64,000 bases of DNA from Meiothermus rufus DSM 22234 (GTDB lineage Bacteria; Deinococcota; Deinococci; Deinococcales; Thermaceae), in the NCBI RefSeq assembly GCF_000423425.1, contig NZ_AUHY01000007.1:1-64000 (forward strand). The letters are read 5' to 3'. Below the pieces are notes generated by a model, which ran no database searches, was not told the DNA's origin, and was given only the letters and a program-made list of their open reading frames with translations. The position numbers and the translations under genes were made by a program. The stretch's first letter is position 1; each line of letters opens with the position of its first letter. Below, piece by piece: positions 1 through 64,000 of this stretch.

Positions 1-242
1 GGTTTGAGTCCGGCCAGGCCCTTTTCTTTTAGGGCTTTTTTCCAGCGGTGGTAGGTGGCCCGGCTGATCCCGACCAGGTCCTGGATCTCCTTCCAGCTCT
101 TTTTACTTTCACGCAGGGCTTTGACCAGTCGGAGCTTGCGCAGACGTTCCTTGACCTCTGGGTCGCCTGCTTTGGCCTCGGCCAGCCTCTGTGCTTGTCT
201 AGCGCCTTGCCATATCTCTCGGCCAACGGTGGTAAACTGCAC
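1..242 (-). CDS. Transposase or integrase N-terminal region, truncated by window edge
   Basis: A GTG at 240-242 on the minus strand follows AGGAGG at an 8-nt spacing and opens a frame that runs off the left edge. The roughly 80 visible residues are basic and end in a helix-turn-helix segment (KEIQDLVGISRATYHRWKKA), typical of the DNA-binding head of IS481/IS3-type transposases and related recombinases. No catalytic DDE region lies inside the window, so family and integrity cannot be judged. A shorter ATG-initiated minus-strand frame at 29-226 is out of phase with this HTH and was rejected. The HTH class is fairly sure; the transposase assignment is inferred from its form. Confidence 0.6.
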   Translation of the reverse strand, partial: MQFTTVGREIWQGARQAQRLAEAKAGDPEVKERLRKLRLVKALRESKKSWKEIQDLVGISRATYHRWKKALKEKGLAGLK

Positions 243-338
243 CTGGGGAACCTCCTTTCTTGGTTGGTTCCCCTCTTTTTATCCCAGCTTAGAGTCTCAC
301 ATGTGTTTGTCCAGGTTCATGCTCTTGGACCAAGGGGC

Positions 339-350
339 TAGACTGGGTTC
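339..350 (+). promoter_or_regulatory. Leaderless -10 box of the LysM/M23 gene
   Basis: TAGACT (339-344) lies 6 nt before the ATG at 351 and no Shine-Dalgarno sequence is visible. This matches the TAnnnT leaderless arrangement seen at many genes in the window. No convincing -35 was found. Confidence 0.45.
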
Positions 351-1346
351 ATGCATCGCTGGCCTTTCCTGCTTTTTCTTCTGCTGGCCCTTGCCCTGGC
401 CCAGAACACCCACACCGTCCAGCCCGGCGAGACGCTTTACCGCATCGCCCAGCGCTACAACACCACGGTAGAGGCCCTGCAAGTGTTGAACAACATCTCT
501 GACCCCACCCGGCTGCAGGTAGGGCAGGTTCTGCGCCTGGGGGGATCGCCCGAGGTTGCCCGACACCGCCTCGTCCGGCCTTTACCCCCCCTGGAGGCCC
601 TGGAGTGGCCCCGCCAGACCCTCCAGGGCCACCTGGCCGTGCTGCGCCTCCAGGCCCCGCAAGCCGTGGAGGGCAGTGTGCACTTTTGGGGAAGCCGCTA
701 CCCTATTCAGCAGAACCGAGTGCTACTGCCGGTGCCAGCCTTACAGGCCCCGGGGGTCTACCCCGCCTTGCTGCAACTTGAAGGCCAGCGCCTTAGGCTC
801 GAGGTTCGGGTGGTTGCGGGCAACTACGGGCGCTACGTTTTGCAACTCCCCCCCGAGCGCCAGGCCCTGCTGGTACCCGAGCGGCTGCGGGCCGAGCGGC
901 AGCGGGTACTGGCGGCTTGTAACCCGCAGGAACCCCAGCACTGGCAAGGCCCCTTCCGCAGGCCCGTCCAGAGCCAGCGCATCACCGACCCCTTCGGCAC
1001 CCGCCGCAGCTACGATGGGGGGGCTAGCTACGGCTACCACGAGGGCATCGACTACGGCGTACCGGAGGGTACCCCAGTCTACGCCCCGGCCCCGGGGGTG
1101 GTGGCCCTGGCCGAGAAACTGGAGGTGCGCGGTGGGGCTGTGGTGCTGAACCATGGCCTGGGGGTGTGCAGCGGCTACTGGCACCTCTCGCGCCTGGCCG
1201 TAGAGCCTGGGCAACGGGTTCGCCCCGGCGAGCTACTGGGCTACTCCGGCAACACCGGCCTTTCCAATGGACCCCACCTGCACTTTGAAATTCGGGTACA
1301 CGGGGTGCCCACCAACCCCGCCCCCTGGTACCTCGAGGCCCCCTAG
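351..1346 (+). CDS. Secreted LysM-domain M23 (lysostaphin-type) metallopeptidase
   Basis: This 331-residue protein has a signal peptide (MHRWPFLLFLLLALALAQ), a LysM peptidoglycan-binding domain at about residues 20-64, a middle region of about 150 residues, and a C-terminal peptidase M23/LytM domain. The M23 zinc ligands are present: His230 and Asp234 in HEGIDYG, and His309/His311 in GPHLHFEI. The family cleaves peptide bonds in peptidoglycan, or in degenerate forms activates amidases; the complete ligand set here suggests an active enzyme. It acts outside the cytoplasmic membrane. Its 3' end overlaps the convergent folate cyclo-ligase gene by four bases. No dedicated operon partner is visible. 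Confidence 0.9.
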   Translation: MHRWPFLLFLLLALALAQNTHTVQPGETLYRIAQRYNTTVEALQVLNNISDPTRLQVGQVLRLGGSPEVARHRLVRPLPPLEALEWPRQTLQGHLAVLRLQAPQAVEGSVHFWGSRYPIQQNRVLLPVPALQAPGVYPALLQLEGQRLRLEVRVVAGNYGRYVLQLPPERQALLVPERLRAERQRVLAACNPQEPQHWQGPFRRPVQSQRITDPFGTRRSYDGGASYGYHEGIDYGVPEGTPVYAPAPGVVALAEKLEVRGGAVVLNHGLGVCSGYWHLSRLAVEPGQRVRPGELLGYSGNTGLSNGPHLHFEIRVHGVPTNPAPWYLEAP

Positions 1347-1885
1347 ACTACTAGGGCTTCCCGCACCCCCTGTTCGGTGGCCAGGAAGCGCACTGGCACG
1401 TCCCAGGGGTCGTGGGGCAGCCTGGGCAGGAGCAGGGCCTCAGCGGTGAGGCCCACAGTGAGTATCCGGGCCTCGAGCTGCCGCAAAAAGCGATCGTAGA
1501 AGCCCTGGCCGTAGCCCAGGCGGTGTCCCTCCCGGTCGAAGGCCAGCCCCGGCACCAACACCGCCTCGAGGCGAGCGGGAGGCACCATAGGGGTGTCTGG
1601 GGCCGGCTCCCAGAAGCCATAGCGGTGCTGCACCAGGCGGCAGGGCAACGGGTGAACCTCGAGCTGATAAGCCTGGGCCCGGGGTAGGTAGTAGGTCGCG
1701 GGGTAGAGCTGCTGTAGCCCGGCAGGGTCGAGTTCGGAGCCAAAAGCGCTGTAAAGCAAAATGTGCCGTATCCCCCGCGCGGCCAAAAAGGCGGCTAGAT
1801 GTCGGTTGAGTTGGGCTGAGAGGACCGGTATGGGTAGGCTGCTGCGCACCGCCTTGGCCCAGCGCCGAAGCTCGGGTTTGCCCAT
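1343..1885 (-). CDS. 5-formyltetrahydrofolate cyclo-ligase
   Basis: This 180-residue protein converts 5-formyl-THF to 5,10-methenyl-THF using ATP, returning a storage folate to the one-carbon pool. The family signature appears near the C-terminus (GLAFDREGHRLGYGQGFYDR), giving the glycine-rich substrate loop, and the N-terminus has the basic KxxLR-like helix (MGKPELRRWAKAVR). I chose the ATG at 1883-1885 because family homology begins there; an in-frame ATG at 1931-1933 would add 16 unconserved residues. It stands alone, convergent with the M23 peptidase gene and divergent from the FmdB-like gene. Confidence 0.9.
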   Translation of the reverse strand: MGKPELRRWAKAVRSSLPIPVLSAQLNRHLAAFLAARGIRHILLYSAFGSELDPAGLQQLYPATYYLPRAQAYQLEVHPLPCRLVQHRYGFWEPAPDTPMVPPARLEAVLVPGLAFDREGHRLGYGQGFYDRFLRQLEARILTVGLTAEALLLPRLPHDPWDVPVRFLATEQGVREALVV

Positions 1886-1951
1886 GGGGGTTTGCACAGT
1901 TCTGACTCTACCCGACGATGGGGAGAGGAGCATATCCCCCCAGGATATCTA

Positions 1952-1981
1952 TTGACGCTCTGAGCCTTTCTCTGTCAAAAT
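1952..1981 (+). promoter_or_regulatory. Candidate promoter of the FmdB-like gene
   Basis: TTGACG (1952-1957) is followed after 18 nt by CAAAAT (1976-1981), a plausible -35/-10 pair oriented toward the gene at 2030. Confidence 0.4.
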
Positions 1982-1989
1982 ACCTGCTA

Positions 1990-2006
1990 CGAGGGGTGTC
2001 CCCTCG
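1990..2006. repeat. Short hairpin in the FmdB-like gene leader
   Basis: CGAGGGG (1990-1996) pairs with CCCCTCG (2000-2006) around a three-base loop, 24 nt before the start codon. It could shape the leader; there is no U-tract, so it is not a clear terminator. Confidence 0.35.
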
Positions 2007-2029
2007 AGGCTTTCTTCTAGGAGTCGGTT

Positions 2030-2251
2030 ATGCCCAGGTACGTCTACCAGAACCTCGAGACCGGTGAACAGTACGAGTTCGAGCAAAGCTTCCATGAGCC
2101 GGCCTACACCCACCACCCCGAGACCGGGGCCCCCATCAAACGGCTCATCTTTGCCCCGGCGGTGGTCTTCAAGGGTTCGGGCTGGTACATCAAAGACTCC
2201 AAACAGAGCAGCAAACCGTCTAAGGAAAGCAGCAGCGAGGCTGCCGACTAG
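2030..2251 (+). CDS. FmdB-family small protein lacking the zinc-ribbon cysteines
   Basis: This 73-residue protein has the FmdB-family start (MPRYVYQNLETGEQYEFEQ) and the family's later motif (PIKRLIFAPAVVFKGSGWY). FmdB-type proteins normally carry CxxC pairs forming a zinc ribbon; this one has no cysteine at all, so it cannot bind zinc in the usual way. The tail is Ser/Lys-rich and probably disordered. An AGGAG lies 6 nt before the ATG. Function is unknown in the family (some members were proposed as regulators). It precedes the SPFH gene by about 70 bases and may be cotranscribed with it. Confidence 0.75.
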   Translation: MPRYVYQNLETGEQYEFEQSFHEPAYTHHPETGAPIKRLIFAPAVVFKGSGWYIKDSKQSSKPSKESSSEAAD

Positions 2252-2323
2252 TCCTAGGCCCATCTACCCCTATCGCCCTTCTTCCCCGATACTGTAGGCG
2301 TTGACCGAAGGAGGTAGATGGGC

Positions 2324-3295
2324 ATGATTTTGCTTTTTGGCATCGCGGCAGCGGTTCTGGGCATTGTGTTGCTGGCCCAGGGTGGGGCCCGCCGTGCCTT
2401 AGGGATACCCCTTCTGCTGGGGGGGCTGGCCCTGGCGGCTATCTCGCAAAGCTTTGTGGTGGTTCCCGCGGGGCATGTAGGGGTGGTGTTCAACGTGTTT
2501 GGTGGGGTACAGCCCACCCCTTTAGGCGAGGGCTTCCGCATCATCATCCCTGGCATCCAAAGCGTGGTGCTCTACGACGCCAGGCTCAAGGAAGTGACCC
2601 TGGCCAAAGGGCCAGCCCCTACGGGCACCTCTACCCCAGGTGAGGACGCCATTACCGCCCGCAGCAAGGAAGGGCTGGACATCGGGGTAGATGTAACGGT
2701 GCAGTATCGCATTAAGCGCAGCGAGGCCCCTGCGCTGCACCGCAACCTGGGGCCAGGTTACCTCGAGACCCTGATTGTGCCCCAGATTCGCAGCAAGGTG
2801 CGCGATGCGGTGGGTCTGTTCAACGCTGCCGAGCTCATCAGCACCCAACGTACCCAGCTCGAGGCTGCCGTAACCAAGGAACTGCGGGAAGCCTTGGAAG
2901 AACAGCACATCGAGCTAATCTCAGTGTTGCTGCGTCGCATCGACATCCCCCCCTCGGTGGCCAAGGTGATCGAGGAAAAGCAGACCGCCGAACAGCAAGT
3001 ACAGGTCGAGATTAACCGGCGTCAGCAGGCCGAGATCGCCGCCCAGCGGGCGGTGGTTCAGGCTAAGGGCGAGCGCGATGCGGCCATCCTGCGGGCCGAG
3101 GGCGAGGCCCAGGCCATCCGGCTGCGCGGTGAGGCCCTGCGGCAAAGCCCTCAGGTGATCCAGCTCACCGTGGCGGAAAAGCTAGCCCCCAACATCAACA
3201 CCATCCTGATTCCCAGCACCGGCAACTTTCTGCTCGATCTGCGCAGCCTGCAAAACCTCTCCCAACCCCAGCCGGCCCCCGCCCCAGAGCGCTAA
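2324..3295 (+). CDS. SPFH/prohibitin-family membrane protein
   Basis: About 323 residues. Two hydrophobic segments (about residues 1-18 and 25-45) are followed by a prohibitin/SPFH domain (FVVVPAGHVGVVFNVFGGV onward) and a long Gln/Glu/Arg-rich coiled coil at about 210-280, where SPFH proteins oligomerise. Family members form large membrane rings that organise microdomains and proteases; the exact partner here is unknown. Two ATGs lie downstream of AAGGAGGT (2308-2315): the one at 2318 is only 2 nt away and the one at 2324 is 8 nt away, so 2324 is preferred. It ends convergently against the DUF192 gene with a 4-nt overlap. Confidence 0.85.
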   Translation: MILLFGIAAAVLGIVLLAQGGARRALGIPLLLGGLALAAISQSFVVVPAGHVGVVFNVFGGVQPTPLGEGFRIIIPGIQSVVLYDARLKEVTLAKGPAPTGTSTPGEDAITARSKEGLDIGVDVTVQYRIKRSEAPALHRNLGPGYLETLIVPQIRSKVRDAVGLFNAAELISTQRTQLEAAVTKELREALEEQHIELISVLLRRIDIPPSVAKVIEEKQTAEQQVQVEINRRQQAEIAAQRAVVQAKGERDAAILRAEGEAQAIRLRGEALRQSPQVIQLTVAEKLAPNINTILIPSTGNFLLDLRSLQNLSQPQPAPAPER

Positions 3296-3783
3296 GGGGC
3301 TTGCAGCCGCACCACCCCACCAGGGCCTAGGCCATGGGCAGCGAACCAGCCCCGGGGAACCTCCAGCACCTGCCGGTAGACCACCCCAGGGTTGTAGCTC
3401 GGGCAGGCGGGCCCTTGGGGACAGGGCTCGAGGTCCAGGATGGTCAGGATGGTACCCTGGCGGTCGAGAAAGGCCACCGAGACTGGAATGTGCAGACCTC
3501 GAGCGCTCCAGGCCTCGTCCTGAGCCTGGGCGAAGGTGTACAAGATGCCCTGGCCTGGCTTTAGGCTGCGCCGGGCCAACCCCGGCTGCTGCAAGGGGCT
3601 GGTAAAACGGTAGACCATCAGTTCTTCTCCCCCCACCACGACGACGCTCCGAGGGGAGAGGGTATCGGGCCGAGGGGCTCGAGCCCGTAAAAGCTGCCCA
3701 GCCCAGAAATACCCCCCGGTAGCCACCGCTACCGCCAAAGCCAACAGACCCAGGCCAAAAACGCGCAGACGACCACGGTTCAT
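3292..3783 (-). CDS. DUF192 exported or membrane-anchored protein
   Basis: This 163-residue protein has an N-terminal membrane anchor or signal (about residues 8-28) and a DUF192 domain. The domain is marked by the IPVSVAFLDRQGTILTI strand, a CPQGPACPSY loop with two cysteines, and the YRQVLEVPRGWF end motif. The family fold is a small beta barrel of unknown biochemical role. Its start codon overlaps the stop of the upstream glutaminyl cyclase gene (ATGA-type overlap at 3780-3783), indicating translational coupling and probable cotranscription. Confidence 0.85.
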   Translation of the reverse strand: MNRGRLRVFGLGLLALAVAVATGGYFWAGQLLRARAPRPDTLSPRSVVVVGGEELMVYRFTSPLQQPGLARRSLKPGQGILYTFAQAQDEAWSARGLHIPVSVAFLDRQGTILTILDLEPCPQGPACPSYNPGVVYRQVLEVPRGWFAAHGLGPGGVVRLQAP

Positions 3784-4535
3784 GGGTTGCGCACCACTTC
3801 TATCTCGAACAAAAAGGGCCAGAGTTTACCGGTGACAAACAGGCGGTTGTTCTGGGCATCGTAGGCAATGCCATTGAGCACCGCATCGGGGTTGGGGTTG
3901 CGGGCCTGGGCCAAAAGTACCAGGCCGGTCAGGTCGAGCCAGGCTTCCACCTGGCCGCTCGCAGGGTGAATGATGGCAATGCGGCGGGTCATCCAAACGT
4001 TGGCCCAGATGCGGCCCTGGATATACTCCAGCTCGTTGAGCCGTTCCACCGGCTGGCCGTCTGCCCGCACCACCAAGGTGCGTTCGGGCCGTAAGGTTCG
4101 GGGGTTCAGGAAGAACAAGCGGGCCGAGCCATCCGACATGATTAGGCGCTGGCCGTCGTGGGTCAGGCCCCAGCCCTCGGTATCGTAGGTAAAACGGCCC
4201 AGTGGGTTGAAACTGAGGTCGTAGATAAAGCCCTCCCGGTTCTGCCAGGTGAGCTGGTAGAGGCGGTTTTGGAAGATGGTGATCCCCTCGCCGAAGTACT
4301 GGCTGGGCAGCATCCGGCGCTGCAAAACCTGCCCGGTCTTCAGATCCACCTTGCGCAGGCTGGACTGGCCGTATAGGCCGGTACCTTCATAAAGGTAGCC
4401 GTTGTGGTAGACCAGGCCCTGGGTAAAGGCGGTGGGATCGTGGGGGTAGGTGTTGACCACCCGGAACCCCCAGACCGGCACCTGGGCCAGGGCCGGAAGC
4501 AACAAAAAGGCTAAAAAGGCCAAGGCTCTTGCCAC
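3780..4535 (-). CDS. Glutaminyl-peptide cyclotransferase (plant/bacterial beta-propeller type)
   Basis: The 251-residue protein has a signal peptide (MARALAFLAFLLLPALAQ) and matches the plant-type glutamine cyclotransferase family: YPHDPTAFTQGL at the N-terminus, a LYEGTGLYGQSSLRKVDL repeat, the WGLTHDGQRLIMSDGSARL blade and NELEYIQGRIWANVW. These enzymes fold as a five-bladed propeller and convert N-terminal glutamine to pyroglutamate, here outside the cytoplasm. It overlaps the DUF192 gene by 4 nt. The presence of all family blocks and the normal length suggest an intact enzyme. Confidence 0.9.
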   Translation of the reverse strand: MARALAFLAFLLLPALAQVPVWGFRVVNTYPHDPTAFTQGLVYHNGYLYEGTGLYGQSSLRKVDLKTGQVLQRRMLPSQYFGEGITIFQNRLYQLTWQNREGFIYDLSFNPLGRFTYDTEGWGLTHDGQRLIMSDGSARLFFLNPRTLRPERTLVVRADGQPVERLNELEYIQGRIWANVWMTRRIAIIHPASGQVEAWLDLTGLVLLAQARNPNPDAVLNGIAYDAQNNRLFVTGKLWPFLFEIEVVRNP

Positions 4536-4588
4536 AGCTCTACCTTAGCGCATGAACCACAAGATGAATGAGTGGGCCTTCTCGGGGG

Positions 4589-5752
4589 CTACCAGCGGGG
4601 CATACCAGCCAGGTGGCCCAGGTCGTGGCGTAAACGCTGTTCGGCTTCGCCTCGCACGAACTCCAGCTTGGTACCGTAGCGGGCCGCCAGCTCGGGCAGC
4701 ACCCGCTTGAGTTCAACCTCTTCCACCGGCTGGTTCGGGCAGTGGGCCTGGGCAGCCTGGGGGCTGCTACCCACCCAGCCATCCCCACAGCGCCAGGCCT
4801 TTTCCGAGAGGCTCCAGGGTACCAGCACGTACTGCAAACGCCCTTCCTGTAGCAAAGCCAGCACCTGCTCGAGGCCGCCCACCCCTTTCTCCCGCACCGC
4901 ATCCAGCAAGGCCTCCTCCTCCCGGCGCTCCACCTGCTCAATCGTCGGAGAGACCGCCTTGAGTACCTCCGCCGGGCTGGGCACCGGGGTATGCAACGGC
5001 GGCAGCACCGCCACCACCTTCTCCGCCACCGGCCCTGGCAAAAGGGCCTGGGCCTCCTCGGGGGCTCCTAGCAGAATCAGGCGTTGCTGGCCCCGTTCGG
5101 CCATCTGCTGCTGCAAAATGGCCCCGGCCTCGCGGAAGAAGCGCTGGCTCCACTCGTCCACCCGCCGCTGGAACTTGTCCTTGCCCGAGCCGCCCCGGGC
5201 CGGAATACCGCCATTGCCAAGGGCCGGCGAGGCGCTGCGGCCTGGAGTGCCGGTGCGGTCCTCGCCCAAATAGCGCCAGTTGTGGGTGTCGAGCGGGCGA
5301 AGAGCATCGGCCAACTCCTCAATCTCGCCCAGAAAAACCTCGAAGAAGCGCAGGCGTTCCTGGTTCATGTACACCACGCCGTAGCGCTGGTACTCGTCGA
5401 GGGCGAAGAGCAGGGGGGCCAGGTAGGGCGGGCCCCAGTGGGCCTCCACCCCGCTGCGGGGCTCGAGCAGGGGCAGCTCGACCTGCAGGTGGTAGTCCTC
5501 GAACATATCCTCGGCCACAAAAAGCGCCCGCGTGCGGCCCTGGGGAATGTAGTGCTGGAGTTGCTCCACCACCTTCTTGCTCAAGGCTGGGGGCACCTCG
5601 AGGCGCTCCAGGGCCTCCTTGGCCCGCAGCACGTAGGCTTTACCGCTGTTGTCGGGGTTGGCCGGGTTGACGCTCAGGTACAGCGACAACACCGGGGCCG
5701 GATGCGCGGCGATGTTTTGCTTCATGTAGGTGATCTGCGCTTTGTTCAGCAT
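4589..5752 (-). CDS. Bacterial archaeo-eukaryotic release factor-like protein (baeRF/VLRF1 group)
   Basis: About 387 residues, starting at MLNKAQITYM behind GGAAGGAGG. The N-terminal region (VLSLYLSVNP, then RALFVAEDMFEDYHLQVELPLL at about 90) and the next domain (LLFALDEYQRYGVVYMNQERLRFFEVFLGE) follow the plan of bacterial proteins related to the eRF1/Pelota/Vms1 fold. Where release factors have a GGQ loop, this protein has ARGGSGKDKFQRRVDEW, so the glutamine is absent. Such proteins are thought to act in ribosome rescue or peptidyl-tRNA hydrolysis; that role is inference here. It follows the DASS transporter by 14 bases and is likely in its operon. Confidence 0.7.
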   Translation of the reverse strand: MLNKAQITYMKQNIAAHPAPVLSLYLSVNPANPDNSGKAYVLRAKEALERLEVPPALSKKVVEQLQHYIPQGRTRALFVAEDMFEDYHLQVELPLLEPRSGVEAHWGPPYLAPLLFALDEYQRYGVVYMNQERLRFFEVFLGEIEELADALRPLDTHNWRYLGEDRTGTPGRSASPALGNGGIPARGGSGKDKFQRRVDEWSQRFFREAGAILQQQMAERGQQRLILLGAPEEAQALLPGPVAEKVVAVLPPLHTPVPSPAEVLKAVSPTIEQVERREEEALLDAVREKGVGGLEQVLALLQEGRLQYVLVPWSLSEKAWRCGDGWVGSSPQAAQAHCPNQPVEEVELKRVLPELAARYGTKLEFVRGEAEQRLRHDLGHLAGMPRW

Positions 5753-5766
5753 AAAGCCTCCTTCCA

Positions 5767-7230
5767 TTAAAACCCAATGCCCAGGCCCCAGCGGCCAAAG
5801 GTAAAGAGAATCAGCCCCACCACCAGAATGGTCGCCAGGTTGAGGGCCAGTCCGGCCCGCACCATGTGGGGGATGCGCAGCCCTTCGTAGGCGAAAACGA
5901 TGGCGTTGGGCGGTGTGGCCACCGGCAGCATGAAGGCCGCCGAGGCTGCCAGTGCCACCGGGATGGTCAGGAGCCGCACATCCACCCCCAGCCCCACCGC
6001 CAAAGCCCCCATCACCGGCAGAAAAGTGGCCGCCACCGCGGTATTGGAGGTCAGCTCGGTCAGGAAGAGCACCACCGCCGCCACCACCAACACCACCGCC
6101 CACAGCGGTAGCCCCCCCAGCCCCGCTAGGGCCTTCCCAATCCAGGCTGAAAGCCCAGTGGCCTCGAAGGCCGCGGCCAGGGCCAGCCCACCGCCAAACA
6201 GCAGCAGCACGCCCCAGGGCAGCTTCAGGGCGCTCTCCCAGTCCAGAAGCCGCCCCCCCGGAGCCGGCAGCACAAACAGCAGCAAAGCCGCCAGCAAGGC
6301 CACAGCGGAGTCGGAAAGGGGCAGGCCCAGCCAGGCGGCTAGCTGCGGGCGCAGCACCCAGCCCAGCACGGCCAGTCCAAAGACCCCCAGCACCCAGCGC
6401 TCGGCCTGGCCCATCGGGCCGATGGCGGCGTACTCCTGGCGGATGGCCCCGCGCAGGTCGGCCCAGGGCAGCCCCCGCAAGGGAAACTGCACCTGGCTGA
6501 GCCAGAGCCAGGCCAGCGGCAGCATCAGGGCCACGAAGGGCAGCCCAATCCAGAACCAGCGTTGCATATCCAGGGTATGGCCCTGCTCCCTCAGGTAGGC
6601 TGCCAGCAGGGCGTTGGGTGGGGTGCCGATCAGGGTACCCACCCCACCTATCGAGGCCGAATAGGCGATGGTCAGCATCAAGGCCACCCCAAAGCGCTGG
6701 GTCTGGGCCGCCGAAGCCACGCTGCTCAGGGACTGGATCACCGCCAACCCCACCGCAAACATCATCACTGCGGTAGCGGTATTGGAGATCCACATGGAGA
6801 GAAAGGCCGTGGCCAGCATAAAGCCGCCCAGAAGACCGCCCGGGCCTCCGCCCAACCGCAGCACGATGAAGAGCGCGATGCGCCGGTGTACGCCCCAGCG
6901 CTGCAACCCCTGTCCAATCAGAAAGCCGCCCAGGAACAAGAAGATCAGGGGGTGGCCATACTGGGCCGCCAGCGAAACCTCCGGGGCGATGCCCAACAGG
7001 GGCATCAAGGGAATGGGCAGCAAGGCGGTGACCGGCAGGGGAACTGCCTCCGCCGTCCACCACAGCACCATCCAGGCCGCCAGGCCCACCAGGCGCCAGG
7101 CCTCGAGGCCCAGCCCCGAGGGTGGCGGAAAGAGCAGCACCAGCCCACAGGCCAGCGGCCCCAGGCCGAGGGCCATCCAGCGCCAGGGGGAAGCCTTTGG
7201 GTTTGGGGATGGGCCAGGGTGGCTTCTCAT
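5767..7230 (-). CDS. DASS-family sodium/anion symporter (SLC13 type)
   Basis: About 487 residues with roughly 12 transmembrane segments. Both family SNT signatures are present (SNTATAVMMF and TSNTAVAATFLPV), as are the paired hairpin-loop motifs GTPPNALLAA and ATPPNAIVFAY, so the protein is a divalent-anion:Na+ symporter of the DASS family. The substrate (dicarboxylate, phosphate or sulfate) cannot be told from sequence. I chose the ATG at 7228-7230, which overlaps the stop of a CBS-domain remnant as ATGA. The same frame is open 46 codons further upstream, but that extension is the first CBS half read through a deletion junction. Confidence 0.88.
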   Translation of the reverse strand: MRSHPGPSPNPKASPWRWMALGLGPLACGLVLLFPPPSGLGLEAWRLVGLAAWMVLWWTAEAVPLPVTALLPIPLMPLLGIAPEVSLAAQYGHPLIFLFLGGFLIGQGLQRWGVHRRIALFIVLRLGGGPGGLLGGFMLATAFLSMWISNTATAVMMFAVGLAVIQSLSSVASAAQTQRFGVALMLTIAYSASIGGVGTLIGTPPNALLAAYLREQGHTLDMQRWFWIGLPFVALMLPLAWLWLSQVQFPLRGLPWADLRGAIRQEYAAIGPMGQAERWVLGVFGLAVLGWVLRPQLAAWLGLPLSDSAVALLAALLLFVLPAPGGRLLDWESALKLPWGVLLLFGGGLALAAAFEATGLSAWIGKALAGLGGLPLWAVVLVVAAVVLFLTELTSNTAVAATFLPVMGALAVGLGVDVRLLTIPVALAASAAFMLPVATPPNAIVFAYEGLRIPHMVRAGLALNLATILVVGLILFTFGRWGLGIGF

Positions 7231-7368
7231 GAACCTTGCTCCTGCTGCATCACCTTGAGCAGGTCGTAGCGGGATGCGGTGCTCGAGCATCGTCTGGGCC
7301 ACCTCACCCAGCGGGGTCTTGGGCAAGACGGTAACAACTGGCCTGGCCATGATCTCTTTGGCCTTCAT
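7227..7368 (-). pseudogene. CBS-domain protein gene with a large internal deletion
   Basis: The first 33 codons read MKAKEIMARPVVTVLPKTPL then GEVAQTMLEHRI, the classic start of a bacterial CBS-domain protein. After the CACCGCATCC junction (about 7270) the coding sense continues in another frame as TASRYDLLKVMQQEQGS followed by TGA (7227-7229), which looks like the end of a CBS domain. The middle, on the order of a hundred or more residues in relatives, is missing and the junction shifts the frame. The TGA overlaps the ATG of the DASS transporter, so an ancestral CBS-transporter-baeRF operon is likely. A small fused product (CBS head plus transporter) remains possible because the frame is open. 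Confidence 0.7.
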
Positions 7369-7407
7369 CGAAAGCCCCTTTCGTAGGCAGGCAGCGCTTC
7401 GGAGTCA

Positions 7408-7845
7408 TCAACCCGGCATCCGCACCACTAGCACGGGTTTGGGGCACTTCTGCAAGACCTTCTGGGTCACTGAGCCCAGCAAGAGCCGATCCAATCCGGT
7501 GCGCCCATGGGTGCCCATGACCACCAGGTCGTGCGCCGCGGCCTCCTCCACAATGACCTGAGGCGCGCTGCCCTGCTTGAGTTCGCGCCGGACGGGCACC
7601 CCCAGGTACTGGGCAAAGCCTTCAGCCCGCTCCAAGGCCTCCTTGCCGGCAGCCTCGAGGTCGCGGCTGAGGTCGGCATAGTAGGGCACCGTCTCGGGGC
7701 CGATCATAATCCGGGTGAGCACCGGCTCGACCACATAAAGTAGGGTGGCCTCCGCCTGCAAGCTTTTGGCCAGCTCGAGGCCAGCCTTGACCGCCGCCTC
7801 GCTAGGAGCGCTCCCATCGGTTGGTATCAGAATACGCTTGTACAT
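7408..7845 (-). CDS. Universal stress protein, single domain
   Basis: A 145-residue UspA-fold protein: beta-strand start MYKRILIPTDGSAPSEAA, and the nucleotide-binding motif GTHGRTGLDRLLLGSVT near the C-terminus, which fits the ATP-binding G-2x-G-9x-G-S/T pattern. Such proteins are cytoplasmic dimers that help cells survive energy or stress limitation. It follows the tandem Usp gene by 12 bases on the same strand and is probably cotranscribed. Confidence 0.92.
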   Translation of the reverse strand: MYKRILIPTDGSAPSEAAVKAGLELAKSLQAEATLLYVVEPVLTRIMIGPETVPYYADLSRDLEAAGKEALERAEGFAQYLGVPVRRELKQGSAPQVIVEEAAAHDLVVMGTHGRTGLDRLLLGSVTQKVLQKCPKPVLVVRMPG

Positions 7846-7857
7846 CTTAGCCTCCTT

Positions 7858-8832
7858 TCAACGCTCCCCCGGTGGGGGTAGGTGGGTCTCGTCGGGATGG
7901 GCCAAGGTAGCCGGGTTGCGTACCAGCAACACAGGCCGCATGGCCTGCTGGACCACATCCTCAGCCACACTGCCCAGGAGGAACTTACGCAACCCCGTGT
8001 GCCCGTGGGTGCCCATCACGATCAGCTCGGCCTTTACCTCCTCTGCAGCCTCGCGGATGCGTTCCCCTATGAGGTGCCGACTGGCCTCCCGCAGTAGGGT
8101 CTGGGCCTTCTTGCGCTGCCTGCACTGCTTTAGGGCCTCCTGCAGAATGAACGCCCCTTGCTCGCGCAAACGCTGCTGCTCCTGGGCTAGCTGGGCCTCG
8201 AGCTGCTGCGGATCGAACCTCCAGGCCCGCCCGGCGCTCAGGTAGAGCTGGGCCAGGTCGGGCACCACATGCACTATCCAGAGTTGGGCCCCTAACGCCT
8301 CGGCCAGGGCATCGGCATGCTGCAGCGCCCGCTCGCTGTAGGCACTGCCGTCGTAGGCCAGCAGAATACGCTTGAATAGGGTGGGTTTCTCGCGGCCTGG
8401 CCGCACCAGCAAGAGGGGGGTGGGCGCCAGGCGGGCCATGCGCTCGGCCACACTGCCCAACAACAGCCTGGGCAGACCCGTGCGCCCATGCGTCCCCATC
8501 ACCACCAGGTCGCAGCCGTGGGCGACACCGGCGTCTATCAGGGCTTCCGCCACCCCAGGGCGGCTTTCTGGCTGGGTACTGGTGCGCTGCGTGGCCCAGG
8601 CCACCTTCTGGCGCTTGGCCCTATGGGCCCACTGCTCGAGCAAAGCCTGGCCTACCGTACGGGCCTGTTCCAGGGCTTCTGTATAGTTGCCCAACTCGCG
8701 GTAGCGCTGAGGCTCCACCACGTGCACCAGCACCACCCTAGCCCCCAGCCGTCGGGCCAAGGCTAGCCCTACCGCCGCGGCCTGCTCACTGGGAGTAGAG
8801 CCATCGATGGGAAGCAAGATTCGTTGGTACAC
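7858..8832 (-). CDS. Tandem-domain universal stress protein
   Basis: This 324-residue protein contains two complete Usp domains (about 1-145 and 150-305). Each has its own ATP-binding signature: GTHGRTGLPRLLLGSVAE and GTHGHTGLRKFLLGSVAE. A charged helical insert at about 190-240 separates parts of the second domain. The tandem probably folds as an intramolecular equivalent of a Usp dimer. It heads a two-gene Usp operon with the gene at 7408-7845. Confidence 0.92.
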   Translation of the reverse strand: MYQRILLPIDGSTPSEQAAAVGLALARRLGARVVLVHVVEPQRYRELGNYTEALEQARTVGQALLEQWAHRAKRQKVAWATQRTSTQPESRPGVAEALIDAGVAHGCDLVVMGTHGRTGLPRLLLGSVAERMARLAPTPLLLVRPGREKPTLFKRILLAYDGSAYSERALQHADALAEALGAQLWIVHVVPDLAQLYLSAGRAWRFDPQQLEAQLAQEQQRLREQGAFILQEALKQCRQRKKAQTLLREASRHLIGERIREAAEEVKAELIVMGTHGHTGLRKFLLGSVAEDVVQQAMRPVLLVRNPATLAHPDETHLPPPGER

Positions 8833-8939
8833 ACCCCCCTCCTTCCCTGTTCCAAAGGCCGCTGGAAAATACAGCCCTTAAACACCTGTAGCATAGTCCC
8901 CAACCCTTCGGCTGCCCAGGGGCGCTGGTCTCCTTGAGG

Positions 8940-9224
8940 CTAGGAGGCTGTCCCCTCGAGCAGGGGTTGGTTGGCCACAAAATCGGTCTCAACAAGGCTA
9001 AGGTCATAGCACCTGGCCTCCTGTTCGAGCCACAAGGCCAGCAGCTCATCGGAAAGGGGCTCGAGCTTTATTGCGTGTACACCGGGGCTTAGCCACACCA
9101 AAGGCCCGCAGCCATAAACCAGGCTAAGCAGCTCCTGCCGCAGGTGCTGGGCAAAGGGGCTATGCCCTTCCACCCAGGCATGGCTATGGATCACGGTGCC
9201 ATCGCTGAACTTCCAGTAGAACAT
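8940..9224 (-). CDS. Hypothetical protein, 94 residues
   Basis: I do not recognise this family. The frame starts MFYWKFSDGTVIHSHAWVEG behind GGGAG and contains no transmembrane segment or signal. It looks like a small soluble alpha/beta protein with several Trp and acidic residues. It sits between the Usp operon and divergently oriented pdxH with over 100 bases on each side, so it is probably monocistronic. Confidence 0.6.
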   Translation of the reverse strand: MFYWKFSDGTVIHSHAWVEGHSPFAQHLRQELLSLVYGCGPLVWLSPGVHAIKLEPLSDELLALWLEQEARCYDLSLVETDFVANQPLLEGTAS

Positions 9225-9331
9225 CTTCTCCCTCTCCCAACCAACTAGCCCTCCTCAGGGTAGCCCAGAACACAAGGGCCACTTGTCCCCTCAAGGGTGG
9301 GTTGGGCAATGGTGGTCACCCGCACCCCGGC

Positions 9332-9343
9332 CATAATGGAACC
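9332..9343 (+). promoter_or_regulatory. Leaderless -10 box of pdxH
   Basis: CATAAT (9332-9337) ends 6 nt before the ATG at 9344. No ribosome binding site is visible, so a leaderless transcript is likely. Confidence 0.45.
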
Positions 9344-9976
9344 ATGCTTCGCGATCTTCGCAGCGACTACACCTACGGCACCCTGCTCGAGCAAGAGGCC
9401 GACCCCAACCCCTTTCGTCAGCTCGAGCGCTGGTTGCGCGAGGCCATAGAGGCCCACCTTTATGAACCCCACGGCATGACCCTCTCCACCGTGGGCGAGA
9501 ACGGACGACCCAGCAGCCGGGTGGTGCTGTTGCGGGGGTTGGACGAGGGGGGTCTGGTATTCTTCAGCAATTACCAAAGCCGCAAAGGGCGGGAACTAGC
9601 CGTCAACCCCTGGGCCTGCCTGAATTTCTGGTGGCCTCCCCTCGAACGGCAGGTGCGGGTGGAAGGCCAGGTCGAGCGGCTCGAGGCCGAACTATCCGAC
9701 GAGTACTTCGCTAGCCGCCCCTACGAAAGCCAGCTCGGCGCAGTGGCCAGCCCACAGAGCCAGGTAATTGCCAGCCGGGAAGAACTCGAGGCGCGCATTG
9801 CCGAGCTCAGGGCCCGCTATCCTGAGCGTGTTCCCCGCCCAGCCTACTGGGGTGGCTACCGCCTGCGGCCTGATGCTTTCGAATTCTGGCAGGGCCGTCC
9901 CAGCCGGCTTCACGACCGACTGCTCTACCGCCTACAGCTCGATGGTACCTGGAAAATCCAGCGACTGGCTCCCTGA
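9344..9976 (+). CDS. pdxH: Pyridoxamine 5'-phosphate oxidase
   Basis: 210 residues from the chosen start MLRDLRSDYTYG; a longer frame from 9302 has no support. PdxH oxidises PNP or PMP to pyridoxal 5'-phosphate with FMN and oxygen. Conserved blocks include MTLSTVGENGRPSSRVVLLR (substrate/FMN site), FFSNYQSRKGREL, NFWWPPLERQVRVEG, SRPYESQLGAVASPQSQ and the C-terminal PDAFEFWQGRPSRLHDRLLY with the FMN/PLP-binding RLHDR. The full set implies a functional enzyme. It is convergent with the PLP-dependent threonine ammonia-lyase gene, only 3 nt apart at the ends. Confidence 0.95.
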   Translation: MLRDLRSDYTYGTLLEQEADPNPFRQLERWLREAIEAHLYEPHGMTLSTVGENGRPSSRVVLLRGLDEGGLVFFSNYQSRKGRELAVNPWACLNFWWPPLERQVRVEGQVERLEAELSDEYFASRPYESQLGAVASPQSQVIASREELEARIAELRARYPERVPRPAYWGGYRLRPDAFEFWQGRPSRLHDRLLYRLQLDGTWKIQRLAP

Positions 9977-9979
9977 GGC

Positions 9980-11212
9980 TCAGTCGGGCCAGACCCCTAC
10001 CTGCTCACGCTCCACCGCGTAGCCCGCCCGCTCGAGGCAGGCCACCACCTCCTGGCCGTGCTGGGCATCCCGCACCTCCAGCACCAGCTCTACCCCCACC
10101 TTGCCCAATGGCGCCAGCCAGAGGGCTCGGCGGTGGAATACGTCCACGATGTTGGCCCCAACATCGGCCACCAGATCGATGACCCGCGCCAAAGCCCCGG
10201 GGCGATCCACAATCGAGAGCTTGAGCAACAGGTAGCGGCCTTGCCGCACCATCACCTGCTCAATCACCCGCGAAAGCAGGTTGCCATCGATGTTGCCCCC
10301 GCACAGCACGGTAGCCACGGTCTGACCCGGCTCAAGAGGCACCTTGCCCGCCAAAATCGCTCCCATCCCCGCGGCCCCGGCCCCCTCCACCACCAGCTTG
10401 AGGTTTTGCACGCAGTGGGCGATGCCGCGAGCGATCTCGTCGTCGGATACCTCCACCACACCATCGACGTAGCGCTGGATCAAGGGCAAGGTTAGGTCAC
10501 CCGGGCGCTTGACCGCGATGCCATCGGCAATAGTCTGGGCTACCGGGACACTCACCGGATGCCCCGCCTGAAGCGAAGGGTTAACCGGAGCGCAGCCCGC
10601 AGCCTGCACCCCCAGGATGTGCACCTGCGGACGCAAAGCCTTAATAGCGGTGGCAATCCCCCCAATCAGTCCACCTCCGCCAATGGGCACCACCAGCACA
10701 TCCAGGTTGGGCAGTGCCTCCAGCAGCTCGAGGCCAATGGTACCCTGGCCAGCAATGATTTTTTCGTCGTTGAAGGCGTGTACGTAGGTATAACCGTACT
10801 GCTGCTGAAGATGCCGGGCATAGGCCTCGGCATCGTCAAAGCTGGCCCCATGCAGCACTACCTCGGCCCCATAGCGGCGGGTGGCCGTCACCTTGGTCAG
10901 GGGCGCGTGCTGAGGCATCACGATGACCGATCGGATACCCTGGAGTGAGGCCGCCAGGGCCACCCCCTGCGCATGGTTGCCCGCGGAAGGGGCAATGACC
11001 CCTCGAGCCTTTTCCTCCGGTGTAAGCGCGGCAATTTTGTGATAGGCCCCGCGCAGCTTAAAAGAGCCGCTGCGCTGCAAGCACTCCGCCTTCACAAAAA
11101 GCTGTATTCCCAATTCCGCCGAAGCCCAAGGGTCGGGCAGCGTCGGGGTTTCGGCAATAATGCCCCTAAGCCTTTCGCGAGCCGCATAGATGTGCTCAAG
11201 GTCAACCGACAT
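9980..11212 (-). CDS. ilvA: Threonine ammonia-lyase (catabolic/IlvA type with ACT domain)
   Basis: About 410 residues. The N-terminal PLP domain has the Schiff-base lysine in GSFKLRGAYHK, SAGNHAQGVA, the phosphate-binding GGGGLIGGIA, and CGGNID near the end of the catalytic domain. A single C-terminal ACT-like region (about residues 320-410, LLLKLSIVDRPGALARVIDL) suggests feedback control by an amino acid. It deaminates threonine to 2-oxobutyrate. I start at MSVDLEHIYAAR because TACAAT ends 6 nt upstream of that ATG; the frame extends 13 codons further through the promoter. It is divergent from the DUF2892 gene. Confidence 0.92.
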   Translation of the reverse strand: MSVDLEHIYAARERLRGIIAETPTLPDPWASAELGIQLFVKAECLQRSGSFKLRGAYHKIAALTPEEKARGVIAPSAGNHAQGVALAASLQGIRSVIVMPQHAPLTKVTATRRYGAEVVLHGASFDDAEAYARHLQQQYGYTYVHAFNDEKIIAGQGTIGLELLEALPNLDVLVVPIGGGGLIGGIATAIKALRPQVHILGVQAAGCAPVNPSLQAGHPVSVPVAQTIADGIAVKRPGDLTLPLIQRYVDGVVEVSDDEIARGIAHCVQNLKLVVEGAGAAGMGAILAGKVPLEPGQTVATVLCGGNIDGNLLSRVIEQVMVRQGRYLLLKLSIVDRPGALARVIDLVADVGANIVDVFHRRALWLAPLGKVGVELVLEVRDAQHGQEVVACLERAGYAVEREQVGVWPD

Positions 11213-11224
11213 GCACCGATTGTA
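11213..11224 (-). promoter_or_regulatory. Leaderless -10 box of ilvA
   Basis: On the minus strand TACAAT (11224-11219) is followed by 6 nt and the ATG at 11212. The upstream in-frame codons overlap this box, supporting the shorter start. Confidence 0.5.
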
Positions 11225-11345
11225 TACACAACAAGTCGTCCATCTGGCCACTTCTTTGCCTAGGTAAGCTTGTATGCCTTAGACTGGATATAGGTCATTT
11301 GTCCCTGGCTCAGGTTGTTAGGCTTGATTCCAACAAGGAGGGGTT

Positions 11346-11549
11346 ATGGTTCCCAATGTAGGCAGCACAGACCGGCTGGTTCGCTACGTTCTGGCGGCAG
11401 TGTTCTTTCTGATCGCCTTTTTTGGCAGTAGCGGTATCTGGGCCTGGGTGTTTGGGCTGCTGGGGGTGATTATGGTCGTAACCGCCACCCTCAATTTCTG
11501 CCCCATCTGGGCAGCGCTAAAGATCAACACCAGGGGCAAAGCGTCTTGA
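11346..11549 (+). CDS. DUF2892 small membrane protein
   Basis: A 67-residue protein with two hydrophobic segments (about 13-30 and 32-50). It has the family layout: N-terminal DRLVRYVLA and the conserved NFCPIWAAL near the end, as in the inner-membrane part of YgaP-like proteins. No rhodanese domain is attached. AAGGAGG precedes the ATG. The function of the stand-alone domain is unknown, though the family is often linked to sulfur transfer. A terminator follows directly. Confidence 0.85.
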   Translation: MVPNVGSTDRLVRYVLAAVFFLIAFFGSSGIWAWVFGLLGVIMVVTATLNFCPIWAALKINTRGKAS

Positions 11550-11564
11550 GCGCACTCCTTTCCC

Positions 11565-11592
11565 GCCCCGGCTTTCTGGCCGGGGCTTTGCT
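11565..11592 (+). terminator. Rho-independent terminator after the DUF2892 gene
   Basis: GCCCCGGC (11565-11572) pairs with GCCGGGGC (11579-11586) around a 6-nt loop, followed by TTTGCTTT. Confidence 0.8.
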
Positions 11593-11625
11593 TTGCGGCG
11601 GGGTAGGGAAGGTGTATAGCACGTG

Positions 11626-11787
11626 ATGAATCCCCAAACTTTGTCTCCGGAAAGCTGCCTACGGCTGCAAGACCGCTACACCTACCCCTGGAAAACCGAG
11701 AAGAGCTGGGCCGGTAGCTGCCGCCAGGTGGTGGTACGCTATACCGACGGCACCACCTACCGGGCCAACTTCAACTTTGTGAAGTAG
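11626..11787 (+). CDS. Small hypothetical protein, 53 residues
   Basis: ATG at 11626 opens a 53-codon frame ending in TAG at 11785-11787. The product has two cysteines (positions 11 and 32) and aromatic beta-strand-like segments (RYTYPWKTEKSW, QVVVRYTDGTTYRANFNFV), suggesting a tiny beta-rich fold. There is no signal peptide. An in-frame GTG directly precedes the ATG, and a weak AGGGAAGG lies upstream. The gene sits between two terminators, which supports an independent short transcript. I do not recognise the family. Confidence 0.5.
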   Translation: MNPQTLSPESCLRLQDRYTYPWKTEKSWAGSCRQVVVRYTDGTTYRANFNFVK

Positions 11788-11804
11788 GGTAGGGCTAAAT
11801 GTTG

Positions 11805-11834
11805 AACCCACCCCCCGTTGGGGTGGGTTTTCTT
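11805..11834 (+). terminator. Rho-independent terminator after the 53-residue ORF
   Basis: AACCCACCCC (11805-11814) and GGGGTGGGTT (11820-11829) form a 10-bp stem with a 5-nt loop, followed by TTTCTT. It lies just past the etfA stop on the opposite strand. Confidence 0.8.
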
Positions 11835-11851
11835 GGAGCCTGCCCGCTGTG

Positions 11852-12790
11852 CTAATCCTTGAGCTTTTTGGCCGCCTCAATCAGCGCAGGCAGCACCTGG
11901 TGCACATCACCCACGATGCCGTAGTCAGCAATTTTGAAGATGGGAGCTTCGGCGTCCTTATTCACCGCCACGATGTACTTACTTTTGTTCATACCGGCCT
12001 GGTGCTGCACCGCCCCCGAGACCGCCAGGGCGATGTAGGCATTGGGCTGCACGGTCTTGCCGGTCTGGCCCACCTGTTCGCTGTAAGGACGCCAGCCCGC
12101 ATCCACCACTGCCCGGGTAGCCCCTACTGCGGCCCCTAGCACACTGGCCAGCTCCTCCACTTTGGCGAAGGCTTCGGGGCTGCCCAGCCCACGCCCACCG
12201 GTCACCACGATGGTGGCCTCGGTCAGCGAGACCCCTTTCTTTTGTTCGCTCAGCCGCTCCAACACCTCCACCCCGGTGGGAAGGGCCACATTCAAAACCT
12301 CCACCCCACCGCTGCCCTGGGGTTCGGCCGGGGGGGTGGTGTTGGGCTTGGCGGTGAGCACCACCGGCAAAGCAGCCCGCTGGCGTTCGGTAACCCGGTT
12401 CAAAAAGCTGTAGCGGGTGGCCACAATGTGGTTACCCTCGGCGCGGGTCTCGAGGGTATCCTCCAGCAGCCCGGCCTTCATCCTGTAGGCCAGCCGGGCA
12501 GTCCAGGTACGGCCTTGCCGGCCTCCGCTGGCAATCACCACCTGGGCCCCGCTTTTTTGCACAGCAGCATAGGCCGCCTCGGCCCATTTCTCCGCGGTAT
12601 AGCCCCCTACCTCGGCCACATAGACGGTGGGCAGGTACTGGCTGGCCTCCTGGGCCACAGCCTGGGTATTTTCGCCGATGACCACACCCGCGAGCGGGCC
12701 TAAAGCCTCGAGCTGACGGGCGCGGCCAATGGCCTCGAGGGCGCTTTTGCGCAGGCGCTGGCCATCGTGTTCAAGAACTACCAGAATCAT
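11852..12790 (-). CDS. etfA: Electron transfer flavoprotein alpha subunit
   Basis: 312 residues. The N-terminal ETF domain (MILVVLEHDGQRLRKSALEA) is followed by the C-terminal FAD-binding domain with the signature TEATIVVTGGRGLGSPEAF and the conserved FAD loops RAVVDAGWRPYSEQVGQTGK and YIALAVSGAVQHQAGM. With EtfB it accepts electrons from acyl-CoA dehydrogenases and passes them toward the quinone pool. It lies 14 bases after etfB and clearly shares its transcript. Confidence 0.95.
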   Translation of the reverse strand: MILVVLEHDGQRLRKSALEAIGRARQLEALGPLAGVVIGENTQAVAQEASQYLPTVYVAEVGGYTAEKWAEAAYAAVQKSGAQVVIASGGRQGRTWTARLAYRMKAGLLEDTLETRAEGNHIVATRYSFLNRVTERQRAALPVVLTAKPNTTPPAEPQGSGGVEVLNVALPTGVEVLERLSEQKKGVSLTEATIVVTGGRGLGSPEAFAKVEELASVLGAAVGATRAVVDAGWRPYSEQVGQTGKTVQPNAYIALAVSGAVQHQAGMNKSKYIVAVNKDAEAPIFKIADYGIVGDVHQVLPALIEAAKKLKD

Positions 12791-12804
12791 CGCTTACCTC
12801 CGCG

Positions 12805-13551
12805 TCAGATAACCTTGGCTTCCTCGTGCAGTAGCCGCACCAGCTCGTGGGCCGCGCTCACTGGGTCCTTGCCGTCGATCAGCTTGTTCAGCCGGGTGCG
12901 CTCCTGGATGGTCTGCTCCAGCACCTCCGCCTTGCTGGCCGCGCTCAGGGGCAGTTTTTTCAGCTCCTTGCGCTTGGCCTTCATGATGCCCGGCAGGGTG
13001 GGGTAGCGCGGCTCGTTAAGGCCCTGCTGGCTGGTGAAGACCGCGGGCAGGGCCACCCGCACCCGCTCGGCCCCTTCGTCGAGGTCGTGCAGGGCTTTGG
13101 CCTGGGTCTCGCTCTCGAGTTCAATCTGGGTGGTCCAGCTTACCACCGGCCAGCCCAGGGCCTCGGCCAGGGCTGGCCCCAGGGCCTGGGAGTCCCAGTC
13201 GGCCTGCTGGCCGCCGGTGAACACCAGGGTGGGGGCCTCGGCCCGGATCACCTCGGCCAAAGCCTCGGCCTGGGTGATGGGGTCGAGGTAGCCTTCAGCC
13301 ACCAGATGAACAGCCCGGTCGATGCCCATAGCCAGCGCCGTCCGCAGGGCCTCTTCTGCCCGCTCGGGGCCCAAGGCCACCACCACGCTCTCCCCACCGT
13401 GCTTCTCCTGTAGTCGGATGACCTCTTCCACCGCCCACTCGTCCATCTGGTCGAGGATCAGGGTTGCACCGGAAAGGTCTACCCTGCCTCCCTCAATCTT
13501 GAGGCGGGACTCGCCGTCTGGAACTTGCCGTATCACTGCCAGGAATTTCAT
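12805..13551 (-). CDS. etfB: Electron transfer flavoprotein beta subunit
   Basis: 248 residues with the beta-subunit start MKFLAVIRQVPDGES, the AMP-binding region (ALGPERAEEALRTALAMGID) and a C-terminal segment ending in a helix. Partner of EtfA in an FAD/AMP-containing heterodimer. GGAGGC precedes the ATG. The upstream acyl-CoA dehydrogenase gene lies 100 bases away on the same strand, separated by a hairpin, so the ETF genes may have separate transcription as well as readthrough. Confidence 0.95.
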   Translation of the reverse strand: MKFLAVIRQVPDGESRLKIEGGRVDLSGATLILDQMDEWAVEEVIRLQEKHGGESVVVALGPERAEEALRTALAMGIDRAVHLVAEGYLDPITQAEALAEVIRAEAPTLVFTGGQQADWDSQALGPALAEALGWPVVSWTTQIELESETQAKALHDLDEGAERVRVALPAVFTSQQGLNEPRYPTLPGIMKAKRKELKKLPLSAASKAEVLEQTIQERTRLNKLIDGKDPVSAAHELVRLLHEEAKVI

Positions 13552-13574
13552 GCTTGCCTCCGGGTTGGATTAGT

Positions 13575-13605
13575 GCCCCGAGAAAAGCTGGGGTCGGGGC
13601 TTTTT
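13575..13605. terminator. Hairpin between the acyl-CoA dehydrogenase gene and etfBA
   Basis: GCCCCGA (13575-13581) pairs with TCGGGGC (13594-13600). The T5 tract follows on the plus strand, so for the minus-strand acyl-CoA dehydrogenase transcript it is a stem without a U-tail. It may be a partial terminator or a block to antisense transcription. Confidence 0.4.
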
Positions 13606-13651
13606 GCGGGTTAAGCTTACCGTCTGTGCCTTCAGGGGGAACTTCCCCCGG

Positions 13652-14797
<1,146 letters not shown>

Positions 14798-14965
14798 AAG
14801 GCAAACCGGTAACCAAACGTGGAGCCAATAGCTTTGCCGCTATTTTGCTATCCCACTTGGCTATTCCCTGCTCTCCCCCCTTCCGCAACCAATTCTTGTA
14901 CTTAGTATAACTTTTTATTCCCGCGCGTCTAGCGTATCACGGCTCGGGTGGGGAAAAACCGTTAT

Positions 14966-14993
14966 GTATGGGGATATACAAATTCCCCTATAC
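14966..14993. promoter_or_regulatory. Inverted repeat, candidate operator upstream of the OYE gene
   Basis: GTATGGGGA (14966-14974) and TCCCCTATAC (14984-14993) form an imperfect palindrome with a single-base bulge, 7 bp upstream of the TAGAAT -10 box. It covers the expected -35 position, as expected for a repressor site (for example TetR- or MarR-type; inference). Confidence 0.5.
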
Positions 14994-15000
14994 CAGCACG

Positions 15001-15013
15001 TAGAATCCGCGCT
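15001..15013 (+). promoter_or_regulatory. Leaderless -10 box of the OYE gene
   Basis: TAGAAT (15001-15006) followed by 7 nt and the ATG at 15014; no Shine-Dalgarno sequence is present. Confidence 0.55.
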
Positions 15014-16060
15014 ATGAGCCTTTTGTTTAGCCCCTTTTCTATCCGCTCGGTTACCCTCAAAAACCGTATTGCTATGTCGCCCATGTGTCAGTACTCGGCC
15101 CAGGAAGGGCACGTAACCGACTGGCACCTGCTGCATTACCCCACCCGGGCGGTGGGCGGAGTAGGTCTGGTGATTGTGGAGGCTACTGCGGTGGAGGCTC
15201 GAGGGCGGATTAGCCCCGAAGACCTGGGCATCTGGTCGGATGAGCACCTGCCGGGTCTGCGGGAACTGGCCCGGCGCATCAAGGCCGCCGGTGGGGTGCC
15301 GGGCATCCAGATTGCCCACGCGGGGCGCAAAGCCGGAACCAGCCGGCCCTGGGAGGGCGGCAAGCCCCTGCACCGCTGGACCCCGGTAGCCCCCAGCCCC
15401 CTGGCCTTCCACGAGGGCTGGCCGGTGCCACAGGAGCTGGATCAGGCGGGGCTGGAGGAGGTATGCGAGGCCTTCCAGCAGGCGGCCCGACGGGCTTTAG
15501 CGGCAGGCTTCGAGGTGCTGGAAATCCACATGGCCCACGGCTACTTGCTGCACTCCTTCCTCTCGCCCCTAACCAACCACCGCAGCGATGCCTACGGGGG
15601 TAGCCGGGAAAACCGCATGCGCTTTCCCTTAACGGTGGTGGAGGCGGTGCGGGGGGTCTGGCCGGCTGAGCTGCCCCTGCTGGTTCGGGTCTCGGCCAGC
15701 GACTGGGTGGAGGGAGGATGGGATATCACCGACACGGTGGCTTTTGCAACCGAGTTGCAGCGGCGTGGTGTGGACTTGCTGGACTGCTCCTCGGGTGGGG
15801 CCATCCCTGGGGTGAAGATTCCCCTGGGGCCAGGCTACCAGGTGCCCTTTGCGGCCCAGGTGCGCTTGTCCACAGGGTTATCCACAGGAGCAGTGGGCCT
15901 CATTAGCGAGCCCTTACAAGCCGAGGCCATTCTTCAAGCCCAGCAGGCCGACCTAATCTTGCTAGGCCGGGCGCTACTGGCTGAAGCCTACTGGCCCTAT
16001 CGGGCAGGCCGTGTGCTGGGTGCTAAGGTCTGGCCAGTGCAGTACGAGCGGGCTTTCTAG
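15014..16060 (+). CDS. Old yellow enzyme, thermophilic-like class (NAD(P)H:flavin oxidoreductase)
   Basis: About 348 residues forming an FMN-binding TIM barrel. The class marker Cys25 and Tyr27 appear in [10 protein letters not shown], as in YqjM-type enzymes and the Thermus chromate reductase/ene-reductase. The substrate-binding histidine pair lies in [16 protein letters not shown], followed by the class motif [17 protein letters not shown]. Such enzymes reduce activated alkenes and other electrophiles with NAD(P)H; the physiological substrate is unknown. The start at MSLLFSPF is set by the -10 box 7 nt upstream; the frame is open 22 codons further but runs through the promoter. A palindrome upstream suggests regulated expression. 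Confidence 0.93.
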
Positions 16061-16067
16061 CTTCCAG

Positions 16068-16080
16068 TACAATTTGGCTC
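16068..16080 (+). promoter_or_regulatory. Leaderless -10 box of the cupin gene
   Basis: TACAAT (16068-16073) with 7 nt to the ATG at 16081, located 7 bases after the OYE stop codon. Confidence 0.5.
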
Positions 16081-16485
16081 ATGGAAAACCCTTGGAAAAC
16101 TTTTGTCCCCCAGGCCCCCACCCGGCTGGGACCAGCCGAGTGGTTCACCGGTACGGTCTACATCAGTGAGCTGGTGCAAACCCCTGCCCCCATGCACCTG
16201 CACCTGCTGCGGGTGATGTTTGCCCCAGGAGCCCGTACCGCTTGGCACACCCACCCACGGGGGCAGGTGTTGCATGTGGAAGCTGGAATTGGCTGGTTCC
16301 AGCGCTGGGGCGAACCGGTACGGGAGATGAAGGCAGGAGACACCATTTACTTCGCCCCTGGTGAAAAACACTGGCACGGGGCCAGCCCCAGCCATGCCAT
16401 GGTACATCTGGCCATGCAAGCAGCGGTGGATGGGGTGAGCACCGAGTGGCTGGAGCAGGTATCGGAGGAGCAGTACAGGCTTTGA
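16081..16485 (+). CDS. Cupin-domain protein
   Basis: 134 residues forming a single cupin barrel. Metal ligands are visible in motif 1 (RTAWHTHPRGQVLHVEAG, His-x-His and a Gln/His further on) and motif 2 (KAGDTIYFAPGEKHWHGA). Proteins with this exact layout resemble bacterial manganese-dependent cupins annotated as carboxymuconolactone-associated or hydroxynitrile-lyase-like; true activity is unknown. It lies only 20 bases after the OYE gene but has its own -10 box, so it may be both cotranscribed and separately expressed. Confidence 0.85.
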   Translation: MENPWKTFVPQAPTRLGPAEWFTGTVYISELVQTPAPMHLHLLRVMFAPGARTAWHTHPRGQVLHVEAGIGWFQRWGEPVREMKAGDTIYFAPGEKHWHGASPSHAMVHLAMQAAVDGVSTEWLEQVSEEQYRL

Positions 16486-16489
16486 GGGG

Positions 16490-17023
16490 CTACCCCTTCT
16501 TTAGCCGCATCTGAATTTGCCGCAGATGGTGCTGCTCGTGATAAGCCAGGGTTTGCAGCCAGCCCAAAGCGGTCAGCTCACCGAAAAAAGGATGGCGGTA
16601 GGTGGGCGGGTGGGCCAGGGCCTCACCGCTCTCGGCCACTTCAGCCAAAACCCGGGCTCGCTCCGCTTGCAGGCGTTCCAGCAGCTCCCTGCGGGATAGC
16701 CCCCCTCTGGGTTCTACCGCGGGCGGGGCCAGGAAGCGGCCATCGGGGCGGGTCTGCCCATCTGGCAAGGGAGGGGGCATTTCAGCCTCACCCAAGGCCA
16801 CCTTGCGCAAGCGACGTATCACCTTGCCTGCCGACGCCTCCACCAGGGCTATATGTTCGGCCACCTCGGCTGGGCTCCACACCTCAGCCTCGGGCCTGGC
16901 AAAAAGCTGCTCATCGGAAAGGCTTTCCAGCAAGTGCAGCAGCTCGAGCCTCGAGCGCTCTAAGTGCCTGAGGCAGCTCACAGCGTCGCCTAAGCGCTCG
17001 AGCCTCTCTTGGGCTGTAGCCAT
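16490..17023 (-). CDS. DinB-family (four-helix bundle) protein
   Basis: About 177 residues of mostly helical sequence. The pattern of the DinB/YfiT metal-binding family is visible: VWSPAEVAEHIALVE, with a His in the second helix, and the C-terminal YHEQHHLRQIQ with two or more histidines completing the metal site. These proteins are often thiol-dependent transferases or stress proteins; substrate unknown. The start MATAQERLERL is chosen because the upstream ATG lies inside the TACAAT promoter box. Confidence 0.85.
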   Translation of the reverse strand: MATAQERLERLGDAVSCLRHLERSRLELLHLLESLSDEQLFARPEAEVWSPAEVAEHIALVEASAGKVIRRLRKVALGEAEMPPPLPDGQTRPDGRFLAPPAVEPRGGLSRRELLERLQAERARVLAEVAESGEALAHPPTYRHPFFGELTALGWLQTLAYHEQHHLRQIQMRLKKG

Positions 17024-17035
17024 GCCCGCATTGTA
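17024..17035 (-). promoter_or_regulatory. Leaderless -10 box of the DinB-family gene
   Basis: TACAAT (17035-17030 on the minus strand) lies 6 nt before the ATG at 17023. Confidence 0.5.
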
Positions 17036-17043
17036 CAAGCCAG

Positions 17044-17271
17044 CTAGCTTTTTTCAAAGGCTCGGCGCAGCTTCTGGTTGAAGGGAAGAGCGGTCATACC
17101 CTTTAGGTAAAGCTCGTGCACCGCATCGATTCCGGCGATCTGCTGCAGCTGCTCGAGGGTTAGTTGTACGACGTTGTCGGACAGGCGAAGCCTGACCTGA
17201 TCCATGGTGCCCGGAACCCACTCACACTGGATATACTCCACTGCCGACACCTCCCGCTCAAGCGTCTGCAT
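17044..17271 (-). CDS. Hypothetical protein, 75 residues
   Basis: No family recognised. The frame begins MQTLEREVSAVEYIQCEWVP with GGAGG 5 nt upstream of the ATG; an in-frame GTG two codons earlier is less well spaced. The product is a small soluble protein with alternating strand/helix character (QVRLRLSDNVVQLTLEQLQQ). It precedes the DinB-family gene by about 20 bases on the same strand. Confidence 0.6.
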   Translation of the reverse strand: MQTLEREVSAVEYIQCEWVPGTMDQVRLRLSDNVVQLTLEQLQQIAGIDAVHELYLKGMTALPFNQKLRRAFEKS

Positions 17272-17508
17272 ACCCACCTCCCTGCTGCTAAAAGCAACCT
17301 TATGGGTGAAACGCGTTACAGCCTAACGGGTGTTCGTTGGCCTAGAGAGGAATGTCCCGGATTGGTCTGCTGCTTATCAGACAGTCTTTAAAAGAATCTT
17401 AGAGGATTTTCATGAGGATCGGTTGAGAGTTTTGGGTGGCACTAACCCAGCACTCCTCCTAGAAGATGCGGAAATCTTCAAACAAGATAAGCTAGAAAAG
17501 ACGAAACC

Positions 17509-18585
17509 ATGCGCGGCTTTTTTTGGCTCTTCCCCTATTTCCTCTGTATTGCCCTAGCCGAACCAACCGCGGTGCTGGTGGTCCAGGAGGAAGTCTTGGA
17601 AAAAGGGCAGGTAATGCGCTACCTCGGAAGCCAGCACTACCCCATCCAGAATGCCCAGCAACTAAGCCAGCTTGTTCAGCAGCTCAGCCGCCCACCGCGC
17701 CCAGCCCGGTTTGTCCTTGATGGGCAAAAAGATTGGATCGCGGTACAAAAGCTGGGCTACCGCTTCGACCTCGAGGCCGTCCGGCGGGCCTACCAGGAGG
17801 CCCTACAAGCGGGCAGAAGCACGTTTGTGCTACCGGTGGAAAGCGAACAACCCCGGCCCAGCGTGCACGACTTTAAGCAGTGGGGCATCCTCGAGCTTAT
17901 CGGTGAGGGGCGCACCCGCTTCGATGGCTCCCCTCCCAGCCGCATCCACAACATCCACCTGGCCTCGTCCAAGTTCGACGGGGTTTTGATTCCCCCAGGA
18001 AGCCTTTTCTCCTTTAACCAGACCCTAGGCCCGGTAACCGCTGCCGCCGGCTACCAGAAGGCCTGGGTGATCCGGGGCAATCAAACCGTTTGGGACGTGG
18101 GCGGTGGGGTCTGCCAAGTGTCCACTACCCTGTTCCGGGCCGCCTACTTTAGTGGGTTGCCCATTGTAGAACGCCACGCGCACAGCTACCAGGTGGGCTA
18201 CTATCGGCCCACCGGGCTCGATGCCACTACCGCTCCGCCCAAAGACCTGCGCTTCAAAAACGATACCCCCGCACACATCCTGATCCAGGTCTCAATCCAA
18301 GGCTACGAACTGATCTTTCGCTTTTTCGGCAGCAAAGATCGCGAGGTGGTCTGGCGAGGGCCTGAAATCCTATCCCGTACCCCGCCCCTTCCCACCCGCT
18401 ACATCTACGACGCCAGCCTGCCCCCCGGGTACCGCCAACAAACCGACTTTGCCGCCGAGGGGGCTCTGGTGCGGGTTTATCGCACAGTTCGGCTTCATGG
18501 CGGCGAAATTCGCCGGGACGTGCTCGAGAGCCGCTATCGCCCCTGGGGGGCGGTTTACCTAGTGGGCCCCCCTCGCCAAAGGTAG
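17509..18585 (+). CDS. VanW-family exported protein
   Basis: 358 residues: signal peptide (MRGFFWLFPYFLCIALA), a variable N-terminal half, then the VanW domain from about residue 145 (NIHLASSKFDGVLIPPGSLF, then VWDVGGGVCQVSTTLFRAAY, then HSYQVGYY and GLDATTAPPKDLRFKN). VanW occurs in vancomycin clusters and many other envelope proteins; its biochemical role is unknown. No glycopeptide-resistance genes are nearby, so a general cell-wall role is more likely. It is 3 bases before the ZIP transporter gene. Confidence 0.88.
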   Translation: MRGFFWLFPYFLCIALAEPTAVLVVQEEVLEKGQVMRYLGSQHYPIQNAQQLSQLVQQLSRPPRPARFVLDGQKDWIAVQKLGYRFDLEAVRRAYQEALQAGRSTFVLPVESEQPRPSVHDFKQWGILELIGEGRTRFDGSPPSRIHNIHLASSKFDGVLIPPGSLFSFNQTLGPVTAAAGYQKAWVIRGNQTVWDVGGGVCQVSTTLFRAAYFSGLPIVERHAHSYQVGYYRPTGLDATTAPPKDLRFKNDTPAHILIQVSIQGYELIFRFFGSKDREVVWRGPEILSRTPPLPTRYIYDASLPPGYRQQTDFAAEGALVRVYRTVRLHGGEIRRDVLESRYRPWGAVYLVGPPRQR

Positions 18586-18588
18586 CCG

Positions 18589-19389
18589 ATGTTGGATTGG
18601 TTGCAAAGCTTATCCCCCATCCAGCAAGCCCTGGCTGCTGCCCTTTTCACCTGGGGGCTCACCGCTTTGGGGGCCGGGGCAATCCTCGCTACGCGGGAAG
18701 TCAACCCCCGCCTGCTGGACGGCTTGCTGGGGTTTGCTGCCGGAGTGATGCTGGCGGCTAGTTACTGGTCGCTGCTGGCCCCAGCGCTGGAAATCACCCA
18801 AGGCGCGTGGCTTCCCATCGCGGTTGGGTTTTTGCTGGGCGGGACCTTCGTCTGGGGAGCCGACAAAATCCTACCGCACCTGCACCGCAAGGAACCGCTC
18901 GAGGCCGCCGAAGGGCTCAAAACCTCCTGGAGGCGCAGCATTTTGCTGGTTCTAGCCATCACTTTGCACAACATCCCGGAAGGGCTGGCAGTAGGGGTAG
19001 CGTTTGGTGCGGTGGCCTATGGCATTCCCGAGGCCACCCTGGGTGGAGCGGTGGCCCTGGCCATAGGCATTGGGTTGCAAAACTTACCGGAGGGCCTGGC
19101 GGTGGCAGCCCCGCTGCGGCGCGAGGGCCTATCCCCTTTCAAGAGCTTCTGGTTCGGCCAGCTTTCGGCCACGGTAGAAATACCTGCTGCGCTGCTGGGT
19201 GCCGCTTTTGTGGGCATCGCCCTGCCAGTACTGCCCTATGCTCTGAGCTTTGCCGCTGGGGCTATGGTTTTCGTGGTGGTGGAGGAGGTGATCCCGGAAG
19301 TCTCTCGAAGCGGCAATACTGACCTGGCCACCCTGAGCCTCATGCTGGGCTTTGTAACGATGATGGCCCTGGATGTGGCCTTGGGCTAG
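18589..19389 (+). CDS. ZIP-family divalent metal transporter
   Basis: 266 residues with about eight transmembrane segments. The metal-site signatures of ZIP proteins are present: [17 protein letters not shown] in TM4 and [17 protein letters not shown] in TM5, plus a short cytoplasmic His-containing loop (LPHLHRKE). Predicted to take up zinc or another divalent cation. It starts 3 bases after the VanW stop and is probably translated from the same mRNA. Confidence 0.9.
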
Positions 19390-19453
19390 TTCTGCGTGGT
19401 CTCAGTAATGCCTTGGTAACAGGGTTATCCTAGCCTTTATGCAAAGGGGTAGT

Positions 19454-19908
19454 ATGGCCGTTCAGCCCGCTTACTGGGAGCATTTTCATCACCAGGCCGA
19501 CATAGGGGTACGGGGGTGGGGGCTACCCTGGCCCAAGCTTTCGAACAGGCCGCCCTAGCTCTAACCGCCGTGATTACTGATCCGGCCAAGGTTCGCCCCC
19601 TGCAGCGGGTGGAACTGGAGTGCGAGGCTTCCCGGGCCTCCTTGCTGCTGGTGGACTGGCTCAACCGACTGGTCTTCGAGATGTCGACCCGCAAGATGCT
19701 TTTTAGCCGTTTTGAGGTACACCTAGCCCCCCCGACCTAGGCGGAGCGTTGCACCTGCACGCTTTTGTCTGGAGGGAAGCGGTGAACGTGAATCGGCACC
19801 AACCAGCGGTAGAAGTTAAGGGAGCTACTTACAGCGAGTTACAGCGAGCTCGAGGTCTACCAAACCCCCCAGGGCCTCTGGGTAGCTCAGTGCGTGGTAG
19901 ATGTGTGA
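19454..19908 (+). pseudogene. Archease gene with three frameshifts
   Basis: Joined across frames, the sequence gives a full archease: AYWEHFHHQADIGVRGWG, then [61 protein letters not shown] and a terminal QCVVDV. Three lesions break it: a one-base loss in the G-run at about 19512-19521, a one-base loss in the C-run at 19727-19733 that leads to TAG at 19738, and a perfect 10-bp tandem duplication of TTACAGCGAG at 19829-19848. Archease normally activates RtcB. AAGGAGG overlapping the stop is the old rtcB ribosome binding site. Confidence 0.85.
19829..19848 (+). repeat. 10-bp tandem duplication within archease
   Basis: TTACAGCGAG occurs twice back to back. Removing one copy restores the archease frame through to its natural TGA at 19906-19908, so the duplication is a derived frameshifting event. 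Confidence 0.85.
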
Positions 19909-19918
19909 AGGAGGGCTC

Positions 19919-21324
19919 ATGGACCTTGGCCGCCTGGAGCAAAAAACGCCTTATGAGTGGTGGCTGATGCCCACGCCCCCCATGCGGGTTCCGGGCATCC
20001 TATACGCCAGCGAGGCCCTGCTGAAGGAGATGGACGACAAGGTGCTGGAGCAGTTGGCCAACGTGGCCAGCCTGCCGGGCATCGTGCAGGCTTCCTACGC
20101 CATGCCCGATGCCCATTGGGGCTACGGTTTTCCTATCGGGGGTGTGGCGGCTTTTAGCGAGGAAGAGGGGGTGGTCTCGGCTGGCGGTGTAGGCTTCGAC
20201 ATCTCCTGCGGCGTACGCACCCTGTGCACCGGGCTAACCGTAGCAGACATTGAACCAGTCCAGGAGGCCTTGGCTTAGGGACTTTTCCGCCACATCCCCG
20301 CGGGCGTAGGCAGCACAGGCCGGATTCACCTCGAGCTCGAGGCTATGCTACAGGGTGGGGCTGAATGGGCCGTTGAGCAGGGCTATGGCCTGCCCGAAGA
20401 CCTGGACTACATCGAGGAGCGCGGGCGCATGGCAGGAGCCCAGCCCGAGCTGGTCTCTCTGGAGGCCAAACGGCGGCAGCAGGATGAGATGGGCACCCTG
20501 GGCTCGGGCAACCACTACCTTGAGGTACAGCGGGTAGCCGAAATCTACAATCCCGCGGTGGCCAAGGTTTTCGGCATTGCGGTCGACGATGTGGTATTGA
20601 GCATCCACTCCGGTTCGCGCGGCCTAGGGCACCAGGTGGCCAGCGATTACAGCCGGCGCATGGTACAGGCCGCCGAACGATACGGCCTCCACTTGCCCGA
20701 CCTCGAGCTAGCCTGTGCCCCCATCCGTTCCGAGGAGGGCCAAGCCTACCTGGGGGCCATGCGGGCAGCCATCAACTGCGCCCTGGCCAACCGGCAAATC
20801 CTGACCCACCTGACCCGCGAGACCTTCGCTTATTTGCTGCCCAAGGCCGAGCTACGCCTGATTTACGACGTTTCACACAACACCGCCAAGCTCGAGGAGC
20901 ACTGGGTTGAAGGCCAGCCCCAGCGGCTTTACGTGCATCGCAAGGGGGCTACCCGTGCCCTGGATCCCGGTCACCCTGCCCTTCCCCCAGCCTACCGGGC
21001 GGTAGGCCAGCCCGTACTGATCGGTGGCACCATGGGCACGACCTCCTACATCCTGGTGGGCACCCCCGAGAGCGAAGCGCGCGCTCAGCTCGTCTTGCCA
21101 TGGGGCTGGGCGGGCCCTTTCGCGCCATCAGGCCCTCAAGCGCTGGCAGGGGCGGGCAGTAGTGAAGGAGCTGGCCCAACGCGGCATCATCGTGCGCAGT
21201 CCCTGTGGCTGAGGAAGCTCCCGGCGCCTACAAGGATGTTTCGGCGGTGGTGGAAGCTGCTCACCAGGCCGGGCTTTCACACAAGGTGGCCCGGCTCGAG
21301 CCATTAATCTGCATCAAAGGTTGA
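19919..21324 (+). pseudogene. rtcB: RNA-splicing ligase RtcB gene, inactivated
   Basis: Starts [18 protein letters not shown] behind AAGGAGG. RtcB blocks are clear: [30 protein letters not shown] (metal-binding Asp and Cys), GSGNHYLEVQ, SIHSGSRGLGHQV, YDVSHNTAKLEEH. The gene is broken by an in-frame TAG at 20276-20278, with family sequence continuing in the same frame (LFRHIPAGVGSTG); by a two-base loss in the (GC)4 run at 21077-21084, after which the CHGAGR block carrying the GMP-accepting histidine is out of frame; and by another indel at about 21196-21207. The final IKG before TGA at 21322-21324 sits in a third frame. RtcB would seal 2',3'-cyclic phosphate and 5'-OH RNA ends. No functional protein is expected. 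Confidence 0.88.
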
Positions 21325-21552
21325 GGTGGCGCGGATGCCCACCCTCGAGCAAGCCAACCAGTTGGCGCAGCGGCCTACGGGTTACCCTGAACTGCGCATT
21401 TGAGGGAAAAGCCGAAGCGTTCGACCTGGTACCCACGGTTGGCGTGGGGTGATGGGCTCGGTCGTACACTCCCCGACCCCGAAGCCAAGTCCCCTACCCA
21501 AAGCTGCTGATCGCTATGGATGGCAGTACGTGCAGCCAGCAGGCCAGGCCGT
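21325..21552 (+). other. Intergenic stretch with coding-like fragments after rtcB
   Basis: Directly after the rtcB stop, short plus-strand segments look protein-like in shifting frames (MPTLEQANQLAQRPTGYPEL, then AFEGKAEAFDLVPTVGVG). This may be a third decayed gene of the same operon. I cannot assign a family, and no intact ORF of support is present. Confidence 0.35.
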
Positions 21553-22359
21553 TTAGTCCTGGCGCTCGAGTTCCCGCAGGAGCTGCTCGAGCTGGGCCTG
21601 GTTCACCGGCCCCAGGTGGCGGGCCCGCACCGTACCATCGGCCCCAATGAGCAAGGTAGTGGGCAGCCCACTAACCTGAAACTGCCGTTGCAGTCCATTG
21701 TCGAGGAAGACCCGGGCCGCAAGGCCCGTCTGGCGCAAAAAAGCCTGGATGGCGCCGGGGTCTTCGCCAGCATTGAGCAGCACAATGGGGTAGCCCTTCT
21801 GCTGATACGCCACCAGCAAGGGCATCTCGGCCCGGCAGGGAGGACACCAGGTGGCCCAGAAGTTGAGTAGCAAGGGCTTGGGCAGCTCGCTGAAGCGGGC
21901 CTTCCCCAGATGAACCTGGCTGGGCTCGAGGTAAGCCAGCACCGCCTCAGGCTGGGCGGGCGCCGGGGCGTGGCGCAGGCTTTGTTGCACCCCCAAGGGC
22001 AAAGCCGCCAGGACCAAGGAGGCCAGAACAGGCCCCAACAGAGAGCGGGCCTGGTCTTTAAGCCATAGCCCAGCTACCAGTACCCCCACCGCCAGCCCCC
22101 AGGGCCAGTTCCAACCCCCAGTGCGGATATCCACCACGCCCCATAGGGCCGCTCCCAGGCTAGGCCAACTGGAAAAGTGTTCAAGGGCATACCCCACCCG
22201 GGCGGCCAATAGGGTAACCAGCACCAGCCACCCAGCCTGGTGCTCCAAGCCCTGCCGGGCGGCTAGAGCGGTAAAGACCAGCACCCCCAGCAGCAAGGCC
22301 AGGTTGGGCCAGCTTAGGGCCAGCGGCCCCAACAAAAGCGCATCTGGACTCAGCCCCAT
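21553..22359 (-). CDS. TlpA-like thiol:disulfide protein with N-terminal membrane domain
   Basis: 268 residues. The first about 120 residues hold four or five membrane segments resembling the Lgt-like N-terminal part found in some redoxins. The C-terminal half (from about 135) is a TlpA/ResA thioredoxin fold with active site NFWATWCPPCRAEMPLL and the cis-Pro loop GLPTTLLIGADG. It should act outside the membrane as a reductase, for example in cytochrome c or copper-site assembly, which fits the adjacent copper genes. Its ATG overlaps the end of the 37-residue ORF by 10 bases, and an operator/promoter lies just upstream of that ORF. Confidence 0.88.
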   Translation of the reverse strand: MGLSPDALLLGPLALSWPNLALLLGVLVFTALAARQGLEHQAGWLVLVTLLAARVGYALEHFSSWPSLGAALWGVVDIRTGGWNWPWGLAVGVLVAGLWLKDQARSLLGPVLASLVLAALPLGVQQSLRHAPAPAQPEAVLAYLEPSQVHLGKARFSELPKPLLLNFWATWCPPCRAEMPLLVAYQQKGYPIVLLNAGEDPGAIQAFLRQTGLAARVFLDNGLQRQFQVSGLPTTLLIGADGTVRARHLGPVNQAQLEQLLRELERQD

Positions 22360-22463
22360 AGCGGCCTCCAGATCAGCCAGGCCAAGAACCCCAAAGCTAC
22401 CCAGCCCCAGGCAAGAGCGCGCAGGCGGCAGGCCAGGTCAGGGAAAATTTCACGCTTCGGCAT
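22350..22463 (-). CDS. Small membrane protein, 37 residues
   Basis: ATG at 22461-22463 opens MPKREIFPDLACRLRALAWG followed by a hydrophobic helix rich in Trp and Leu and the end RPLWG. One predicted membrane span with a positively charged N-terminal tail. The TGA overlaps the TlpA-like gene start. TATACT lies 7 nt upstream inside a palindromic operator, so this ORF, not the TlpA gene, is the first gene of the transcript. No family recognised; function unknown. Confidence 0.6.
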   Translation of the reverse strand: MPKREIFPDLACRLRALAWGWVALGFLAWLIWRPLWG

Positions 22464-22476
22464 AGGCCACAGTATA
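22464..22476 (-). promoter_or_regulatory. Leaderless -10 box for the 37-residue ORF and TlpA-like gene
   Basis: TATACT (22476-22471, minus strand) with 7 nt to the ATG at 22463; it overlaps the edge of the palindromic operator. Confidence 0.55.
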
Positions 22477-22492
22477 TCCCCAGGGGGTATAT
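22474..22492. promoter_or_regulatory. CsoR/CstR-like operator A
   Basis: The plus strand reads ATATCCCCAGGGGGTATAT, a near-perfect palindrome of A/T-flanked C4/G5 tracts. This form resembles operators of CsoR-family copper or persulfide sensors. It overlaps the -10 of the 37-residue ORF. The regulator itself is not in the window. Confidence 0.6.
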
Positions 22493-22508
22493 AGGGCAAG
22501 GGTGAGCC

Positions 22509-22946
22509 TCAGCGCATCTGGACAGGAAGGGTAAAGGTCAGGGTAGCCCCCCCCTCCAGCCGTAGGGTAAGGGGCACCCGCTGGCCCTCCTGCAAGGGCT
22601 GGGGGTTTTTCTCCCGCAGACCGTACAGCATCAGATGGTACTTACCCGGTAACACCTCGAGCCGCCCACGGGCTGGCACCTCCAGGAAGGCCACCCGCTT
22701 CATGGCCGAAACATCGCTGTGGTCGTGGCTATGGCCTCGGCTGGAGGTGGTCTGGTGAAACTCCACCCGGGTAGCAATGGGGGTACTAGCCTCCACAATG
22801 CGCACCGGCCTGGGACCGGGGTTGTAGAGCACCAGGTAGGCCGCGGTGATGTTTCCGGGTACCCGGCGAATCCAGCCTTCCTTAAGCTCGAGGAGCGGCT
22901 GGGCCCAGGCCAGCCCCCCCAACAACAAAAAACCTAACCAACGCAT
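22509..22946 (-). CDS. PCuAC-type copper chaperone
   Basis: About 145 residues with signal peptide (MRWLGFLLLGGLAWA) and a PCuAC domain. Copper ligands are visible as VEFHQTT (His), then a Met in SAMKRV, and YHLMLYGL (His-x-Met), the H-M-H-M set of the family; a His-rich insert (SRGHSHDHSD) may add weak copper sites. PCuAC delivers Cu(I) to the CuA site of cytochrome oxidase. ATG at 22944-22946 is chosen over GTG two codons upstream since GGAGG then has normal spacing. It follows NosY by 9 bases. Confidence 0.9.
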   Translation of the reverse strand: MRWLGFLLLGGLAWAQPLLELKEGWIRRVPGNITAAYLVLYNPGPRPVRIVEASTPIATRVEFHQTTSSRGHSHDHSDVSAMKRVAFLEVPARGRLEVLPGKYHLMLYGLREKNPQPLQEGQRVPLTLRLEGGATLTFTLPVQMR

Positions 22947-22955
22947 ACCCACCTC

Positions 22956-23711
22956 CTAGCGGTCGCGCCAAGCAAAGCGCCAGGCCGCACCCAGTAACGC
23001 CAAGCCTAAGGCCACAAGCCCTACCCCGAGTGTGAGCCCCCCGCCGGTGTGGCCCAGCCACTCCTTGAGCAGGTAGCCGGTAGGCCCTACCAGCACCGGG
23101 GCCTCCAAAGCCCGCAAAAGCTCCACCCGGATAAGCTCGATGGGGTTGAGCAAAAGCGCCGGCAGCAACAGCCCCTCCAAGGGGTACTGGCGCAAAGCAA
23201 CCGCCAGTAGCAGCAGCAAAGGGTCGTAGGCCACCACCAAAAGCCCCCACAACAAAAGCCCCAGGCCCAGCGCCCGGGCGGGCTCGAGGCCCGCCCCCAC
23301 CCACCCGGCCAACCCTACCCAAAGCCACAAAAGCCCTAACCCGGCCAGCCCCAGTAGCCCAGCGGCTTGACCACTCAGACCCAGCAGGGCCGCCCCCAGG
23401 GCCACGCCGGCCCACAGGGGCAAGGAAAGCCCCACCCCCACCCCCAGCACCCCAGCCAGGTAAAGCCCCCCTGGAAGCCGGGGCATCCCCGCCCAGAAGG
23501 CCCAGTCCTCCCGGGCGGCCAAAAGGGGGGTCGAAAGGGCCAGTACCAGGGGAGGCAGCAGCAGGGAAAGGCTGGCATACAGCGAAACCACCACCACCGC
23601 CTCCCCCCGTCCGGCAAAGGCCAAGCTTAGCAGGGGCAGCAGCAAGGCCGGGGACAAGGCCCAGGGGTTGCGCAACACCGCCCGGGCATACAGCAGCCAC
23701 AAAGCCCCCAT
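22956..23711 (-). CDS. nosY: NosY-like ABC transporter permease
   Basis: 251 residues, six hydrophobic segments, very Leu/Gly-rich. The middle portion (PIELIRVELLRALEAP) matches the ABC-2/NosY type segment NPIDLVR near the end of NosY. With NosF and NosD it would form the membrane complex that services the copper sites of nitrous oxide reductase. It overlaps nothing and starts 2 bases after the second NosL-like gene. A long opposite-phase reading at 22882-23724 was rejected as a shadow. Confidence 0.8.
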   Translation of the reverse strand: MGALWLLYARAVLRNPWALSPALLLPLLSLAFAGRGEAVVVVSLYASLSLLLPPLVLALSTPLLAAREDWAFWAGMPRLPGGLYLAGVLGVGVGLSLPLWAGVALGAALLGLSGQAAGLLGLAGLGLLWLWVGLAGWVGAGLEPARALGLGLLLWGLLVVAYDPLLLLLAVALRQYPLEGLLLPALLLNPIELIRVELLRALEAPVLVGPTGYLLKEWLGHTGGGLTLGVGLVALGLALLGAAWRFAWRDR

Positions 23712-23713
23712 GC

Positions 23714-24205
23714 CTACCGTCCAAACCCCGGCACCCAGGCCTGGCGCCGGCCTCGCTCTAAAAGGTCGTTCCAGCCCAAGACCGCTTCACGATGCTGGGG
23801 CCGCTCACGCAAGTAGGCCTCGAGGTCGCCTGGGCGGGCAAAGGCCAGAAGCCCCACCCCCATGGGGGTACGGATGCGCTCGCTGTAGAGGAAAACCGCC
23901 TGGTTCACCGGTAGAAAGCGGGCCTCGCGCCGGCTCGAGGCGGCAAAGTCAGCCACGTACAGTTCCTTGGGCCTAACCCTAGGCCCACCGTAGCCCAACA
24001 AATGGTCAAGTAGGCAGCCCACGTCGTCGTAGGTATAGACCTTGCCGGTTTGGCTCACCATCTGGGCCGCATAGCGGGCATCCAGAATGGTCATATTGCA
24101 GTAAGGGCAGGCCTCTACCCCCACCCGCAAGGGGCGGGGCGCAGCCCGGGCCACTCCGAGCAGGGAAAAGCCCAGCAGCCCCTTGAGCAACCTTCTCCTA
24201 TTCAT
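23714..24205 (-). CDS. NosL-like copper chaperone (second copy)
   Basis: 163 residues with a twin-arginine-like signal (MNRRRLLKGLLGFSLLGVARA) and a NosL domain. The metal motif is ACPYCNMTI, then a glycine/aspartate segment (YTYDDVGCLLDHL) with another Cys, followed by the PVNQAVFLYSERIRTPMG beta region typical of NosL. NosL binds Cu(I) and feeds the NosDFY complex. Homologous to but quite divergent from the neighbour at 24264-24938. Confidence 0.82.
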   Translation of the reverse strand: MNRRRLLKGLLGFSLLGVARAAPRPLRVGVEACPYCNMTILDARYAAQMVSQTGKVYTYDDVGCLLDHLLGYGGPRVRPKELYVADFAASSRREARFLPVNQAVFLYSERIRTPMGVGLLAFARPGDLEAYLRERPQHREAVLGWNDLLERGRRQAWVPGFGR

Positions 24206-24263
24206 AAAACCCCCGATTGGCCGCCCCTCAGGGGCAGGAAACCCACCCCCGAGGGGCGAAGGG

Positions 24264-24938
24264 CTAGTGGCCGTGGCCGCCTGAGTTCAGCAGGCCGGCG
24301 TGCTTAGCCAGCAGCCTGATCAGGTTCATCTCCGGCAGGGGGGCCAGATCCAAAAGGGCCTGCCAGTCCAACACCCGGGTACGCCCCAGGTCAGGGTTGG
24401 CCCGGGCAAAGGCCATGGCCGCCTCGGCGTTGCGGAAGGCCGCTATCTTGGCATCCATCACCACCCAGCCGCGCTTCTCGCCCCACAGGTAGACCGCCTG
24501 GCGGGCGGGTATCAGGCTCACCGCAGCGGGGCCTTGGGCCGGGTCGTAGGCCCCTCGGTCGGTCACGTAGAAGGTGGTACCCTCGCCATCTTTCAGGCCG
24601 TAGACATAGGCATAGTTGACCATGCAGGCGATGGACTCAAAGTGCAGGGCTTCCTTGCCTTTCTGCGGCGCTTTGAGCGCGATCTGGCTGTAGGTCTGCT
24701 CGAAGAAGCCAGGGGTAAAGGTACGGCCCATCCAAGCCCCGGGGGCCGGGGTCTTGAGGGGCATCTCGCAGAAGTCGCAAAGGCCCTGCTCCCAGGGAAT
24801 GGCCTTGGCCACTACCCTATCCGGGCCCACGCCGGAGGAGGCCGGCATCTGCATAGACTGGGCCAGGGCCGAACCCAGGGTGCTCGAGAGACCTAAAGCC
24901 GAGAGCAGCTTGATCACCTCACGACGGTTCTTTGGCAT
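24264..24938 (-). CDS. nosL: NosL-like copper chaperone (first copy)
   Basis: About 224 residues from MPKNRREVIKLLSALGLSST, a twin-arginine-like signal ending near ALAQ. The NosL motif is LCDFCEMPLKT, followed by HFESIACMVNYAYVYGL and the VSLIPARQAVYLWG/MDAKIAAFRN strands. A His-containing C-terminus (NSGGHGH) could add copper ligands. The start overlaps the end of nosF by 20 bases; an upstream extension from 24992 lies entirely inside nosF and was not accepted. Confidence 0.82.
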   Translation of the reverse strand: MPKNRREVIKLLSALGLSSTLGSALAQSMQMPASSGVGPDRVVAKAIPWEQGLCDFCEMPLKTPAPGAWMGRTFTPGFFEQTYSQIALKAPQKGKEALHFESIACMVNYAYVYGLKDGEGTTFYVTDRGAYDPAQGPAAVSLIPARQAVYLWGEKRGWVVMDAKIAAFRNAEAAMAFARANPDLGRTRVLDWQALLDLAPLPEMNLIRLLAKHAGLLNSGGHGH

Positions 24939-25563
24939 AGGGGTTCTCCAGAATTCCTTCTTCCACCACCTGGCCGTTCTCCAAACGCACATAACGCTCG
25001 GCCAGGCGCAAGACTTCCTCTTTCCGATGGGCCGACAGAATCACCAAGCCGCCGGTGGCGGTATGGGCCAGCAACCAGTCCTGCAAGCGCCCTAGGCCCT
25101 CGGCATCCAGAGCCGAAGCTGGCTCGTCCAGCAGCCACAAAGGAGCGTAGCCCATCAATCCGGCGGCCAAGGCCAGCCGCTGCCGCCACCCTCCCGAAAG
25201 CTGACCCACCGGGCGCCTAAGGTAAGGCTCCAGGCCCATGCGCTCGAGGGCTTCCTGCTGTTCTTCCAAACTGGCCCCTTTGAGCCGACGGGCGGCCTCG
25301 AGCACCTCGCCTACCCGCAAAGCGGGTGGGAAGGCCACCTGCTGGGGAATGTAGGCCCGCCGGCGGGCCGCCTCCAGGCTGCGCGGTGCAAAACCGAAAA
25401 GGGCTACCCGGCCCGCATCGGCCCTGAGCCGCCCAGCCAAAAGGCCCAACAGGGTGCTCTTGCCCGCACCGTTGGGGCCCAAAAGGGCCAGGCTACCGGC
25501 CTCCAGAAAGAGGCTTACCCCCTTCAGGCGGCCTTTCTTGTACAGGTCTACCACCTCAACCAC
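24919..25563 (-). CDS. nosF: NosF-like ABC transporter ATPase
   Basis: About 214 residues starting at a GTG (25561-25563) with AGGAGG just upstream. Walker A GPNGAGKST, Q-loop region IPQQVAFP, signature QLSGGWRQRLALAAGL, Walker B LWLLDEPASALD and the H-loop ILSAHRKEE are all present, so the ATPase should be active. It pairs with NosY and NosD. The start overlaps the 3' end of nosD by 16 bases. An ORF extension to 25704 reads through nosD and was rejected. Confidence 0.88.
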   Translation of the reverse strand: MVEVVDLYKKGRLKGVSLFLEAGSLALLGPNGAGKSTLLGLLAGRLRADAGRVALFGFAPRSLEAARRRAYIPQQVAFPPALRVGEVLEAARRLKGASLEEQQEALERMGLEPYLRRPVGQLSGGWRQRLALAAGLMGYAPLWLLDEPASALDAEGLGRLQDWLLAHTATGGLVILSAHRKEEVLRLAERYVRLENGQVVEEGILENPYAKEPS

Positions 25564-26744
25564 AGGCTTCCTCCTAAAGCCAGTAGGGCCAGGCCCACCC
25601 CCCAAAGGTTGATCCCGGAGGCAGACCTGGGAGCTGGCTGGGCCTGAAAATCGGCCAGCTCGAGCAACCGCAGCCCTGGCACCTGGGCCTCGGCAGCCTC
25701 CCACAGCAGTACCCCTGGGGAAAGGGCCAGGAGGCTCAGGTCGGGCTGGCGGGCGGCCAGAAGGGCAAAGCTCGAGGAGGGCAGATAGGGGATGGGCAGC
25801 GGGCTGGCCCGGTCGAAGGCGTTGCCCTCTAGGTGTAGTCGGGCCTGAGGGTCGTCCATCGCCAGGTCGTAGAGGTTGCCCACAAAGGTGTTGCCCCTAG
25901 CCCAAAGGGTGTTGCGGTCGCTGGCGCGGGCAAAGAGAAGGCCGGTGCCGTTGTGCTGGAAGGTGTTGTTCAAAAGCCGGGTCTCGCGGCTATCCAGGGA
26001 AAGCAGGCCGATGGTGTTGCGCCAGAAGCGGTTGCCCAAAAGCTCGCTTTGCCACTCCTCTTGCAGCATCAGGCCGTAGCGCAAAGGCCCCACCTCCTGG
26101 GTAAAGGTGTTGTCCACCAGCCGGTTTTGGGCTCCGTGCATCAGGGCTGAGCCAACCTGGTTGCCCTCGAGGTGGTTGCCCTGTAGGTGGGCCTGGTAGG
26201 TAAACATCAGGTGCAGCCCGTAGCGCCCGGCCCGGCTCAGGCGGTTGCCCTCCAGGCGAACCCGCTCGCCGTACTCCACGTAGAGGTTGTCCAAAAAACC
26301 TTCCAGGGTGTTGTGGGCGATTTCCAGGTCGTCGCTGCGAAAGGCGGTGATGCCGGGGGCCTGGCCCGTGCCGGAAAAATGGCTGTGGCGAATCTGCACC
26401 CCACTGGATTGTTCCAGACGCACCGCGCTGGGTACCCCGTGGGCCTTTAGACCCTCGAGGCGGCAGTTCTGGCACTTCCACAACCAGACCGCGGCGTCGG
26501 GTTCGTAAAAGTCGTCCTCAGGGCCGGTGTTCCGAATGGTCAGCCCTTCCACCACAATACCCTCTGCGGTTAGCTGCAAGGCGCTGCCCCGCCCGCCACC
26601 ATCCAGCACCGCGCCGGGGCGGGCTACGAGCCGCACCCCCGGGGTGGTGATAACCCAGGGGCCTCGGTGTACACCCGCCTCGAGCACCACCGTCTGCCCA
26701 GGGGCCAACGGGGGCAAGGGTGCAGGGGGAACCACAAACAACAC
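25548..26744 (-). CDS. nosD: NosD-like right-handed beta-helix protein
   Basis: 398 residues with a central parallel beta-helix built from short repeats (GIVVEGLTIRNTGPEDD, GVQIRHSHFSGTGQ, LEIAHNTLEGFLDNLYVEYG, and HLEGNQVGSALMHGAQNRLV). A C-terminal hydrophobic anchor follows (INLWGVGLALLALGGSLW). NosD is normally a periplasmic partner of NosFY that hands copper from NosL to NosZ. The only start available is a GTG at 26742-26744 (GGAG 5 nt upstream), and the N-terminus MLFVVPPAPLPPLAPG has no clear signal peptide, which is unusual for NosD. Confidence 0.82.
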   Translation of the reverse strand: MLFVVPPAPLPPLAPGQTVVLEAGVHRGPWVITTPGVRLVARPGAVLDGGGRGSALQLTAEGIVVEGLTIRNTGPEDDFYEPDAAVWLWKCQNCRLEGLKAHGVPSAVRLEQSSGVQIRHSHFSGTGQAPGITAFRSDDLEIAHNTLEGFLDNLYVEYGERVRLEGNRLSRAGRYGLHLMFTYQAHLQGNHLEGNQVGSALMHGAQNRLVDNTFTQEVGPLRYGLMLQEEWQSELLGNRFWRNTIGLLSLDSRETRLLNNTFQHNGTGLLFARASDRNTLWARGNTFVGNLYDLAMDDPQARLHLEGNAFDRASPLPIPYLPSSSFALLAARQPDLSLLALSPGVLLWEAAEAQVPGLRLLELADFQAQPAPRSASGINLWGVGLALLALGGSLWLRW

Positions 26745-26815
26745 GACAACTCCAGCTTAGTTGAGGCTCTATGCGCCTTTAGGTCTGGGGGGGAACCACC
26801 GGCTCTCTAAGCCTA

Positions 26816-26840
26816 GCAAGCCCTGGCAAGGGCGGCTTGC
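26816..26840. repeat. Hairpin in the DUF2946-nosD gap
   Basis: GCAAGCC (26816-26822) pairs with GGCTTGC (26834-26840) within the 110-bp gap between the DUF2946 gene and nosD. There is no T-tract on the minus strand. Possible attenuator or mRNA processing site. Confidence 0.35.
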
Positions 26841-26854
26841 CTGGTGGGCGCTAC

Positions 26855-27217
26855 TTAGGCCCAGTGGGGCGGTGCTCGGCTGGAGAGGCGGTATAGCGGG
26901 GCTAGATGCGGCGGGGCGGGAAGGGCCGGGGCCAGCCGGCCCAGAAGGCACCCCTCTGGGGCCTCAGGCTCGGCCAATGCCCCCGCCCCATCACTAAACC
27001 CACCGATTATGCAAAGCGGACAGTGGGGCTGCGGCGTGGGGTTTTGGGCAGGGGCCGATGGGGTGTCGTGCACCCGGCATAACTCGGAAGCGGCCCAAAA
27101 CCCCAGCGGCAGGGCCTGGCTGCGGGGGTCGCGCAGGGCGTACTGGCTCGAGGCCAGCCCCACCAGCAGGGCTAGAACCCCCCGGAGCCAAAGCAGCGCC
27201 CACCGATCTCCCTTCAT
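26855..27217 (-). CDS. DUF2946 exported protein
   Basis: 120 residues: basic start, hydrophobic segment at about 10-25, then the DUF2946 hallmark PHCPLCI and the C-terminal RAPPHW. DUF2946 proteins are small exported proteins frequently found beside copper and cytochrome oxidase genes; CxxC and His suggest metal binding, but function is unknown. It is the promoter-proximal gene of the nos-like cluster, divergent from trxB across the operator region. Confidence 0.75.
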   Translation of the reverse strand: MKGDRWALLWLRGVLALLVGLASSQYALRDPRSQALPLGFWAASELCRVHDTPSAPAQNPTPQPHCPLCIIGGFSDGAGALAEPEAPEGCLLGRLAPALPAPPHLAPLYRLSSRAPPHWA

Positions 27218-27264
27218 CTCAGGTCATTCTGGAGAATAATACCGGGACGGATGTCCCAATCAGT

Positions 27265-27282
27265 ATATCCCCTGGGGGTATA
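27265..27282. promoter_or_regulatory. CsoR/CstR-like operator B in the DUF2946/trxB intergenic region
   Basis: The plus strand reads ATATCCCCTGGGGGTATA, nearly identical to operator A at 22474-22492. A TATACT -10 for trxB (27284-27289) follows at once, so a bound repressor would block trxB and could also affect the divergent DUF2946-nos transcript. Confidence 0.6.
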
Positions 27283-27283
27283 G

Positions 27284-27289
27284 TATACT
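27284..27289 (+). promoter_or_regulatory. -10 box of trxB
   Basis: TATACT, followed by GTGG as at the operator A promoter; the trxB start codon is 39 nt downstream, so this transcript has a leader and AAAGGAG. Confidence 0.5.
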
Positions 27290-27328
27290 GTGGACAGCCC
27301 CCGGCGTAGGCCGGGAAAGGAGCCAAGG

Positions 27329-28267
27329 ATGAGCGAAGTCTACGATGTGGTCATCATCGGCGGGGGGCCAGCCGGCCTGACCGCAGGCATTTACACTGGA
27401 CGGGCCAACCTGAAAACCCTGATTGTGGAAAAGGGCCTGCCCGGAGGGCAGATCGCCCAGACCGAAGAGGTGGAGAACTACCCTGGCTTTCCCGAACCCA
27501 TCAGCGGACCAGAGCTTTCCCAGCGCATGGTGCAGCAGGCCCAGCGCTTCGGGGCCCAGATTGTGATGGACGAAGTGCAAAGACTAGAGAAAACCCCTGA
27601 GGGTTTCCTGGTCAAAGGCTACGAGCGCAGCTACCCAGCCCGCGCGGTGATCCTGGCCACCGGAGCCAACCCCAAAAAACTGGGGGTTCCGGGGGAGGAG
27701 AAGTTTTATGGCCGGGGGGTCTCGACCTGCGCCACCTGCGATGGTTTCTTCTACCGGGGTAAGGAGGTCGTGGTGGTGGGCGGTGGCGATGCTGCGGTGG
27801 AAGAGGGGCTCTTCCTTACCAAGTTTGCTTCCAAAGTAACCCTGGTTCACCGGCGCGACACCCTGCGGGCCAACAAGACCGCCCAGGCCCGGGCCTTTGC
27901 CAACCCCAAGATGCAGTTCATCTGGGACACCGTGGTGGAGGAAATCCTGGGCCAGGAGACCGTAACCGGGGTACGGCTTAGGAACCTCAAGACCGGGGAG
28001 GTGCGAGACTACCCCACCGATGGGGTCTTTATCTTCATCGGGCACGAACCCAACACCGCCTTCCTTCAGGGCTTCGTAGCCCTTCGCCCGGACGGCTATG
28101 TGGAAGTGCAGGATGAAATCTTCACCTCGGTGCCGGGGGTCTTCGCTGCCGGCGATGTAGCCGACCCCATCTACCGTCAGCTAGCCACCAGCGTGGGCGC
28201 GGGCACCCGCGCAGCCATGATGGCCGAGCGCTACTTGGCCGAACGGGAAAGCGTAGCGGTGACCTGA
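27329..28267 (+). CDS. trxB: Thioredoxin reductase (NAD(P)H, FAD)
   Basis: About 312 residues: FAD motif [17 protein letters not shown], redox-active disulfide CATC at Cys134/Cys137, NADPH-binding [14 protein letters not shown] with the HRRD loop, and [18 protein letters not shown] near the C-terminus. It reduces thioredoxin with NADPH in the cytoplasm. AAAGGAG lies 7 nt upstream of the ATG. It is preceded by the palindromic operator and cotranscribed with the TDT channel 12 bases later, suggesting regulation by copper or sulfur stress. Confidence 0.94.
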
Positions 28268-28278
28268 GGAGGGCCGAA

Positions 28279-29346
28279 GTGGAAGCTGCGCTGACCCCTT
28301 CGCCCAGCCTGCGCTACCTGAACCCCGCCTGGTTCGCCTCGGTCATGGGCACCGGCGCGGTGGCTTTGGCCCTGGCCCAGTCCGGTTTGCTCTGGCTGGC
28401 CCTGCCCCTTTACCTGCTGGCCCTCCTGGGGCTGGTTGCTCTGCTGGGCCTCTACCTGGCCAAGCTTCTGCGCTACCCTAAGGCGGTGCTGGCCGACCTC
28501 CAACACCCCCTAATGGGACAGATGCTGCCCACCTTGCCCATCGCTTTGCTGGTGGTCAGCCTGGCTACCCGGGCCCTACCCTTGGGAGCCTGGTCGCAGC
28601 CTTTGGGCCAGGGGCTTTTCCTTTTGGGGATGCCGCTCATCCTTTTGCTGGGCCTCCTGGTCGTCTACACCGTGAGCACCCAGCTCAGGCTACCCCTCGA
28701 GGCTGCCAGCGGTGCATGGTTCATTCCCCCCGTCTCGGCTTTGCTGGTACCCATGGCGGGAGGGGTGTGGCTTTCCACCTTTCCCGAGGCCTGGCAGAAG
28801 GAAATCTGGGTGATGAGCGGGCTCTTTTTAGGTATCGGCTTTTTCCTCTTTCTTTTCGTGCTGCCTAGCTTCCTGCAACGCCAGTACGCTTTGGGCCGCT
28901 TAGAGCCGCACCTGCTGCCCTCGGTCTTCATCGGCCTGGCCCCGGTGGGGCTTTTGGTGTTGGCCCCTTGGCGCTGGCTCGAGGGGGGCGCCAGGGTGGG
29001 TCTACTCCCCGAGGGCTGGCTGGCGGTATGGCCGGTGGTGGGGCTGGCCATCTGGGGCCTGGGGCTGTGGTGGCTTTTTTACAGCCTGGCCCTGCTCTTG
29101 GATGCGCTCTTGGTGGAATGCCGTCGGCGCCAGTTTCGCTTTGCTCCGGGTTGGTGGGGTTTTGTGTTTCCCCTAGGGGCTTTTACCCTAGCCACCCTGG
29201 CCCTGTCTAAAGCCCTGGAATCCGCCTTCCTGGAGGTTGTGTCCTGGGGGTTGCTCTGGCTGTTGGGAGGATTTTTCGCCTGGGTGCTGTTCCACTCCAT
29301 CCGGGCCTGGGTTGGCCTGGAAGCCTTGCGCCCCCCCAAAACCTGA
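28279..29346 (+). CDS. TDT-family (TehA/SLAC1-like) anion channel
   Basis: 355 residues with ten hydrophobic helices. Starts at GTG (28279) after GAGGAGGG. Family traits include RYLNPAWFASVMGTGAVALAL at the N-terminus and FIPPVSALLVP in the pore region, as in voltage-dependent anion channel/C4-dicarboxylate and sulfite exporters. Placement after trxB under a CsoR/CstR-like operator makes sulfite or thiol-related anion export an attractive but unproven role. Confidence 0.85.
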   Translation: MEAALTPSPSLRYLNPAWFASVMGTGAVALALAQSGLLWLALPLYLLALLGLVALLGLYLAKLLRYPKAVLADLQHPLMGQMLPTLPIALLVVSLATRALPLGAWSQPLGQGLFLLGMPLILLLGLLVVYTVSTQLRLPLEAASGAWFIPPVSALLVPMAGGVWLSTFPEAWQKEIWVMSGLFLGIGFFLFLFVLPSFLQRQYALGRLEPHLLPSVFIGLAPVGLLVLAPWRWLEGGARVGLLPEGWLAVWPVVGLAIWGLGLWWLFYSLALLLDALLVECRRRQFRFAPGWWGFVFPLGAFTLATLALSKALESAFLEVVSWGLLWLLGGFFAWVLFHSIRAWVGLEALRPPKT

Positions 29347-29518
29347 GCATCCTCTGCCCTTCAACCTGGGCGGTAGCCAAGCAAACAAGCCCTTTTCCCC
29401 CAGCCGGGTGGGCTTATCTATAAGCAGAGCTTATTGACTTGCTTTTTGTTTGCCGTTGAGTTTTGGAGGGAGGCCAGCCTAGACTCTATCCACAAGGGCC
29501 TCTTGTGAAAGGAGTCGC

Positions 29519-31513
29519 ATGGAGACCGCCCCCCTGCTGCACACCCAGACCCAGGCCATCAACGCCATCCGCATGCTGGCCGCGGATGCGGTTGAACAGG
29601 CCAAAAGCGGCCACCCCGGCATGCCTTTGGGCATGGCCCCGGCTGCTTATGTGCTTTGGACGCAGTTCCTGCGCCACAACCCCACCAACCCCCACTGGCC
29701 CGACCGCGACCGCTTTGTGCTTTCGGCAGGGCACGGCTCCATGCTGCTGTATGCCTTGCTGCACCTCTCGGGCTACGATCTGCCCCTGGACGAGCTGCGC
29801 CGCTTCCGCCAGTGGGGCTCGGCCACCCCCGGCCACCCCGAGCATGGCCACACCCCGGGGGTGGAGGTCACCACCGGGCCGCTGGGCCAGGGCATCAGCA
29901 CTGCGGTGGGGCTGGCCCTGGCCGAGCACAAGCTGGCCGCCGAGTTCAACCGGCCTGGCCACACCGTGGTGAACCACTACACCTACGTGTTGGCTTCGGA
30001 CGGCGACTTAATGGAGGGGGTTTCAGGCGAGGCCTGTAGCCTGGCTGGGCACTGGCGGCTGGGCAAGCTCATCGTGCTGTGGGACGACAACCATATCTCC
30101 ATCGACGGCCCCACCCACCTGGCCTTTACCGAGGATGTGCTGCGGCGCTACGAGGCCTACGGCTGGCACTGTAGCCGGGTGGATGGGGCGGACACAGCGG
30201 CTATCGTCCAGGCCCTGCGGGCCGCCCAGGCCGATCCCCGGCCCTCGATTATTGCCGTGCGAACGGTGATAGGGGCTGGCTCGCCCAAGGCTGGCAGCCA
30301 CAAAGTGCACGGCGAGCCCCTAGGCCCAGAGGCCCTCGAGGCCACCCGGCAGAACCTGGGCTGGGCCCACCCCCCCTTTGAGATTCCCACGGAAATCTAC
30401 GCCCACTTCCGCGAGGCCGTTGGCCGGGGGCAGCGCCTCGAGGCCGACTGGAAGGCCCGTATGGCGCGCTACGCCGAAGCCTACCCCCAGGAGGCGAGGG
30501 AGCTAAAGCGCCGCTTGCAAGGGGAACTGCCGCCCCTCGAGTGGGAAAAGCTCATCCCTGGCTTTAGCGGCAAAATCGCCACCCGTGCCGCCAGCGGCAA
30601 GGTGCTCGATGCCCTGGCCCCAGCCCTGCCCGAGCTTCTGGGGGGTAGCGCCGACCTGACCCCTTCCAACAACACCCAAGCCCAGGGGATGCACTCATTT
30701 TCGCCGGAGAACCCTACAGGCCGCTACCTCCACTACGGGGTGCGGGAGCACGGCATGGGGGCTATCCTGAACGGGCTTAACCTGCACGGGGGCTACCGGG
30801 CCTATGGCGGCACCTTTTTCGTCTTTTCCGACTATATGCGCCCGGCCATCCGGCTGGCCGCACTGATGGGCACCCCCAGTATCTTCGTGTTCACCCACGA
30901 CTCCATCGCCATCGGCGAGGACGGCCCCACCCACCAGCCCATCGAGCATCTGGCCAGCCTGCGGGCCATGCCCAACCTCTGGGTGATCCGCCCGGCAGAT
31001 GCCCTCGAGACCGCCTACGCCTGGCGGCTGGCCCTGGAACGCAAGGAAGGCCCCACCGCCTTGGTGCTGACCCGGCAGGCGGTGCCGGTGCTCGAGCGCG
31101 ACACGCTGGCCGGGGCCGAAGGCAGCCTGAAGGGTGGTTACGTGCTTTCTGAGCGGCCCAATGCCAAAGCGGTCATCGTGGCTACCGGCAGCGAGGTGGC
31201 CCTGGCCCTGGAGGCCCAGAAGCTCCTGGAGCAAGAGGGCATCCCGGTGCGGGTGGTGAGCCTGCCCTGCTGGGAGGCCTTCGAGGCCCAACCCCCCTCC
31301 TACCGTGAGGCGGTTTTGCCCCGGCATCTGCCCACCCTGGCGGTGGAGGCCGGGGCTAGCCTGGGCTGGGAGCGCTACGCCGATGCGGTGCTGGGCCTCG
31401 ACCACTTCGGGGCCAGCGCCCCCTATCCAGCGGTCTACGAGAACCTCGGTTTCCGTGCCCGCAGCGTGGCCCAAGCCTTGCTGCAGCTGCTCGCCGAGCA
31501 AATGGAGGGCTGA
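29519..31513 (+). CDS. tkt: Transketolase
   Basis: 664 residues with the full TK layout: thiamine-PP domain ([65 protein letters not shown]), pyrimidine domain with [13 protein letters not shown] and the phosphate-binding [17 protein letters not shown], and the C-terminal domain. It interconverts pentose and triose/hexose phosphates. AAAGGAG precedes the ATG. The stop overlaps the ComB-like gene by one base. Confidence 0.95.
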
Positions 31514-32223
31514 TGCGCCTACGGGTGGAACCTTTACCCCAGCCGGGCCTGCGCTTCGACGATGTGGTGCTGGTGGTGGACGTGATCCGGGCCACCAGCA
31601 CGGCCACCATGCTCCTCGAGGCCGGGGCCCGGGCCTTGTGGCTTACGGATCACCTGGACAAAGCCCGCCGCCTGCGGCAAAACGGCGAGGTGTTGGTGGG
31701 CGAGGTGGGGGGCCTGAAGCCCGAGGGTTTCGACCTGGGCAACAGCCCCCTCGAGGCCCGGCAGGCCCCGGTAGCAGGCCGGGTCGTCGTTCAGTCCACC
31801 ACCAACGGCACCAAGACCGCCCACCTGGCCACCCAGAGCGCCCGGGAGGTCTTGCTGGCTGCACTGCTCAATGCCAAGGCAGCGGTTCAGGAGGCCCTGC
31901 GGCGGGCCCAGAAGGAGGTGGCTATTCTCTGTGCGGGCAAGGAAGGGGCTTTGGGCCTAGATGACCTCTACACCGCCGGGGTGCTGGCCGACTTGTTACA
32001 ACAGGAGGGCCTAACCCCGGTGGGCGACGCCACCCGGCTGGCTTTGGAACTTTGCTGGCACTACCTCGACCCCCAACGGGTGCTGCCCCTCTCGGAGGCC
32101 GCCCAGGCCCTAAAGAAGGTGGGCTTGGGGGCCGATGTGGCCTTCTGCGCCCAGGTGAACCTCTCCTCCCGGGTGGCCCGTCTGAAGGAGCGCCAGGGCG
32201 AGGCCCTGGTCTTTGAGGGGTGA
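31513..32223 (+). CDS. comB: ComB-family 2-phosphosulfolactate phosphatase-like protein
   Basis: 236 residues. Family blocks include the N-terminal VLVVDVIRATSTATMLLEAG with the RATST loop, the NSPLEA segment, VVQSTTNGTKT, and the AGKEGALGLDDLYTAG region with acidic metal ligands. ComB dephosphorylates 2-phosphosulfolactate in coenzyme M synthesis in archaea; in bacteria without that pathway the substrate is unknown. It starts within the transketolase stop (TGATG), so coupling is expected. Confidence 0.85.
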   Translation: MRLRVEPLPQPGLRFDDVVLVVDVIRATSTATMLLEAGARALWLTDHLDKARRLRQNGEVLVGEVGGLKPEGFDLGNSPLEARQAPVAGRVVVQSTTNGTKTAHLATQSAREVLLAALLNAKAAVQEALRRAQKEVAILCAGKEGALGLDDLYTAGVLADLLQQEGLTPVGDATRLALELCWHYLDPQRVLPLSEAAQALKKVGLGADVAFCAQVNLSSRVARLKERQGEALVFEG

Positions 32224-32235
32224 GAGGTAAACTAT

Positions 32236-32573
32236 CCCATGGCTAAAGCCAGGGGCTTTCCGAGGGAAGAAGATGCAAAGACGAAACCCTCAGAATCCGG
32301 GTTGCTACAGCGCAACCCTGGGCCGGTTTACAGCGGCCCCTGCCCATCGAGCCCGCTCTTTGGGCATAGTAGATGCTCCGTGTAAAGCCATCCTCCGTTG
32401 GAGGTGCGTTCGAAGCAAGCCCTCAGGGTTTTACCCAGGCAAGGCGGTGTCGTGCCTGGAACCCCATACCCCGACTGTAAAGGTTCTCTGGGGTAGCTCT
32501 ACCCCTAAGCACATCCTAGCCCATCCCACGAAAGGAGGAAAGCCGTCCTCCTCCCCATGCCTGAAGGCAGGGG
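32236..32573. mobile_element. Non-autonomous IS200/IS605-like element (PATE/MITE type)
   Basis: The two ends carry matching imperfect hairpins: left CCC-A-TGGC-TAAA-GCCA-GGGG (32236-32255) and right CCCC-A-TGCC-TGAA-GGCA-GGGG (32553-32573), each with the unpaired A after the C-tract, as in subterminal hairpins of IS200/IS605 elements. The 338 bp between contain no transposase; a 104-codon frame inside (32273-32587) has no recognisable domain. Several internal stems exist: CCAGGCA/TGCCTGG at about 32432-32458, GGGGTAG/CTACCCC at about 32491-32506 and AGGAGG/CCTCCT near 32534-32553. It fills the gap between comB and the HAD gene. Confidence 0.55.
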
Positions 32574-32584
32574 TCTTTGGGCGG

Positions 32585-32594
32585 TAGAATTTTG
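32585..32594 (+). promoter_or_regulatory. -10 box of the HAD phosphatase gene
   Basis: TAGAAT (32585-32590), 4 nt before the ATG at 32595, just beyond the IS-like right end. The element may have placed or split this promoter. Confidence 0.4.
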
Positions 32595-33341
32595 ATGAAA
32601 GCGCTTATTTTCGATGTAGACGGGGTCATCGCCGAAACCGAGGAGGCCCACCGCGAGGCTTTCAACTTGGCCTTTGCCGAGGCGGGCTTGGAAATCGAGT
32701 GGAACCAATCCCTCTACCGGCGGCTATTGTGGGTGACCGGGGGCAAGGAACGTATCGCCCACTACCTCTACCACTGCCCAGAATGCCCCAAACTGCTCGA
32801 GGCCAGCATCGCCCAGCTTCACCAGCGCAAGACCGAGATTTACAACCAGCTCGTGGCCCAAGGACGGGTTCCCTTCCGCCCAGGGGTGCTGCGGCTGTGG
32901 CAAGAGGCGCGGGAGGCCGGGCTGCGCTTGGGTATCGCCACCACCACCTCGCTGCCCAATGTGCTGGCCCTGCTGGCCCAGGCCGGGCCAGGGGCCGAGG
33001 GCTGGTTCGAGGTCATCGTGGCCGGGGATATGGTGGCGGCCAAGAAACCAGCCCCCGATGTCTACCAACAGGCCCTGCGCCGCCTGGGGCTTTCCCCCCA
33101 GGAGGCCATAGCCTTCGAGGACTCACACAACGGCTTGGTGGCGGCCCAGCGGGCCGGGCTGCCGGTGCTCATCACCCCCAGTTTCTACACCGACGACCAG
33201 CGTTTCGAGGGGGCTTTGGCGGTGGTGGAACACCTGGGCGAGCCGGACAAACCGGCCCAGGTGCTCTGGGGCCCCGATAAAGGCCCTGTGGTGGTGACCC
33301 CGGCCCTGTTGCAAACCTGGCTGCAGGTGGGGGTGGGCTGA
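32595..33341 (+). CDS. HAD-superfamily phosphatase, CbbY-like
   Basis: About 248 residues from MKALIFDVDGVIAETE. HAD motif I is DVDGV, motif II ATTTSLPNV, motif III AKKPAPDVY with the lysine, and motif IV FEDSHNGLVAA. A helical cap inserted after motif I (about 15-80) has a CPEC pair. Most like plastid/bacterial CbbY (xylulose-1,5-bisphosphate phosphatase) and phosphoglycolate phosphatases; the proximity of transketolase is compatible with sugar phosphate housekeeping. Its stop overlaps the next gene (TGATG). Confidence 0.85.
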   Translation: MKALIFDVDGVIAETEEAHREAFNLAFAEAGLEIEWNQSLYRRLLWVTGGKERIAHYLYHCPECPKLLEASIAQLHQRKTEIYNQLVAQGRVPFRPGVLRLWQEAREAGLRLGIATTTSLPNVLALLAQAGPGAEGWFEVIVAGDMVAAKKPAPDVYQQALRRLGLSPQEAIAFEDSHNGLVAAQRAGLPVLITPSFYTDDQRFEGALAVVEHLGEPDKPAQVLWGPDKGPVVVTPALLQTWLQVGVG

Positions 33342-33640
33342 TGCCAGCGGTGCTCCACACCATCGTCTTCAACGCTGAGGCCGAGGCTAGCGAGGTGCGC
33401 CAGATGGCCCGGCAGGCCCGAGAGGTGCTGACCCAGATTCCCGGCGTGCAGGGGCTTACCTTTGGTCAGGCGGTGGCACGGGAGGCCCGCTACCGCTATC
33501 TGCTGGTGGTGACCTTCGAGAACGAAGCGGTCATTCCCCTTTACCGCGACCACCCATTGCATCAGGCCTTTGCCAACCAGGTCTTCCGGCCCCTGGCCCC
33601 CGACCGCATCACCACCGATTACGCCCTGGAGGAGGTATGA
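33341..33640 (+). CDS. Dabb (stress-responsive A/B barrel) domain protein
   Basis: 99 residues forming a dimeric alpha/beta barrel: VLHTIVFNAEAEASEVRQM (His early on strand 1), a central helix (QAREVLTQIPGVQGLTFG) and YRDHPLHQAF near the C-terminus, which is the conserved Y-x-x-HP-x-H-x-x-F block. Dabb proteins have diverse or unknown small-molecule roles. It shares TGATG coupling with the HAD gene and overlaps the next small gene by 4 bases. Confidence 0.85.
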   Translation: MPAVLHTIVFNAEAEASEVRQMARQAREVLTQIPGVQGLTFGQAVAREARYRYLLVVTFENEAVIPLYRDHPLHQAFANQVFRPLAPDRITTDYALEEV

Positions 33641-33912
33641 GAACAGAAGTCTTCCGCCAGATGCCCTATGCCGAGGCCGAGCCTCAGGCCCAGCGGGTCA
33701 TGGCCGATGGGTATGGGGAGGGCCTGGTGCTTGCTGGAGTGGGCGGCTACTACGGGCTGTACTACCTGTTTGGGGTACGTCCCGACCCAGAGGCCCGGCC
33801 CGACTGGGTCGAGGGGCCTAAGGAGGGCCTCGAGGGCTTCCCACCACCCCATGCCCTAGCGAGCTGGCTCGAGCAAAACGGCTACCAGCTCTACATCAAC
33901 GAGTCGAAATAG
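33637..33912 (+). CDS. Hypothetical protein, paralogue 1 of tandem pair
   Basis: 91 residues, unknown family. Shares a full-length pattern with the next gene: an N-terminal MPYAEAEPQAQRVMADGYGE helix, then GYYGLYYLFGVRPDPEARPDWVEGP, and a C-terminal ASWLEQNGYQLYIN. Soluble, acidic, rich in Tyr and Trp. Overlaps the Dabb gene by 4 bases, so it is part of the HAD-Dabb-aldolase operon. Confidence 0.7.
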   Translation: MRTEVFRQMPYAEAEPQAQRVMADGYGEGLVLAGVGGYYGLYYLFGVRPDPEARPDWVEGPKEGLEGFPPPHALASWLEQNGYQLYINESK

Positions 33913-33920
33913 GAGCGCCT

Positions 33921-34196
33921 ATGCCCATTCGCGAGTACGACGAGATGCCCTTTGCCGAGGCCAAGGCCCGCGCCGCGCGGCACCTGCAAGATGGTTTTGG
34001 CGATGCGGTAATTTTTCACGACCCACAAGGTTACTGGGCGCTGTACTACTTTTACTGGAGCCAAACCCCCCCACCCGAGGCCCGGCCCCATTGGATGGAA
34101 GGCCCCCAGCCCACCCCGGCCTTCCGTAGCCCCTACGAGATGAAAACTTGGCTGGAAGAAAACGGCTACGAAAGCTTCTCCAACGACCTGGACTGA
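33921..34196 (+). CDS. Hypothetical protein, paralogue 2 of tandem pair
   Basis: 91 residues, the same length as its neighbour and alignable throughout: MPFAEAKARAARHLQDGFGD, GYWALYYFYWSQTPPPEARP, EMKTWLEENGYESFSNDLD. The pair therefore arose by tandem duplication. The role is unknown. GGAGCG precedes the ATG, and the TGA overlaps the aldolase ATG (TGATG). Confidence 0.7.
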   Translation: MPIREYDEMPFAEAKARAARHLQDGFGDAVIFHDPQGYWALYYFYWSQTPPPEARPHWMEGPQPTPAFRSPYEMKTWLEENGYESFSNDLD

Positions 34197-34978
34197 TGCT
34201 GGCCAAACCTCGTCTACACCGCCTGTTCGGCCCTAGTGGACGCTGCTTAAACGTGGCCCTGGATCACGGCATCTTCGGCGAGGGGAGTTTCTTACCCGGG
34301 CTGGCCCAATTCCAAACCGCCTTGCACACGGTGGCCCAGGCTGGCCCCAACGCCCTACAGCTCTCGCCAGGCCAGGCCCCCCTGCTCTACCGCCAGCCCA
34401 TCCACCCCAAACCCGCCCTGGTGCTGCGGCTAGACAGTACCAACGCCTACGGCAGTACCCCGGGGGCGCTCTTTGCTGAACTAGTCGAGGAGGGCCTCGA
34501 GGCGGCTTTACGCCTAGACGCGGCTGCCGTGGTACTGAACCTCTTGTGGGTTGAAGGGGAGGCCCACCTTCTGCGCGACTGCCTGCGCAACATCGCCCGG
34601 GTCAAGCCCCTCACCGAGCGCTACGGCCTGCCCCTGATGTTGGAACCTTTGGTGCTGCGACCCGGCGGCTACGAGGTGGAGGGCAGTCCTGAACGCATCG
34701 TCCCTCTGGTGCGCCAGGCGGTGGAGTTAGGGGCTGACCTAATCAAGGCCGATTTCACCCAGCCCATCGAAGCCTTCCACCAGGTGGTGGAGGCCGCCGC
34801 TGGGCGGCCCGTACTGGCCCGGGGTGGCGGGCGGGTACCGGAAGAGCTGCTCCTGGAGCGCACCCGGGCCGTCTTGGCCCAAGGGGCTCGCGGCCTGGTC
34901 TACGGGCGAAACATCCTGCAACACCCCAACCCCAAAGGGCTGGTTCAGACCCTAATGCAAATGCTGCACCCTGCCTAG
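34196..34978 (+). CDS. Class I fructose-bisphosphate aldolase/DhnA-LsrF family
   Basis: About 260 residues starting [18 protein letters not shown], with [14 protein letters not shown] at the phosphate/metal-free active site opening. [10 protein letters not shown] carries the Schiff-base lysine and [24 protein letters not shown] form the phosphate-binding end of the barrel. The family includes archaeal-type FBP aldolase, LsrF and related enzymes; FBP aldolase is favoured by the nearby PEP synthase and transketolase genes but is not proven. Overlaps the convergent PEP synthase gene by 4 bases. Confidence 0.8.
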
Positions 34979-37353
34979 TCACCCATCGCGGCCTGAGGCT
35001 TCCGCTCGGCCAAGTAAAGCCAGGTCTCCAGCACGCTGTCGGGGTTGAGCGAGATGCTCTCGATACCCTGCTCAACCAGCCAGAGGGCAAACTCAGGGTG
35101 GTCGGAAGGCCCCTGGCCGCAGATGCCGATATACTTGCCCATCTGCCGGGCCGTCTGGATGGCCCGGGAGAGCAGGAACTTCACCGCCTCGTCCTGTTCG
35201 TTGAAAAGGTCGGCCACCAGACCCGAGTCGCGGTCGAGGGCCAAGGTGAGCTGGGTCAGGTCGTTGGAACCGATGGAGAAGCCATCGAAAAGCTCGAGGA
35301 AGGCCTCGGCCAAAATGGCGTTGGAGGGCACCTCGCACATCATGATCAGTTTGAGGCCGTTCTCCCCTCGCCGAAGGCCATGGCGGGCCAGAATCTCGAT
35401 GACCTCCTTGGCCTCCCCCACCGTGCGGACGAAAGGCACCATGATCCAGACGTTGGTCAGGCCCTTCTCCTCGCGCACCTGCTTGAGGGCCTGGCACTCC
35501 AGGGCAAAGGCCTCGGCGAACTCCGGCGAGCGGTAGCGAGAGGCCCCACGGAAGCCAATCATGGGGTTCTCTTCCTTGGGCTCAAAGAGCTGACCCCCCA
35601 GCAGGTGGGCGTACTCGTTGGACTTGAAGTCCGACAGCCGCACAATTACCGGGTTGGGGGCAAAAGCCGCAGCAATCATAGCCACGCCTTCCGCCAGCTT
35701 CTCGCGGAAGAAGTCGGCGGGGCTGGCATACCCCGCGCTACGGCGGGCAATTTCGCCCTGCAGGCTGGGCTCGAGCCGCTCGGGGTGGAGTAGGGCCTTG
35801 GGGTGGATGCCGATTACGTTGTTGATAATGAACTCCAAGCGGGCCAGCCCTACCCCCGCATTCGGCAAGCGGGCAAAGCTGAAGGCCCGTTCAGGGCTGG
35901 CCACGTTCATCATGATTTTGACCGGAATATCTGGCATTTTATCCAGCTCGATGCGCCGCAGCTCAAAGCGAGGGGTACCCGCATAGACCCGCCCAGTATC
36001 CCCCTCGGCACAGGAAACCGTGACCACCTGCCCTTCCCGAAGCACCTCGGTCGCTCCGGCTGCCCCCACCACCGCGGGGATGTTCAGCTCGCGGGCCACG
36101 ATGGCCGCATGACAGGTACGTCCTCCCCGGTTGGTCACGATAGCCGCTGCTTTTTTCATCACTGGCTCCCAGTCGGGGTCGGTCATATCGGCCACCAGCA
36201 CATCCCCCGGCTGCACCCGGTTCATCTCGCGGGGGTGGCGGATGACCCGCACCGGCCCCGCCCCAATGCGCTGCCCCACCGCCCGACCGGTGAGCAGCAC
36301 CTGGCCCCGCTCCTTCATCTCGAAGCGCTCAATGACCCGCCCGCTCCGGCTCTGCACCGTCTCGGGCCGGGCCTGCAGGATGTAAATCCGGCCGTCTAAG
36401 CCATCCTTGGCCCACTCGATGTCCATGGGCCGCCCGTAGTGCTGCTCGATGAGCAAAGCCTGCCGGGCTAGTTCCAACACCTCGGCATCGGAAAGGGAGA
36501 AGCGGCTTCGCTCCTCGGGGCTCGTCTCCACGACCTGTACCCCCTGGCCCACCCCGGCGTAGACCATCTTCTGCAGCTTGCTCCCTAGGGTGCGCTGCAA
36601 AATGGTGTTGCGCCCCTCGGCCAGACCCTTCTTGTAGACATAAAACTCATCCGGGTTCACCGCCCCCTGCACCAGCATCTCGCCCAGGCCATAGCTCGAG
36701 GTAATGAACACCACATCGCGAAAACCGGACTCGGTATCTAGGGTGAAGGCCACCCCACTGGCCCCCCGATCGCTGCGCACCATGCGCTGCACCCCTGCCG
36801 AGAGGGCCACCTGGTGGTGGGCAAAGCCGTGGTGCACCCGGTAGGCAATCGCCCGGTCGTTGTAGAGGGAGGCAAAGACTTTCTTGATATGCAAGAGCAC
36901 GTTTTCAACCCCCTGCACATTCAAGAAGGTCTCCTGCTGACCGGCAAAGCTCGCCTCGGGCAGATCCTCGGCGGTAGCAGAAGAGCGCACCGCAACGGAA
37001 AGTCCGCCACCCGGGGTGGCGGACTCGAGGCGGATGTAGGCATCTACGATGGCTACCTCGAGGGCTTTGGGTAGCTCAGCCTGTTCGATCCAGCCCCGGA
37101 TCTCCGCGCCCACCCGGGCCAACTCGTCCACATCGTCGGTGTTTAGCTGGGCCAGCGCAGCCTGGATGCGCTCGGTTAGGCGGTTGTGCTCGAGGAAGTC
37201 GTGGAAAGCCTGGGCGGTGGTGGCGAAGCCCCCGGGCACCCGCACCCCCGCTTGGGCCAGGTTGGCGATCATCTCGCCAAGGGAAGCGTTCTTGCCCCCC
37301 ACTACCTCCAGGTCCTTCATACCCAGGGTCTCAAACCAACGGATATAGGTCAT
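34975..37353 (-). CDS. ppsA: Phosphoenolpyruvate synthase (pyruvate, water dikinase)
   Basis: 792 residues. N-terminal ATP-grasp domain ([38 protein letters not shown]), the central phosphohistidine domain with [19 protein letters not shown], and the PEP/pyruvate-binding barrel ([45 protein letters not shown]). It converts pyruvate, ATP and water to PEP, AMP and phosphate for gluconeogenesis. GAGGTGGGCT precedes the ATG. It is divergent from ppsR, which encodes its regulator. Confidence 0.95.
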
Positions 37354-37487
37354 AGCCCACCTCGATGCCTTCGATGGTAGAGGGCGGCAGGAACCCGATG
37401 GAGGGGGTATTTTCGGTGTAGGTATGCCCCCTTTTCTGTGTAAATGGCGCTACACTCATAAACTACACTGTTACCCGGGAGCACACC

Positions 37488-38303
37488 ATGGAGCGAACCG
37501 TATTTATCGTCTCCGACCATACCGGCCTCACCGCCGAGTCGGTAGCCCGCAGCCTGCTGGCCCAGTTCGAGGGGGTGCCGTTTCGCTATGTAACGCGCCC
37601 CTTCACCGACACCGAGGAGGAGGTTTATCAGGTCTTGTACGAAATCAACGCCATCTTCCAGCGCGACGGGGTGCGACCCATCGTCTTCTCCACCCTGGCC
37701 AACCCTGCGCTCAACGACCAACTAAAAAGGGCCCCGGCTTTGCACTTCGACCTGTTCCGCACCTATCTGGGGGAGCTCGAGCGCGAGCTGGGCCAGCCCC
37801 CCACGGGCCGGGTAGGGCGGCTGCACAGCATCACCGACAACAACTATTTCACCCGCATCGATGCGGTAGATTTTGCCCTCGCCACCGACGACGGCCTAGG
37901 CAACCGGCACTATCAGATGGCCGACGTAATCCTCATTGGGGTCAGCCGGGCCGGCAAGACGCCCACCTGTCTGTTCCTGGGATTGCAATACGGCCTGCGC
38001 GCAGCCAACTACCCCTTAGCCGAGGAGGATTTCGAGCGCGAAGCACTGCCCGAGCCGGTACGGCCCTACAAGGATAAAATCTTTGGCCTCACCATCCACC
38101 CCCAGCGGCTACACCAGATTCGTACCCAGCGCAAACCGGGTAGCCGCTACGCCTCCTTTGAACAGTGTGAGTACGAGGTGCGGCGGGCCGAGCTGCTCTT
38201 CCGCCGGGTGGGCATCCCCTACTTCGACACCACCAGCGCCTCCATCGAGGAGATTGCCACCAGCATCGTGCAAAGTGCCGGGTTGGAACGAAGGGTAAGA
38301 TGA
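37488..38303 (+). CDS. ppsR: PEP synthase regulatory protein (bifunctional ADP-dependent kinase/pyrophosphorylase)
   Basis: 271 residues of the DUF299 family: [20 protein letters not shown] at the N-terminus and a P-loop in [17 protein letters not shown]. It inactivates PEP synthase by phosphorylating a threonine next to the catalytic histidine and reactivates it by phosphorolysis; PpsA here has Thr beside the catalytic His in GGRTCHA. Head-to-head arrangement with ppsA, 134 bp apart, strongly supports PEP synthase as the target rather than PPDK. Confidence 0.92.
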
Positions 38304-38322
38304 AGAGCCCGCCCCAGTCCGT

Positions 38323-38334
38323 TAAGCTAAGGCC
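38323..38334 (+). promoter_or_regulatory. Leaderless -10 box of the AlaX gene
   Basis: TAAGCT (38323-38328), 6 nt before the ATG at 38335. Confidence 0.4.
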
Positions 38335-39522
38335 ATGCGGCTGTACTGGGAGCAACCCTACGCCAGTACCTTTGAAGCCCAGGTCATAGAGGCTTGGAGC
38401 GAGGGCGGCGCTCACTACGCGGTGCTGGATCAGACCCTCTTCTACCCCACCTCCGGTGGCCAGGCCTGCGACACCGGTACCCTGGGTGGCGTGGCGGTAG
38501 AGGAGGTGCTCGAGGAGAACAAAGCTACAGGCCGGATAATCCACCGACTGGCAGGCCCTCTTTCCCCAGGAGAGCGGGTGGTAGGCGAGGTGAACTGGCC
38601 CCGCCGCTACCGCCACATGCAGCGCCACACCGCCGAGCACATCCTGGGGCAGGCCTTTTTGCGGGCAGGGGGGTGGCAGGTGGTGGCGGTCAACATGGGT
38701 AGCGCGCTGTGCACCATGGACTTTGACCATCCCCCCCACGAGCCCACCTTGCGGCAGGCCGAAGCCTTGGCCAACTGGGCGGTCTACGCCAATACCCCAG
38801 TCCGCAGCTACTTCATCGCCGAGGAGGAGGTGCCAACCCATGGCCTGCGCCGCGCCCCTAAGGTAAGAGGCTCTATCCGGGTGGTGGCGATCGAAAATTG
38901 GGATAAGGTAGCCTGTGGCGGCCTACATGTATCCCGTAGCGCAGAGGCAGGCCCTATCAAGATCACCAAGTACGAGCGCTACAAGGGCGGAACCCGCATC
39001 TACTTCGTAGCGGGCTGGGAAGCCCTCGAGCTTTTCGACCAGGAGCACCAAGTACTGGCTCGGCTGGGCGAGAAGTTTAGCACCGGCCCCTTAGAACTGG
39101 AAAAGCCCATAGCCAACATGCGCGAGGCGTGGTACAAGGTGCGCGCTGAGAATGCAGCCCTCAAGGACGAGCTAGCCGAGCGCATCATGCGCGAGCTTCT
39201 GCTCGAGTTCCCGCAAAAAACCATCCAGGCCCAGGTACCCAACCTGGTGCTGGATAGTGTGGGCAAGCGCCTGGCTGAATGGCCCGGGGTGCTGGCTTTG
39301 CTGGTAGCCCAGGCCGAGGATAAGGCCCGCTACGTGCTGCTCAAGCACCCTAGCCGCCCCGAGGACCTGGAGGCCCTCTGGGCCCAGGTGCTGAAGCCCC
39401 TGGGGGCCAAGGGCGGGGGGAGTTTGGTCAAGCTGGGGGTGTTGCCCCTGGCCGCCCTGCACCAGGCCCTCGAGGGGTTCCAACGCCACCTTCAGCCCAA
39501 AGCACCGCCTTCCAAGGCCTAG
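38335..39522 (+). CDS. alaX: Alanyl-tRNA editing protein AlaX (long form with DHHA1 domain)
   Basis: 395 residues. N-terminal AlaRS-like domain (TLFYPTSGGQACDTG), the editing site with RHTAEHILGQAF (two His) and the zinc-binding CGGLHVSR, and a C-terminal DHHA1 domain (about 300-385, GGGSLVKLGVLPLAALHQAL). Free-standing AlaX hydrolyses mischarged seryl- or glycyl-tRNA(Ala). The complete zinc ligand pattern suggests an active enzyme. It is a separate transcription unit after ppsR. Confidence 0.9.
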   Translation: MRLYWEQPYASTFEAQVIEAWSEGGAHYAVLDQTLFYPTSGGQACDTGTLGGVAVEEVLEENKATGRIIHRLAGPLSPGERVVGEVNWPRRYRHMQRHTAEHILGQAFLRAGGWQVVAVNMGSALCTMDFDHPPHEPTLRQAEALANWAVYANTPVRSYFIAEEEVPTHGLRRAPKVRGSIRVVAIENWDKVACGGLHVSRSAEAGPIKITKYERYKGGTRIYFVAGWEALELFDQEHQVLARLGEKFSTGPLELEKPIANMREAWYKVRAENAALKDELAERIMRELLLEFPQKTIQAQVPNLVLDSVGKRLAEWPGVLALLVAQAEDKARYVLLKHPSRPEDLEALWAQVLKPLGAKGGGSLVKLGVLPLAALHQALEGFQRHLQPKAPPSKA

Positions 39523-39567
39523 CCCTACCTTGGTGAAACGGCAAGTAGCCGCGTATCCTAAGCCAAG

Positions 39568-39804
39568 ATGGATTTCCTAGTCGCTGCTTTGCTCTTGGGT
39601 TTGGCGGTGTACTTCCTCTTCCGGGTAGTCCGGGGGCTGCTGCCTTCCCGCTGGCTGACCCGGTTCCAACCCACCCTGCGCCTGCGCTGTCCGGTCTGCC
39701 AGGAGCGGCTAAACCCTGCCGAGGTGGCCGCTTTGCGCCAGGCCCGAAGGCGGTGTCGGGAGATGACCCGCTGCCCTTATCAGCGCAGCCGCTGGCTGAA
39801 TTAA
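39568..39804 (+). CDS. Small membrane protein with a four-cysteine cluster
   Basis: 78 residues: an N-terminal membrane helix (FLVAALLLGLAVYFLF) followed by a basic region with CPVC (residues 41-44) and two further cysteines (RRCREMTRCPYQ), which could form a zinc ribbon or FeS-type site on the cytoplasmic face. TATCCT lies 8 nt upstream of the ATG. Not recognised as a known family. Confidence 0.6.
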   Translation: MDFLVAALLLGLAVYFLFRVVRGLLPSRWLTRFQPTLRLRCPVCQERLNPAEVAALRQARRRCREMTRCPYQRSRWLN

Positions 39805-39901
39805 GCACGGCTTTCACAACCCTCCAGTAAAGTTAGGGAACTGCTCGAGGTCGGCCTCTTGCAATCGGCTAGCCAGCCCGTTTCGATGGAGCGAAAAGAG
39901 T

Positions 39902-41395
39902 ATGCTTGCTAGAGGTTTGCTGCAAAGGCTATTAGGTTTGCTCTTGCTGATCGGAATTGCACTTGGAGAAGGACGGTACGTGTTTCTGGTAGATACCTCT
40001 GCCTCGATGATCGGGGGAGAGGATGGATGGGCGGTGGTTTTTCCCAAAGTACAGCGTGAACTGATACGCTTCGCTGAACAGGTTGCCCAGGAAGCCGAGG
40101 TGCAGATCATCACCTTTGCACGAGAACCCCAGGAGGCTGCCCACTTTTTGCTGCCCCACCAGCGCGAAGCCATGCTGCGCTACATCCGCAACCTGTCTGC
40201 CGAGGGCAACGCTAGCCACCTCTACCACAGCCTGAACCAGGTCTACAATGCCCTGTGTGACCAGCCTCGAGCCTTCTTTTTCTTCACCGATGGTCTGGAC
40301 AATTCCTCACAAGCCCCCCAGATGCCTCCCCTCCAGCCCCACTGCCCCCTCACCCTTATCGCCCTAGGCTCCCTGCCCCCAGATTTCCGTGCGGCCTGGA
40401 AGGGTCAGGTGCAAAACCACCTGGTCATCCCCACCGTCTTGTACAGTAACTTGGGCACCGAAGCGCTTACCGAAGGCTCAACAACCGCAGAGACGCTGGT
40501 CATCCAACCAACCCCCGAGGCTCCTACGCCCCCGCAAACCAGGCCAGACCCTCCTCAGCCCCGCCCTTCTGTAGGCCTACACCGCCCCACCCTCTCACCA
40601 CCTACACAAGCCTCACTGCCTGAGCCTGCCAAACGCACCCCGCTTCAACCAGAAGCTTTGCTTCCCTCCCCTTCGTCGTTCCTAGCGCAGTCCCCTTCTC
40701 CCCCATCCCCCCTGAATAGCAGCAAACCTTCCGCAAATTCGCGGGATACTGTTTCGCTTTCGCCAGCTCCCCTTCTCTCCCTAAAGCCGACAAACCCAGC
40801 CGCAGCCCTGCCTTCTCCGGTACAAACCAATCCTTCCCCCGTCGAAGAACCTGCAAAGCCCCCAACTCCTGTGAACCCACTTCATACAGTGGGCCTCCAG
40901 GAAGACCCTGGCCCAAAGACCCCATTGGAGCTGCCTAGCATTTGGCAGCCAGAAACATCCCCCCTGGAGGTCTCCCCAAGCCAGCCCCGGATATGGTGGA
41001 GCCTCCCCGGGCTGTTGGGCCTGCTGCTGCTAGGGTTGGGCCTAGTCCGCAAGCGTCAGGCCTCCTCTACCCCAAGGGTTGCAAACCCGGCTTTGCCCAT
41101 GCCCCTCAGTCTGGATTTTTTCGGCGCTGCTCCTGAGCGACGACGAAAATACCTACCTCTGCTGGTCAACGAATGCGACCTAGGCGAAGCCACCAAAGAC
41201 GCCGCCCTCGAGCGTCTTTGGGTACGCCCCACCTCCAAAGGCCTCGAGGTGCTGCACATCCCTGGTCACCTCCGCCTCTGGCTCGGCGAAACTCCCTTTG
41301 CCCCCGGCCAGACTGTAGCCCCAGGTCAGAGCCTCCACCTTCGCGAGGTTGATACCGGGGCATTCCTCGGCCTGCTAAGCGTACAGAGAATGTAA
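39902..41395 (+). CDS. Membrane-anchored von Willebrand factor A domain protein
   Basis: 497 residues: signal peptide (about 1-22), VWA domain at about 25-185 with MIDAS start VFLVDTSASMIGG and FFFFTDGLDNSS, a long Pro/Ser-rich low-complexity stretch (about 200-355), a transmembrane helix (WWSLPGLLGLLLLGLGLV) and a cytoplasmic tail of about 105 residues. The layout implies an extracellular metal-dependent adhesion domain on a flexible stalk. Partner and ligand unknown; no AAA+ MoxR gene is adjacent. Confidence 0.8.
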   Translation: MLARGLLQRLLGLLLLIGIALGEGRYVFLVDTSASMIGGEDGWAVVFPKVQRELIRFAEQVAQEAEVQIITFAREPQEAAHFLLPHQREAMLRYIRNLSAEGNASHLYHSLNQVYNALCDQPRAFFFFTDGLDNSSQAPQMPPLQPHCPLTLIALGSLPPDFRAAWKGQVQNHLVIPTVLYSNLGTEALTEGSTTAETLVIQPTPEAPTPPQTRPDPPQPRPSVGLHRPTLSPPTQASLPEPAKRTPLQPEALLPSPSSFLAQSPSPPSPLNSSKPSANSRDTVSLSPAPLLSLKPTNPAAALPSPVQTNPSPVEEPAKPPTPVNPLHTVGLQEDPGPKTPLELPSIWQPETSPLEVSPSQPRIWWSLPGLLGLLLLGLGLVRKRQASSTPRVANPALPMPLSLDFFGAAPERRRKYLPLLVNECDLGEATKDAALERLWVRPTSKGLEVLHIPGHLRLWLGETPFAPGQTVAPGQSLHLREVDTGAFLGLLSVQRM

Positions 41396-41422
41396 AAAGC
41401 CAGGTACCGGGGCACCTGGCTT
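41394..41422 (-). terminator. Terminator of the amtB-glnB transcript (minus strand)
   Basis: AAGCCAGGT (41397-41405) and ACCTGGCTT (41414-41422) form a 9-bp stem; on the minus strand it runs into TTTTTAC, a proper U-tract. It also lies just after the VWA stop and may act in both directions. Confidence 0.75.
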
Positions 41423-41438
41423 CCCGAGCCGTACAAAT

Positions 41439-41789
41439 TTAGAAAACCGGGGTAACCGCAGCGGTATCCTCCTCGCCGGTGCGAATCCGGTAGACCTTTT
41501 CCACTGGCAGTACGAAAATCTTACCGTCGCCCACCTCGCCGGTGCGCGCCGAGGATAGAATGGCCTTCACTGTAGGCTCTACAAAATGATCCGAGACGCC
41601 AATTTCTAGGCGCACCTTCTCCGAGAGCTCCATCTTGACGGTGGTACCGCGGTAGGTCTCCACCCGCTCGGTCTCCCCTCCGTGACCCTGTACCCGGCTG
41701 ATCGAAAGCCCCCGCACCTCGGCGCGAAAGAGAGCTTCCAACACATCGTTTAGCTTCTCGCCGCGAATAATGGCTACCACGAGCTTCAT
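41439..41789 (-). CDS. glnB: Nitrogen regulatory protein P-II
   Basis: 116 residues from MKLVVAIIRGEKLNDVLEAL with GGAGGAG upstream; a longer frame to 41876 reads through amtB. The T-loop ETYRGTTVKME carries the uridylylation-type Tyr, and GEVGDGKIFVLPVEKVYRIRTGE is the PII C-terminal signature. It senses 2-oxoglutarate and ATP/ADP and blocks AmtB. The position directly after amtB fits a GlnK-like role, though the name cannot be decided from sequence. Confidence 0.94.
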   Translation of the reverse strand: MKLVVAIIRGEKLNDVLEALFRAEVRGLSISRVQGHGGETERVETYRGTTVKMELSEKVRLEIGVSDHFVEPTVKAILSSARTGEVGDGKIFVLPVEKVYRIRTGEEDTAAVTPVF

Positions 41790-41799
41790 CCGGCTCCTC

Positions 41800-43164
41800 C
41801 TAATCGGTGCCCCCCACCGGCTTGGGTTTGGCCGCAGGCATGGCCGCTTCCGTGTTGACCAGGATAGCCCCCTCACCGCTGGTGTAGGCCTCCTCGCCGT
41901 GCTGGGTCACGTCCATGCCCAGGCCCTCTTCCTTAGCGCTGGCCTTAAGCGGGGTGATGGCCCCCACCAGCTTAAGCAGCACAAAGGTCATCAGGGCACT
42001 GTAAACTACGGCAATCAGCACCGCGAAGGCCTGGATCAAAACCTGGGCCGGGTTACCGGCGATGAGCCCGTTGAAAAGGCCGTTAACCGATTCCTGGGCA
42101 AACACCCCGGTCAGGATGGCCCCGGTCATCCCTCCCACCCCGTGGGCGGCGAAAACATCCAACGAGTCATCCAGACCGCTCTTAGCCCGCCACAAAAGCA
42201 CGTAGTAGCTAGGGAAAGCCCCAATAGCCCCCATCGCCAAGGCAAACAGGGGGGATACAAAGGCCGCGGCTGGGGTAATCACCACTAGGCCTACCACAAT
42301 CGCAGTGGCCATACCTACCGCTGTCACCTTGCCGGTGCGGAACAGATCGATCAGCGACCAGGTCACGATGGTGGCCGCAGGGGCCAGAATGGTGTTGACC
42401 AGCGCCAGACCAGCCGTCTGGCTGGCGGCCCAGGCGCTACCCGCGTTGAAACCGAACCAGCCAAACCACAAGAAGGCCGCTCCCAAAAGCACAAACGGCA
42501 CATTGTGGGGCAGGATAGCCTGACGGCCAAAGTCCTTGCGCGCGCCCAGCACCAGCGCAGCGACCAAAGCCGCGATGCCGGAGTTGATGTGTACCACAGT
42601 TCCTCCGGCGAAGTCCCAGGCCCCCAGCTCGGCCAGGAAGCCCCCCCCCCAGACCCACTTAGCGATGGGAGCGTACACCGCCAGGCTCCACAGGGTGATA
42701 AAGAGCAGGAACGCAGGGAAACGTATCCGTTCTACCACTGCACCAGAGACCAAAGCCGCAGTAATGATGGCAAAGGTTCCCTGGAAGATCATCCACAGCA
42801 GGTGGGGGATGGTGATATCAGCAATGGCTCCCTTGTTCTCTAGGCCCACGTTGTTAAGAAAGAGATAGCGCAGGTCTCCGATGAACTTCCCTTCCCCCGA
42901 AAGGGCCAGGGTATAGCCCAAAAGGGCCCAGGCCACCGCCACAAAGCCCAGGGCAGAGAAGCTCATCATCATGGTGTTGAGGGCATTTTTCGAGCGCACC
43001 AGCCCCCCGTAGAAGAAGGCCAAGGCCGGGGTCATCAGGAGAACCAGGCCGGTGGCTACCAGCATCCAGGCGGTGTCGGCAGCACTGAACTCGAGCTCCT
43101 CGGCAAAGGCCAGCCCCGCCAATAGCGCCCCTAGAAACGCTGGCATTCGAAGGTTTTTCATCAT
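41800..43164 (-). CDS. amtB: Ammonium transporter
   Basis: About 454 residues with a signal-like first helix and 11 transmembrane helices. Amt signatures include WMLVATGLVLLMTPALAFFYGG, GGTVVHINSG and DVFAAHGVGGMTGAILTGVF with the conserved channel histidines. The charged C-terminal region (EGLGMDVTQHGEEAYTSG) is the part that binds PII. Start at MMKNLRMPAF after AGGAGGTGGAGGA; the upstream open frame has no support. Ends 10 bases before glnB. Confidence 0.94.
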   Translation of the reverse strand: MMKNLRMPAFLGALLAGLAFAEELEFSAADTAWMLVATGLVLLMTPALAFFYGGLVRSKNALNTMMMSFSALGFVAVAWALLGYTLALSGEGKFIGDLRYLFLNNVGLENKGAIADITIPHLLWMIFQGTFAIITAALVSGAVVERIRFPAFLLFITLWSLAVYAPIAKWVWGGGFLAELGAWDFAGGTVVHINSGIAALVAALVLGARKDFGRQAILPHNVPFVLLGAAFLWFGWFGFNAGSAWAASQTAGLALVNTILAPAATIVTWSLIDLFRTGKVTAVGMATAIVVGLVVITPAAAFVSPLFALAMGAIGAFPSYYVLLWRAKSGLDDSLDVFAAHGVGGMTGAILTGVFAQESVNGLFNGLIAGNPAQVLIQAFAVLIAVVYSALMTFVLLKLVGAITPLKASAKEEGLGMDVTQHGEEAYTSGEGAILVNTEAAMPAAKPKPVGGTD

Positions 43165-43185
43165 TCCTCCACCTCCTGGCCTCGA

Positions 43186-43214
43186 GGTTAATGTACCCAC
43201 TGGCATATTGTCAA
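43186..43214 (-). promoter_or_regulatory. Candidate promoter of amtB-glnB
   Basis: On the minus strand TTGACA (43214-43209) and TTAACC (43191-43186) are 17 nt apart, upstream of the amtB ATG at 43164. The surrounding 180 bp is unusually AT-rich. Confidence 0.5.
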
Positions 43215-43391
43215 CATTATTCTTAACACTTATCCTTTTTTTTGATTACATTTTGCAATATCCATCCATATAACGGTGTTTTGTTTTGGCTATTTTTGCT
43301 TTTTGTCTTCTTATACTCGACTATCTTTTTCTCTCACAATGCGATTTGCCATACCACTGGCTGCGCGTTTGGTTCTAAACTGAAATTGGCC

Positions 43392-44321
43392 ATGACCGAA
43401 CGCCGACGGCGCATCCTGCATCTGCTGGTGGACAGCTACATCCAGACCCGCACCCCGGTACCCTCGGGGGCACTGGCAGAGCGGTTGTCGTTGTCGCCGG
43501 CCACCGTGCGCTACGAGCTGATTGAGCTCGAGCAACAGGGGATGCTGAGCAAGCCCCACGCCTCGGCAGGACGCATCCCCACCCGCGCCGGTTTTCGCCA
43601 CTACGCCCTGTCCAAAATCCCCCCTAGCCCGCTGCCGCAGGCCACCCTGGAAAAGCTGGCCCAGGTGCTGGAAGGGGCCGGTACCCGGCGGGAAATCCTC
43701 TTGGTACAGGTGGCCTCCCGGCTCTCGGGTTACCCAGCCTTACTGCGGCTCAAAGCCCAGCAGGCCCCCAAACTGCTGCAGGTTCACCTCTCCTGCCTGG
43801 CCCCGGGCAAGCTGCTGGCCGTGGCCGTACTGGAAGGGGGGCGGGTACGCGAGGCCCGGATCGACCTGTCCTTCACCCCCACCGAGGCCCAGCTGACTGA
43901 GGCCGAACAGCGCCTCTACCGGGCTAGCCAGCCCATCAAGGCCAGCACCCCGGCCATGATGGAGCTTTACGAGGCCATTGGCCGGGCTTTTGCCCAGGGT
44001 GGGCTAGAGGAGTACCGCGAGGGGGTCAGCCTGCTTTTGAGCGAGCCTGAGGCACAAAACCCCAAGTTTCTCCGCCAGGCCATCGCCCTGTTTGAATCCC
44101 CCAGCGATCTCACTCTCACCCCTCCTGGTGGCGTAAACGTCCGGGTCGGCGAGGAGGAAGGGCTCTCCTTAGTCCAGGCTGGCATTGGGGTAAGCGACCG
44201 GGTAGGCGAGCTTTCCCTGTTGGGGCCGGTACGCATGCGCTATGAAAAGGCCCTGTCGGTGGTTTTTGCCATGAGCCAGGTCTATATGGGGAAAATTTCA
44301 CCCTCCTCGAGCCCACTCTAG
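43392..44321 (+). CDS. hrcA: Heat-inducible transcription repressor HrcA
   Basis: 309 residues: winged helix at the N-terminus (MTERRRRILHLLVDSYIQTR, then VPSGALAERLSLSPATVRYE), the GMLSKPHASAGRIPTRAGFRHY wing, a GAF-like middle and the C-terminal GVNVRVGEEEGLS and IGVSDRVGELSLLGPVRM blocks. It should repress groE/dnaK-type operons through CIRCE. No chaperone gene or CIRCE palindrome was seen nearby. Start at 43392 chosen over a 50-codon AT-rich extension with no homology. TAAACT lies 10 nt upstream. Confidence 0.92.
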   Translation: MTERRRRILHLLVDSYIQTRTPVPSGALAERLSLSPATVRYELIELEQQGMLSKPHASAGRIPTRAGFRHYALSKIPPSPLPQATLEKLAQVLEGAGTRREILLVQVASRLSGYPALLRLKAQQAPKLLQVHLSCLAPGKLLAVAVLEGGRVREARIDLSFTPTEAQLTEAEQRLYRASQPIKASTPAMMELYEAIGRAFAQGGLEEYREGVSLLLSEPEAQNPKFLRQAIALFESPSDLTLTPPGGVNVRVGEEEGLSLVQAGIGVSDRVGELSLLGPVRMRYEKALSVVFAMSQVYMGKISPSSSPL

Positions 44322-44354
44322 ACACCCACTCCCCGAAGCCTGAAAATCTTTTCT

Positions 44355-45038
44355 ATGCGCGTGCAGGTATTGCTTTTTGCCCTTTTCCGTGAGCAGGCTG
44401 GGCAAGCCCGGATTGTTTTGGAGCTTCCCGAAGGCGCCACCGTGGCCGAGGCCAAGGCTCTGCTCGAGCAGCAGTACCCCTTGAAGCTTTCCGGAGGGGT
44501 GGCAGCCATCAACGAGCGGCTAGCCCAGGCTGGCGATAGACTAGAGGACGGCGATGAACTGGCCTTCCTGCCTCCGGTTTCAGGTGGGGGTAAGAGCGAA
44601 CCGCTGGATAGCTTTGGCCTCACCTATGAGGCCCTGGAAGTAGCGCCTTGGGTAGACTGGGCAGCCAAGGGCCCCTACGGCGCAGTGGTCAGCTTTCTGG
44701 GCACCACCCGCAGCCCCAACAAGGGGCAGGCCATAACCCACCTGGAATACGAGGCCTATCCCTCTATGGCCGAGAAGGTCATGCAACAGATCATCGAGGA
44801 GATGCGGGCTCGTTGGTCGCTGGGTCGGGTCGCCCTGTGGCACCGGCTGGGCCAGGTCAAACCCACAGAGGGCTCCATTTTGATTGTGGTCTCCTCGGCG
44901 CACCGCCCCGAGGCCTTCGAGGCCTGCCGCTACTGTATCGAGCGGGTCAAACAAATCCTGCCGGTGTGGAAAAAGGAGTTCTTGCCCGATGGCTCCTACT
45001 GGGTAGAGGGATATGCCCCTGAGGAGCATAAGCTTTAG
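44355..45038 (+). CDS. MoaD-MoaE fusion, molybdopterin synthase
   Basis: 227 residues joining MoaD (residues 1-79, ubiquitin-like fold ending PPVSGGG at 73-79) to MoaE (from about 85). MoaE shows FLGTTRSPNKG, LEYEAYPSMAEK, WHRLGQVKPTEGSI, VSSAHRPEAFEACRYCIERVK and the catalytic KKEFLPDGSYWVEG. The complex adds dithiolene sulfurs to precursor Z. MoaD needs a free C-terminal Gly-Gly for thiocarboxylation, so the fusion must be cleaved after GG, as reported for MoaX-type fusions, or use another route. Confidence 0.9.
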   Translation: MRVQVLLFALFREQAGQARIVLELPEGATVAEAKALLEQQYPLKLSGGVAAINERLAQAGDRLEDGDELAFLPPVSGGGKSEPLDSFGLTYEALEVAPWVDWAAKGPYGAVVSFLGTTRSPNKGQAITHLEYEAYPSMAEKVMQQIIEEMRARWSLGRVALWHRLGQVKPTEGSILIVVSSAHRPEAFEACRYCIERVKQILPVWKKEFLPDGSYWVEGYAPEEHKL

Positions 45039-45041
45039 GGG

Positions 45042-45069
45042 TGTGCTGCTTTTAAGCTAGAGCAGCACA
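45042..45069. repeat. Inverted repeat after the moaDE fusion
   Basis: TGTGCTGCT (45042-45050) and AGCAGCACA (45061-45069) can form a 9-bp stem with a 10-nt loop. There is no U-tract, so it is a possible but unproven terminator. Confidence 0.4.
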
Positions 45070-45092
45070 GGCACACCGTCAGCCTTCTTCCG

Positions 45093-45122
45093 TTGGACAA
45101 ACGAGAAAAGCTGTGCTATAAC
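45093..45122 (+). promoter_or_regulatory. Promoter of rpsA
   Basis: TTGGAC (45093-45098) and TATAAC (45117-45122) with an 18-nt spacer, about 140 nt upstream of the rpsA ATG. Confidence 0.6.
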
Positions 45123-45187
45123 TAGCAAGTATGTCTCAGCTTGGGGTCTAGTATCCTGGTGAGACAACCCGTCGCGCAGAACATCCC

Positions 45188-45221
45188 GCCGCAAACCCAG
45201 AGCGATCTGGGCGGGTTTTTG
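45188..45221 (+). promoter_or_regulatory. Leader hairpin with U-tract before rpsA
   Basis: CCCAGA/TCTGGG forms a 6-bp stem with a GCGA loop, then GGGTTTTT. An alternative longer pairing uses CAAACCC with GGGTTTTTG. It resembles an intrinsic terminator/attenuator inside the leader of the S1 mRNA, where autoregulation is common. Confidence 0.45.
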
Positions 45222-45258
45222 GCGCGACCGAAGGTAACGGCAGAGAGGAAACAGGCGA

Positions 45259-46917
45259 ATGGAAGACCAAGCGACCCAGACTCCAGTGGAAACTGGAAAA
45301 GAACCCCAGGTTTTTAGCATGGAGCAGGCTCTGCAGGATGCAGAGGCCCGGCTCGAGAAGACCGTCCAGCGCGGCCAGATTATAAGCGGCACCGTGGTTT
45401 TCGTCACCAACGACGGTGTGATGGTAGACATCGGCGCGCGCACCGAAGCCATCATCCCCTTCAACCAGCTCACCGACGAACCGCTTTCCGAAGAGGAGTT
45501 GCGAAACCTGCTTAAGCCGGGGGACAGCGTCACGGCCTATGTGGTGCGGGCTGACCTCGAGAACGGCCAGGTGGTGCTCTCCAAAAAGCGGGCCGAGGCC
45601 GACCAGAGCTGGACCAAGGTACAGGCTCTCTTTGAGCAGGGGGAACCGGTTATGGTGCAGGTGAAGGAGAAGGTCAAAGGGGGCCTGGTCGCCACCATCG
45701 AGGGTATCCGCGCCTTCCTACCGGCCAGCCAGGTAGACCTCAAGCGCACCCCTGAGCTCGACGAATACGTAGGGCAGACCTTTCCGGTCAAGATCATCGA
45801 GCTAAACCGCAAAAAAGGCCGGGTTATTCTGTCCCGCCGCACCGTGCTCGAGGCCGAGCAGAAAGCGGCCCGCGAGCGAGTGCTCTCCTCCCTCAAAGAA
45901 GGGGATATCGTTGAGGGCCAGGTGGTTGAGATCACCGAGTTTGGCGTATTCGTCTCCCTAGGTGGGGTGGACGGTCTGGTGCACCGCAGCGAGATTACCT
46001 GGGGCCGTTTCAACCATCCCAAGGATGTGGTGCAAAAGGGCCAAGCTGTAAAGGCCAAGGTGCTCTCGGTGGACACCGAGCGCGAGCGGGTCAACCTCTC
46101 CATGAAGGCCCTACGCGAGGACCCCTGGCTTACCGTTTCAGAGCGCTACCCCATCGGCTCGAGGGTCAACGGCAAGGTGGTGGGCCTGACCCAGTTTGGT
46201 GCCTTTATCGAGGTTGAGCCGGGGCTCGAGGGCCTTATCCACATCTCCGAACTCTCCTGGACCAAGCGCCCCAAACACCCCAGCGAGGTCCTCAAGGAGG
46301 GGCAGGAGGTCGAGGCCCAGGTTCTGCGCATCGACCCGGTGGAGCGCCGCCTTTCCCTGGGGCTCAAGCAAACCCAACCCGACCCCTGGAAGAGCCTGCC
46401 TGACCGCTATCCCCCGGGCACCCCAGTCAAAGGCAGGGTGACTGGCCTCACCGACTTCGGGGTCTTCGTGGAAATCGAGCCGGGCATCGAAGGGCTAATC
46501 CACGTTTCCGAGCTCGCCTATGAGCGCGTGGAAAAGCCTTCGGAAATGTTCAAGAAAGGCGACGAGGTCGAGGCTGTTATCCTTCAAATTGACCCGGTGG
46601 AGCAGCGCATCAGCCTCTCGCGCAAGCGCCTTTTGCCCCCACCCCAGCCCAGCTTTGCTGAGGAGGAAGGCGAAGGTCGCAAGGGCCGCCGTGAAGCCAA
46701 AGGGGCTGAGCGTCCCAAGCGCCCCAAGAGCAAAGGGGGTGCTCGCGAAGGGCGTGGGCAAGAGCGCGACTTCGACTACACCAGCACCGCGGCCTACAAC
46801 AACTACGACCCCAACGTGGCCACCGCCTCCACCACCAACGTTAAGCTGGGCGATGTGTTCGGCGACCTCCTAAGCCAGCTCAAGCTGGAAGAAGACCAGG
46901 ACAAAGAAAAAGCCTGA
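45259..46917 (+). CDS. rpsA: 30S ribosomal protein S1
   Basis: 552 residues with five recognisable S1 RNA-binding repeats: GTVVFVTNDGVMVDIGARTE, KVKGGLVATIEGIRAFLPAS, VVEITEFGVFVSLGGVDGLV, VVGLTQFGAFIEVEPGLEGL and VTGLTDFGVFVEIEPGIEGL, then a basic, low-complexity tail (about 470-552) rich in Arg/Gly/Lys. S1 binds mRNA on the small subunit; in this lineage, with many leaderless mRNAs, its use may be gene specific. ATG preceded by AGAGAGGAAACAGGCGA. A strong terminator follows. Confidence 0.95.
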   Translation: MEDQATQTPVETGKEPQVFSMEQALQDAEARLEKTVQRGQIISGTVVFVTNDGVMVDIGARTEAIIPFNQLTDEPLSEEELRNLLKPGDSVTAYVVRADLENGQVVLSKKRAEADQSWTKVQALFEQGEPVMVQVKEKVKGGLVATIEGIRAFLPASQVDLKRTPELDEYVGQTFPVKIIELNRKKGRVILSRRTVLEAEQKAARERVLSSLKEGDIVEGQVVEITEFGVFVSLGGVDGLVHRSEITWGRFNHPKDVVQKGQAVKAKVLSVDTERERVNLSMKALREDPWLTVSERYPIGSRVNGKVVGLTQFGAFIEVEPGLEGLIHISELSWTKRPKHPSEVLKEGQEVEAQVLRIDPVERRLSLGLKQTQPDPWKSLPDRYPPGTPVKGRVTGLTDFGVFVEIEPGIEGLIHVSELAYERVEKPSEMFKKGDEVEAVILQIDPVEQRISLSRKRLLPPPQPSFAEEEGEGRKGRREAKGAERPKRPKSKGGAREGRGQERDFDYTSTAAYNNYDPNVATASTTNVKLGDVFGDLLSQLKLEEDQDKEKA

Positions 46918-46931
46918 ACCCAAAACATGGC

Positions 46932-46964
46932 GACGGGGAAACAGAATCTCCCCGTCACTTTTTT
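46932..46964 (+). terminator. Rho-independent terminator of rpsA
   Basis: GACGGGGA (46932-46939) pairs with TCCCCGTC (46949-46956), followed by ACTTTTTT. Strong canonical form. Confidence 0.88.
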
Positions 46965-47052
46965 GGACCCAGCAGTGCCCATGGCAAGCCCACACCTTCT
47001 GCGCCAGTTATGCACGCGAGATGAACGTCTTCTGCGCTATGATGTAGAAAGC

Positions 47053-48303
47053 ATGAGCGAAACCAAAATCACCCCGTTGGCCCGTCGTCTGGCGGAAGAG
47101 AACGGCATCAACTGGCGTCAGATTCAGGGCACTGGCCCGGACGGAACGGTGGTCGAACGGGACATCCTGGCTTTCCTGGCTAAGGTCATGGCTGGTGAGG
47201 TTAACCTGCCCCCAGCCCCAGAGGAAGTCCCCCCCGCCTCGAACACCATACTCGACATGACCCAGGCCCAGGCAGTCCTCCAAAAAGAGGGCATTCAGCT
47301 AGGGGAGCTTCTGCCCTCCGCCCCCCCTGAACCGCCCTCCACCCCGGGGCTGCCCACTCTGGAGGACATCGAGTTTGACTTCGAGAAACTGGAGGCTTCT
47401 CCCGCAGAAGTAGAGGGCTCCCCTCCCGTTCCCCCAGTGGATGAAGCCTTCGAGGAGGCTCCCTCGCTGGCCCCTGAGCCATCCGTTGTACCCAACTTCG
47501 ATGAACCTGAGCCCCTGGTGGCCCCTGAACCCCTGCCCCCTCTCCAGTGGGAAGAACCTAGGGCAAACCCCGAGCTAGCTGGGCTGCCCCCCTTACCACC
47601 CGAGAGCGACCTCGAGGCCCCCAGCAGCCCCAAGCTGGTCTGGGAAACCCAGGAGGTCGTGCCTCCTTCCGAGGAGGCCCCACCCCCCAGCCCCCTAGAG
47701 GCGGGGATGACCTTTAGCAACACCGAAACCGTACGGGCCGAAACCCCACCCGCACCCAAACCCGAGGAGGCCGTACTGCCAGCGGCGACCCCTGCGCCCT
47801 CCGCAGGTCTGGCCGAGACAGCCCCAGCGCAGGCCCAAGTGCTGCGGGTTCCGGTCTGGCAAAGGCTGGTGAGCATTGGCCCAGCCCAGGAGGCAGCCCA
47901 GACCCTAAGCGAGGGTTGGCGGGTGGAGGTGGGCGTGTATCCCCTGCTTTACCGTGCGGTGGACAAAGCCCTTGCCGACACCCAGACCCCCCTGCGCCCC
48001 ACCAAGGCCAGCCTCGAGGGCGATCAGCTCAAAAGCCTGCGGGTGGCCCCGGCCCTTTCCCTGCGGGGCACCCTCGACTCGCTTAACCTGGCCTCTGAGC
48101 CAGGCGAGGGCCTGGCGGTGCTCTCGCTCCTGGATAGCCCCTTCGACCAAGTCATTTTCCCCGGGGTGCCCACCCTTACCCTGGGCCGGGCCAATGGCGG
48201 GCAGGCCTTGCTCTCGCTTTCTGGCCCAATGGAAGCCCATCTGGCCGGTAAACTCCTGGAGCGCATCGCCTACTACCTCGAGCGCCCCATTCTGCTGGCC
48301 TAG
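47053..48303 (+). CDS. E3-binding-domain protein with non-catalytic E2-like C-terminal domain
   Basis: About 416 residues from MSETKITPLARRLAEENGIN. Residues 1-42 are a peripheral-subunit (E3) binding domain (QIQGTGPDGTVVERDILAFL). A long Pro/Glu-rich linker (about 55-285) follows, then a C-terminal 130 residues resembling the end of the 2-oxoacid dehydrogenase E2 catalytic fold (PVWQRLVSIG, FPGVPTLTLGRANGGQALLS, LERIAYYLERPILL). Where E2 has the DHRxxDG catalytic motif this has SGPMEAH, and no lipoyl domain is present. It may bind E3 or act as a scaffold. It starts after the rpsA terminator with TATGAT 9 nt upstream. Confidence 0.7.
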   Translation: MSETKITPLARRLAEENGINWRQIQGTGPDGTVVERDILAFLAKVMAGEVNLPPAPEEVPPASNTILDMTQAQAVLQKEGIQLGELLPSAPPEPPSTPGLPTLEDIEFDFEKLEASPAEVEGSPPVPPVDEAFEEAPSLAPEPSVVPNFDEPEPLVAPEPLPPLQWEEPRANPELAGLPPLPPESDLEAPSSPKLVWETQEVVPPSEEAPPPSPLEAGMTFSNTETVRAETPPAPKPEEAVLPAATPAPSAGLAETAPAQAQVLRVPVWQRLVSIGPAQEAAQTLSEGWRVEVGVYPLLYRAVDKALADTQTPLRPTKASLEGDQLKSLRVAPALSLRGTLDSLNLASEPGEGLAVLSLLDSPFDQVIFPGVPTLTLGRANGGQALLSLSGPMEAHLAGKLLERIAYYLERPILLA

Positions 48304-48318
48304 CCGGGCTTTACCCTT

Positions 48319-48354
48319 CCTGGCGTGCTTAACTTCCCCTTAAGACACGCCAGG
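48319..48354. repeat. Long inverted repeat between the E2-like and lipoprotein genes
   Basis: CCTGGCGTG (48319-48327) and CACGCCAGG (48346-48354) flank an inner CTTAA/TTAAG stem, giving about 14 paired bases with one bulged A. No T-tract follows. Possible terminator or mRNA end-protecting element. Confidence 0.55.
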
Positions 48355-48383
48355 TCGGCCTGTATTCTCCCGCCATCCTGGGG

Positions 48384-48395
48384 TATGCTCGAGGT
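48384..48395 (+). promoter_or_regulatory. Leaderless -10 box of the lipoprotein gene
   Basis: TATGCT (48384-48389) with 6 nt to the ATG at 48396. Confidence 0.4.
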
Positions 48396-48911
48396 ATGAA
48401 AAAACTCACCCTTCCCCTCCTATTCGCAACCCTCGCCTTGCTGCTTTCCAGTTGTATTGTCGCGGTCTCGCTACCTGTGTCCAACTTCAGCTTCGACAGC
48501 AACTGGCAGCGTACCCCAGACGGCGCGTATGTTTTTTGTACCAATCAGGATACCTACATACGCTATAGCTTTAGAGCTCCCGACCCGGATCGCATCCAAA
48601 GCATCACCGAAATTTACAAGGGCAACATCTCCGGCATAACCCTTCTTGTGCCTCGTCCCAAAGCTGACCTTTCCTATTCAAATGGAACGTACACCTTTGT
48701 TGGCAAGCTGACCTTTGGCCAACCCAGAATTCCCCAGAGCTTGCAGCCGTTTTCCATCACCGTTGTGCCGGTTCTACCACCCCCCGTAACTACCAACCCA
48801 CCACCTGCTTCCAAAAATGGCGAGACCGAGGTCACCGTCGAGGTAGTTAGTACGGCTGGGGTGACCTATCGCGGCACTTACACCTACGACACCTACGCCA
48901 ACTGCCCCTAG
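48396..48911 (+). CDS. Hypothetical lipoprotein, 171 residues
   Basis: Signal ends LLLSSCIVA, a lipobox with lipidated Cys at about residue 20. The mature part is beta-rich with a Pro-rich linker (PPPVTTNPPPA) near residue 130 and a Cys at the C-terminus (YDTYANCP). No family recognised. It heads a set of three exported proteins (48396-50576) on the same strand with short gaps. Confidence 0.65.
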   Translation: MKKLTLPLLFATLALLLSSCIVAVSLPVSNFSFDSNWQRTPDGAYVFCTNQDTYIRYSFRAPDPDRIQSITEIYKGNISGITLLVPRPKADLSYSNGTYTFVGKLTFGQPRIPQSLQPFSITVVPVLPPPVTTNPPPASKNGETEVTVEVVSTAGVTYRGTYTYDTYANCP

Positions 48912-48925
48912 AAAGGACTAGCCCC

Positions 48926-49279
48926 ATGTTGCGCCCGCTTCTGCTTCTTTTGCTGGCCTTCGGCCTTTCTTCGTGCATCCTCCTTATCGAGGAAGAACCC
49001 TCGCAGCCAGTGCGGCCTGTAACCCCTGCCCAGCCCAGCATCGCCACCCCGGGGCCGGGAACCTTCACCTACCGTTGCAGCGGGGGCACGCTGGTGGTGA
49101 ACTACCTGGACAGCAACAACCTGCGGCTGTTCTACGATGCGGCCTTCCAGAACCTGAGCGTGGTGCGCCGCAGCCCTACGCTGCTCTTTAGCGGCGGGGC
49201 TTACACCTGGGAGTGGACCGGCAGCCGGGGCACCCTCTCGGTGGGGGGCCGGGTGGTGCTAAGCAATTGTGCTTTGTAG
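48926..49279 (+). CDS. Lipoprotein with MliC-like C-terminal domain
   Basis: 117 residues: lipobox in LAFGLSSCILL, short Pro-rich linker, then a domain of about 70 residues with two cysteines (FTYRCSGGTLVVNYLDSNN and VVLSNCAL). The pattern of Cys, strands and LFSGGAYTWEW resembles membrane-bound lysozyme inhibitor of c-type lysozyme (MliC), an inference from form only. The same domain occurs at the end of the next protein. Confidence 0.6.
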   Translation: MLRPLLLLLLAFGLSSCILLIEEEPSQPVRPVTPAQPSIATPGPGTFTYRCSGGTLVVNYLDSNNLRLFYDAAFQNLSVVRRSPTLLFSGGAYTWEWTGSRGTLSVGGRVVLSNCAL

Positions 49280-49289
49280 CGGAGGAAGT

Positions 49290-50576
49290 ATGAAAAAAGC
49301 CCTGGGCATTTTGGGCCTGGCACTGCTCTCTTCGACCCTGGCGCAGCCCTTGCGCCCGCAGAGCATCATCGTGAACCCGGTGCCCCCGCCCGACCTTCAG
49401 GTGCGGGTCTGGGTAGACAAAGACCCGAGCAAAACCGGGAACCCGGTCTACCAGTTTGGCGAGCCCATCCAGATTTCGGTGCAGGTCACACAGCCAGCCT
49501 ATGTGTACCTCTTCAGCGTGCGGGCTACCGGGGAGATTAGCGGGATTCTGCCCAACGCCTTCGAGCAGCAAAACCTTTTGCAAGCCGGCGAGGTGCGCAC
49601 CTTCCCCGGCCCCGGAGCCCGCTATACCTTTACCGTGGAGGGCCCGGCGGGCCAGGATCGGGTACTGGCTGTGGCCAGCCGCCGCCCGCTGGACGTTTCC
49701 GAAATTATCGACATCCAGACTGGAAGGGCCCGCATCCAGGGCGAGCGCAACCTGGCCCAGGCTCTCTCCATTGTGGTCACACCCCTTCCCAGCCAGGACT
49801 GGGTCACCGACGAGGCCTACTTCATCGCCGGGCAGCTTGTACCGCCACCCCCTAGCACCGGCACCCTCTCGGTGAGCAGCACCCCCAGCGGGGCCCAGGT
49901 GCTCCTTAATGGCCGGGTGGTAGGCACGACTCCCCTTTCCCTCGAGCTGCTGCCGGGTACCTACACCCTCGAGCTGCGCCGCAGTGGCTACGAGCCTTTG
50001 CGCACCACCATCACCATCCAGGCTGGCCAGGTCACCCGGCTCAACCTAGCGCTGGTGGCTACCCCACCCCCCACCGGAGTGTTGTCGGTAGACAGCACCC
50101 CCCGCGGGGCCCAGGTGCTGGTCAATGGCCGACAGGTGGGCAGCACTCCCCTCAACCTTACCCTCAACCCCGGCAGCTACACGCTAGAGCTGCGGCGGAG
50201 CGGCTACAGCCCCTTCCGCACCACTGTGGTCATTCAGCCTGGGCGCACCACCCGGCTAAACATTGCGCTGGTTAGCCTTGCGCCGCCACCTCCACCTGTG
50301 CAGCCTGTTCAACCGGTACAGCCGGTGCAGCCTGTGGTGCCGGTGCGCCCTCCCTCGGGCTCCTTTACCTACACCTGCCAGGGGGGCACCCTGGTCGTGA
50401 ACTACATCAGCAGCAACCAGGTGCGTATTTTCTACGATGGGGCCTTCCACACCTTGCCATTGGTACAGGCTGGCCCCCCCTTGGTCTACAGCAACAACAC
50501 CTACACCTGGGAGCTAGGGCAGCTTGGCCGCCTTCTGGTGCGCGGCCAGGTGGTGCTGTCTGGATGTAGAATCTAG
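49290..50576 (+). CDS. Exported PEGA-repeat protein with DUF4384-like and MliC-like domains
   Basis: About 428 residues: signal peptide (MKKALGILGLALLSSTLAQ), a DUF4384-like beta-sandwich (about 35-150, GEPIQISVQVTQPAYVYLFS), two tandem PEGA domains of about 70 residues (TGTLSVSSTPSGAQVLLNGR and TGVLSVDSTPRGAQVLVNGR), a VQP repeat linker, and the same MliC-like domain as the preceding lipoprotein (FTYTCQGGTLVVNYISSNQV). GGAGGAA precedes the ATG at 49290. Probably a cell-surface protein of the envelope; exact role unknown. Confidence 0.75.
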   Translation: MKKALGILGLALLSSTLAQPLRPQSIIVNPVPPPDLQVRVWVDKDPSKTGNPVYQFGEPIQISVQVTQPAYVYLFSVRATGEISGILPNAFEQQNLLQAGEVRTFPGPGARYTFTVEGPAGQDRVLAVASRRPLDVSEIIDIQTGRARIQGERNLAQALSIVVTPLPSQDWVTDEAYFIAGQLVPPPPSTGTLSVSSTPSGAQVLLNGRVVGTTPLSLELLPGTYTLELRRSGYEPLRTTITIQAGQVTRLNLALVATPPPTGVLSVDSTPRGAQVLVNGRQVGSTPLNLTLNPGSYTLELRRSGYSPFRTTVVIQPGRTTRLNIALVSLAPPPPPVQPVQPVQPVQPVVPVRPPSGSFTYTCQGGTLVVNYISSNQVRIFYDGAFHTLPLVQAGPPLVYSNNTYTWELGQLGRLLVRGQVVLSGCRI

Positions 50577-50624
50577 CTCTACTAATGTTGGGTTAGGCTG
50601 GCCTTAGGCGGAGCGAACTCGATA

Positions 50625-52172
50625 TTATTGCTTTTCCTCTGTAGCCGCTCTGAGTAGACCTGTTGTCTTGCTGCTCTCGTATGCTCTATCTGATTTGGGT
50701 AGGGTTTGACTGTCACGTACCTGGTTCATCACCAGGCCCAGGGTCTGGGCGCCTACCCGCTTGAGCACCTCGAGGGCCAAGCGCAATTGGCGCCGATCGG
50801 TCTGCCCCTCCCGCACCACCACCAACACCCCAGAGGCATAGGGAGCAACAATTAAGGCATCGGTAACTGCCAAAACCGGAGGAGTATCCAAAATGATGAC
50901 CTTGTATAAGCGGGCATCCTTTGAAAAATCTACAAAATGGCGGAATTGCTCAGATAACAGCCGGGGTGGGTTCTCCAGCGGGCGCAGGCAGGAAATCAGA
51001 TAGAGGTTATTTTCCACCAAAACAGGCTGGGGCTGAACGTGTGGCAGGCTAGACAGAGCATGGACAATATCCTGTCCTTGGGTGATACCAAACTCTTGGT
51101 GTAAAACCGGCCTACGAGTGTTGAGGTCGACCAATAGCGTGCGCTTTCCCGCCATGGCACAAGCACGAGCCAGGCTCAAAGCCACACTGCTCTTGCCCTC
51201 GAGGGCTGCGGGACTAGTGACCACCAGAATGCACGGGGCGTCTGCAGACATACTGTGAGCAATGTTGATATACAGGTAACTGGCCACCTCAGGGGAAAGA
51301 CTGCGGCCTGCAGCGGGTTTATTGGGAAACTCACCCAAAATGGGCAGTGCCGTCAGTTGAAAGGCTTCCTCGGCATTGCGGATGGAGCGCGCGCTGGCCT
51401 CGCGTAGCAGCAGCAGGCCCAATCCCAACACCAAACCAACAGCGAAGGCCACCGCCCCATACAGCGCAGGACGGGGACTAGCAGGCCGAACTGGTGGGAT
51501 AGCTTGGTCAATAAGCGAGAGCTGGCCACTGGCGCTACGCTCCAATGCCCGAACCAGATCGATATCCCGCTGCAAGGAGGCCAGCAAGCCCGAAAAGTCC
51601 TCGTTGGTGCGGTTGCCCTCGCGAGCAATTTGGTTCCGCACCACTGCCAGTTGAGCCTCCAAAGACTCCCGATAGTTACCAAAGCTGCCCCGCACACGTT
51701 CATCGTCCCAGCGCATCAAGCTGCTGGCCCAGGCGTTGGCAAGCTCAGCGGCTTTTTGTGCATTTGTATCTCGCACACTGAGGATGATGACATTGGCGTT
51801 TTGCCCCTCGATAGTGCGTACCCGGGCCTTGCGAGTAAAGCGCTCGAGGTCAGCAGGTTCGCTGCTCAATCCTACAGTCTGGAGGGTGCGGGCTAGAACC
51901 AGACTGCTCAGAGCAGCTTCCCGATAGGCAGCAGCATCAATCAGGCTTTGCGAGGGTATGGTGCCCAGCAAACCGCTTCCTGTGAAGGCACTACTTTGCG
52001 CGGCCAGTAGACGAGCGCTGGCCTGGTAAGTCGGCACCTGCCACCAGGAGATCGCGAAGGTGAGCAAAGCCAACGCGGCAGAAAATAGCAACAGCCTCCA
52101 AAAGTTGCGCCGTAGAATCTGTCCTAAACGCACCAGATCTATTTCGGGCTCCTGGGGAATCTGGAAAATCAT
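50625..52172 (-). CDS. Wzz/BY-kinase-like polysaccharide co-polymerase
   Basis: 515 residues. N-terminal Wzz region with two membrane segments (NFWRLLLFSAALALLTFAIS and LYGAVAFAVGLVLGLGLLLL) around a large extracellular coiled loop, and a C-terminal cytoplasmic ATPase. The P-loop reads PAALEGKSSVALSLA, Walker A' is LLVDLNTRRP (Asn where the usual D-x-D has Asp), and Walker B is VIILDTPP. The C-terminus has just one tyrosine, so typical tyrosine-cluster autophosphorylation is doubtful. It controls polymer chain length and export. TATAAT at 52184-52189 lies upstream on the minus strand. Confidence 0.82.
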   Translation of the reverse strand: MIFQIPQEPEIDLVRLGQILRRNFWRLLLFSAALALLTFAISWWQVPTYQASARLLAAQSSAFTGSGLLGTIPSQSLIDAAAYREAALSSLVLARTLQTVGLSSEPADLERFTRKARVRTIEGQNANVIILSVRDTNAQKAAELANAWASSLMRWDDERVRGSFGNYRESLEAQLAVVRNQIAREGNRTNEDFSGLLASLQRDIDLVRALERSASGQLSLIDQAIPPVRPASPRPALYGAVAFAVGLVLGLGLLLLREASARSIRNAEEAFQLTALPILGEFPNKPAAGRSLSPEVASYLYINIAHSMSADAPCILVVTSPAALEGKSSVALSLARACAMAGKRTLLVDLNTRRPVLHQEFGITQGQDIVHALSSLPHVQPQPVLVENNLYLISCLRPLENPPRLLSEQFRHFVDFSKDARLYKVIILDTPPVLAVTDALIVAPYASGVLVVVREGQTDRRQLRLALEVLKRVGAQTLGLVMNQVRDSQTLPKSDRAYESSKTTGLLRAATEEKQ

Positions 52173-52183
52173 AACTTCACCTG

Positions 52184-52189
52184 ATTATA
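52184..52189 (-). promoter_or_regulatory. -10 box of the BY-kinase gene
   Basis: TATAAT on the minus strand, 11 nt before the ATG with AGGTGAAG in between. No clear -35. Confidence 0.45.
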
Positions 52190-52378
52190 GACACGGCGCC
52201 GAAGAAAAGCGGGTTATATCCTGCAAGCCAGCATAACCAGGGTTGGATACTTCTGGTAAGGTGGGAAGGTGGGCAAGCAAAAGGCGCCGTTAAGAAGCAA
52301 GGGCCTGGGTTCGCAAGCTTTGGTGGTGCGAAAAGGGTTTTTAACCTCCTACCTATAGCATGCAGAAGTAGGCTGTTC

Positions 52379-53665
52379 GTGCTAGATAAGCTTCCCAAAC
52401 CAGGTCGTCGCTTTACCCAGCAAGCAGGTTGGGCACTGATTGACCAGGCTTTGTATGGCGTTTCCAACTTCCTGGCCAACACCCTCATGGCTCGCTGGCT
52501 CGAGCCCGCTGAGTACGGGGCTTTCGCTGTAGGCTGGTTGGTGCTGCTGATCGGCTTTCAAGTACAAAACCCACTCATCACTGAGCCGCTGGCCGTCTAC
52601 ACACCTAGCCGCTTCCGCCTTGCGCCTCACATATACCAGCAGCAGGTTGTACAGCTGCATTGGTTGCTAACCGGATTAGCGTCGCTGGTTTTTCTTGTGC
52701 TGGCCTGGCTTCAAACCGATACGGCTTTTAGAGGCGTTTACCTAGGGCTGGCGGTAGCGCTGCCCTTTGTACAGTACGGGATGCTAGCCCGGCGGATCTG
52801 CTACGCCAATCTGGTCCCTAAGCTCTCGGCACTGGGAGGGTTGATTTACCTACCCCTCTTCGTGTTGTCGACCCTGGCTTTGCAGCAGGTCTCCTGGCTC
52901 AATGCTCTAACCGCCATGACCCTAATGGGCCTGGCTTCGCTGGTTTCGGGACACTGGGTCATTTTTCTGTGGAAACGAGGCTCGAGTCCAGAACTCACAC
53001 CCAGCCCCTTGCGGCAGTTTACCGCTTGGTTTTCCCTGTTTCGCATGGTACTGCGTTACCATTGGCGCTATGGGCGTTGGGGACTACCCGCCAGTCTTCT
53101 TTGGGTAGTGGTATCCAGCCTACCCTACCTTCTGCTGCTGCGCACACACAGCTTAGAAGCGGTGGCAGAGCTGCGTGTACTGGAAAACACTATCGCTCCC
53201 GTCAATAGCTTCTTATCTGCTTTCAACTCGCTTATGCTACCGGCTTTTGCCCGGGCTAGCTCCCTAGCTGCACTGGACAGAATGGTGTGGCGCTATGCGC
53301 TTTTCTTCTGTGGCATTAGCACAATAGTCTGGATAGGCATGACTTGGTTGCACGACCCTATCTTCGTACTGCTATACGGAACAAACTATCGCAATATAAG
53401 CCACTATCTCCCTTGGTTCGCCCTAGTTCCCTTGTTCACCTGGCTTGGCGAAGTGTTTTTTAGTGCCTTCCGGGCCCTGGAACAGCCGCGCTGGATTGCC
53501 TGGCTGTACGCCATTGCATCCATTTCTATGGCTGTCCTTGGGGGATTTCTCATAAAACGCTTTGAATTGCACGGAGCTGTGCTATCCATTCTTTTTATCC
53601 AGATTTTGCTAGCTGCTATGGCCCTGGCCCTCTGGCTAAGCTTTGGTCGGCACGCCAGGCGTTGA
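52379..53665 (+). CDS. Polysaccharide flippase (Wzx/PST family)
   Basis: 428 residues with about 12-14 membrane segments, starting at GTG. Typical features: an amphipathic N-terminus (FTQQAGWALIDQALYGVSNF), EYGAFAVGWLVL, and helix-loop pattern of the MOP/PST superfamily. It would flip a lipid-linked oligosaccharide across the membrane. It is transcribed away from the BY-kinase gene with about 200 bp between them and opens the plus-strand half of the polysaccharide locus. Confidence 0.82.
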   Translation: MLDKLPKPGRRFTQQAGWALIDQALYGVSNFLANTLMARWLEPAEYGAFAVGWLVLLIGFQVQNPLITEPLAVYTPSRFRLAPHIYQQQVVQLHWLLTGLASLVFLVLAWLQTDTAFRGVYLGLAVALPFVQYGMLARRICYANLVPKLSALGGLIYLPLFVLSTLALQQVSWLNALTAMTLMGLASLVSGHWVIFLWKRGSSPELTPSPLRQFTAWFSLFRMVLRYHWRYGRWGLPASLLWVVVSSLPYLLLLRTHSLEAVAELRVLENTIAPVNSFLSAFNSLMLPAFARASSLAALDRMVWRYALFFCGISTIVWIGMTWLHDPIFVLLYGTNYRNISHYLPWFALVPLFTWLGEVFFSAFRALEQPRWIAWLYAIASISMAVLGGFLIKRFELHGAVLSILFIQILLAAMALALWLSFGRHARR

Positions 53666-53869
53666 AATCAACGTATGGGACATAAGTTGGGCTAAAATGT
53701 AGGCTGATTCTAGTCCACAAAAACCGGTGTAACCTAACATCTCTTTATCTTCCGCTTAACTTTTCTTGCAACTAGCCGTGCCATCCTGGCAAAAGTGAGA
53801 CCGCGCCCACGTCAAACAGACAGCAAAATAATCTGGTTTCCATCAACCCGCTCCTTTCTAAAGGCAATC

Positions 53870-55447
53870 ATGCAGACCGGTACCCCCCTTCTGGCCCTTT
53901 TACTACTAGGTTCTTGTGGCCAAACCTCACTGGTCTTTAGCCCACCAGGACAGAGCCCGCCTTCCACTCCCCTAACCCCTACCCTCTATGTTCAGGCCGG
54001 GGCCAGTGGGGGGGATGGCAGCCAGGAAAGGCCCTTTGGCTCCATTGCCCAAGCCGTTCGCAATGCCCGCCCTGGCGACGTCATCTGGGTAGCCGCTGGA
54101 ACCTATCGAGAAAGCATACGAATCGATAAACCACTTGCCCTACTAGGCGAGCCAGGAGCGACCATCAAAGGCTCTGATATCTGGACGGGCTGGGTTCGGG
54201 AGGGCAATTACTGGACCAGAGCCTACAACCCTGGCTTTAATCGCATCATCCGCGGGGTTTGCCGTCCTGGAAGCAATGGGCGCTGTCAGTACCCCGACCA
54301 GGTCTTCATCGATGGCGAACCCCTATTTCAGCAAACCAGCCTAAGTGCGGTGGGTCCAGGGGATTTTTATGTGGGAAACGGGAAAATCTATCTGGGCAGC
54401 GATCCCACCAACCGTACGGTGGAGGTCACCACCCGCTACCGCTGGATTGAGGGCATCAACAAGGTAGGCGATGTCAGGATTCGGGGCTTCATTTTTCGCC
54501 ACGCTGGGGTCGACGCACAGCACGGGGGCATTTTTGACGGGGGAGGGCCCCGCTGGATTATTGAGGACAACGACGTGGCCTATGCTCATGGGGCTGGTAT
54601 CGAAACCAACGGAGACGGGGCTCAGGTTTTGCGCAACCGGATTCACCACAACGGTCAGCTGGGCCTTGCAGGGGATGTGGGAAGGGGAATGGTGATTCGC
54701 GGCAATAAAATTTACCGCAACAATACGGAAGATTTTGACACCGACTGGGAAGCTGGGGGCAGCAAGTGGACTTTGGTGAAAGATTTTTTGGTAGAGGACA
54801 ACGAGTCGTACGAGAATAGAGGTTCGGGCTTCTGGTGTGACATTCACTGCGATGGTGTGGTTTTTCGTAACAACCGTGTGTACAACAATTGGAAGGCTGG
54901 TATACAGTACGAGGTAAGTCGAAATTGCACTATTGAAAACAACAAAGCTTGGGGGAATGGCTTTGGTTTCCCGCTGTGGGGCTGGGGAGCAGGAATCCTG
55001 GTGCAAAACTCTTCTCACTGCCTGGTACGCAACAACGTGGTGGCCTGGAACGCTGACGGCATCTCGGTAATCCAGCAGGATCGCCCAGACCACGATGCTA
55101 CCGAGGTCAACGGCGTACGGGTGGAAGGCAACACCGTTGCGGTCAAGGCTATTGGGGTGCTTGACTACGCGCTGGGGTGGCTCACCGATACAGCCAGCCG
55201 CTCACTATACACCAATGGCACTAACTCTGGCGATAATAATCGCTTTTATCGTGAGTCCACCCTATCGGCGCAAAACATCACCTACCGGGTCAACTTTGCC
55301 TGGGAGGGAGAAATATCCGATATTACACGCTTCAGGGCAACCCCTGGCGGGGGCAGTGGCAGCCAGGAAATCAACCGCACAGATTTAGAAGCAATACTCC
55401 GGAATGCAGGAATGCCCCTACGGCCAGAGCGCGAAAACCCGCTTTAG
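53870..55447 (+). CDS. Right-handed parallel beta-helix lipoprotein
   Basis: About 525 residues from MQTGTPLLALLLLGSCGQ, a lipobox-type signal; a GTG start at 53795 would only add 25 poorly supported residues. After a Pro-rich stretch, the domain begins TLYVQAGASGGDGSQERPFG and continues with many PbH1 repeats (RIRGFIFRHAG, WIIEDNDVAY, MVIRGNKIYRNNTED, VEDNESYENR, NNRVYNNWKAGIQ). The fold is that of polysaccharide lyases or epimerases. AAAGG precedes the ATG. In this locus it may modify or cut the exopolysaccharide; catalytic residues cannot be identified. Confidence 0.8.
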   Translation: MQTGTPLLALLLLGSCGQTSLVFSPPGQSPPSTPLTPTLYVQAGASGGDGSQERPFGSIAQAVRNARPGDVIWVAAGTYRESIRIDKPLALLGEPGATIKGSDIWTGWVREGNYWTRAYNPGFNRIIRGVCRPGSNGRCQYPDQVFIDGEPLFQQTSLSAVGPGDFYVGNGKIYLGSDPTNRTVEVTTRYRWIEGINKVGDVRIRGFIFRHAGVDAQHGGIFDGGGPRWIIEDNDVAYAHGAGIETNGDGAQVLRNRIHHNGQLGLAGDVGRGMVIRGNKIYRNNTEDFDTDWEAGGSKWTLVKDFLVEDNESYENRGSGFWCDIHCDGVVFRNNRVYNNWKAGIQYEVSRNCTIENNKAWGNGFGFPLWGWGAGILVQNSSHCLVRNNVVAWNADGISVIQQDRPDHDATEVNGVRVEGNTVAVKAIGVLDYALGWLTDTASRSLYTNGTNSGDNNRFYRESTLSAQNITYRVNFAWEGEISDITRFRATPGGGSGSQEINRTDLEAILRNAGMPLRPERENPL

Positions 55448-56550
55448 CCGGAAGCCCCTCCCAAACCCGCCTTACGCCAGCGGCGGTAGAGCAGGATGGA
55501 AGCCCAGATGACCAGCAAGCTCAGGGCGTGGAAAACGGTACCTACCCAGATATTGGAGGTCAGGGCGGCGTAGTCGAAGAGGTTGTAAAGCGGCAGCATG
55601 ATGAGCAGGTGCCAGGTAAAGGTCCACAGCGAGGCCGACCCCAGGGGAAGCAAAAGCCAACCAGCAAGCCAATTAAGCGGTCTCCAGAACCAGGTAACCA
55701 GCAGGTAAAAAGCTTGAAGATACAGAAGCACCAGCAGCAGCCGAGGCCAGACCAGGTGCTGCTGGGCCTCGTTTCCTACTGCCAACCGGTCTAGCTCAGG
55801 CCACCAGCCTCTGACCTTCACCACCATCAAAAAAGTGGCAGTCAAAAGTACTAGCCCGCCCAGGCCGTCGCGCCAGTAAGGGTGTTTGGCCCAGAAGCGG
55901 CTCAGGCCCTCGCGGTGAAAGCCGATCACCAGGCCGCCGAAAAACAACAGTTGCCAGGCCCCTTCAAAAAACAGCGTGCTGATGGGGGTGCTTACCAGAT
56001 CGGGGTACGTCTGGCTGAGCAGGTAGGTCACCAGGCTGGCCAGCACGACGACCCAGGTGAATCCACGAAACATGAACAGTAGGGCCAGGGGGGTCAGCAG
56101 CATGAACAACACGTAGAGCGCTAGGATGCCTGAGCCGTTGTAGTCGTTGTAGAGGGTCAGGGCTCCGGCGGCGAACTCGAGCAGGTTCTGCGATTTGTCC
56201 CAGTCGTCGTACCACACCTCGAGACCCAGGTCGTTGGCCAGAACAAAGCCCAAGCAGATCAGCACCGTGGTTCGGTACAGCACCCAGGTACGCCACAGGG
56301 TGTGCTCGAGGGATTTGTACAGACCCTGCCGGGTGGCCAGGATGCCCAGGGTCAGGCCCGAGATAAAGTAGAACCCCTCGGCGGCGCTGATGTAGAAGTT
56401 GGCCCGCCCAGTGAGCGAGTAAAACAGGGAGCTATCGTTTACGATGTGGTCGATTGCCATAACGAATAGGGCATAGCCGCGTAGCCAGTCGATGCGCAGG
56501 TCCCGTTTGGTGGTATCGGGATAATACAGGCTCCTTAGCCAAGGAAGCAT
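55444..56550 (-). CDS. OpgC-like membrane acyltransferase
   Basis: 368 residues, about 10 membrane helices. The N-terminus DLRIDWLRGYALFVMAIDHI contains the Asp-x-x-Arg-Gly-x-x-Leu and His features of OpgC/acyltransferase-3 type proteins, and FYFISGLTLGIL follows. OpgC succinylates osmoregulated glucans; here it may acylate the exopolysaccharide or another glycan. Its 3' end overlaps the convergent beta-helix gene by 4 bases. Confidence 0.78.
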   Translation of the reverse strand: MLPWLRSLYYPDTTKRDLRIDWLRGYALFVMAIDHIVNDSSLFYSLTGRANFYISAAEGFYFISGLTLGILATRQGLYKSLEHTLWRTWVLYRTTVLICLGFVLANDLGLEVWYDDWDKSQNLLEFAAGALTLYNDYNGSGILALYVLFMLLTPLALLFMFRGFTWVVVLASLVTYLLSQTYPDLVSTPISTLFFEGAWQLLFFGGLVIGFHREGLSRFWAKHPYWRDGLGGLVLLTATFLMVVKVRGWWPELDRLAVGNEAQQHLVWPRLLLVLLYLQAFYLLVTWFWRPLNWLAGWLLLPLGSASLWTFTWHLLIMLPLYNLFDYAALTSNIWVGTVFHALSLLVIWASILLYRRWRKAGLGGASG

Positions 56551-56600
56551 ACCGTCTATTGTAGAGCGGCTCGAGGTCGTGGCCTTACGGATTTGCCCCC

Positions 56601-56627
56601 TTGACCCTCTCGAGGCCGTAATACAAT
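56601..56627 (+). promoter_or_regulatory. Candidate promoter of the polymerase/ligase gene
   Basis: TTGACC (56601-56606) and TACAAT (56622-56627) with a 15-nt spacer, 23 nt before the ATG at 56651. Confidence 0.4.
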
Positions 56628-56650
56628 CAGGCCAATAGGAGTCTTTGCTT

Positions 56651-58030
56651 ATGCTCAGGTTATTTATAGAACTGATCGCATTTATTTTCCTGGGCTACAC
56701 CCTGCTGGGGAAAGGCTTTGCTTACCTGGGCATTCCTCCTCTGTATGCAGCCGAGCTGGTGTTACTCCTGGGGCTGCTGGTGGCCCTGCTCAATCCCAGC
56801 GTATTGCGGCGGGCCTTTGCCTGGCCGGTGGTGCTGGTGTGGCCTTTTGTGTTCTGGAGCCTCTTACAAACCCTGCCCTACCTGGGCGAATACGGCCTCA
56901 ATGCCCTTCGGGATGCCGCTTTCTGGGGTTACTCCCTGTTCGCTTTTTTGATTTTTGGCCTGGTTTTGAAAAACCACGCGGTCTTCTTTATCCTGATCCG
57001 CTACTATCGCTATTTTGCCCTGTTATTCCCCTTGCTGATTATTCCCGCAATCGTGCTCCAGCTGCTCAAAGTTCCGCTGCCCAGCTTACCTGGCAGCACA
57101 GTTCCCCTGGTGGCGCTAAAGTTTGGCGATACCGGGGTGCACCTAGCCGGGGTAGTGGTGTTTGTGCTGCTGGGGCTGGTGTTGTCTTGGCGCTGGGCTG
57201 TGCTGCACGCACCGCTCTGGGTTCTCTCGGTAACCGCAGTGTTTGGCTTCACTGCCTCGGCCAACCGGGGTGGAACCCTGTCCTTTGTACTGGCGGTCAT
57301 GCTGGCCTTAGCCAGTCTGTTCCCCCGGATCAATGGCAGGGTGGTGGGGCTGGCCATAGGGGGGGTGTTGAGTCTTGTGGTGTTTGCCCTGATTTCGCTC
57401 ACGGTTTTGTCTTCTACGCAACTGGTGGGCTCGAGGCCGGTGAGCGTCGAGCAGATTGCGACCAACCTGCTCAGCATTGTCTTGCAAACGGAAAACGATG
57501 CTGGCAACGTCAATGCCAACCGTCGCTGGCGCCTAATGTGGTGGGAAAAGATTGTGGGCTACACCGTGTACGGCCCCTATTTCTGGACTGGCAAGGGCTA
57601 CGGCATCAACCTGGCCACAGTGGATGGCTTTCAGGTGGACAAGGAACAGTCCCTGCGCAGCCCCCACAACAGCCACATGACCGTTCTGGCCCGCTCGGGG
57701 GTGCCTGGGCTGGCGTTGTGGCTCTTGATGTTGGTGGGATGGGCCTGGGTGGTGCTCAAAGCCCGGTGGCAGGCTGCCCGAAATGGGGATTACCTGTGGT
57801 CTAAGTTGTTCGTGTGGCTGTTTTGCTACTGGATGGCCTTCTTGGTCAATGCCAGTTTTGATGTTTTCCTCGAGGGCCCCATGGGTGGCGTGCCCTTCTG
57901 GCTGCTGATGGGGCTGGGCTTTGCTGCGGTGGTGGTCTACGCCAACCCCGCCAGCCGCCCGCTCTTGGGCCGGGCCCTGGGCCAGGGGGCCTACCCCACC
58001 CCCTCCCGCCAGCCTTATGTGCTTTCGTAA
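56651..58030 (+). CDS. O-antigen ligase/polymerase family membrane protein
   Basis: About 459 residues with 11-12 membrane segments and the large periplasmic loop of Wzy/WaaL proteins. In that loop the short motif KGYGINLATVDG and QSLRSPHNSHMTVLARSGVPG (the H-N-S-H block of this family) are present. It should polymerise or ligate lipid-linked repeat units. AGGAG lies 10 nt before the chosen ATG (a TTG at 56645 is an alternative). Confidence 0.85.
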   Translation: MLRLFIELIAFIFLGYTLLGKGFAYLGIPPLYAAELVLLLGLLVALLNPSVLRRAFAWPVVLVWPFVFWSLLQTLPYLGEYGLNALRDAAFWGYSLFAFLIFGLVLKNHAVFFILIRYYRYFALLFPLLIIPAIVLQLLKVPLPSLPGSTVPLVALKFGDTGVHLAGVVVFVLLGLVLSWRWAVLHAPLWVLSVTAVFGFTASANRGGTLSFVLAVMLALASLFPRINGRVVGLAIGGVLSLVVFALISLTVLSSTQLVGSRPVSVEQIATNLLSIVLQTENDAGNVNANRRWRLMWWEKIVGYTVYGPYFWTGKGYGINLATVDGFQVDKEQSLRSPHNSHMTVLARSGVPGLALWLLMLVGWAWVVLKARWQAARNGDYLWSKLFVWLFCYWMAFLVNASFDVFLEGPMGGVPFWLLMGLGFAAVVVYANPASRPLLGRALGQGAYPTPSRQPYVLS

Positions 58031-58085
58031 AACACCCACCCCAACGTGGCGCGGTCAAAAAGTCAGCCGGGTGCGATGGGGCGCT

Positions 58086-58093
58086 GGTACAAT
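58086..58093 (+). promoter_or_regulatory. Extended -10 promoter of the deacetylase gene
   Basis: TGGTACAAT-type extended -10 (TACAAT at 58088-58093) within the 135-bp gap, about 70 nt upstream of the ATG at 58166. Confidence 0.45.
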
Positions 58094-58165
58094 GCAAAAA
58101 ATCGCTCACTGAGCGTTGTTGTTTTTGCGCAATAACCATCCCCAAGCGGGATCCCGAAGGTCGAT

Positions 58166-59092
58166 ATGAACCCTTACAGCCTGCCCCTACGCGCCTTACG
58201 CCAGGCCCTGGTCAAAGGTTACCAGCTGGGGAGGGCTGTGCGCTCCCCACAAAGACGCACGCTGGTCTTGAACTACCACTCGGTCAGGCCGGCCCAGCTT
58301 TTCTTCAACTCCACTCCCACCCAGGTTTTCGAGCAGCACCTGGAATGGCTAGCGGCCCACTGTGAAGTGGTGGATTTTGCCGAAGTCTGCGGCCCCGCCA
58401 GCCACAAACCCCGGGTGGCCATCACCTTCGACGATGGCTTCCGCGACAACCTGGAGTTCGCGGTTCCACTACTGCAAAAGTATGGCCTGAAAGCCACTTT
58501 TTTTATCTCCACCGGCTTTTTAGAGCGCGACCCGGTGATTCTGGACATCTTTGCCCGCACCTTCCAGACCACAGCGAACGATTTTATGGATGCGGAAGCC
58601 CTGCGTGAACTCTTCGCCGCGGGGATGCGTGTGGGGGCCCATACCCACTCGCACCGCAACCTGCTCAGCTTGAGCGCACGGGAACAAGAAGAAGAGCTGG
58701 GCCGCAGCAAAACCATCCTCGAGGACCTCCTGGGACAGCCCATCCAGAGCGTGGCCTACCCCTTTGGCGTACCGGGGAAAGCCTTCGACCTCACCACCAC
58801 CCAGATCGCCGAAGCGCTGGGGTACAGCAGAGGTGCTATGGTCTGCTGGCGGGGGGTGCGGGCACAGGAGCCGGTTTTTCGCATCCCTAGGTTTATCATG
58901 GTTAGAGAAAGCCTGGCCGAACTCGAGGCCATTGTGGGCGGGGCCTGGGACCCGATTGGCTGGTACCAGGACTGGCGCTTCTCGTTGCGCGCTTCTCGCC
59001 AGGCCAATAAGCCCTATCCTTTGGCGGTTGCTCTGCTTGAACAGCAGGCCTGGATGGAGCTGGTTCACTGCCGGATTCTCGGTCTTTTATAG
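58166..59092 (+). CDS. Polysaccharide deacetylase (NodB/CE4)
   Basis: 308 residues, NodB homology domain. Motif 1 is VAITFDDGFRDN (metal-binding Asp pair), motif 2 HTHSHRNL (His-x-x-x-His), with further blocks KATFFISTGFLE and YPFGVPGKA. It removes acetyl groups from N- or O-acetylated sugars, probably in the exopolysaccharide made by this locus. No signal peptide is evident, so a cytoplasmic or membrane-surface site is likely. GAAGG precedes the ATG. Confidence 0.85.
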   Translation: MNPYSLPLRALRQALVKGYQLGRAVRSPQRRTLVLNYHSVRPAQLFFNSTPTQVFEQHLEWLAAHCEVVDFAEVCGPASHKPRVAITFDDGFRDNLEFAVPLLQKYGLKATFFISTGFLERDPVILDIFARTFQTTANDFMDAEALRELFAAGMRVGAHTHSHRNLLSLSAREQEEELGRSKTILEDLLGQPIQSVAYPFGVPGKAFDLTTTQIAEALGYSRGAMVCWRGVRAQEPVFRIPRFIMVRESLAELEAIVGGAWDPIGWYQDWRFSLRASRQANKPYPLAVALLEQQAWMELVHCRILGLL

Positions 59093-59225
59093 CTGCGTCA
59101 GGCAGAAAACTTGGGCTCGCCCACTTCACAGGCAGGTTAGGCCAATCGGTTGACGCCGAGGGGATATACTTGTGCGGGCCTGGCCAAATAGGCGCACAGA
59201 AAAAGTTTTCGCGGAGGATTGCTAG

Positions 59226-60404
59226 ATGAGCGTTAGGGTCATGATGATTCATAATTTTTACCAGCAGCCTGGAGGAGAAGACCAGGTTTTCCAGGCCGAG
59301 AAGACCATGCTGCGCGAAGCCGGGCTCGAGGTCATCGAACATACCGCCCACAACGATGTGCTGGCCCAGATGGGGCCCTTAAAGCTGGCCCAGGTAACCC
59401 TGTGGAACCAGGAGGCCTACCGCCAGATGCGGGCCCTGGTCGCCCAGCACAAGCCCCACGTGGTGCACGTACACAACACCTTTCCCCTGCTTTCCCCGGC
59501 CATCTACCACGCCATCAAGGCCGAGGGCACCCCGGTGGTGCAGACCCTGCACAACTACCGGCTGTTGTGCCTGAACGCCACTTTGCAGCGGAAAGGCCAA
59601 GAGTGCCGGCTATGCCTGGGCAAGGGCATCCCTTGGCCAGGCGTTGTTCATGCGTGCTATCGCAATAGGGCAGCCTCGAGTGTGCTGGCTTCCATGCTGG
59701 TTCTGCATCGCATGATAGGCACCTGGAAGGACAAGATCGACCGCTTCATCGTGCTCACCGAGTACGAGCGCTCGGTGTTTGCCAGCGGCGGCATCGATGC
59801 CCAAAAAATCCGGCTCAAGCCTAACTTTGTGCACCCTGACCCCGGGGCTGGGAACGGACAGGGAGGCTATGCCCTGTTTGTAGGGCGGCTTTCACCGGAA
59901 AAGGGCATTGAGGTTCTCCTCGAGGCCTGGAAGAACCTAGATATTCCCCTCAAGATAGCCGGGGATGGCCCACTCGGCCCTATGGTGGCCCAGGCTGTGC
60001 AGTCCATGCCGCAGGCCGAGTGGCTGGGCCGCAGACCACGCCAGGAGATTTTCGAGTTGATGCAAAATGCGGCCTTTTTAGTTTTCCCCTCGGTTACTTA
60101 CGAGGGCTTTCCCATGACCTTAGCTGAAGCCTTTGCTACCGGCCTTCCAGTGGTGGCCAGCAACTATGGCTCCATGCCGCTGGTAGTCAGGGAAAACGAG
60201 TGCGGCCTGCTGTTTGAAGTGGGCAATCCTACCGACCTAGCCCAGAAGGTACGCTGGTTGGCCAGCCAGCCTAACAAGCTGGTCGAGATGCGCACAAACG
60301 CCCGCAGGGAGTTCGAGACCCGCTACTCGGCCAAACAAAACCTACAGATTCTACTGGACATATATCGAGAGGCTGCCGGAATGTCCTGGCCTAGCGGAAG
60401 GTGA
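59226..60404 (+). CDS. Glycosyltransferase family 4 (GT-B fold)
   Basis: 392 residues. N-terminal Rossmann half starts VMMIHNFYQQPGGEDQV; the C-terminal half contains LFVGRLSPEKGIEVLLEAW, the nucleotide-sugar-binding GDGPLG, LVFPSVTYEGFPMTLAEAFATG with the E-x7-E motif, and a terminal helix. A CLxLGKGIPWP zinc-like Cys pair (CRLCLG) in the middle matches a common GT4 subgroup. GGAGG lies 8 nt upstream. Last gene of the plus-strand polysaccharide block. Confidence 0.9.
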   Translation: MSVRVMMIHNFYQQPGGEDQVFQAEKTMLREAGLEVIEHTAHNDVLAQMGPLKLAQVTLWNQEAYRQMRALVAQHKPHVVHVHNTFPLLSPAIYHAIKAEGTPVVQTLHNYRLLCLNATLQRKGQECRLCLGKGIPWPGVVHACYRNRAASSVLASMLVLHRMIGTWKDKIDRFIVLTEYERSVFASGGIDAQKIRLKPNFVHPDPGAGNGQGGYALFVGRLSPEKGIEVLLEAWKNLDIPLKIAGDGPLGPMVAQAVQSMPQAEWLGRRPRQEIFELMQNAAFLVFPSVTYEGFPMTLAEAFATGLPVVASNYGSMPLVVRENECGLLFEVGNPTDLAQKVRWLASQPNKLVEMRTNARREFETRYSAKQNLQILLDIYREAAGMSWPSGR

Positions 60405-61068
60405 AGGGGTTGAAGTTGGTGTGGCGGTCGTAGTAGTCCTCCTGCTCGGCTCGTTTGAGGTAGCCCACCACTGCATAGGTCATCGGGGTAAACAGCACCT
60501 CGATGCCTACCTTGAAGATGTAGTTTGAGACAAACACCGTCCAGAGCAGGCTGTTGTCCCAAATACCATAAAAGGCCACCAGCAGGAAAATAGCGGTATC
60601 CAAGCCCTGGCCCACCAGCGTCGAGCCAATGGTACGCAGGGCCAACCAGCGCCCGTGGGTGGCCACCTTAAGCCGGGCCAGGATATAGCTGTTGGCGAAC
60701 TCCCCCACCCAGTAAGCCACCAGGCTAGCCAGCACGATACGGGGCACTAGGCCCAAAATGGTAGCGAAAGCCTCGGCGGACTTTTGGCTAAATTCGTCGC
60801 TGGGAGCAGGTAAGGCATTGACTAGGCCAAAGGTGAGGGTAGAGAGCAAAAGCAAGAAGAAACCCGTCCAGATTACCCGGCGGCTTCTTTTGTAGCCGTA
60901 AACCTCGGTGAGCACATCGCCGAAAATATAGGCCAAAGGAAACAGCAACGTACCACCGTCGAAGGTGAAGGGGCCGAACAGCACCACCTTGGTAGAGGCA
61001 ATGTTGGAGACCACCAACACCACCACAAACAAGGCTGTGATGAGATCCAGGTAGCGGTAGTTTTTCAT
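60391..61068 (-). CDS. Queuosine precursor transporter (YhhQ/DUF165 family)
   Basis: About 225 residues with six membrane segments. Family markers: VVSNIASTKVVLFGPFTFDG at the N-terminus, PLAYIFGDVLTEVYGYKRSR, and YWVGEFANSYILARLK. YhhQ imports preQ0/preQ1 for queuosine formation. ATG at 61066-61068 chosen; a TTG-initiated extension is unsupported. Overlaps the end of the convergent GT4 gene by 14 bases. Confidence 0.85.
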   Translation of the reverse strand: MKNYRYLDLITALFVVVLVVSNIASTKVVLFGPFTFDGGTLLFPLAYIFGDVLTEVYGYKRSRRVIWTGFFLLLLSTLTFGLVNALPAPSDEFSQKSAEAFATILGLVPRIVLASLVAYWVGEFANSYILARLKVATHGRWLALRTIGSTLVGQGLDTAIFLLVAFYGIWDNSLLWTVFVSNYIFKVGIEVLFTPMTYAVVGYLKRAEQEDYYDRHTNFNPFTFR

Positions 61069-61104
61069 ACGAACCAGAGGCAAGCTCAAAAAAGTCCAGG
61101 CAAG

Positions 61105-61635
61105 CTAGGCCTGGGAGGTGATGAAGGGCAGGTTGCGGTCGTACTGGCCACGGTCGAGGCCATAGCCGTAGACGAAGGCGTCGTCGATCTCGAAGCCCAG
61201 GTAGTGGATGGGCACCTCGACTTTGCGCCTCGAGGGCTTGGAAAGCAGCGCCGCAATCCTCAGCGAGGCCGGCTGGCGGGCCTCGAGCAGGCGCAGGAGG
61301 TAGTTGATGGTGATGCCGGTATCCACGATATCCTCCACGATGATCACAGCCCGACCGGCAATGGGCATGCGTAGGTCTTTGAGAAGCTCGACCTCACCGC
61401 TGGTCTGCTGGGCGCTACCGTAAGAGGATACGGCCAAAAAGTCCATGGTTAAGGGCATGTCAATGGCCCGCACCAGATCGGCCATGAATATAAACGCCCC
61501 GTTTAGCACGCAGATCAAATGTGGCTCCTGGCCAGTGTAATCAAGCCTTATCTGCTCGCCTAGCTCGCGGATGCGCCGGGCGATCTGATCCTGGCTGATC
61601 TGCACCTTGCCATTCCCGGGTCGAAACACGCTCAC
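61105..61635 (-). CDS. hpt: Hypoxanthine phosphoribosyltransferase
   Basis: About 176 residues from a GTG start (VSVFRPGNGKVQISQDQI). The PRPP-binding motif is VIIVEDIVDTGITINYLL; the purine-binding end includes FEIDDAFVYGYGLDRGQYDRNLPFI with the Asp pair. It salvages hypoxanthine and guanine to nucleotides. TACAAT ends 6 nt before the GTG, inside the coding part of the upstream pseudouridine synthase gene. An extension to 61671 would cross this promoter. Confidence 0.93.
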   Translation of the reverse strand: MSVFRPGNGKVQISQDQIARRIRELGEQIRLDYTGQEPHLICVLNGAFIFMADLVRAIDMPLTMDFLAVSSYGSAQQTSGEVELLKDLRMPIAGRAVIIVEDIVDTGITINYLLRLLEARQPASLRIAALLSKPSRRKVEVPIHYLGFEIDDAFVYGYGLDRGQYDRNLPFITSQA

Positions 61636-62383
61636 GGCTCGATTGTACGCCACCCCCCAGAGGACGTACATAGGGCTGGGGCTTCGGAGGGAGAGCTGCG
61701 CTGGCGTACAGGGCCTTGACCTCCTCTGGGGTTAGGTAGCGCCACTGGCCGGCCTCGAGGTCGCCCAGCTCCACTGGCCCCACCGCCAGCCGCACCAGCC
61801 GCTCCACCGGATAGCCCAGCTTACCCAGCATGCGCCGCACCTCGCGCTTACGCCCCTCGGTCAGCACTAGCTTGACCCCACCCTTGGCCGGACGGGCCTC
61901 GAGGGCCCGGGCCAGCCCATCGCCCAACAACACCCCTTGCACCAGCTTCTGACAGGCTTCCTTACTTAGCTTTCCCGGCTTGCACCAGGCCCGGTAGAGC
62001 TTGGGTACCCGGTTGCGGGGGTGGGTGAGCAGATGGGTCAGGTACCCATCGGTAGTGAGCAAAAGCAGCCCCTCGGTGTCCTTGTCTAACCGGCCTACCG
62101 CGTGCAACCCTGGGTAGGAAGGAACTAGCTCGTAGAGCCGCTTTTCCGCGTGGGTGTCCTCGTGCGTGGTGGTGTAGCCCCTGGGCTTGTGCAAGGCAAT
62201 GACCACCTGCTTCCGGGGCAGGCGCACCCGCTCACCATCCAAGTGCACCACATCGCCCGGGCCCACCACCGCCCCTAGGCTGGCCACCTGGCCGTTGATG
62301 GAAACCCGCCCAGCGCGGATCAAATCCTCTGCCTTGCGGCGGCTGGCGATACCCGCCCGGGCCAGAAACTGCTGCAGGCGCAT
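61541..62383 (-). CDS. RsuA/RluB-family pseudouridine synthase
   Basis: About 280 residues starting MRLQQFLARAGIASRRKAED, an S4 RNA-binding domain (1-60), followed by the catalytic domain with HAVGRLDKDTEGLLLLTTDG (catalytic Asp) and EGRKREVRRMLGKLGYPV. It modifies 16S or 23S rRNA; which one is unclear (RluB, RluE/F or RsuA type). The last about 30 codons overlap hpt by 95 bp and look non-homologous, so the original stop may have been lost. Confidence 0.88.
   Translation of the reverse strand: MRLQQFLARAGIASRRKAEDLIRAGRVSINGQVASLGAVVGPGDVVHLDGERVRLPRKQVVIALHKPRGYTTTHEDTHAEKRLYELVPSYPGLHAVGRLDKDTEGLLLLTTDGYLTHLLTHPRNRVPKLYRAWCKPGKLSKEACQKLVQGVLLGDGLARALEARPAKGGVKLVLTEGRKREVRRMLGKLGYPVERLVRLAVGPVELGDLEAGQWRYLTPEEVKALYASAALPPKPQPYVRPLGGGVQSSRERVSTREWQGADQPGSDRPAHPRARRADKA
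61636..61647 (-). promoter_or_regulatory. Leaderless -10 box of hpt inside the pseudouridine synthase gene
   Basis: TACAAT (61647-61642, minus strand), 6 nt before the GTG at 61635. Confidence 0.5.
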
Positions 62384-62396
62384 AAACACCATAATA
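62384..62396 (-). promoter_or_regulatory. Leaderless -10 box of the pseudouridine synthase gene
   Basis: TATTAT (62396-62391, minus strand), 7 nt before the ATG at 62383. No Shine-Dalgarno. Confidence 0.5.
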
Positions 62397-62424
62397 GCGC
62401 GGGAAAGCCCGCCCACGCCCTCGG

Positions 62425-63231
62425 CTATAAGGGGGATTCTTTAGCAAAACGGGGTGGACGCTTTTCCCGCAGCGAGGCCAGGCCCTCCCGCGCATCAGGC
62501 CCTAGAAACCCCATGAACTCCAGCGCCAAAGAGGTGTCGAAGTTAGGCCCCATCATGCGTAACCAGTTGTTAAGGGCGTATTTGCTCAGACGAATGGCAC
62601 TGGGTGAACCCTGGGCCAGCTTCTGGGCGATGCGAAGCGCTTCAGGGTAGACCTCGTCATCCGGCACACACTTAGACACCAAACCGATGCGCTCGGCGTC
62701 CTGGCCTGAAAGGGGTTCATTGAGCAGAAGGTAGTACTTGGCCTTGCTTAGCCCGCAGAGCAGGGGCCAGAGCATGACCGCGTGGTCCCCCGCGGCCACC
62801 CCCAACCGCACGTGGCCATCCAAAATCCGGGCGCTCTGACCCGCTACGCTGATGTCGGCCAGCAAGGCCACGGCCAGCCCAGCCCCCACTGCAGGGCCTT
62901 CGATGGCTGAGACGATGGGTTTGGCGCAGTTCACCACCCCGTAGACCAGGTCGCGGGCCTCTTTCCAAACCCGCAGCAATGCCTGGTAATCCTGCATCAT
63001 CTCCTCGATCATGGTGAAATCGCCGCCGCTGCTAAAAGCACCCCCTTCCCCCCGTACCAGCACCGCCGCGATGCTCTGGTCCGCATCGATATCGCGCCAC
63101 ACATAGGCCAGCTCCCGGTGCATCTGGCTATCGGCAGCGTTTAGCCGCCCAGGGTTGGACAGCACCACCTCCAGCACCCTTTCGCTAGGCTGGGTAAACT
63201 TCAAGCGTCGGTACTGCTGTTGCCAGCTCAT
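62425..63231 (-). CDS. Enoyl-CoA hydratase/isomerase family protein
   Basis: About 268 residues starting [20 protein letters not shown]. Crotonase fold: oxyanion hole regions AFSSGGDF and [20 protein letters not shown], with [20 protein letters not shown] following. The standard catalytic Glu positions are not clearly both present, so hydratase, isomerase or another crotonase reaction is possible. TACACT lies 6 nt upstream of the ATG. Likely linked to fatty acid or CoA-thioester metabolism. Confidence 0.85.
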
Positions 63232-63243
63232 GCCCCAAGTGTA
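63232..63243 (-). promoter_or_regulatory. Leaderless -10 box of the enoyl-CoA hydratase gene
   Basis: TACACT (63243-63238, minus strand), 6 nt before the ATG at 63231. Confidence 0.5.
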
Positions 63244-63272
63244 CGCTACGGACGCCCAAGCCAGGCTAGGCA

Positions 63273-64000
63273 TTAGGCCTTTGTCGTAGCCAGCTCGAGC
63301 ACGGCCTCTATCACATCGGCTACGTCCTGGTCGCTCATGCGGGGGCTAAGCGGAAGGCTGACCATGCGGTTGTAGCTGTCGTAGGCCACGGGGAAGTCCT
63401 GGGGCTTGAAGCCGTATTTGTCGCGATAGTAAGGGTGTAGGTGAATGGGGATAAAGTGAACCGAGGTTCCAATGTTGCGGGCCTTAAGCTCTTCGATGAA
63501 CTGGTTGCGGGACATACCCAAGCGCTCGGGCCACAAGCGCAACACGTAGAGGTGCCAAGCGTGCTCTACCTCGGGGCGGGCTACCGGGGTTTGAAAGACC
63601 TCCAAAGGGGCGAAAGCTTTCTGATAAGCCGCGACAATCTCGCGCCGGCGAGCCTGCATGGCCTCGAGCTTGCGTAGCTGCACCAGCCCCAGCGCGGCCT
63701 GCACATCGGTCATGTTGTACTTAAAACCGGGGGTCACTACCTCGTAGTACCAGCTCCCCTCCTTACCGTAGCGCTTCCAGGCATCACGGTTCACCCCGTG
63801 CAAGGCAATCACCCGGCAGCGCTCGATCAAGGCCTCATCCCCTGTGAGCATGCCCCCTTCGGCGGTGGTCAGGTTCTTGGTGGCATAAAAGCTAAAGGCC
63901 ACCGGGTTAGCCCTCGAGCCAATGGGCTGGCCTTTGTAACGGGCCGCCACCGCATGGGCCGCATCCTCGATCAGAGCCAGCCCCCACGAGTCGGCCAAGG
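63273..64000 (-). CDS. DegT/DnrJ/EryC1/StrS aminotransferase, 5' part outside window
   Basis: The visible about 242 C-terminal residues show the DegT family: [15 protein letters not shown] (Asp binding the PLP pyridine N), [16 protein letters not shown] with the PLP-lysine, [20 protein letters not shown], and the terminal region [20 protein letters not shown]. These enzymes make amino sugars for surface polysaccharides, consistent with the locus upstream. The start lies beyond 64000. The motif set is complete in the visible portion. Confidence 0.9.

Follow-up and report, generated by a model that had tools for sequence, protein, structure and literature searches.

A protein-less IS200/IS605-type element of Meiothermus rufus with a conserved RNA core and an omega-RNA-like scaffold

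Introduction

Stand-alone omega-RNAs, and PATEs with an omega-RNA, have been reported for IscB/TnpB systems, and the IS605-orfB and HEARO motifs are RNAs tied to IS200/IS605-type elements. PATEs are the already known protein-less derivatives of IS605 (PMC3119063, PMC7290912), and examples that arose by deletion of the element's core are described in Haloquadratum (PMC3119063). TnpB makes its omega-RNA out of its own mRNA (PMC10278001).

Here we analyse a short element in a 64,000-nucleotide stretch of Meiothermus rufus DSM 22234 (contig NZ_AUHY01000007.1, positions 1 to 64,000), which we call the window. It resembles the PATEs of H. walsbyi in being too short to code, in its IS605-related subterminal palindromes, in the lack of target duplication and in its presumed mobilisation in trans, and it differs from them in having an omega-RNA scaffold and an RNA core conserved across end families and two phyla, no conserved RNA being described in the available part of that account (PMC3119063). 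As in the omega-RNAs of Dra2TnpB (PMC10097598) and AmaTnpB (PMC10278001), a 3' scaffold would be followed by a guide in the flank, and the last bases of the right end are predicted to form a pseudoknot with a site about 100 nt upstream, as they do in TnpB omega-RNA (PMC10097598). Unlike TnpB/omega-RNA elements, it has no tnpB, has its own predicted promoter and carries an extra 5' core absent from the tnpB elements compared. Its guide RNA would be encoded apart from the nuclease, as in the stand-alone omega-RNAs of IscB/TnpB systems.

Results

Identity, edges and insertion site

The features of the element and its neighbours are as follows.

32227 to 32594, minus strand: whole non-autonomous IS200/IS605-type element; right end GTTTAC kept in relatives, left target TTCAT/TCAT, ten orthologous loci without the element
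32227 to 32232, minus strand: right-end terminus GTTTAC, conserved in relatives; predicted to end the RNA scaffold on its 3' side and to supply a pseudoknot strand
32236 to 32255, minus strand: right-end subterminal hairpin CCC-A-TGGC-TAAA-GCCA-G-GGG with an unpaired A (DNA folding; scaffold alignment A4)
32553 to 32573, minus strand: left-end subterminal hairpin CCCC-A-TGCC-TGAA-GGCA-GGGG with an unpaired A (DNA folding; common to the copy on contig C64)
32595 to 32599, minus strand: target and predicted transposon-adjacent motif TTCAT; on the plus strand ATGAA, the HAD start codon plus AA
31513 to 32223, plus strand: comB-like gene, a neighbour kept in relatives, whose product we take to be 2-phosphosulfolactate phosphatase
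32595 to 33341, plus strand: HAD-family phosphatase gene (family name as in the preliminary description), its start codon adjoining the element

Minus is the sense strand, because of the orientation of tnpB in the related element on contig C64 of the same genome, and on it the element covers 368 bp, with its left end at 32594 and its right end at 32227 as judged from conserved ends and sequence. The span of 32236 to 32573 given in the preliminary description holds from hairpin to hairpin but not as the edges of the element, and the two ends do fold, as it proposed, into the same type of imperfect hairpin with an unpaired A. The z score of DNA folding was -2.05 for the right hairpin and -1.02 for the left one, for which folding by itself is therefore weak evidence, and the whole segment folded modestly better than its shuffles (z -1.95 on the plus strand, -2.13 on the minus strand). 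With folding statistics this modest, the case depends on the comparison of copies, and the other copies in this genome and in the family, described below, are decisive.

Subterminal imperfect hairpins with an unpaired base, the lack of terminal inverted repeats and insertion 3' of a short fixed target without target duplication (TCAT at 17 of 20 junctions; the exact empty site is that of a type-2 copy and not of the window copy) are hallmarks of IS200/IS605, and a non-coding interior between ends related to those of a coding IS605 element, here that of C64 with its tnpB, is what characterises a PATE. All of these were observed here, and the assignment of the window segment as an ORF-less PATE-type IS200/IS605 element is well supported. 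The interior was correctly described as lacking a recognisable transposase, save for a relic of 33-40 codons from the 3' end of tnpB; a 104-aa plus-strand ORF is antisense and unsupported.

Base 32594 is the last before the HAD start codon, and the left end adjoins this ATG because the target TTCAT, read in reverse, is ATGAA. Among the 20 left-end junctions of type-1 elements examined (type 1 being that of the window), at least TCAT was found in 17, TCAA in two and TCGT in the copy on contig C5. At 13 of the 17 TCAT junctions a long reading frame starts with this ATGA (nine shown to run for at least 80 codons and four others ending at the locus edge after 53-72 codons), the background in the window being 83 of 241 ATGA sites open for 80 codons; the genes at such junctions presumably include nrdR and murI. 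Selection against harmful insertions would suffice to account for this bias. The predicted site before insertion reads ...GGGGTGAGAG joined directly to ATGAAAGCG. At 32583-32594 the left end places TAGAATTTTG right before the HAD ATG, with the -10-like hexamer TAGAAT four bases ahead of it; no such hexamer was seen among the other type-1 left ends read, and it could give rise to a leaderless transcript.

Copies and empty sites

Other copies with the same ends, which the preliminary description had suggested looking for, occur in the same genome on contigs C5 and C64. The C5 copy is short and 76% identical, interior included, while C64 carries the same ends around a tnpB (OrfB_IS605, Cas12f1-like_TNB). 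The reading frame of this tnpB is, however, broken by a frameshift near the N-terminus, the relative G002 having an intact 391-aa version, so that the cognate TnpB may be absent from the genome of M. rufus. In a search of 50 genomes from the family, this one counted, 15 gave matches to the element.

Within the genus, the element is missing from ten orthologous HAD loci, as judged from the locus sequences, the automated stop-to-start gaps being crude (none in one of the ten, and some out-of-frame stops). The empty sites proposed for finding the exact insertion were present at the HAD locus, but exact junctions came from a sister element in G039, whose joined flanks match across the junction in 21 of the 50 genomes (at least 255 of 260 bases, 78-94% identity), the two flank halves lying 391 bp apart in G039 itself with the sister element between them. 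When seven of these junctions were aligned, six were gapless at the join, one of them with a one-base gap 11 bases downstream, and the seventh had one extra base. A weaker query, built on the C24 copy of G000, gave end-to-end matches only in diverged relatives (about 66-79% identity).

These results bear on the outcome that the preliminary description had named as fatal to its reading, namely a lack of copies and conservation by vertical descent. A vertically inherited leader or host small RNA of the HAD gene would fit the position between comB and HAD and the end at the start codon; it is refuted by the ten element-free orthologous loci and by the copies at unrelated loci, and we regard it as extremely improbable.

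An omega-RNA-like scaffold shared with tnpB elements

Three features lie in or beside the right-hand part of the element.

32227 to 32365, minus strand: omega-RNA-like scaffold, common with the 3' end of tnpB elements and including the relic of tnpB C-terminal codons (alignment A4)
32326 to 32331, minus strand: GUAAAC, predicted to pair in a pseudoknot with the right-end GUUUAC
32211 to 32226, minus strand: predicted 16-nt guide, encoded by flanking DNA, by analogy with TnpB systems as far as these are described in the available parts of PMC10278001 and PMC10097598

Over its right-hand ~120-140 nt the element matches tnpB elements at their 3' ends, and in alignment A4 the 3' scaffold is nearly identical with and without tnpB. 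As in TnpB omega-RNAs, this scaffold, homologous to that of the tnpB elements, terminates at the right end. The GUUUAC and GUAAAC strands are present in 16 of 16 type-1 elements, the latter 77-99 nt from the right end, and since they are invariant within type 1 they provide no covariation. In type 2, 37 of 46 distinct ends have GGACGG at a distance of 60-87 nt upstream of GUCGUCAC, a possible counterpart of the type-1 strand. Together with the copies that share its ends, the retained scaffold supports the earlier suggestion of a mobilised IS605-family derivative that keeps a guide-like RNA.

We compared 138 loci with the RNA core (many of them duplicates of a copy) with four Thermaceae tnpB queries, from which distant cyanobacterial TnpBs could escape, and found no full tnpB between core and right end. 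Any tnpB-like stretch was seen in 18 loci, as relics of 16-48 codons inside the element in 14 and as partial matches outside it in four (L174, L200, L207, L245); the ORF lists of 15 cyanobacterial core loci showed no obvious tnpB inside the element. At L005:988 and in G000:C64 a frameshifted tnpB seems to start 6 nt past a TAAAAT hexamer, that is, leaderless, and this hexamer has the same promoter position as that of the RNA core in the short elements.

A conserved and covarying RNA core

Beyond what the preliminary description had seen, the interior holds a conserved RNA core common to unrelated element families and is more than a tnpB remnant.

32420 to 32505, minus strand: conserved structured RNA core, matched at 106 bits by model R1, itself trained on four copies including that of the window
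32490 to 32505, minus strand: 5' hairpin GGGGTAGAGCTACCCC, predicted start of the RNA (sequence and fold comparison of copies)
32513 to 32518, minus strand: promoter-like -10 hexamer TAGGAT just 5' of the core, predicted from sequence

The core takes the place of tnpB. GUA[U/G]GGGGUU and GUAAAA flank a hairpin whose length varies, and a covarying 6-bp helix closes the whole. The invariance of GUA[U/G]GGGGUU and GUAAAA is partly by construction, because the motif was the search string in the scans from which it was read; the matches of R2, a 16-sequence model, include variants of it. In alignment A5, made of 16 of 20 sequences (the long hairpins of L011, L174, L140 and L069 excluded these four), 95.7% of 208 cells were paired and 11 of 13 pairs had changed on both sides, a covariation that none of 500 shuffles reached and that was sharply lost when the pairing was slid by one column. 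A separate helix count on 19 and 20 unique helix sequences, in which L168, L170, L178 and L083 were kept despite poor pairing of helix B (3-4 of 6), was not reached by any of 5000 shuffles. Pair counts were made without L181 (Verrucomicrobia), a motif match within a coding region and probably due to chance.

A TANNWT hexamer stands at the promoter-like position in 30 of 56 distinct copies, whereas five neighbouring 16-nt windows have one in 3 to 16 copies each; that no more than 30 of the 56 have it where expected speaks against an RNA with its own promoter. We rejected a core-internal AACC/GGUU pseudoknot, which fits the first four sequences and never varies there, its AACC strand being missing from several other copies (TTCTTG, CTCACTTG). 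The interior is not a protein-coding relic either: no single frame stays open across the window's core region in all copies, and the tnpB elements compared have no such core. In L076, L081 and L092, GC-rich palindromic inserts (CCGCCCCGCC..GGCGGGGCGG) lie within core elements, and they recur in the left end of a tnpB element (L010); perhaps they are another tiny nesting mobile repeat.

The whole window had no Rfam match at the gathering threshold, and a permissive scan of the element gave only scattered sub-threshold matches (best E 0.077, Corio-PBP). The HEARO model, which describes the IscB omega-RNA, did not match the element at E<=10, and neither IS605-orfB nor HEARO appeared among its Rfam matches at that level. 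A structured RNA within an IS605-type element might also point to an IStron, that is, an element of this type with a self-splicing group I intron. No group I intron was matched in the element even at E<=10, nor in its relatives, and the element is too short and intergenic, so that this reading can hardly hold. The minus strand of L024:1153-1245, at the right end of a core-bearing type-3 element, scored 47.3 bits with the archaeal RNA HgcC (cut-off 50), a match that takes in the hairpin and the GUCAGC end; judged by this similarity, HgcC itself may be the 3' end of an IS605 omega-RNA.

Spread and end types of the core

Core-bearing, ORF-less elements have at least four end types.

Type 1 (window): target TCAT, right end GTTTAC
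Type 2: target TTAG, end GTCGTCAC, 315-420 bp in ten of eleven copies (G022_C4 left out, its left end being misplaced)
Type 3 (L024): end GGATGTCAGC
Type 4 (G004): end GTGTCAA

R1, the four-sequence model, matched 19 of 111 Deinococcota genomes, all in the family of M. rufus, with 19 matches in G039 and 7 in M. rufus itself. A motif scan of named genomes returned 40 stretches, mostly from Thermus, Meiothermus and Calidithermus and also from Symploca, a Nostocaceae and a Synechococcales MAG, plus one probable chance match. With R2, four cyanobacterial genomes gave 14, 9, 1 and 35 matches (E<=0.05), and 25 of 244 genomes sampled from the phylum of one of these four, the Symploca genome G114, were matched (E<=0.001). 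The core is thus common to at least four differently ended kinds of tnpB-less element, found in Thermaceae and Cyanobacteria, and a single genome may have as many as 35 matches. Type-2 core elements also occur on three viral contigs (L206, L207, L208), so phages may transfer them between hosts. Type 2 inserts after TTAG, whose TAG resembles the stop codon of the upstream gene in several copies (L096, L098, L099, L108-L112 and others); this target and the ATGA start codons of type 1 both look like gene-boundary-safe targets.

This distribution bears on the reading of the element as a passive remnant, an internally deleted IS605 that kept only the DNA ends needed by TnpA and whose interior RNA is functionless. 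PATEs made by core deletion are known in Haloquadratum (PMC3119063), some relatives have lost the RNA core (L152, L150, L151) or are decayed (L018, L027), and the M. rufus genome lacks a complete transposase. However, the core covaries strongly across at least four end families and two phyla, and it is missing from the tnpB elements examined and is therefore not a deletion relic; we consider a passive remnant quite unlikely.

Discussion

The explanation that we favour, and think probable from sequence comparison, is a PATE-type element carrying a stand-alone omega-RNA gene, a parasite of TnpA and TnpB acting in trans, with the core as the 5' domain of its RNA. A promoter in the left end would start the RNA at the 5' hairpin, and the RNA would run through the core and then the omega-RNA scaffold into the flank, whose first ~16 bases would be the guide. 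TnpB from a relative would load this RNA in trans and cut, at TTCAT plus the guide, sister chromosomes that had lost the element or never had it, with the proposed result that the element is copied back, while the Y1 transposase TnpA, also in trans, would move it. The core would replace the upstream tnpB mRNA of full elements as a stable, coding-free 5' domain. The step from a conserved scaffold to a TnpB-bound guide RNA draws on published TnpB biology, as given in the available parts of PMC10278001 and PMC10097598, and would hold by analogy with it. Against a stand-alone omega-RNA counts that the core is separate from the known TnpB-bound scaffold and situated 5' of it, and the role given to the core is a guess.

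As to partners, the M. rufus genome has six TnpB-domain matches above the cut-off, of which two are long open frames of the type-2 family (C27, C18), and its 121-contig draft contains two partial Y1 transposase matches and no intact TnpA. At present the window copy is probably immobile in this genome, or is reliant on something missing from the draft.

The core might instead be a different RNA device, such as a regulator of TnpA/TnpB, a self-processing ribozyme or an attenuator protecting the element or its neighbours. The core motif is compact, its internal loop is invariant while its hairpin varies in length, several 3' scaffolds are attached to it as to a portable module, and a region of the TnpB mRNA can inhibit DNA cleavage (PMC10278001). 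Yet it has no credible Rfam family match, and in those intact copies that were read it precedes an omega-RNA-like 3' end; we judge such a device unlikely.

A bolder proposal, which we hold tentatively and rate at somewhat under an even chance, is that the core marks a separate class of selfish RNA gene, a portable 5' domain that frees omega-RNA scaffolds from tnpB mRNA and that has spread or been conserved between Thermaceae and Cyanobacteria in parasites of RNA-guided nucleases. No title or abstract returned by our searches of open PMC papers describes such a core in PATEs with unrelated ends from two phyla, and the conserved 5' RNA core is apparently undescribed. If the favoured explanation is true, guide RNAs can persist and multiply as independent genes, separate from the nuclease, in two phyla and in up to dozens of copies per genome. 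It would become a testable question whether TnpB keeps up its own transposon plus a crowd of protein-less parasites, and these elements would provide naturally coding-free omega-RNAs, free of the constraint of overlapping tnpB codons, together with a conserved RNA fold to solve.
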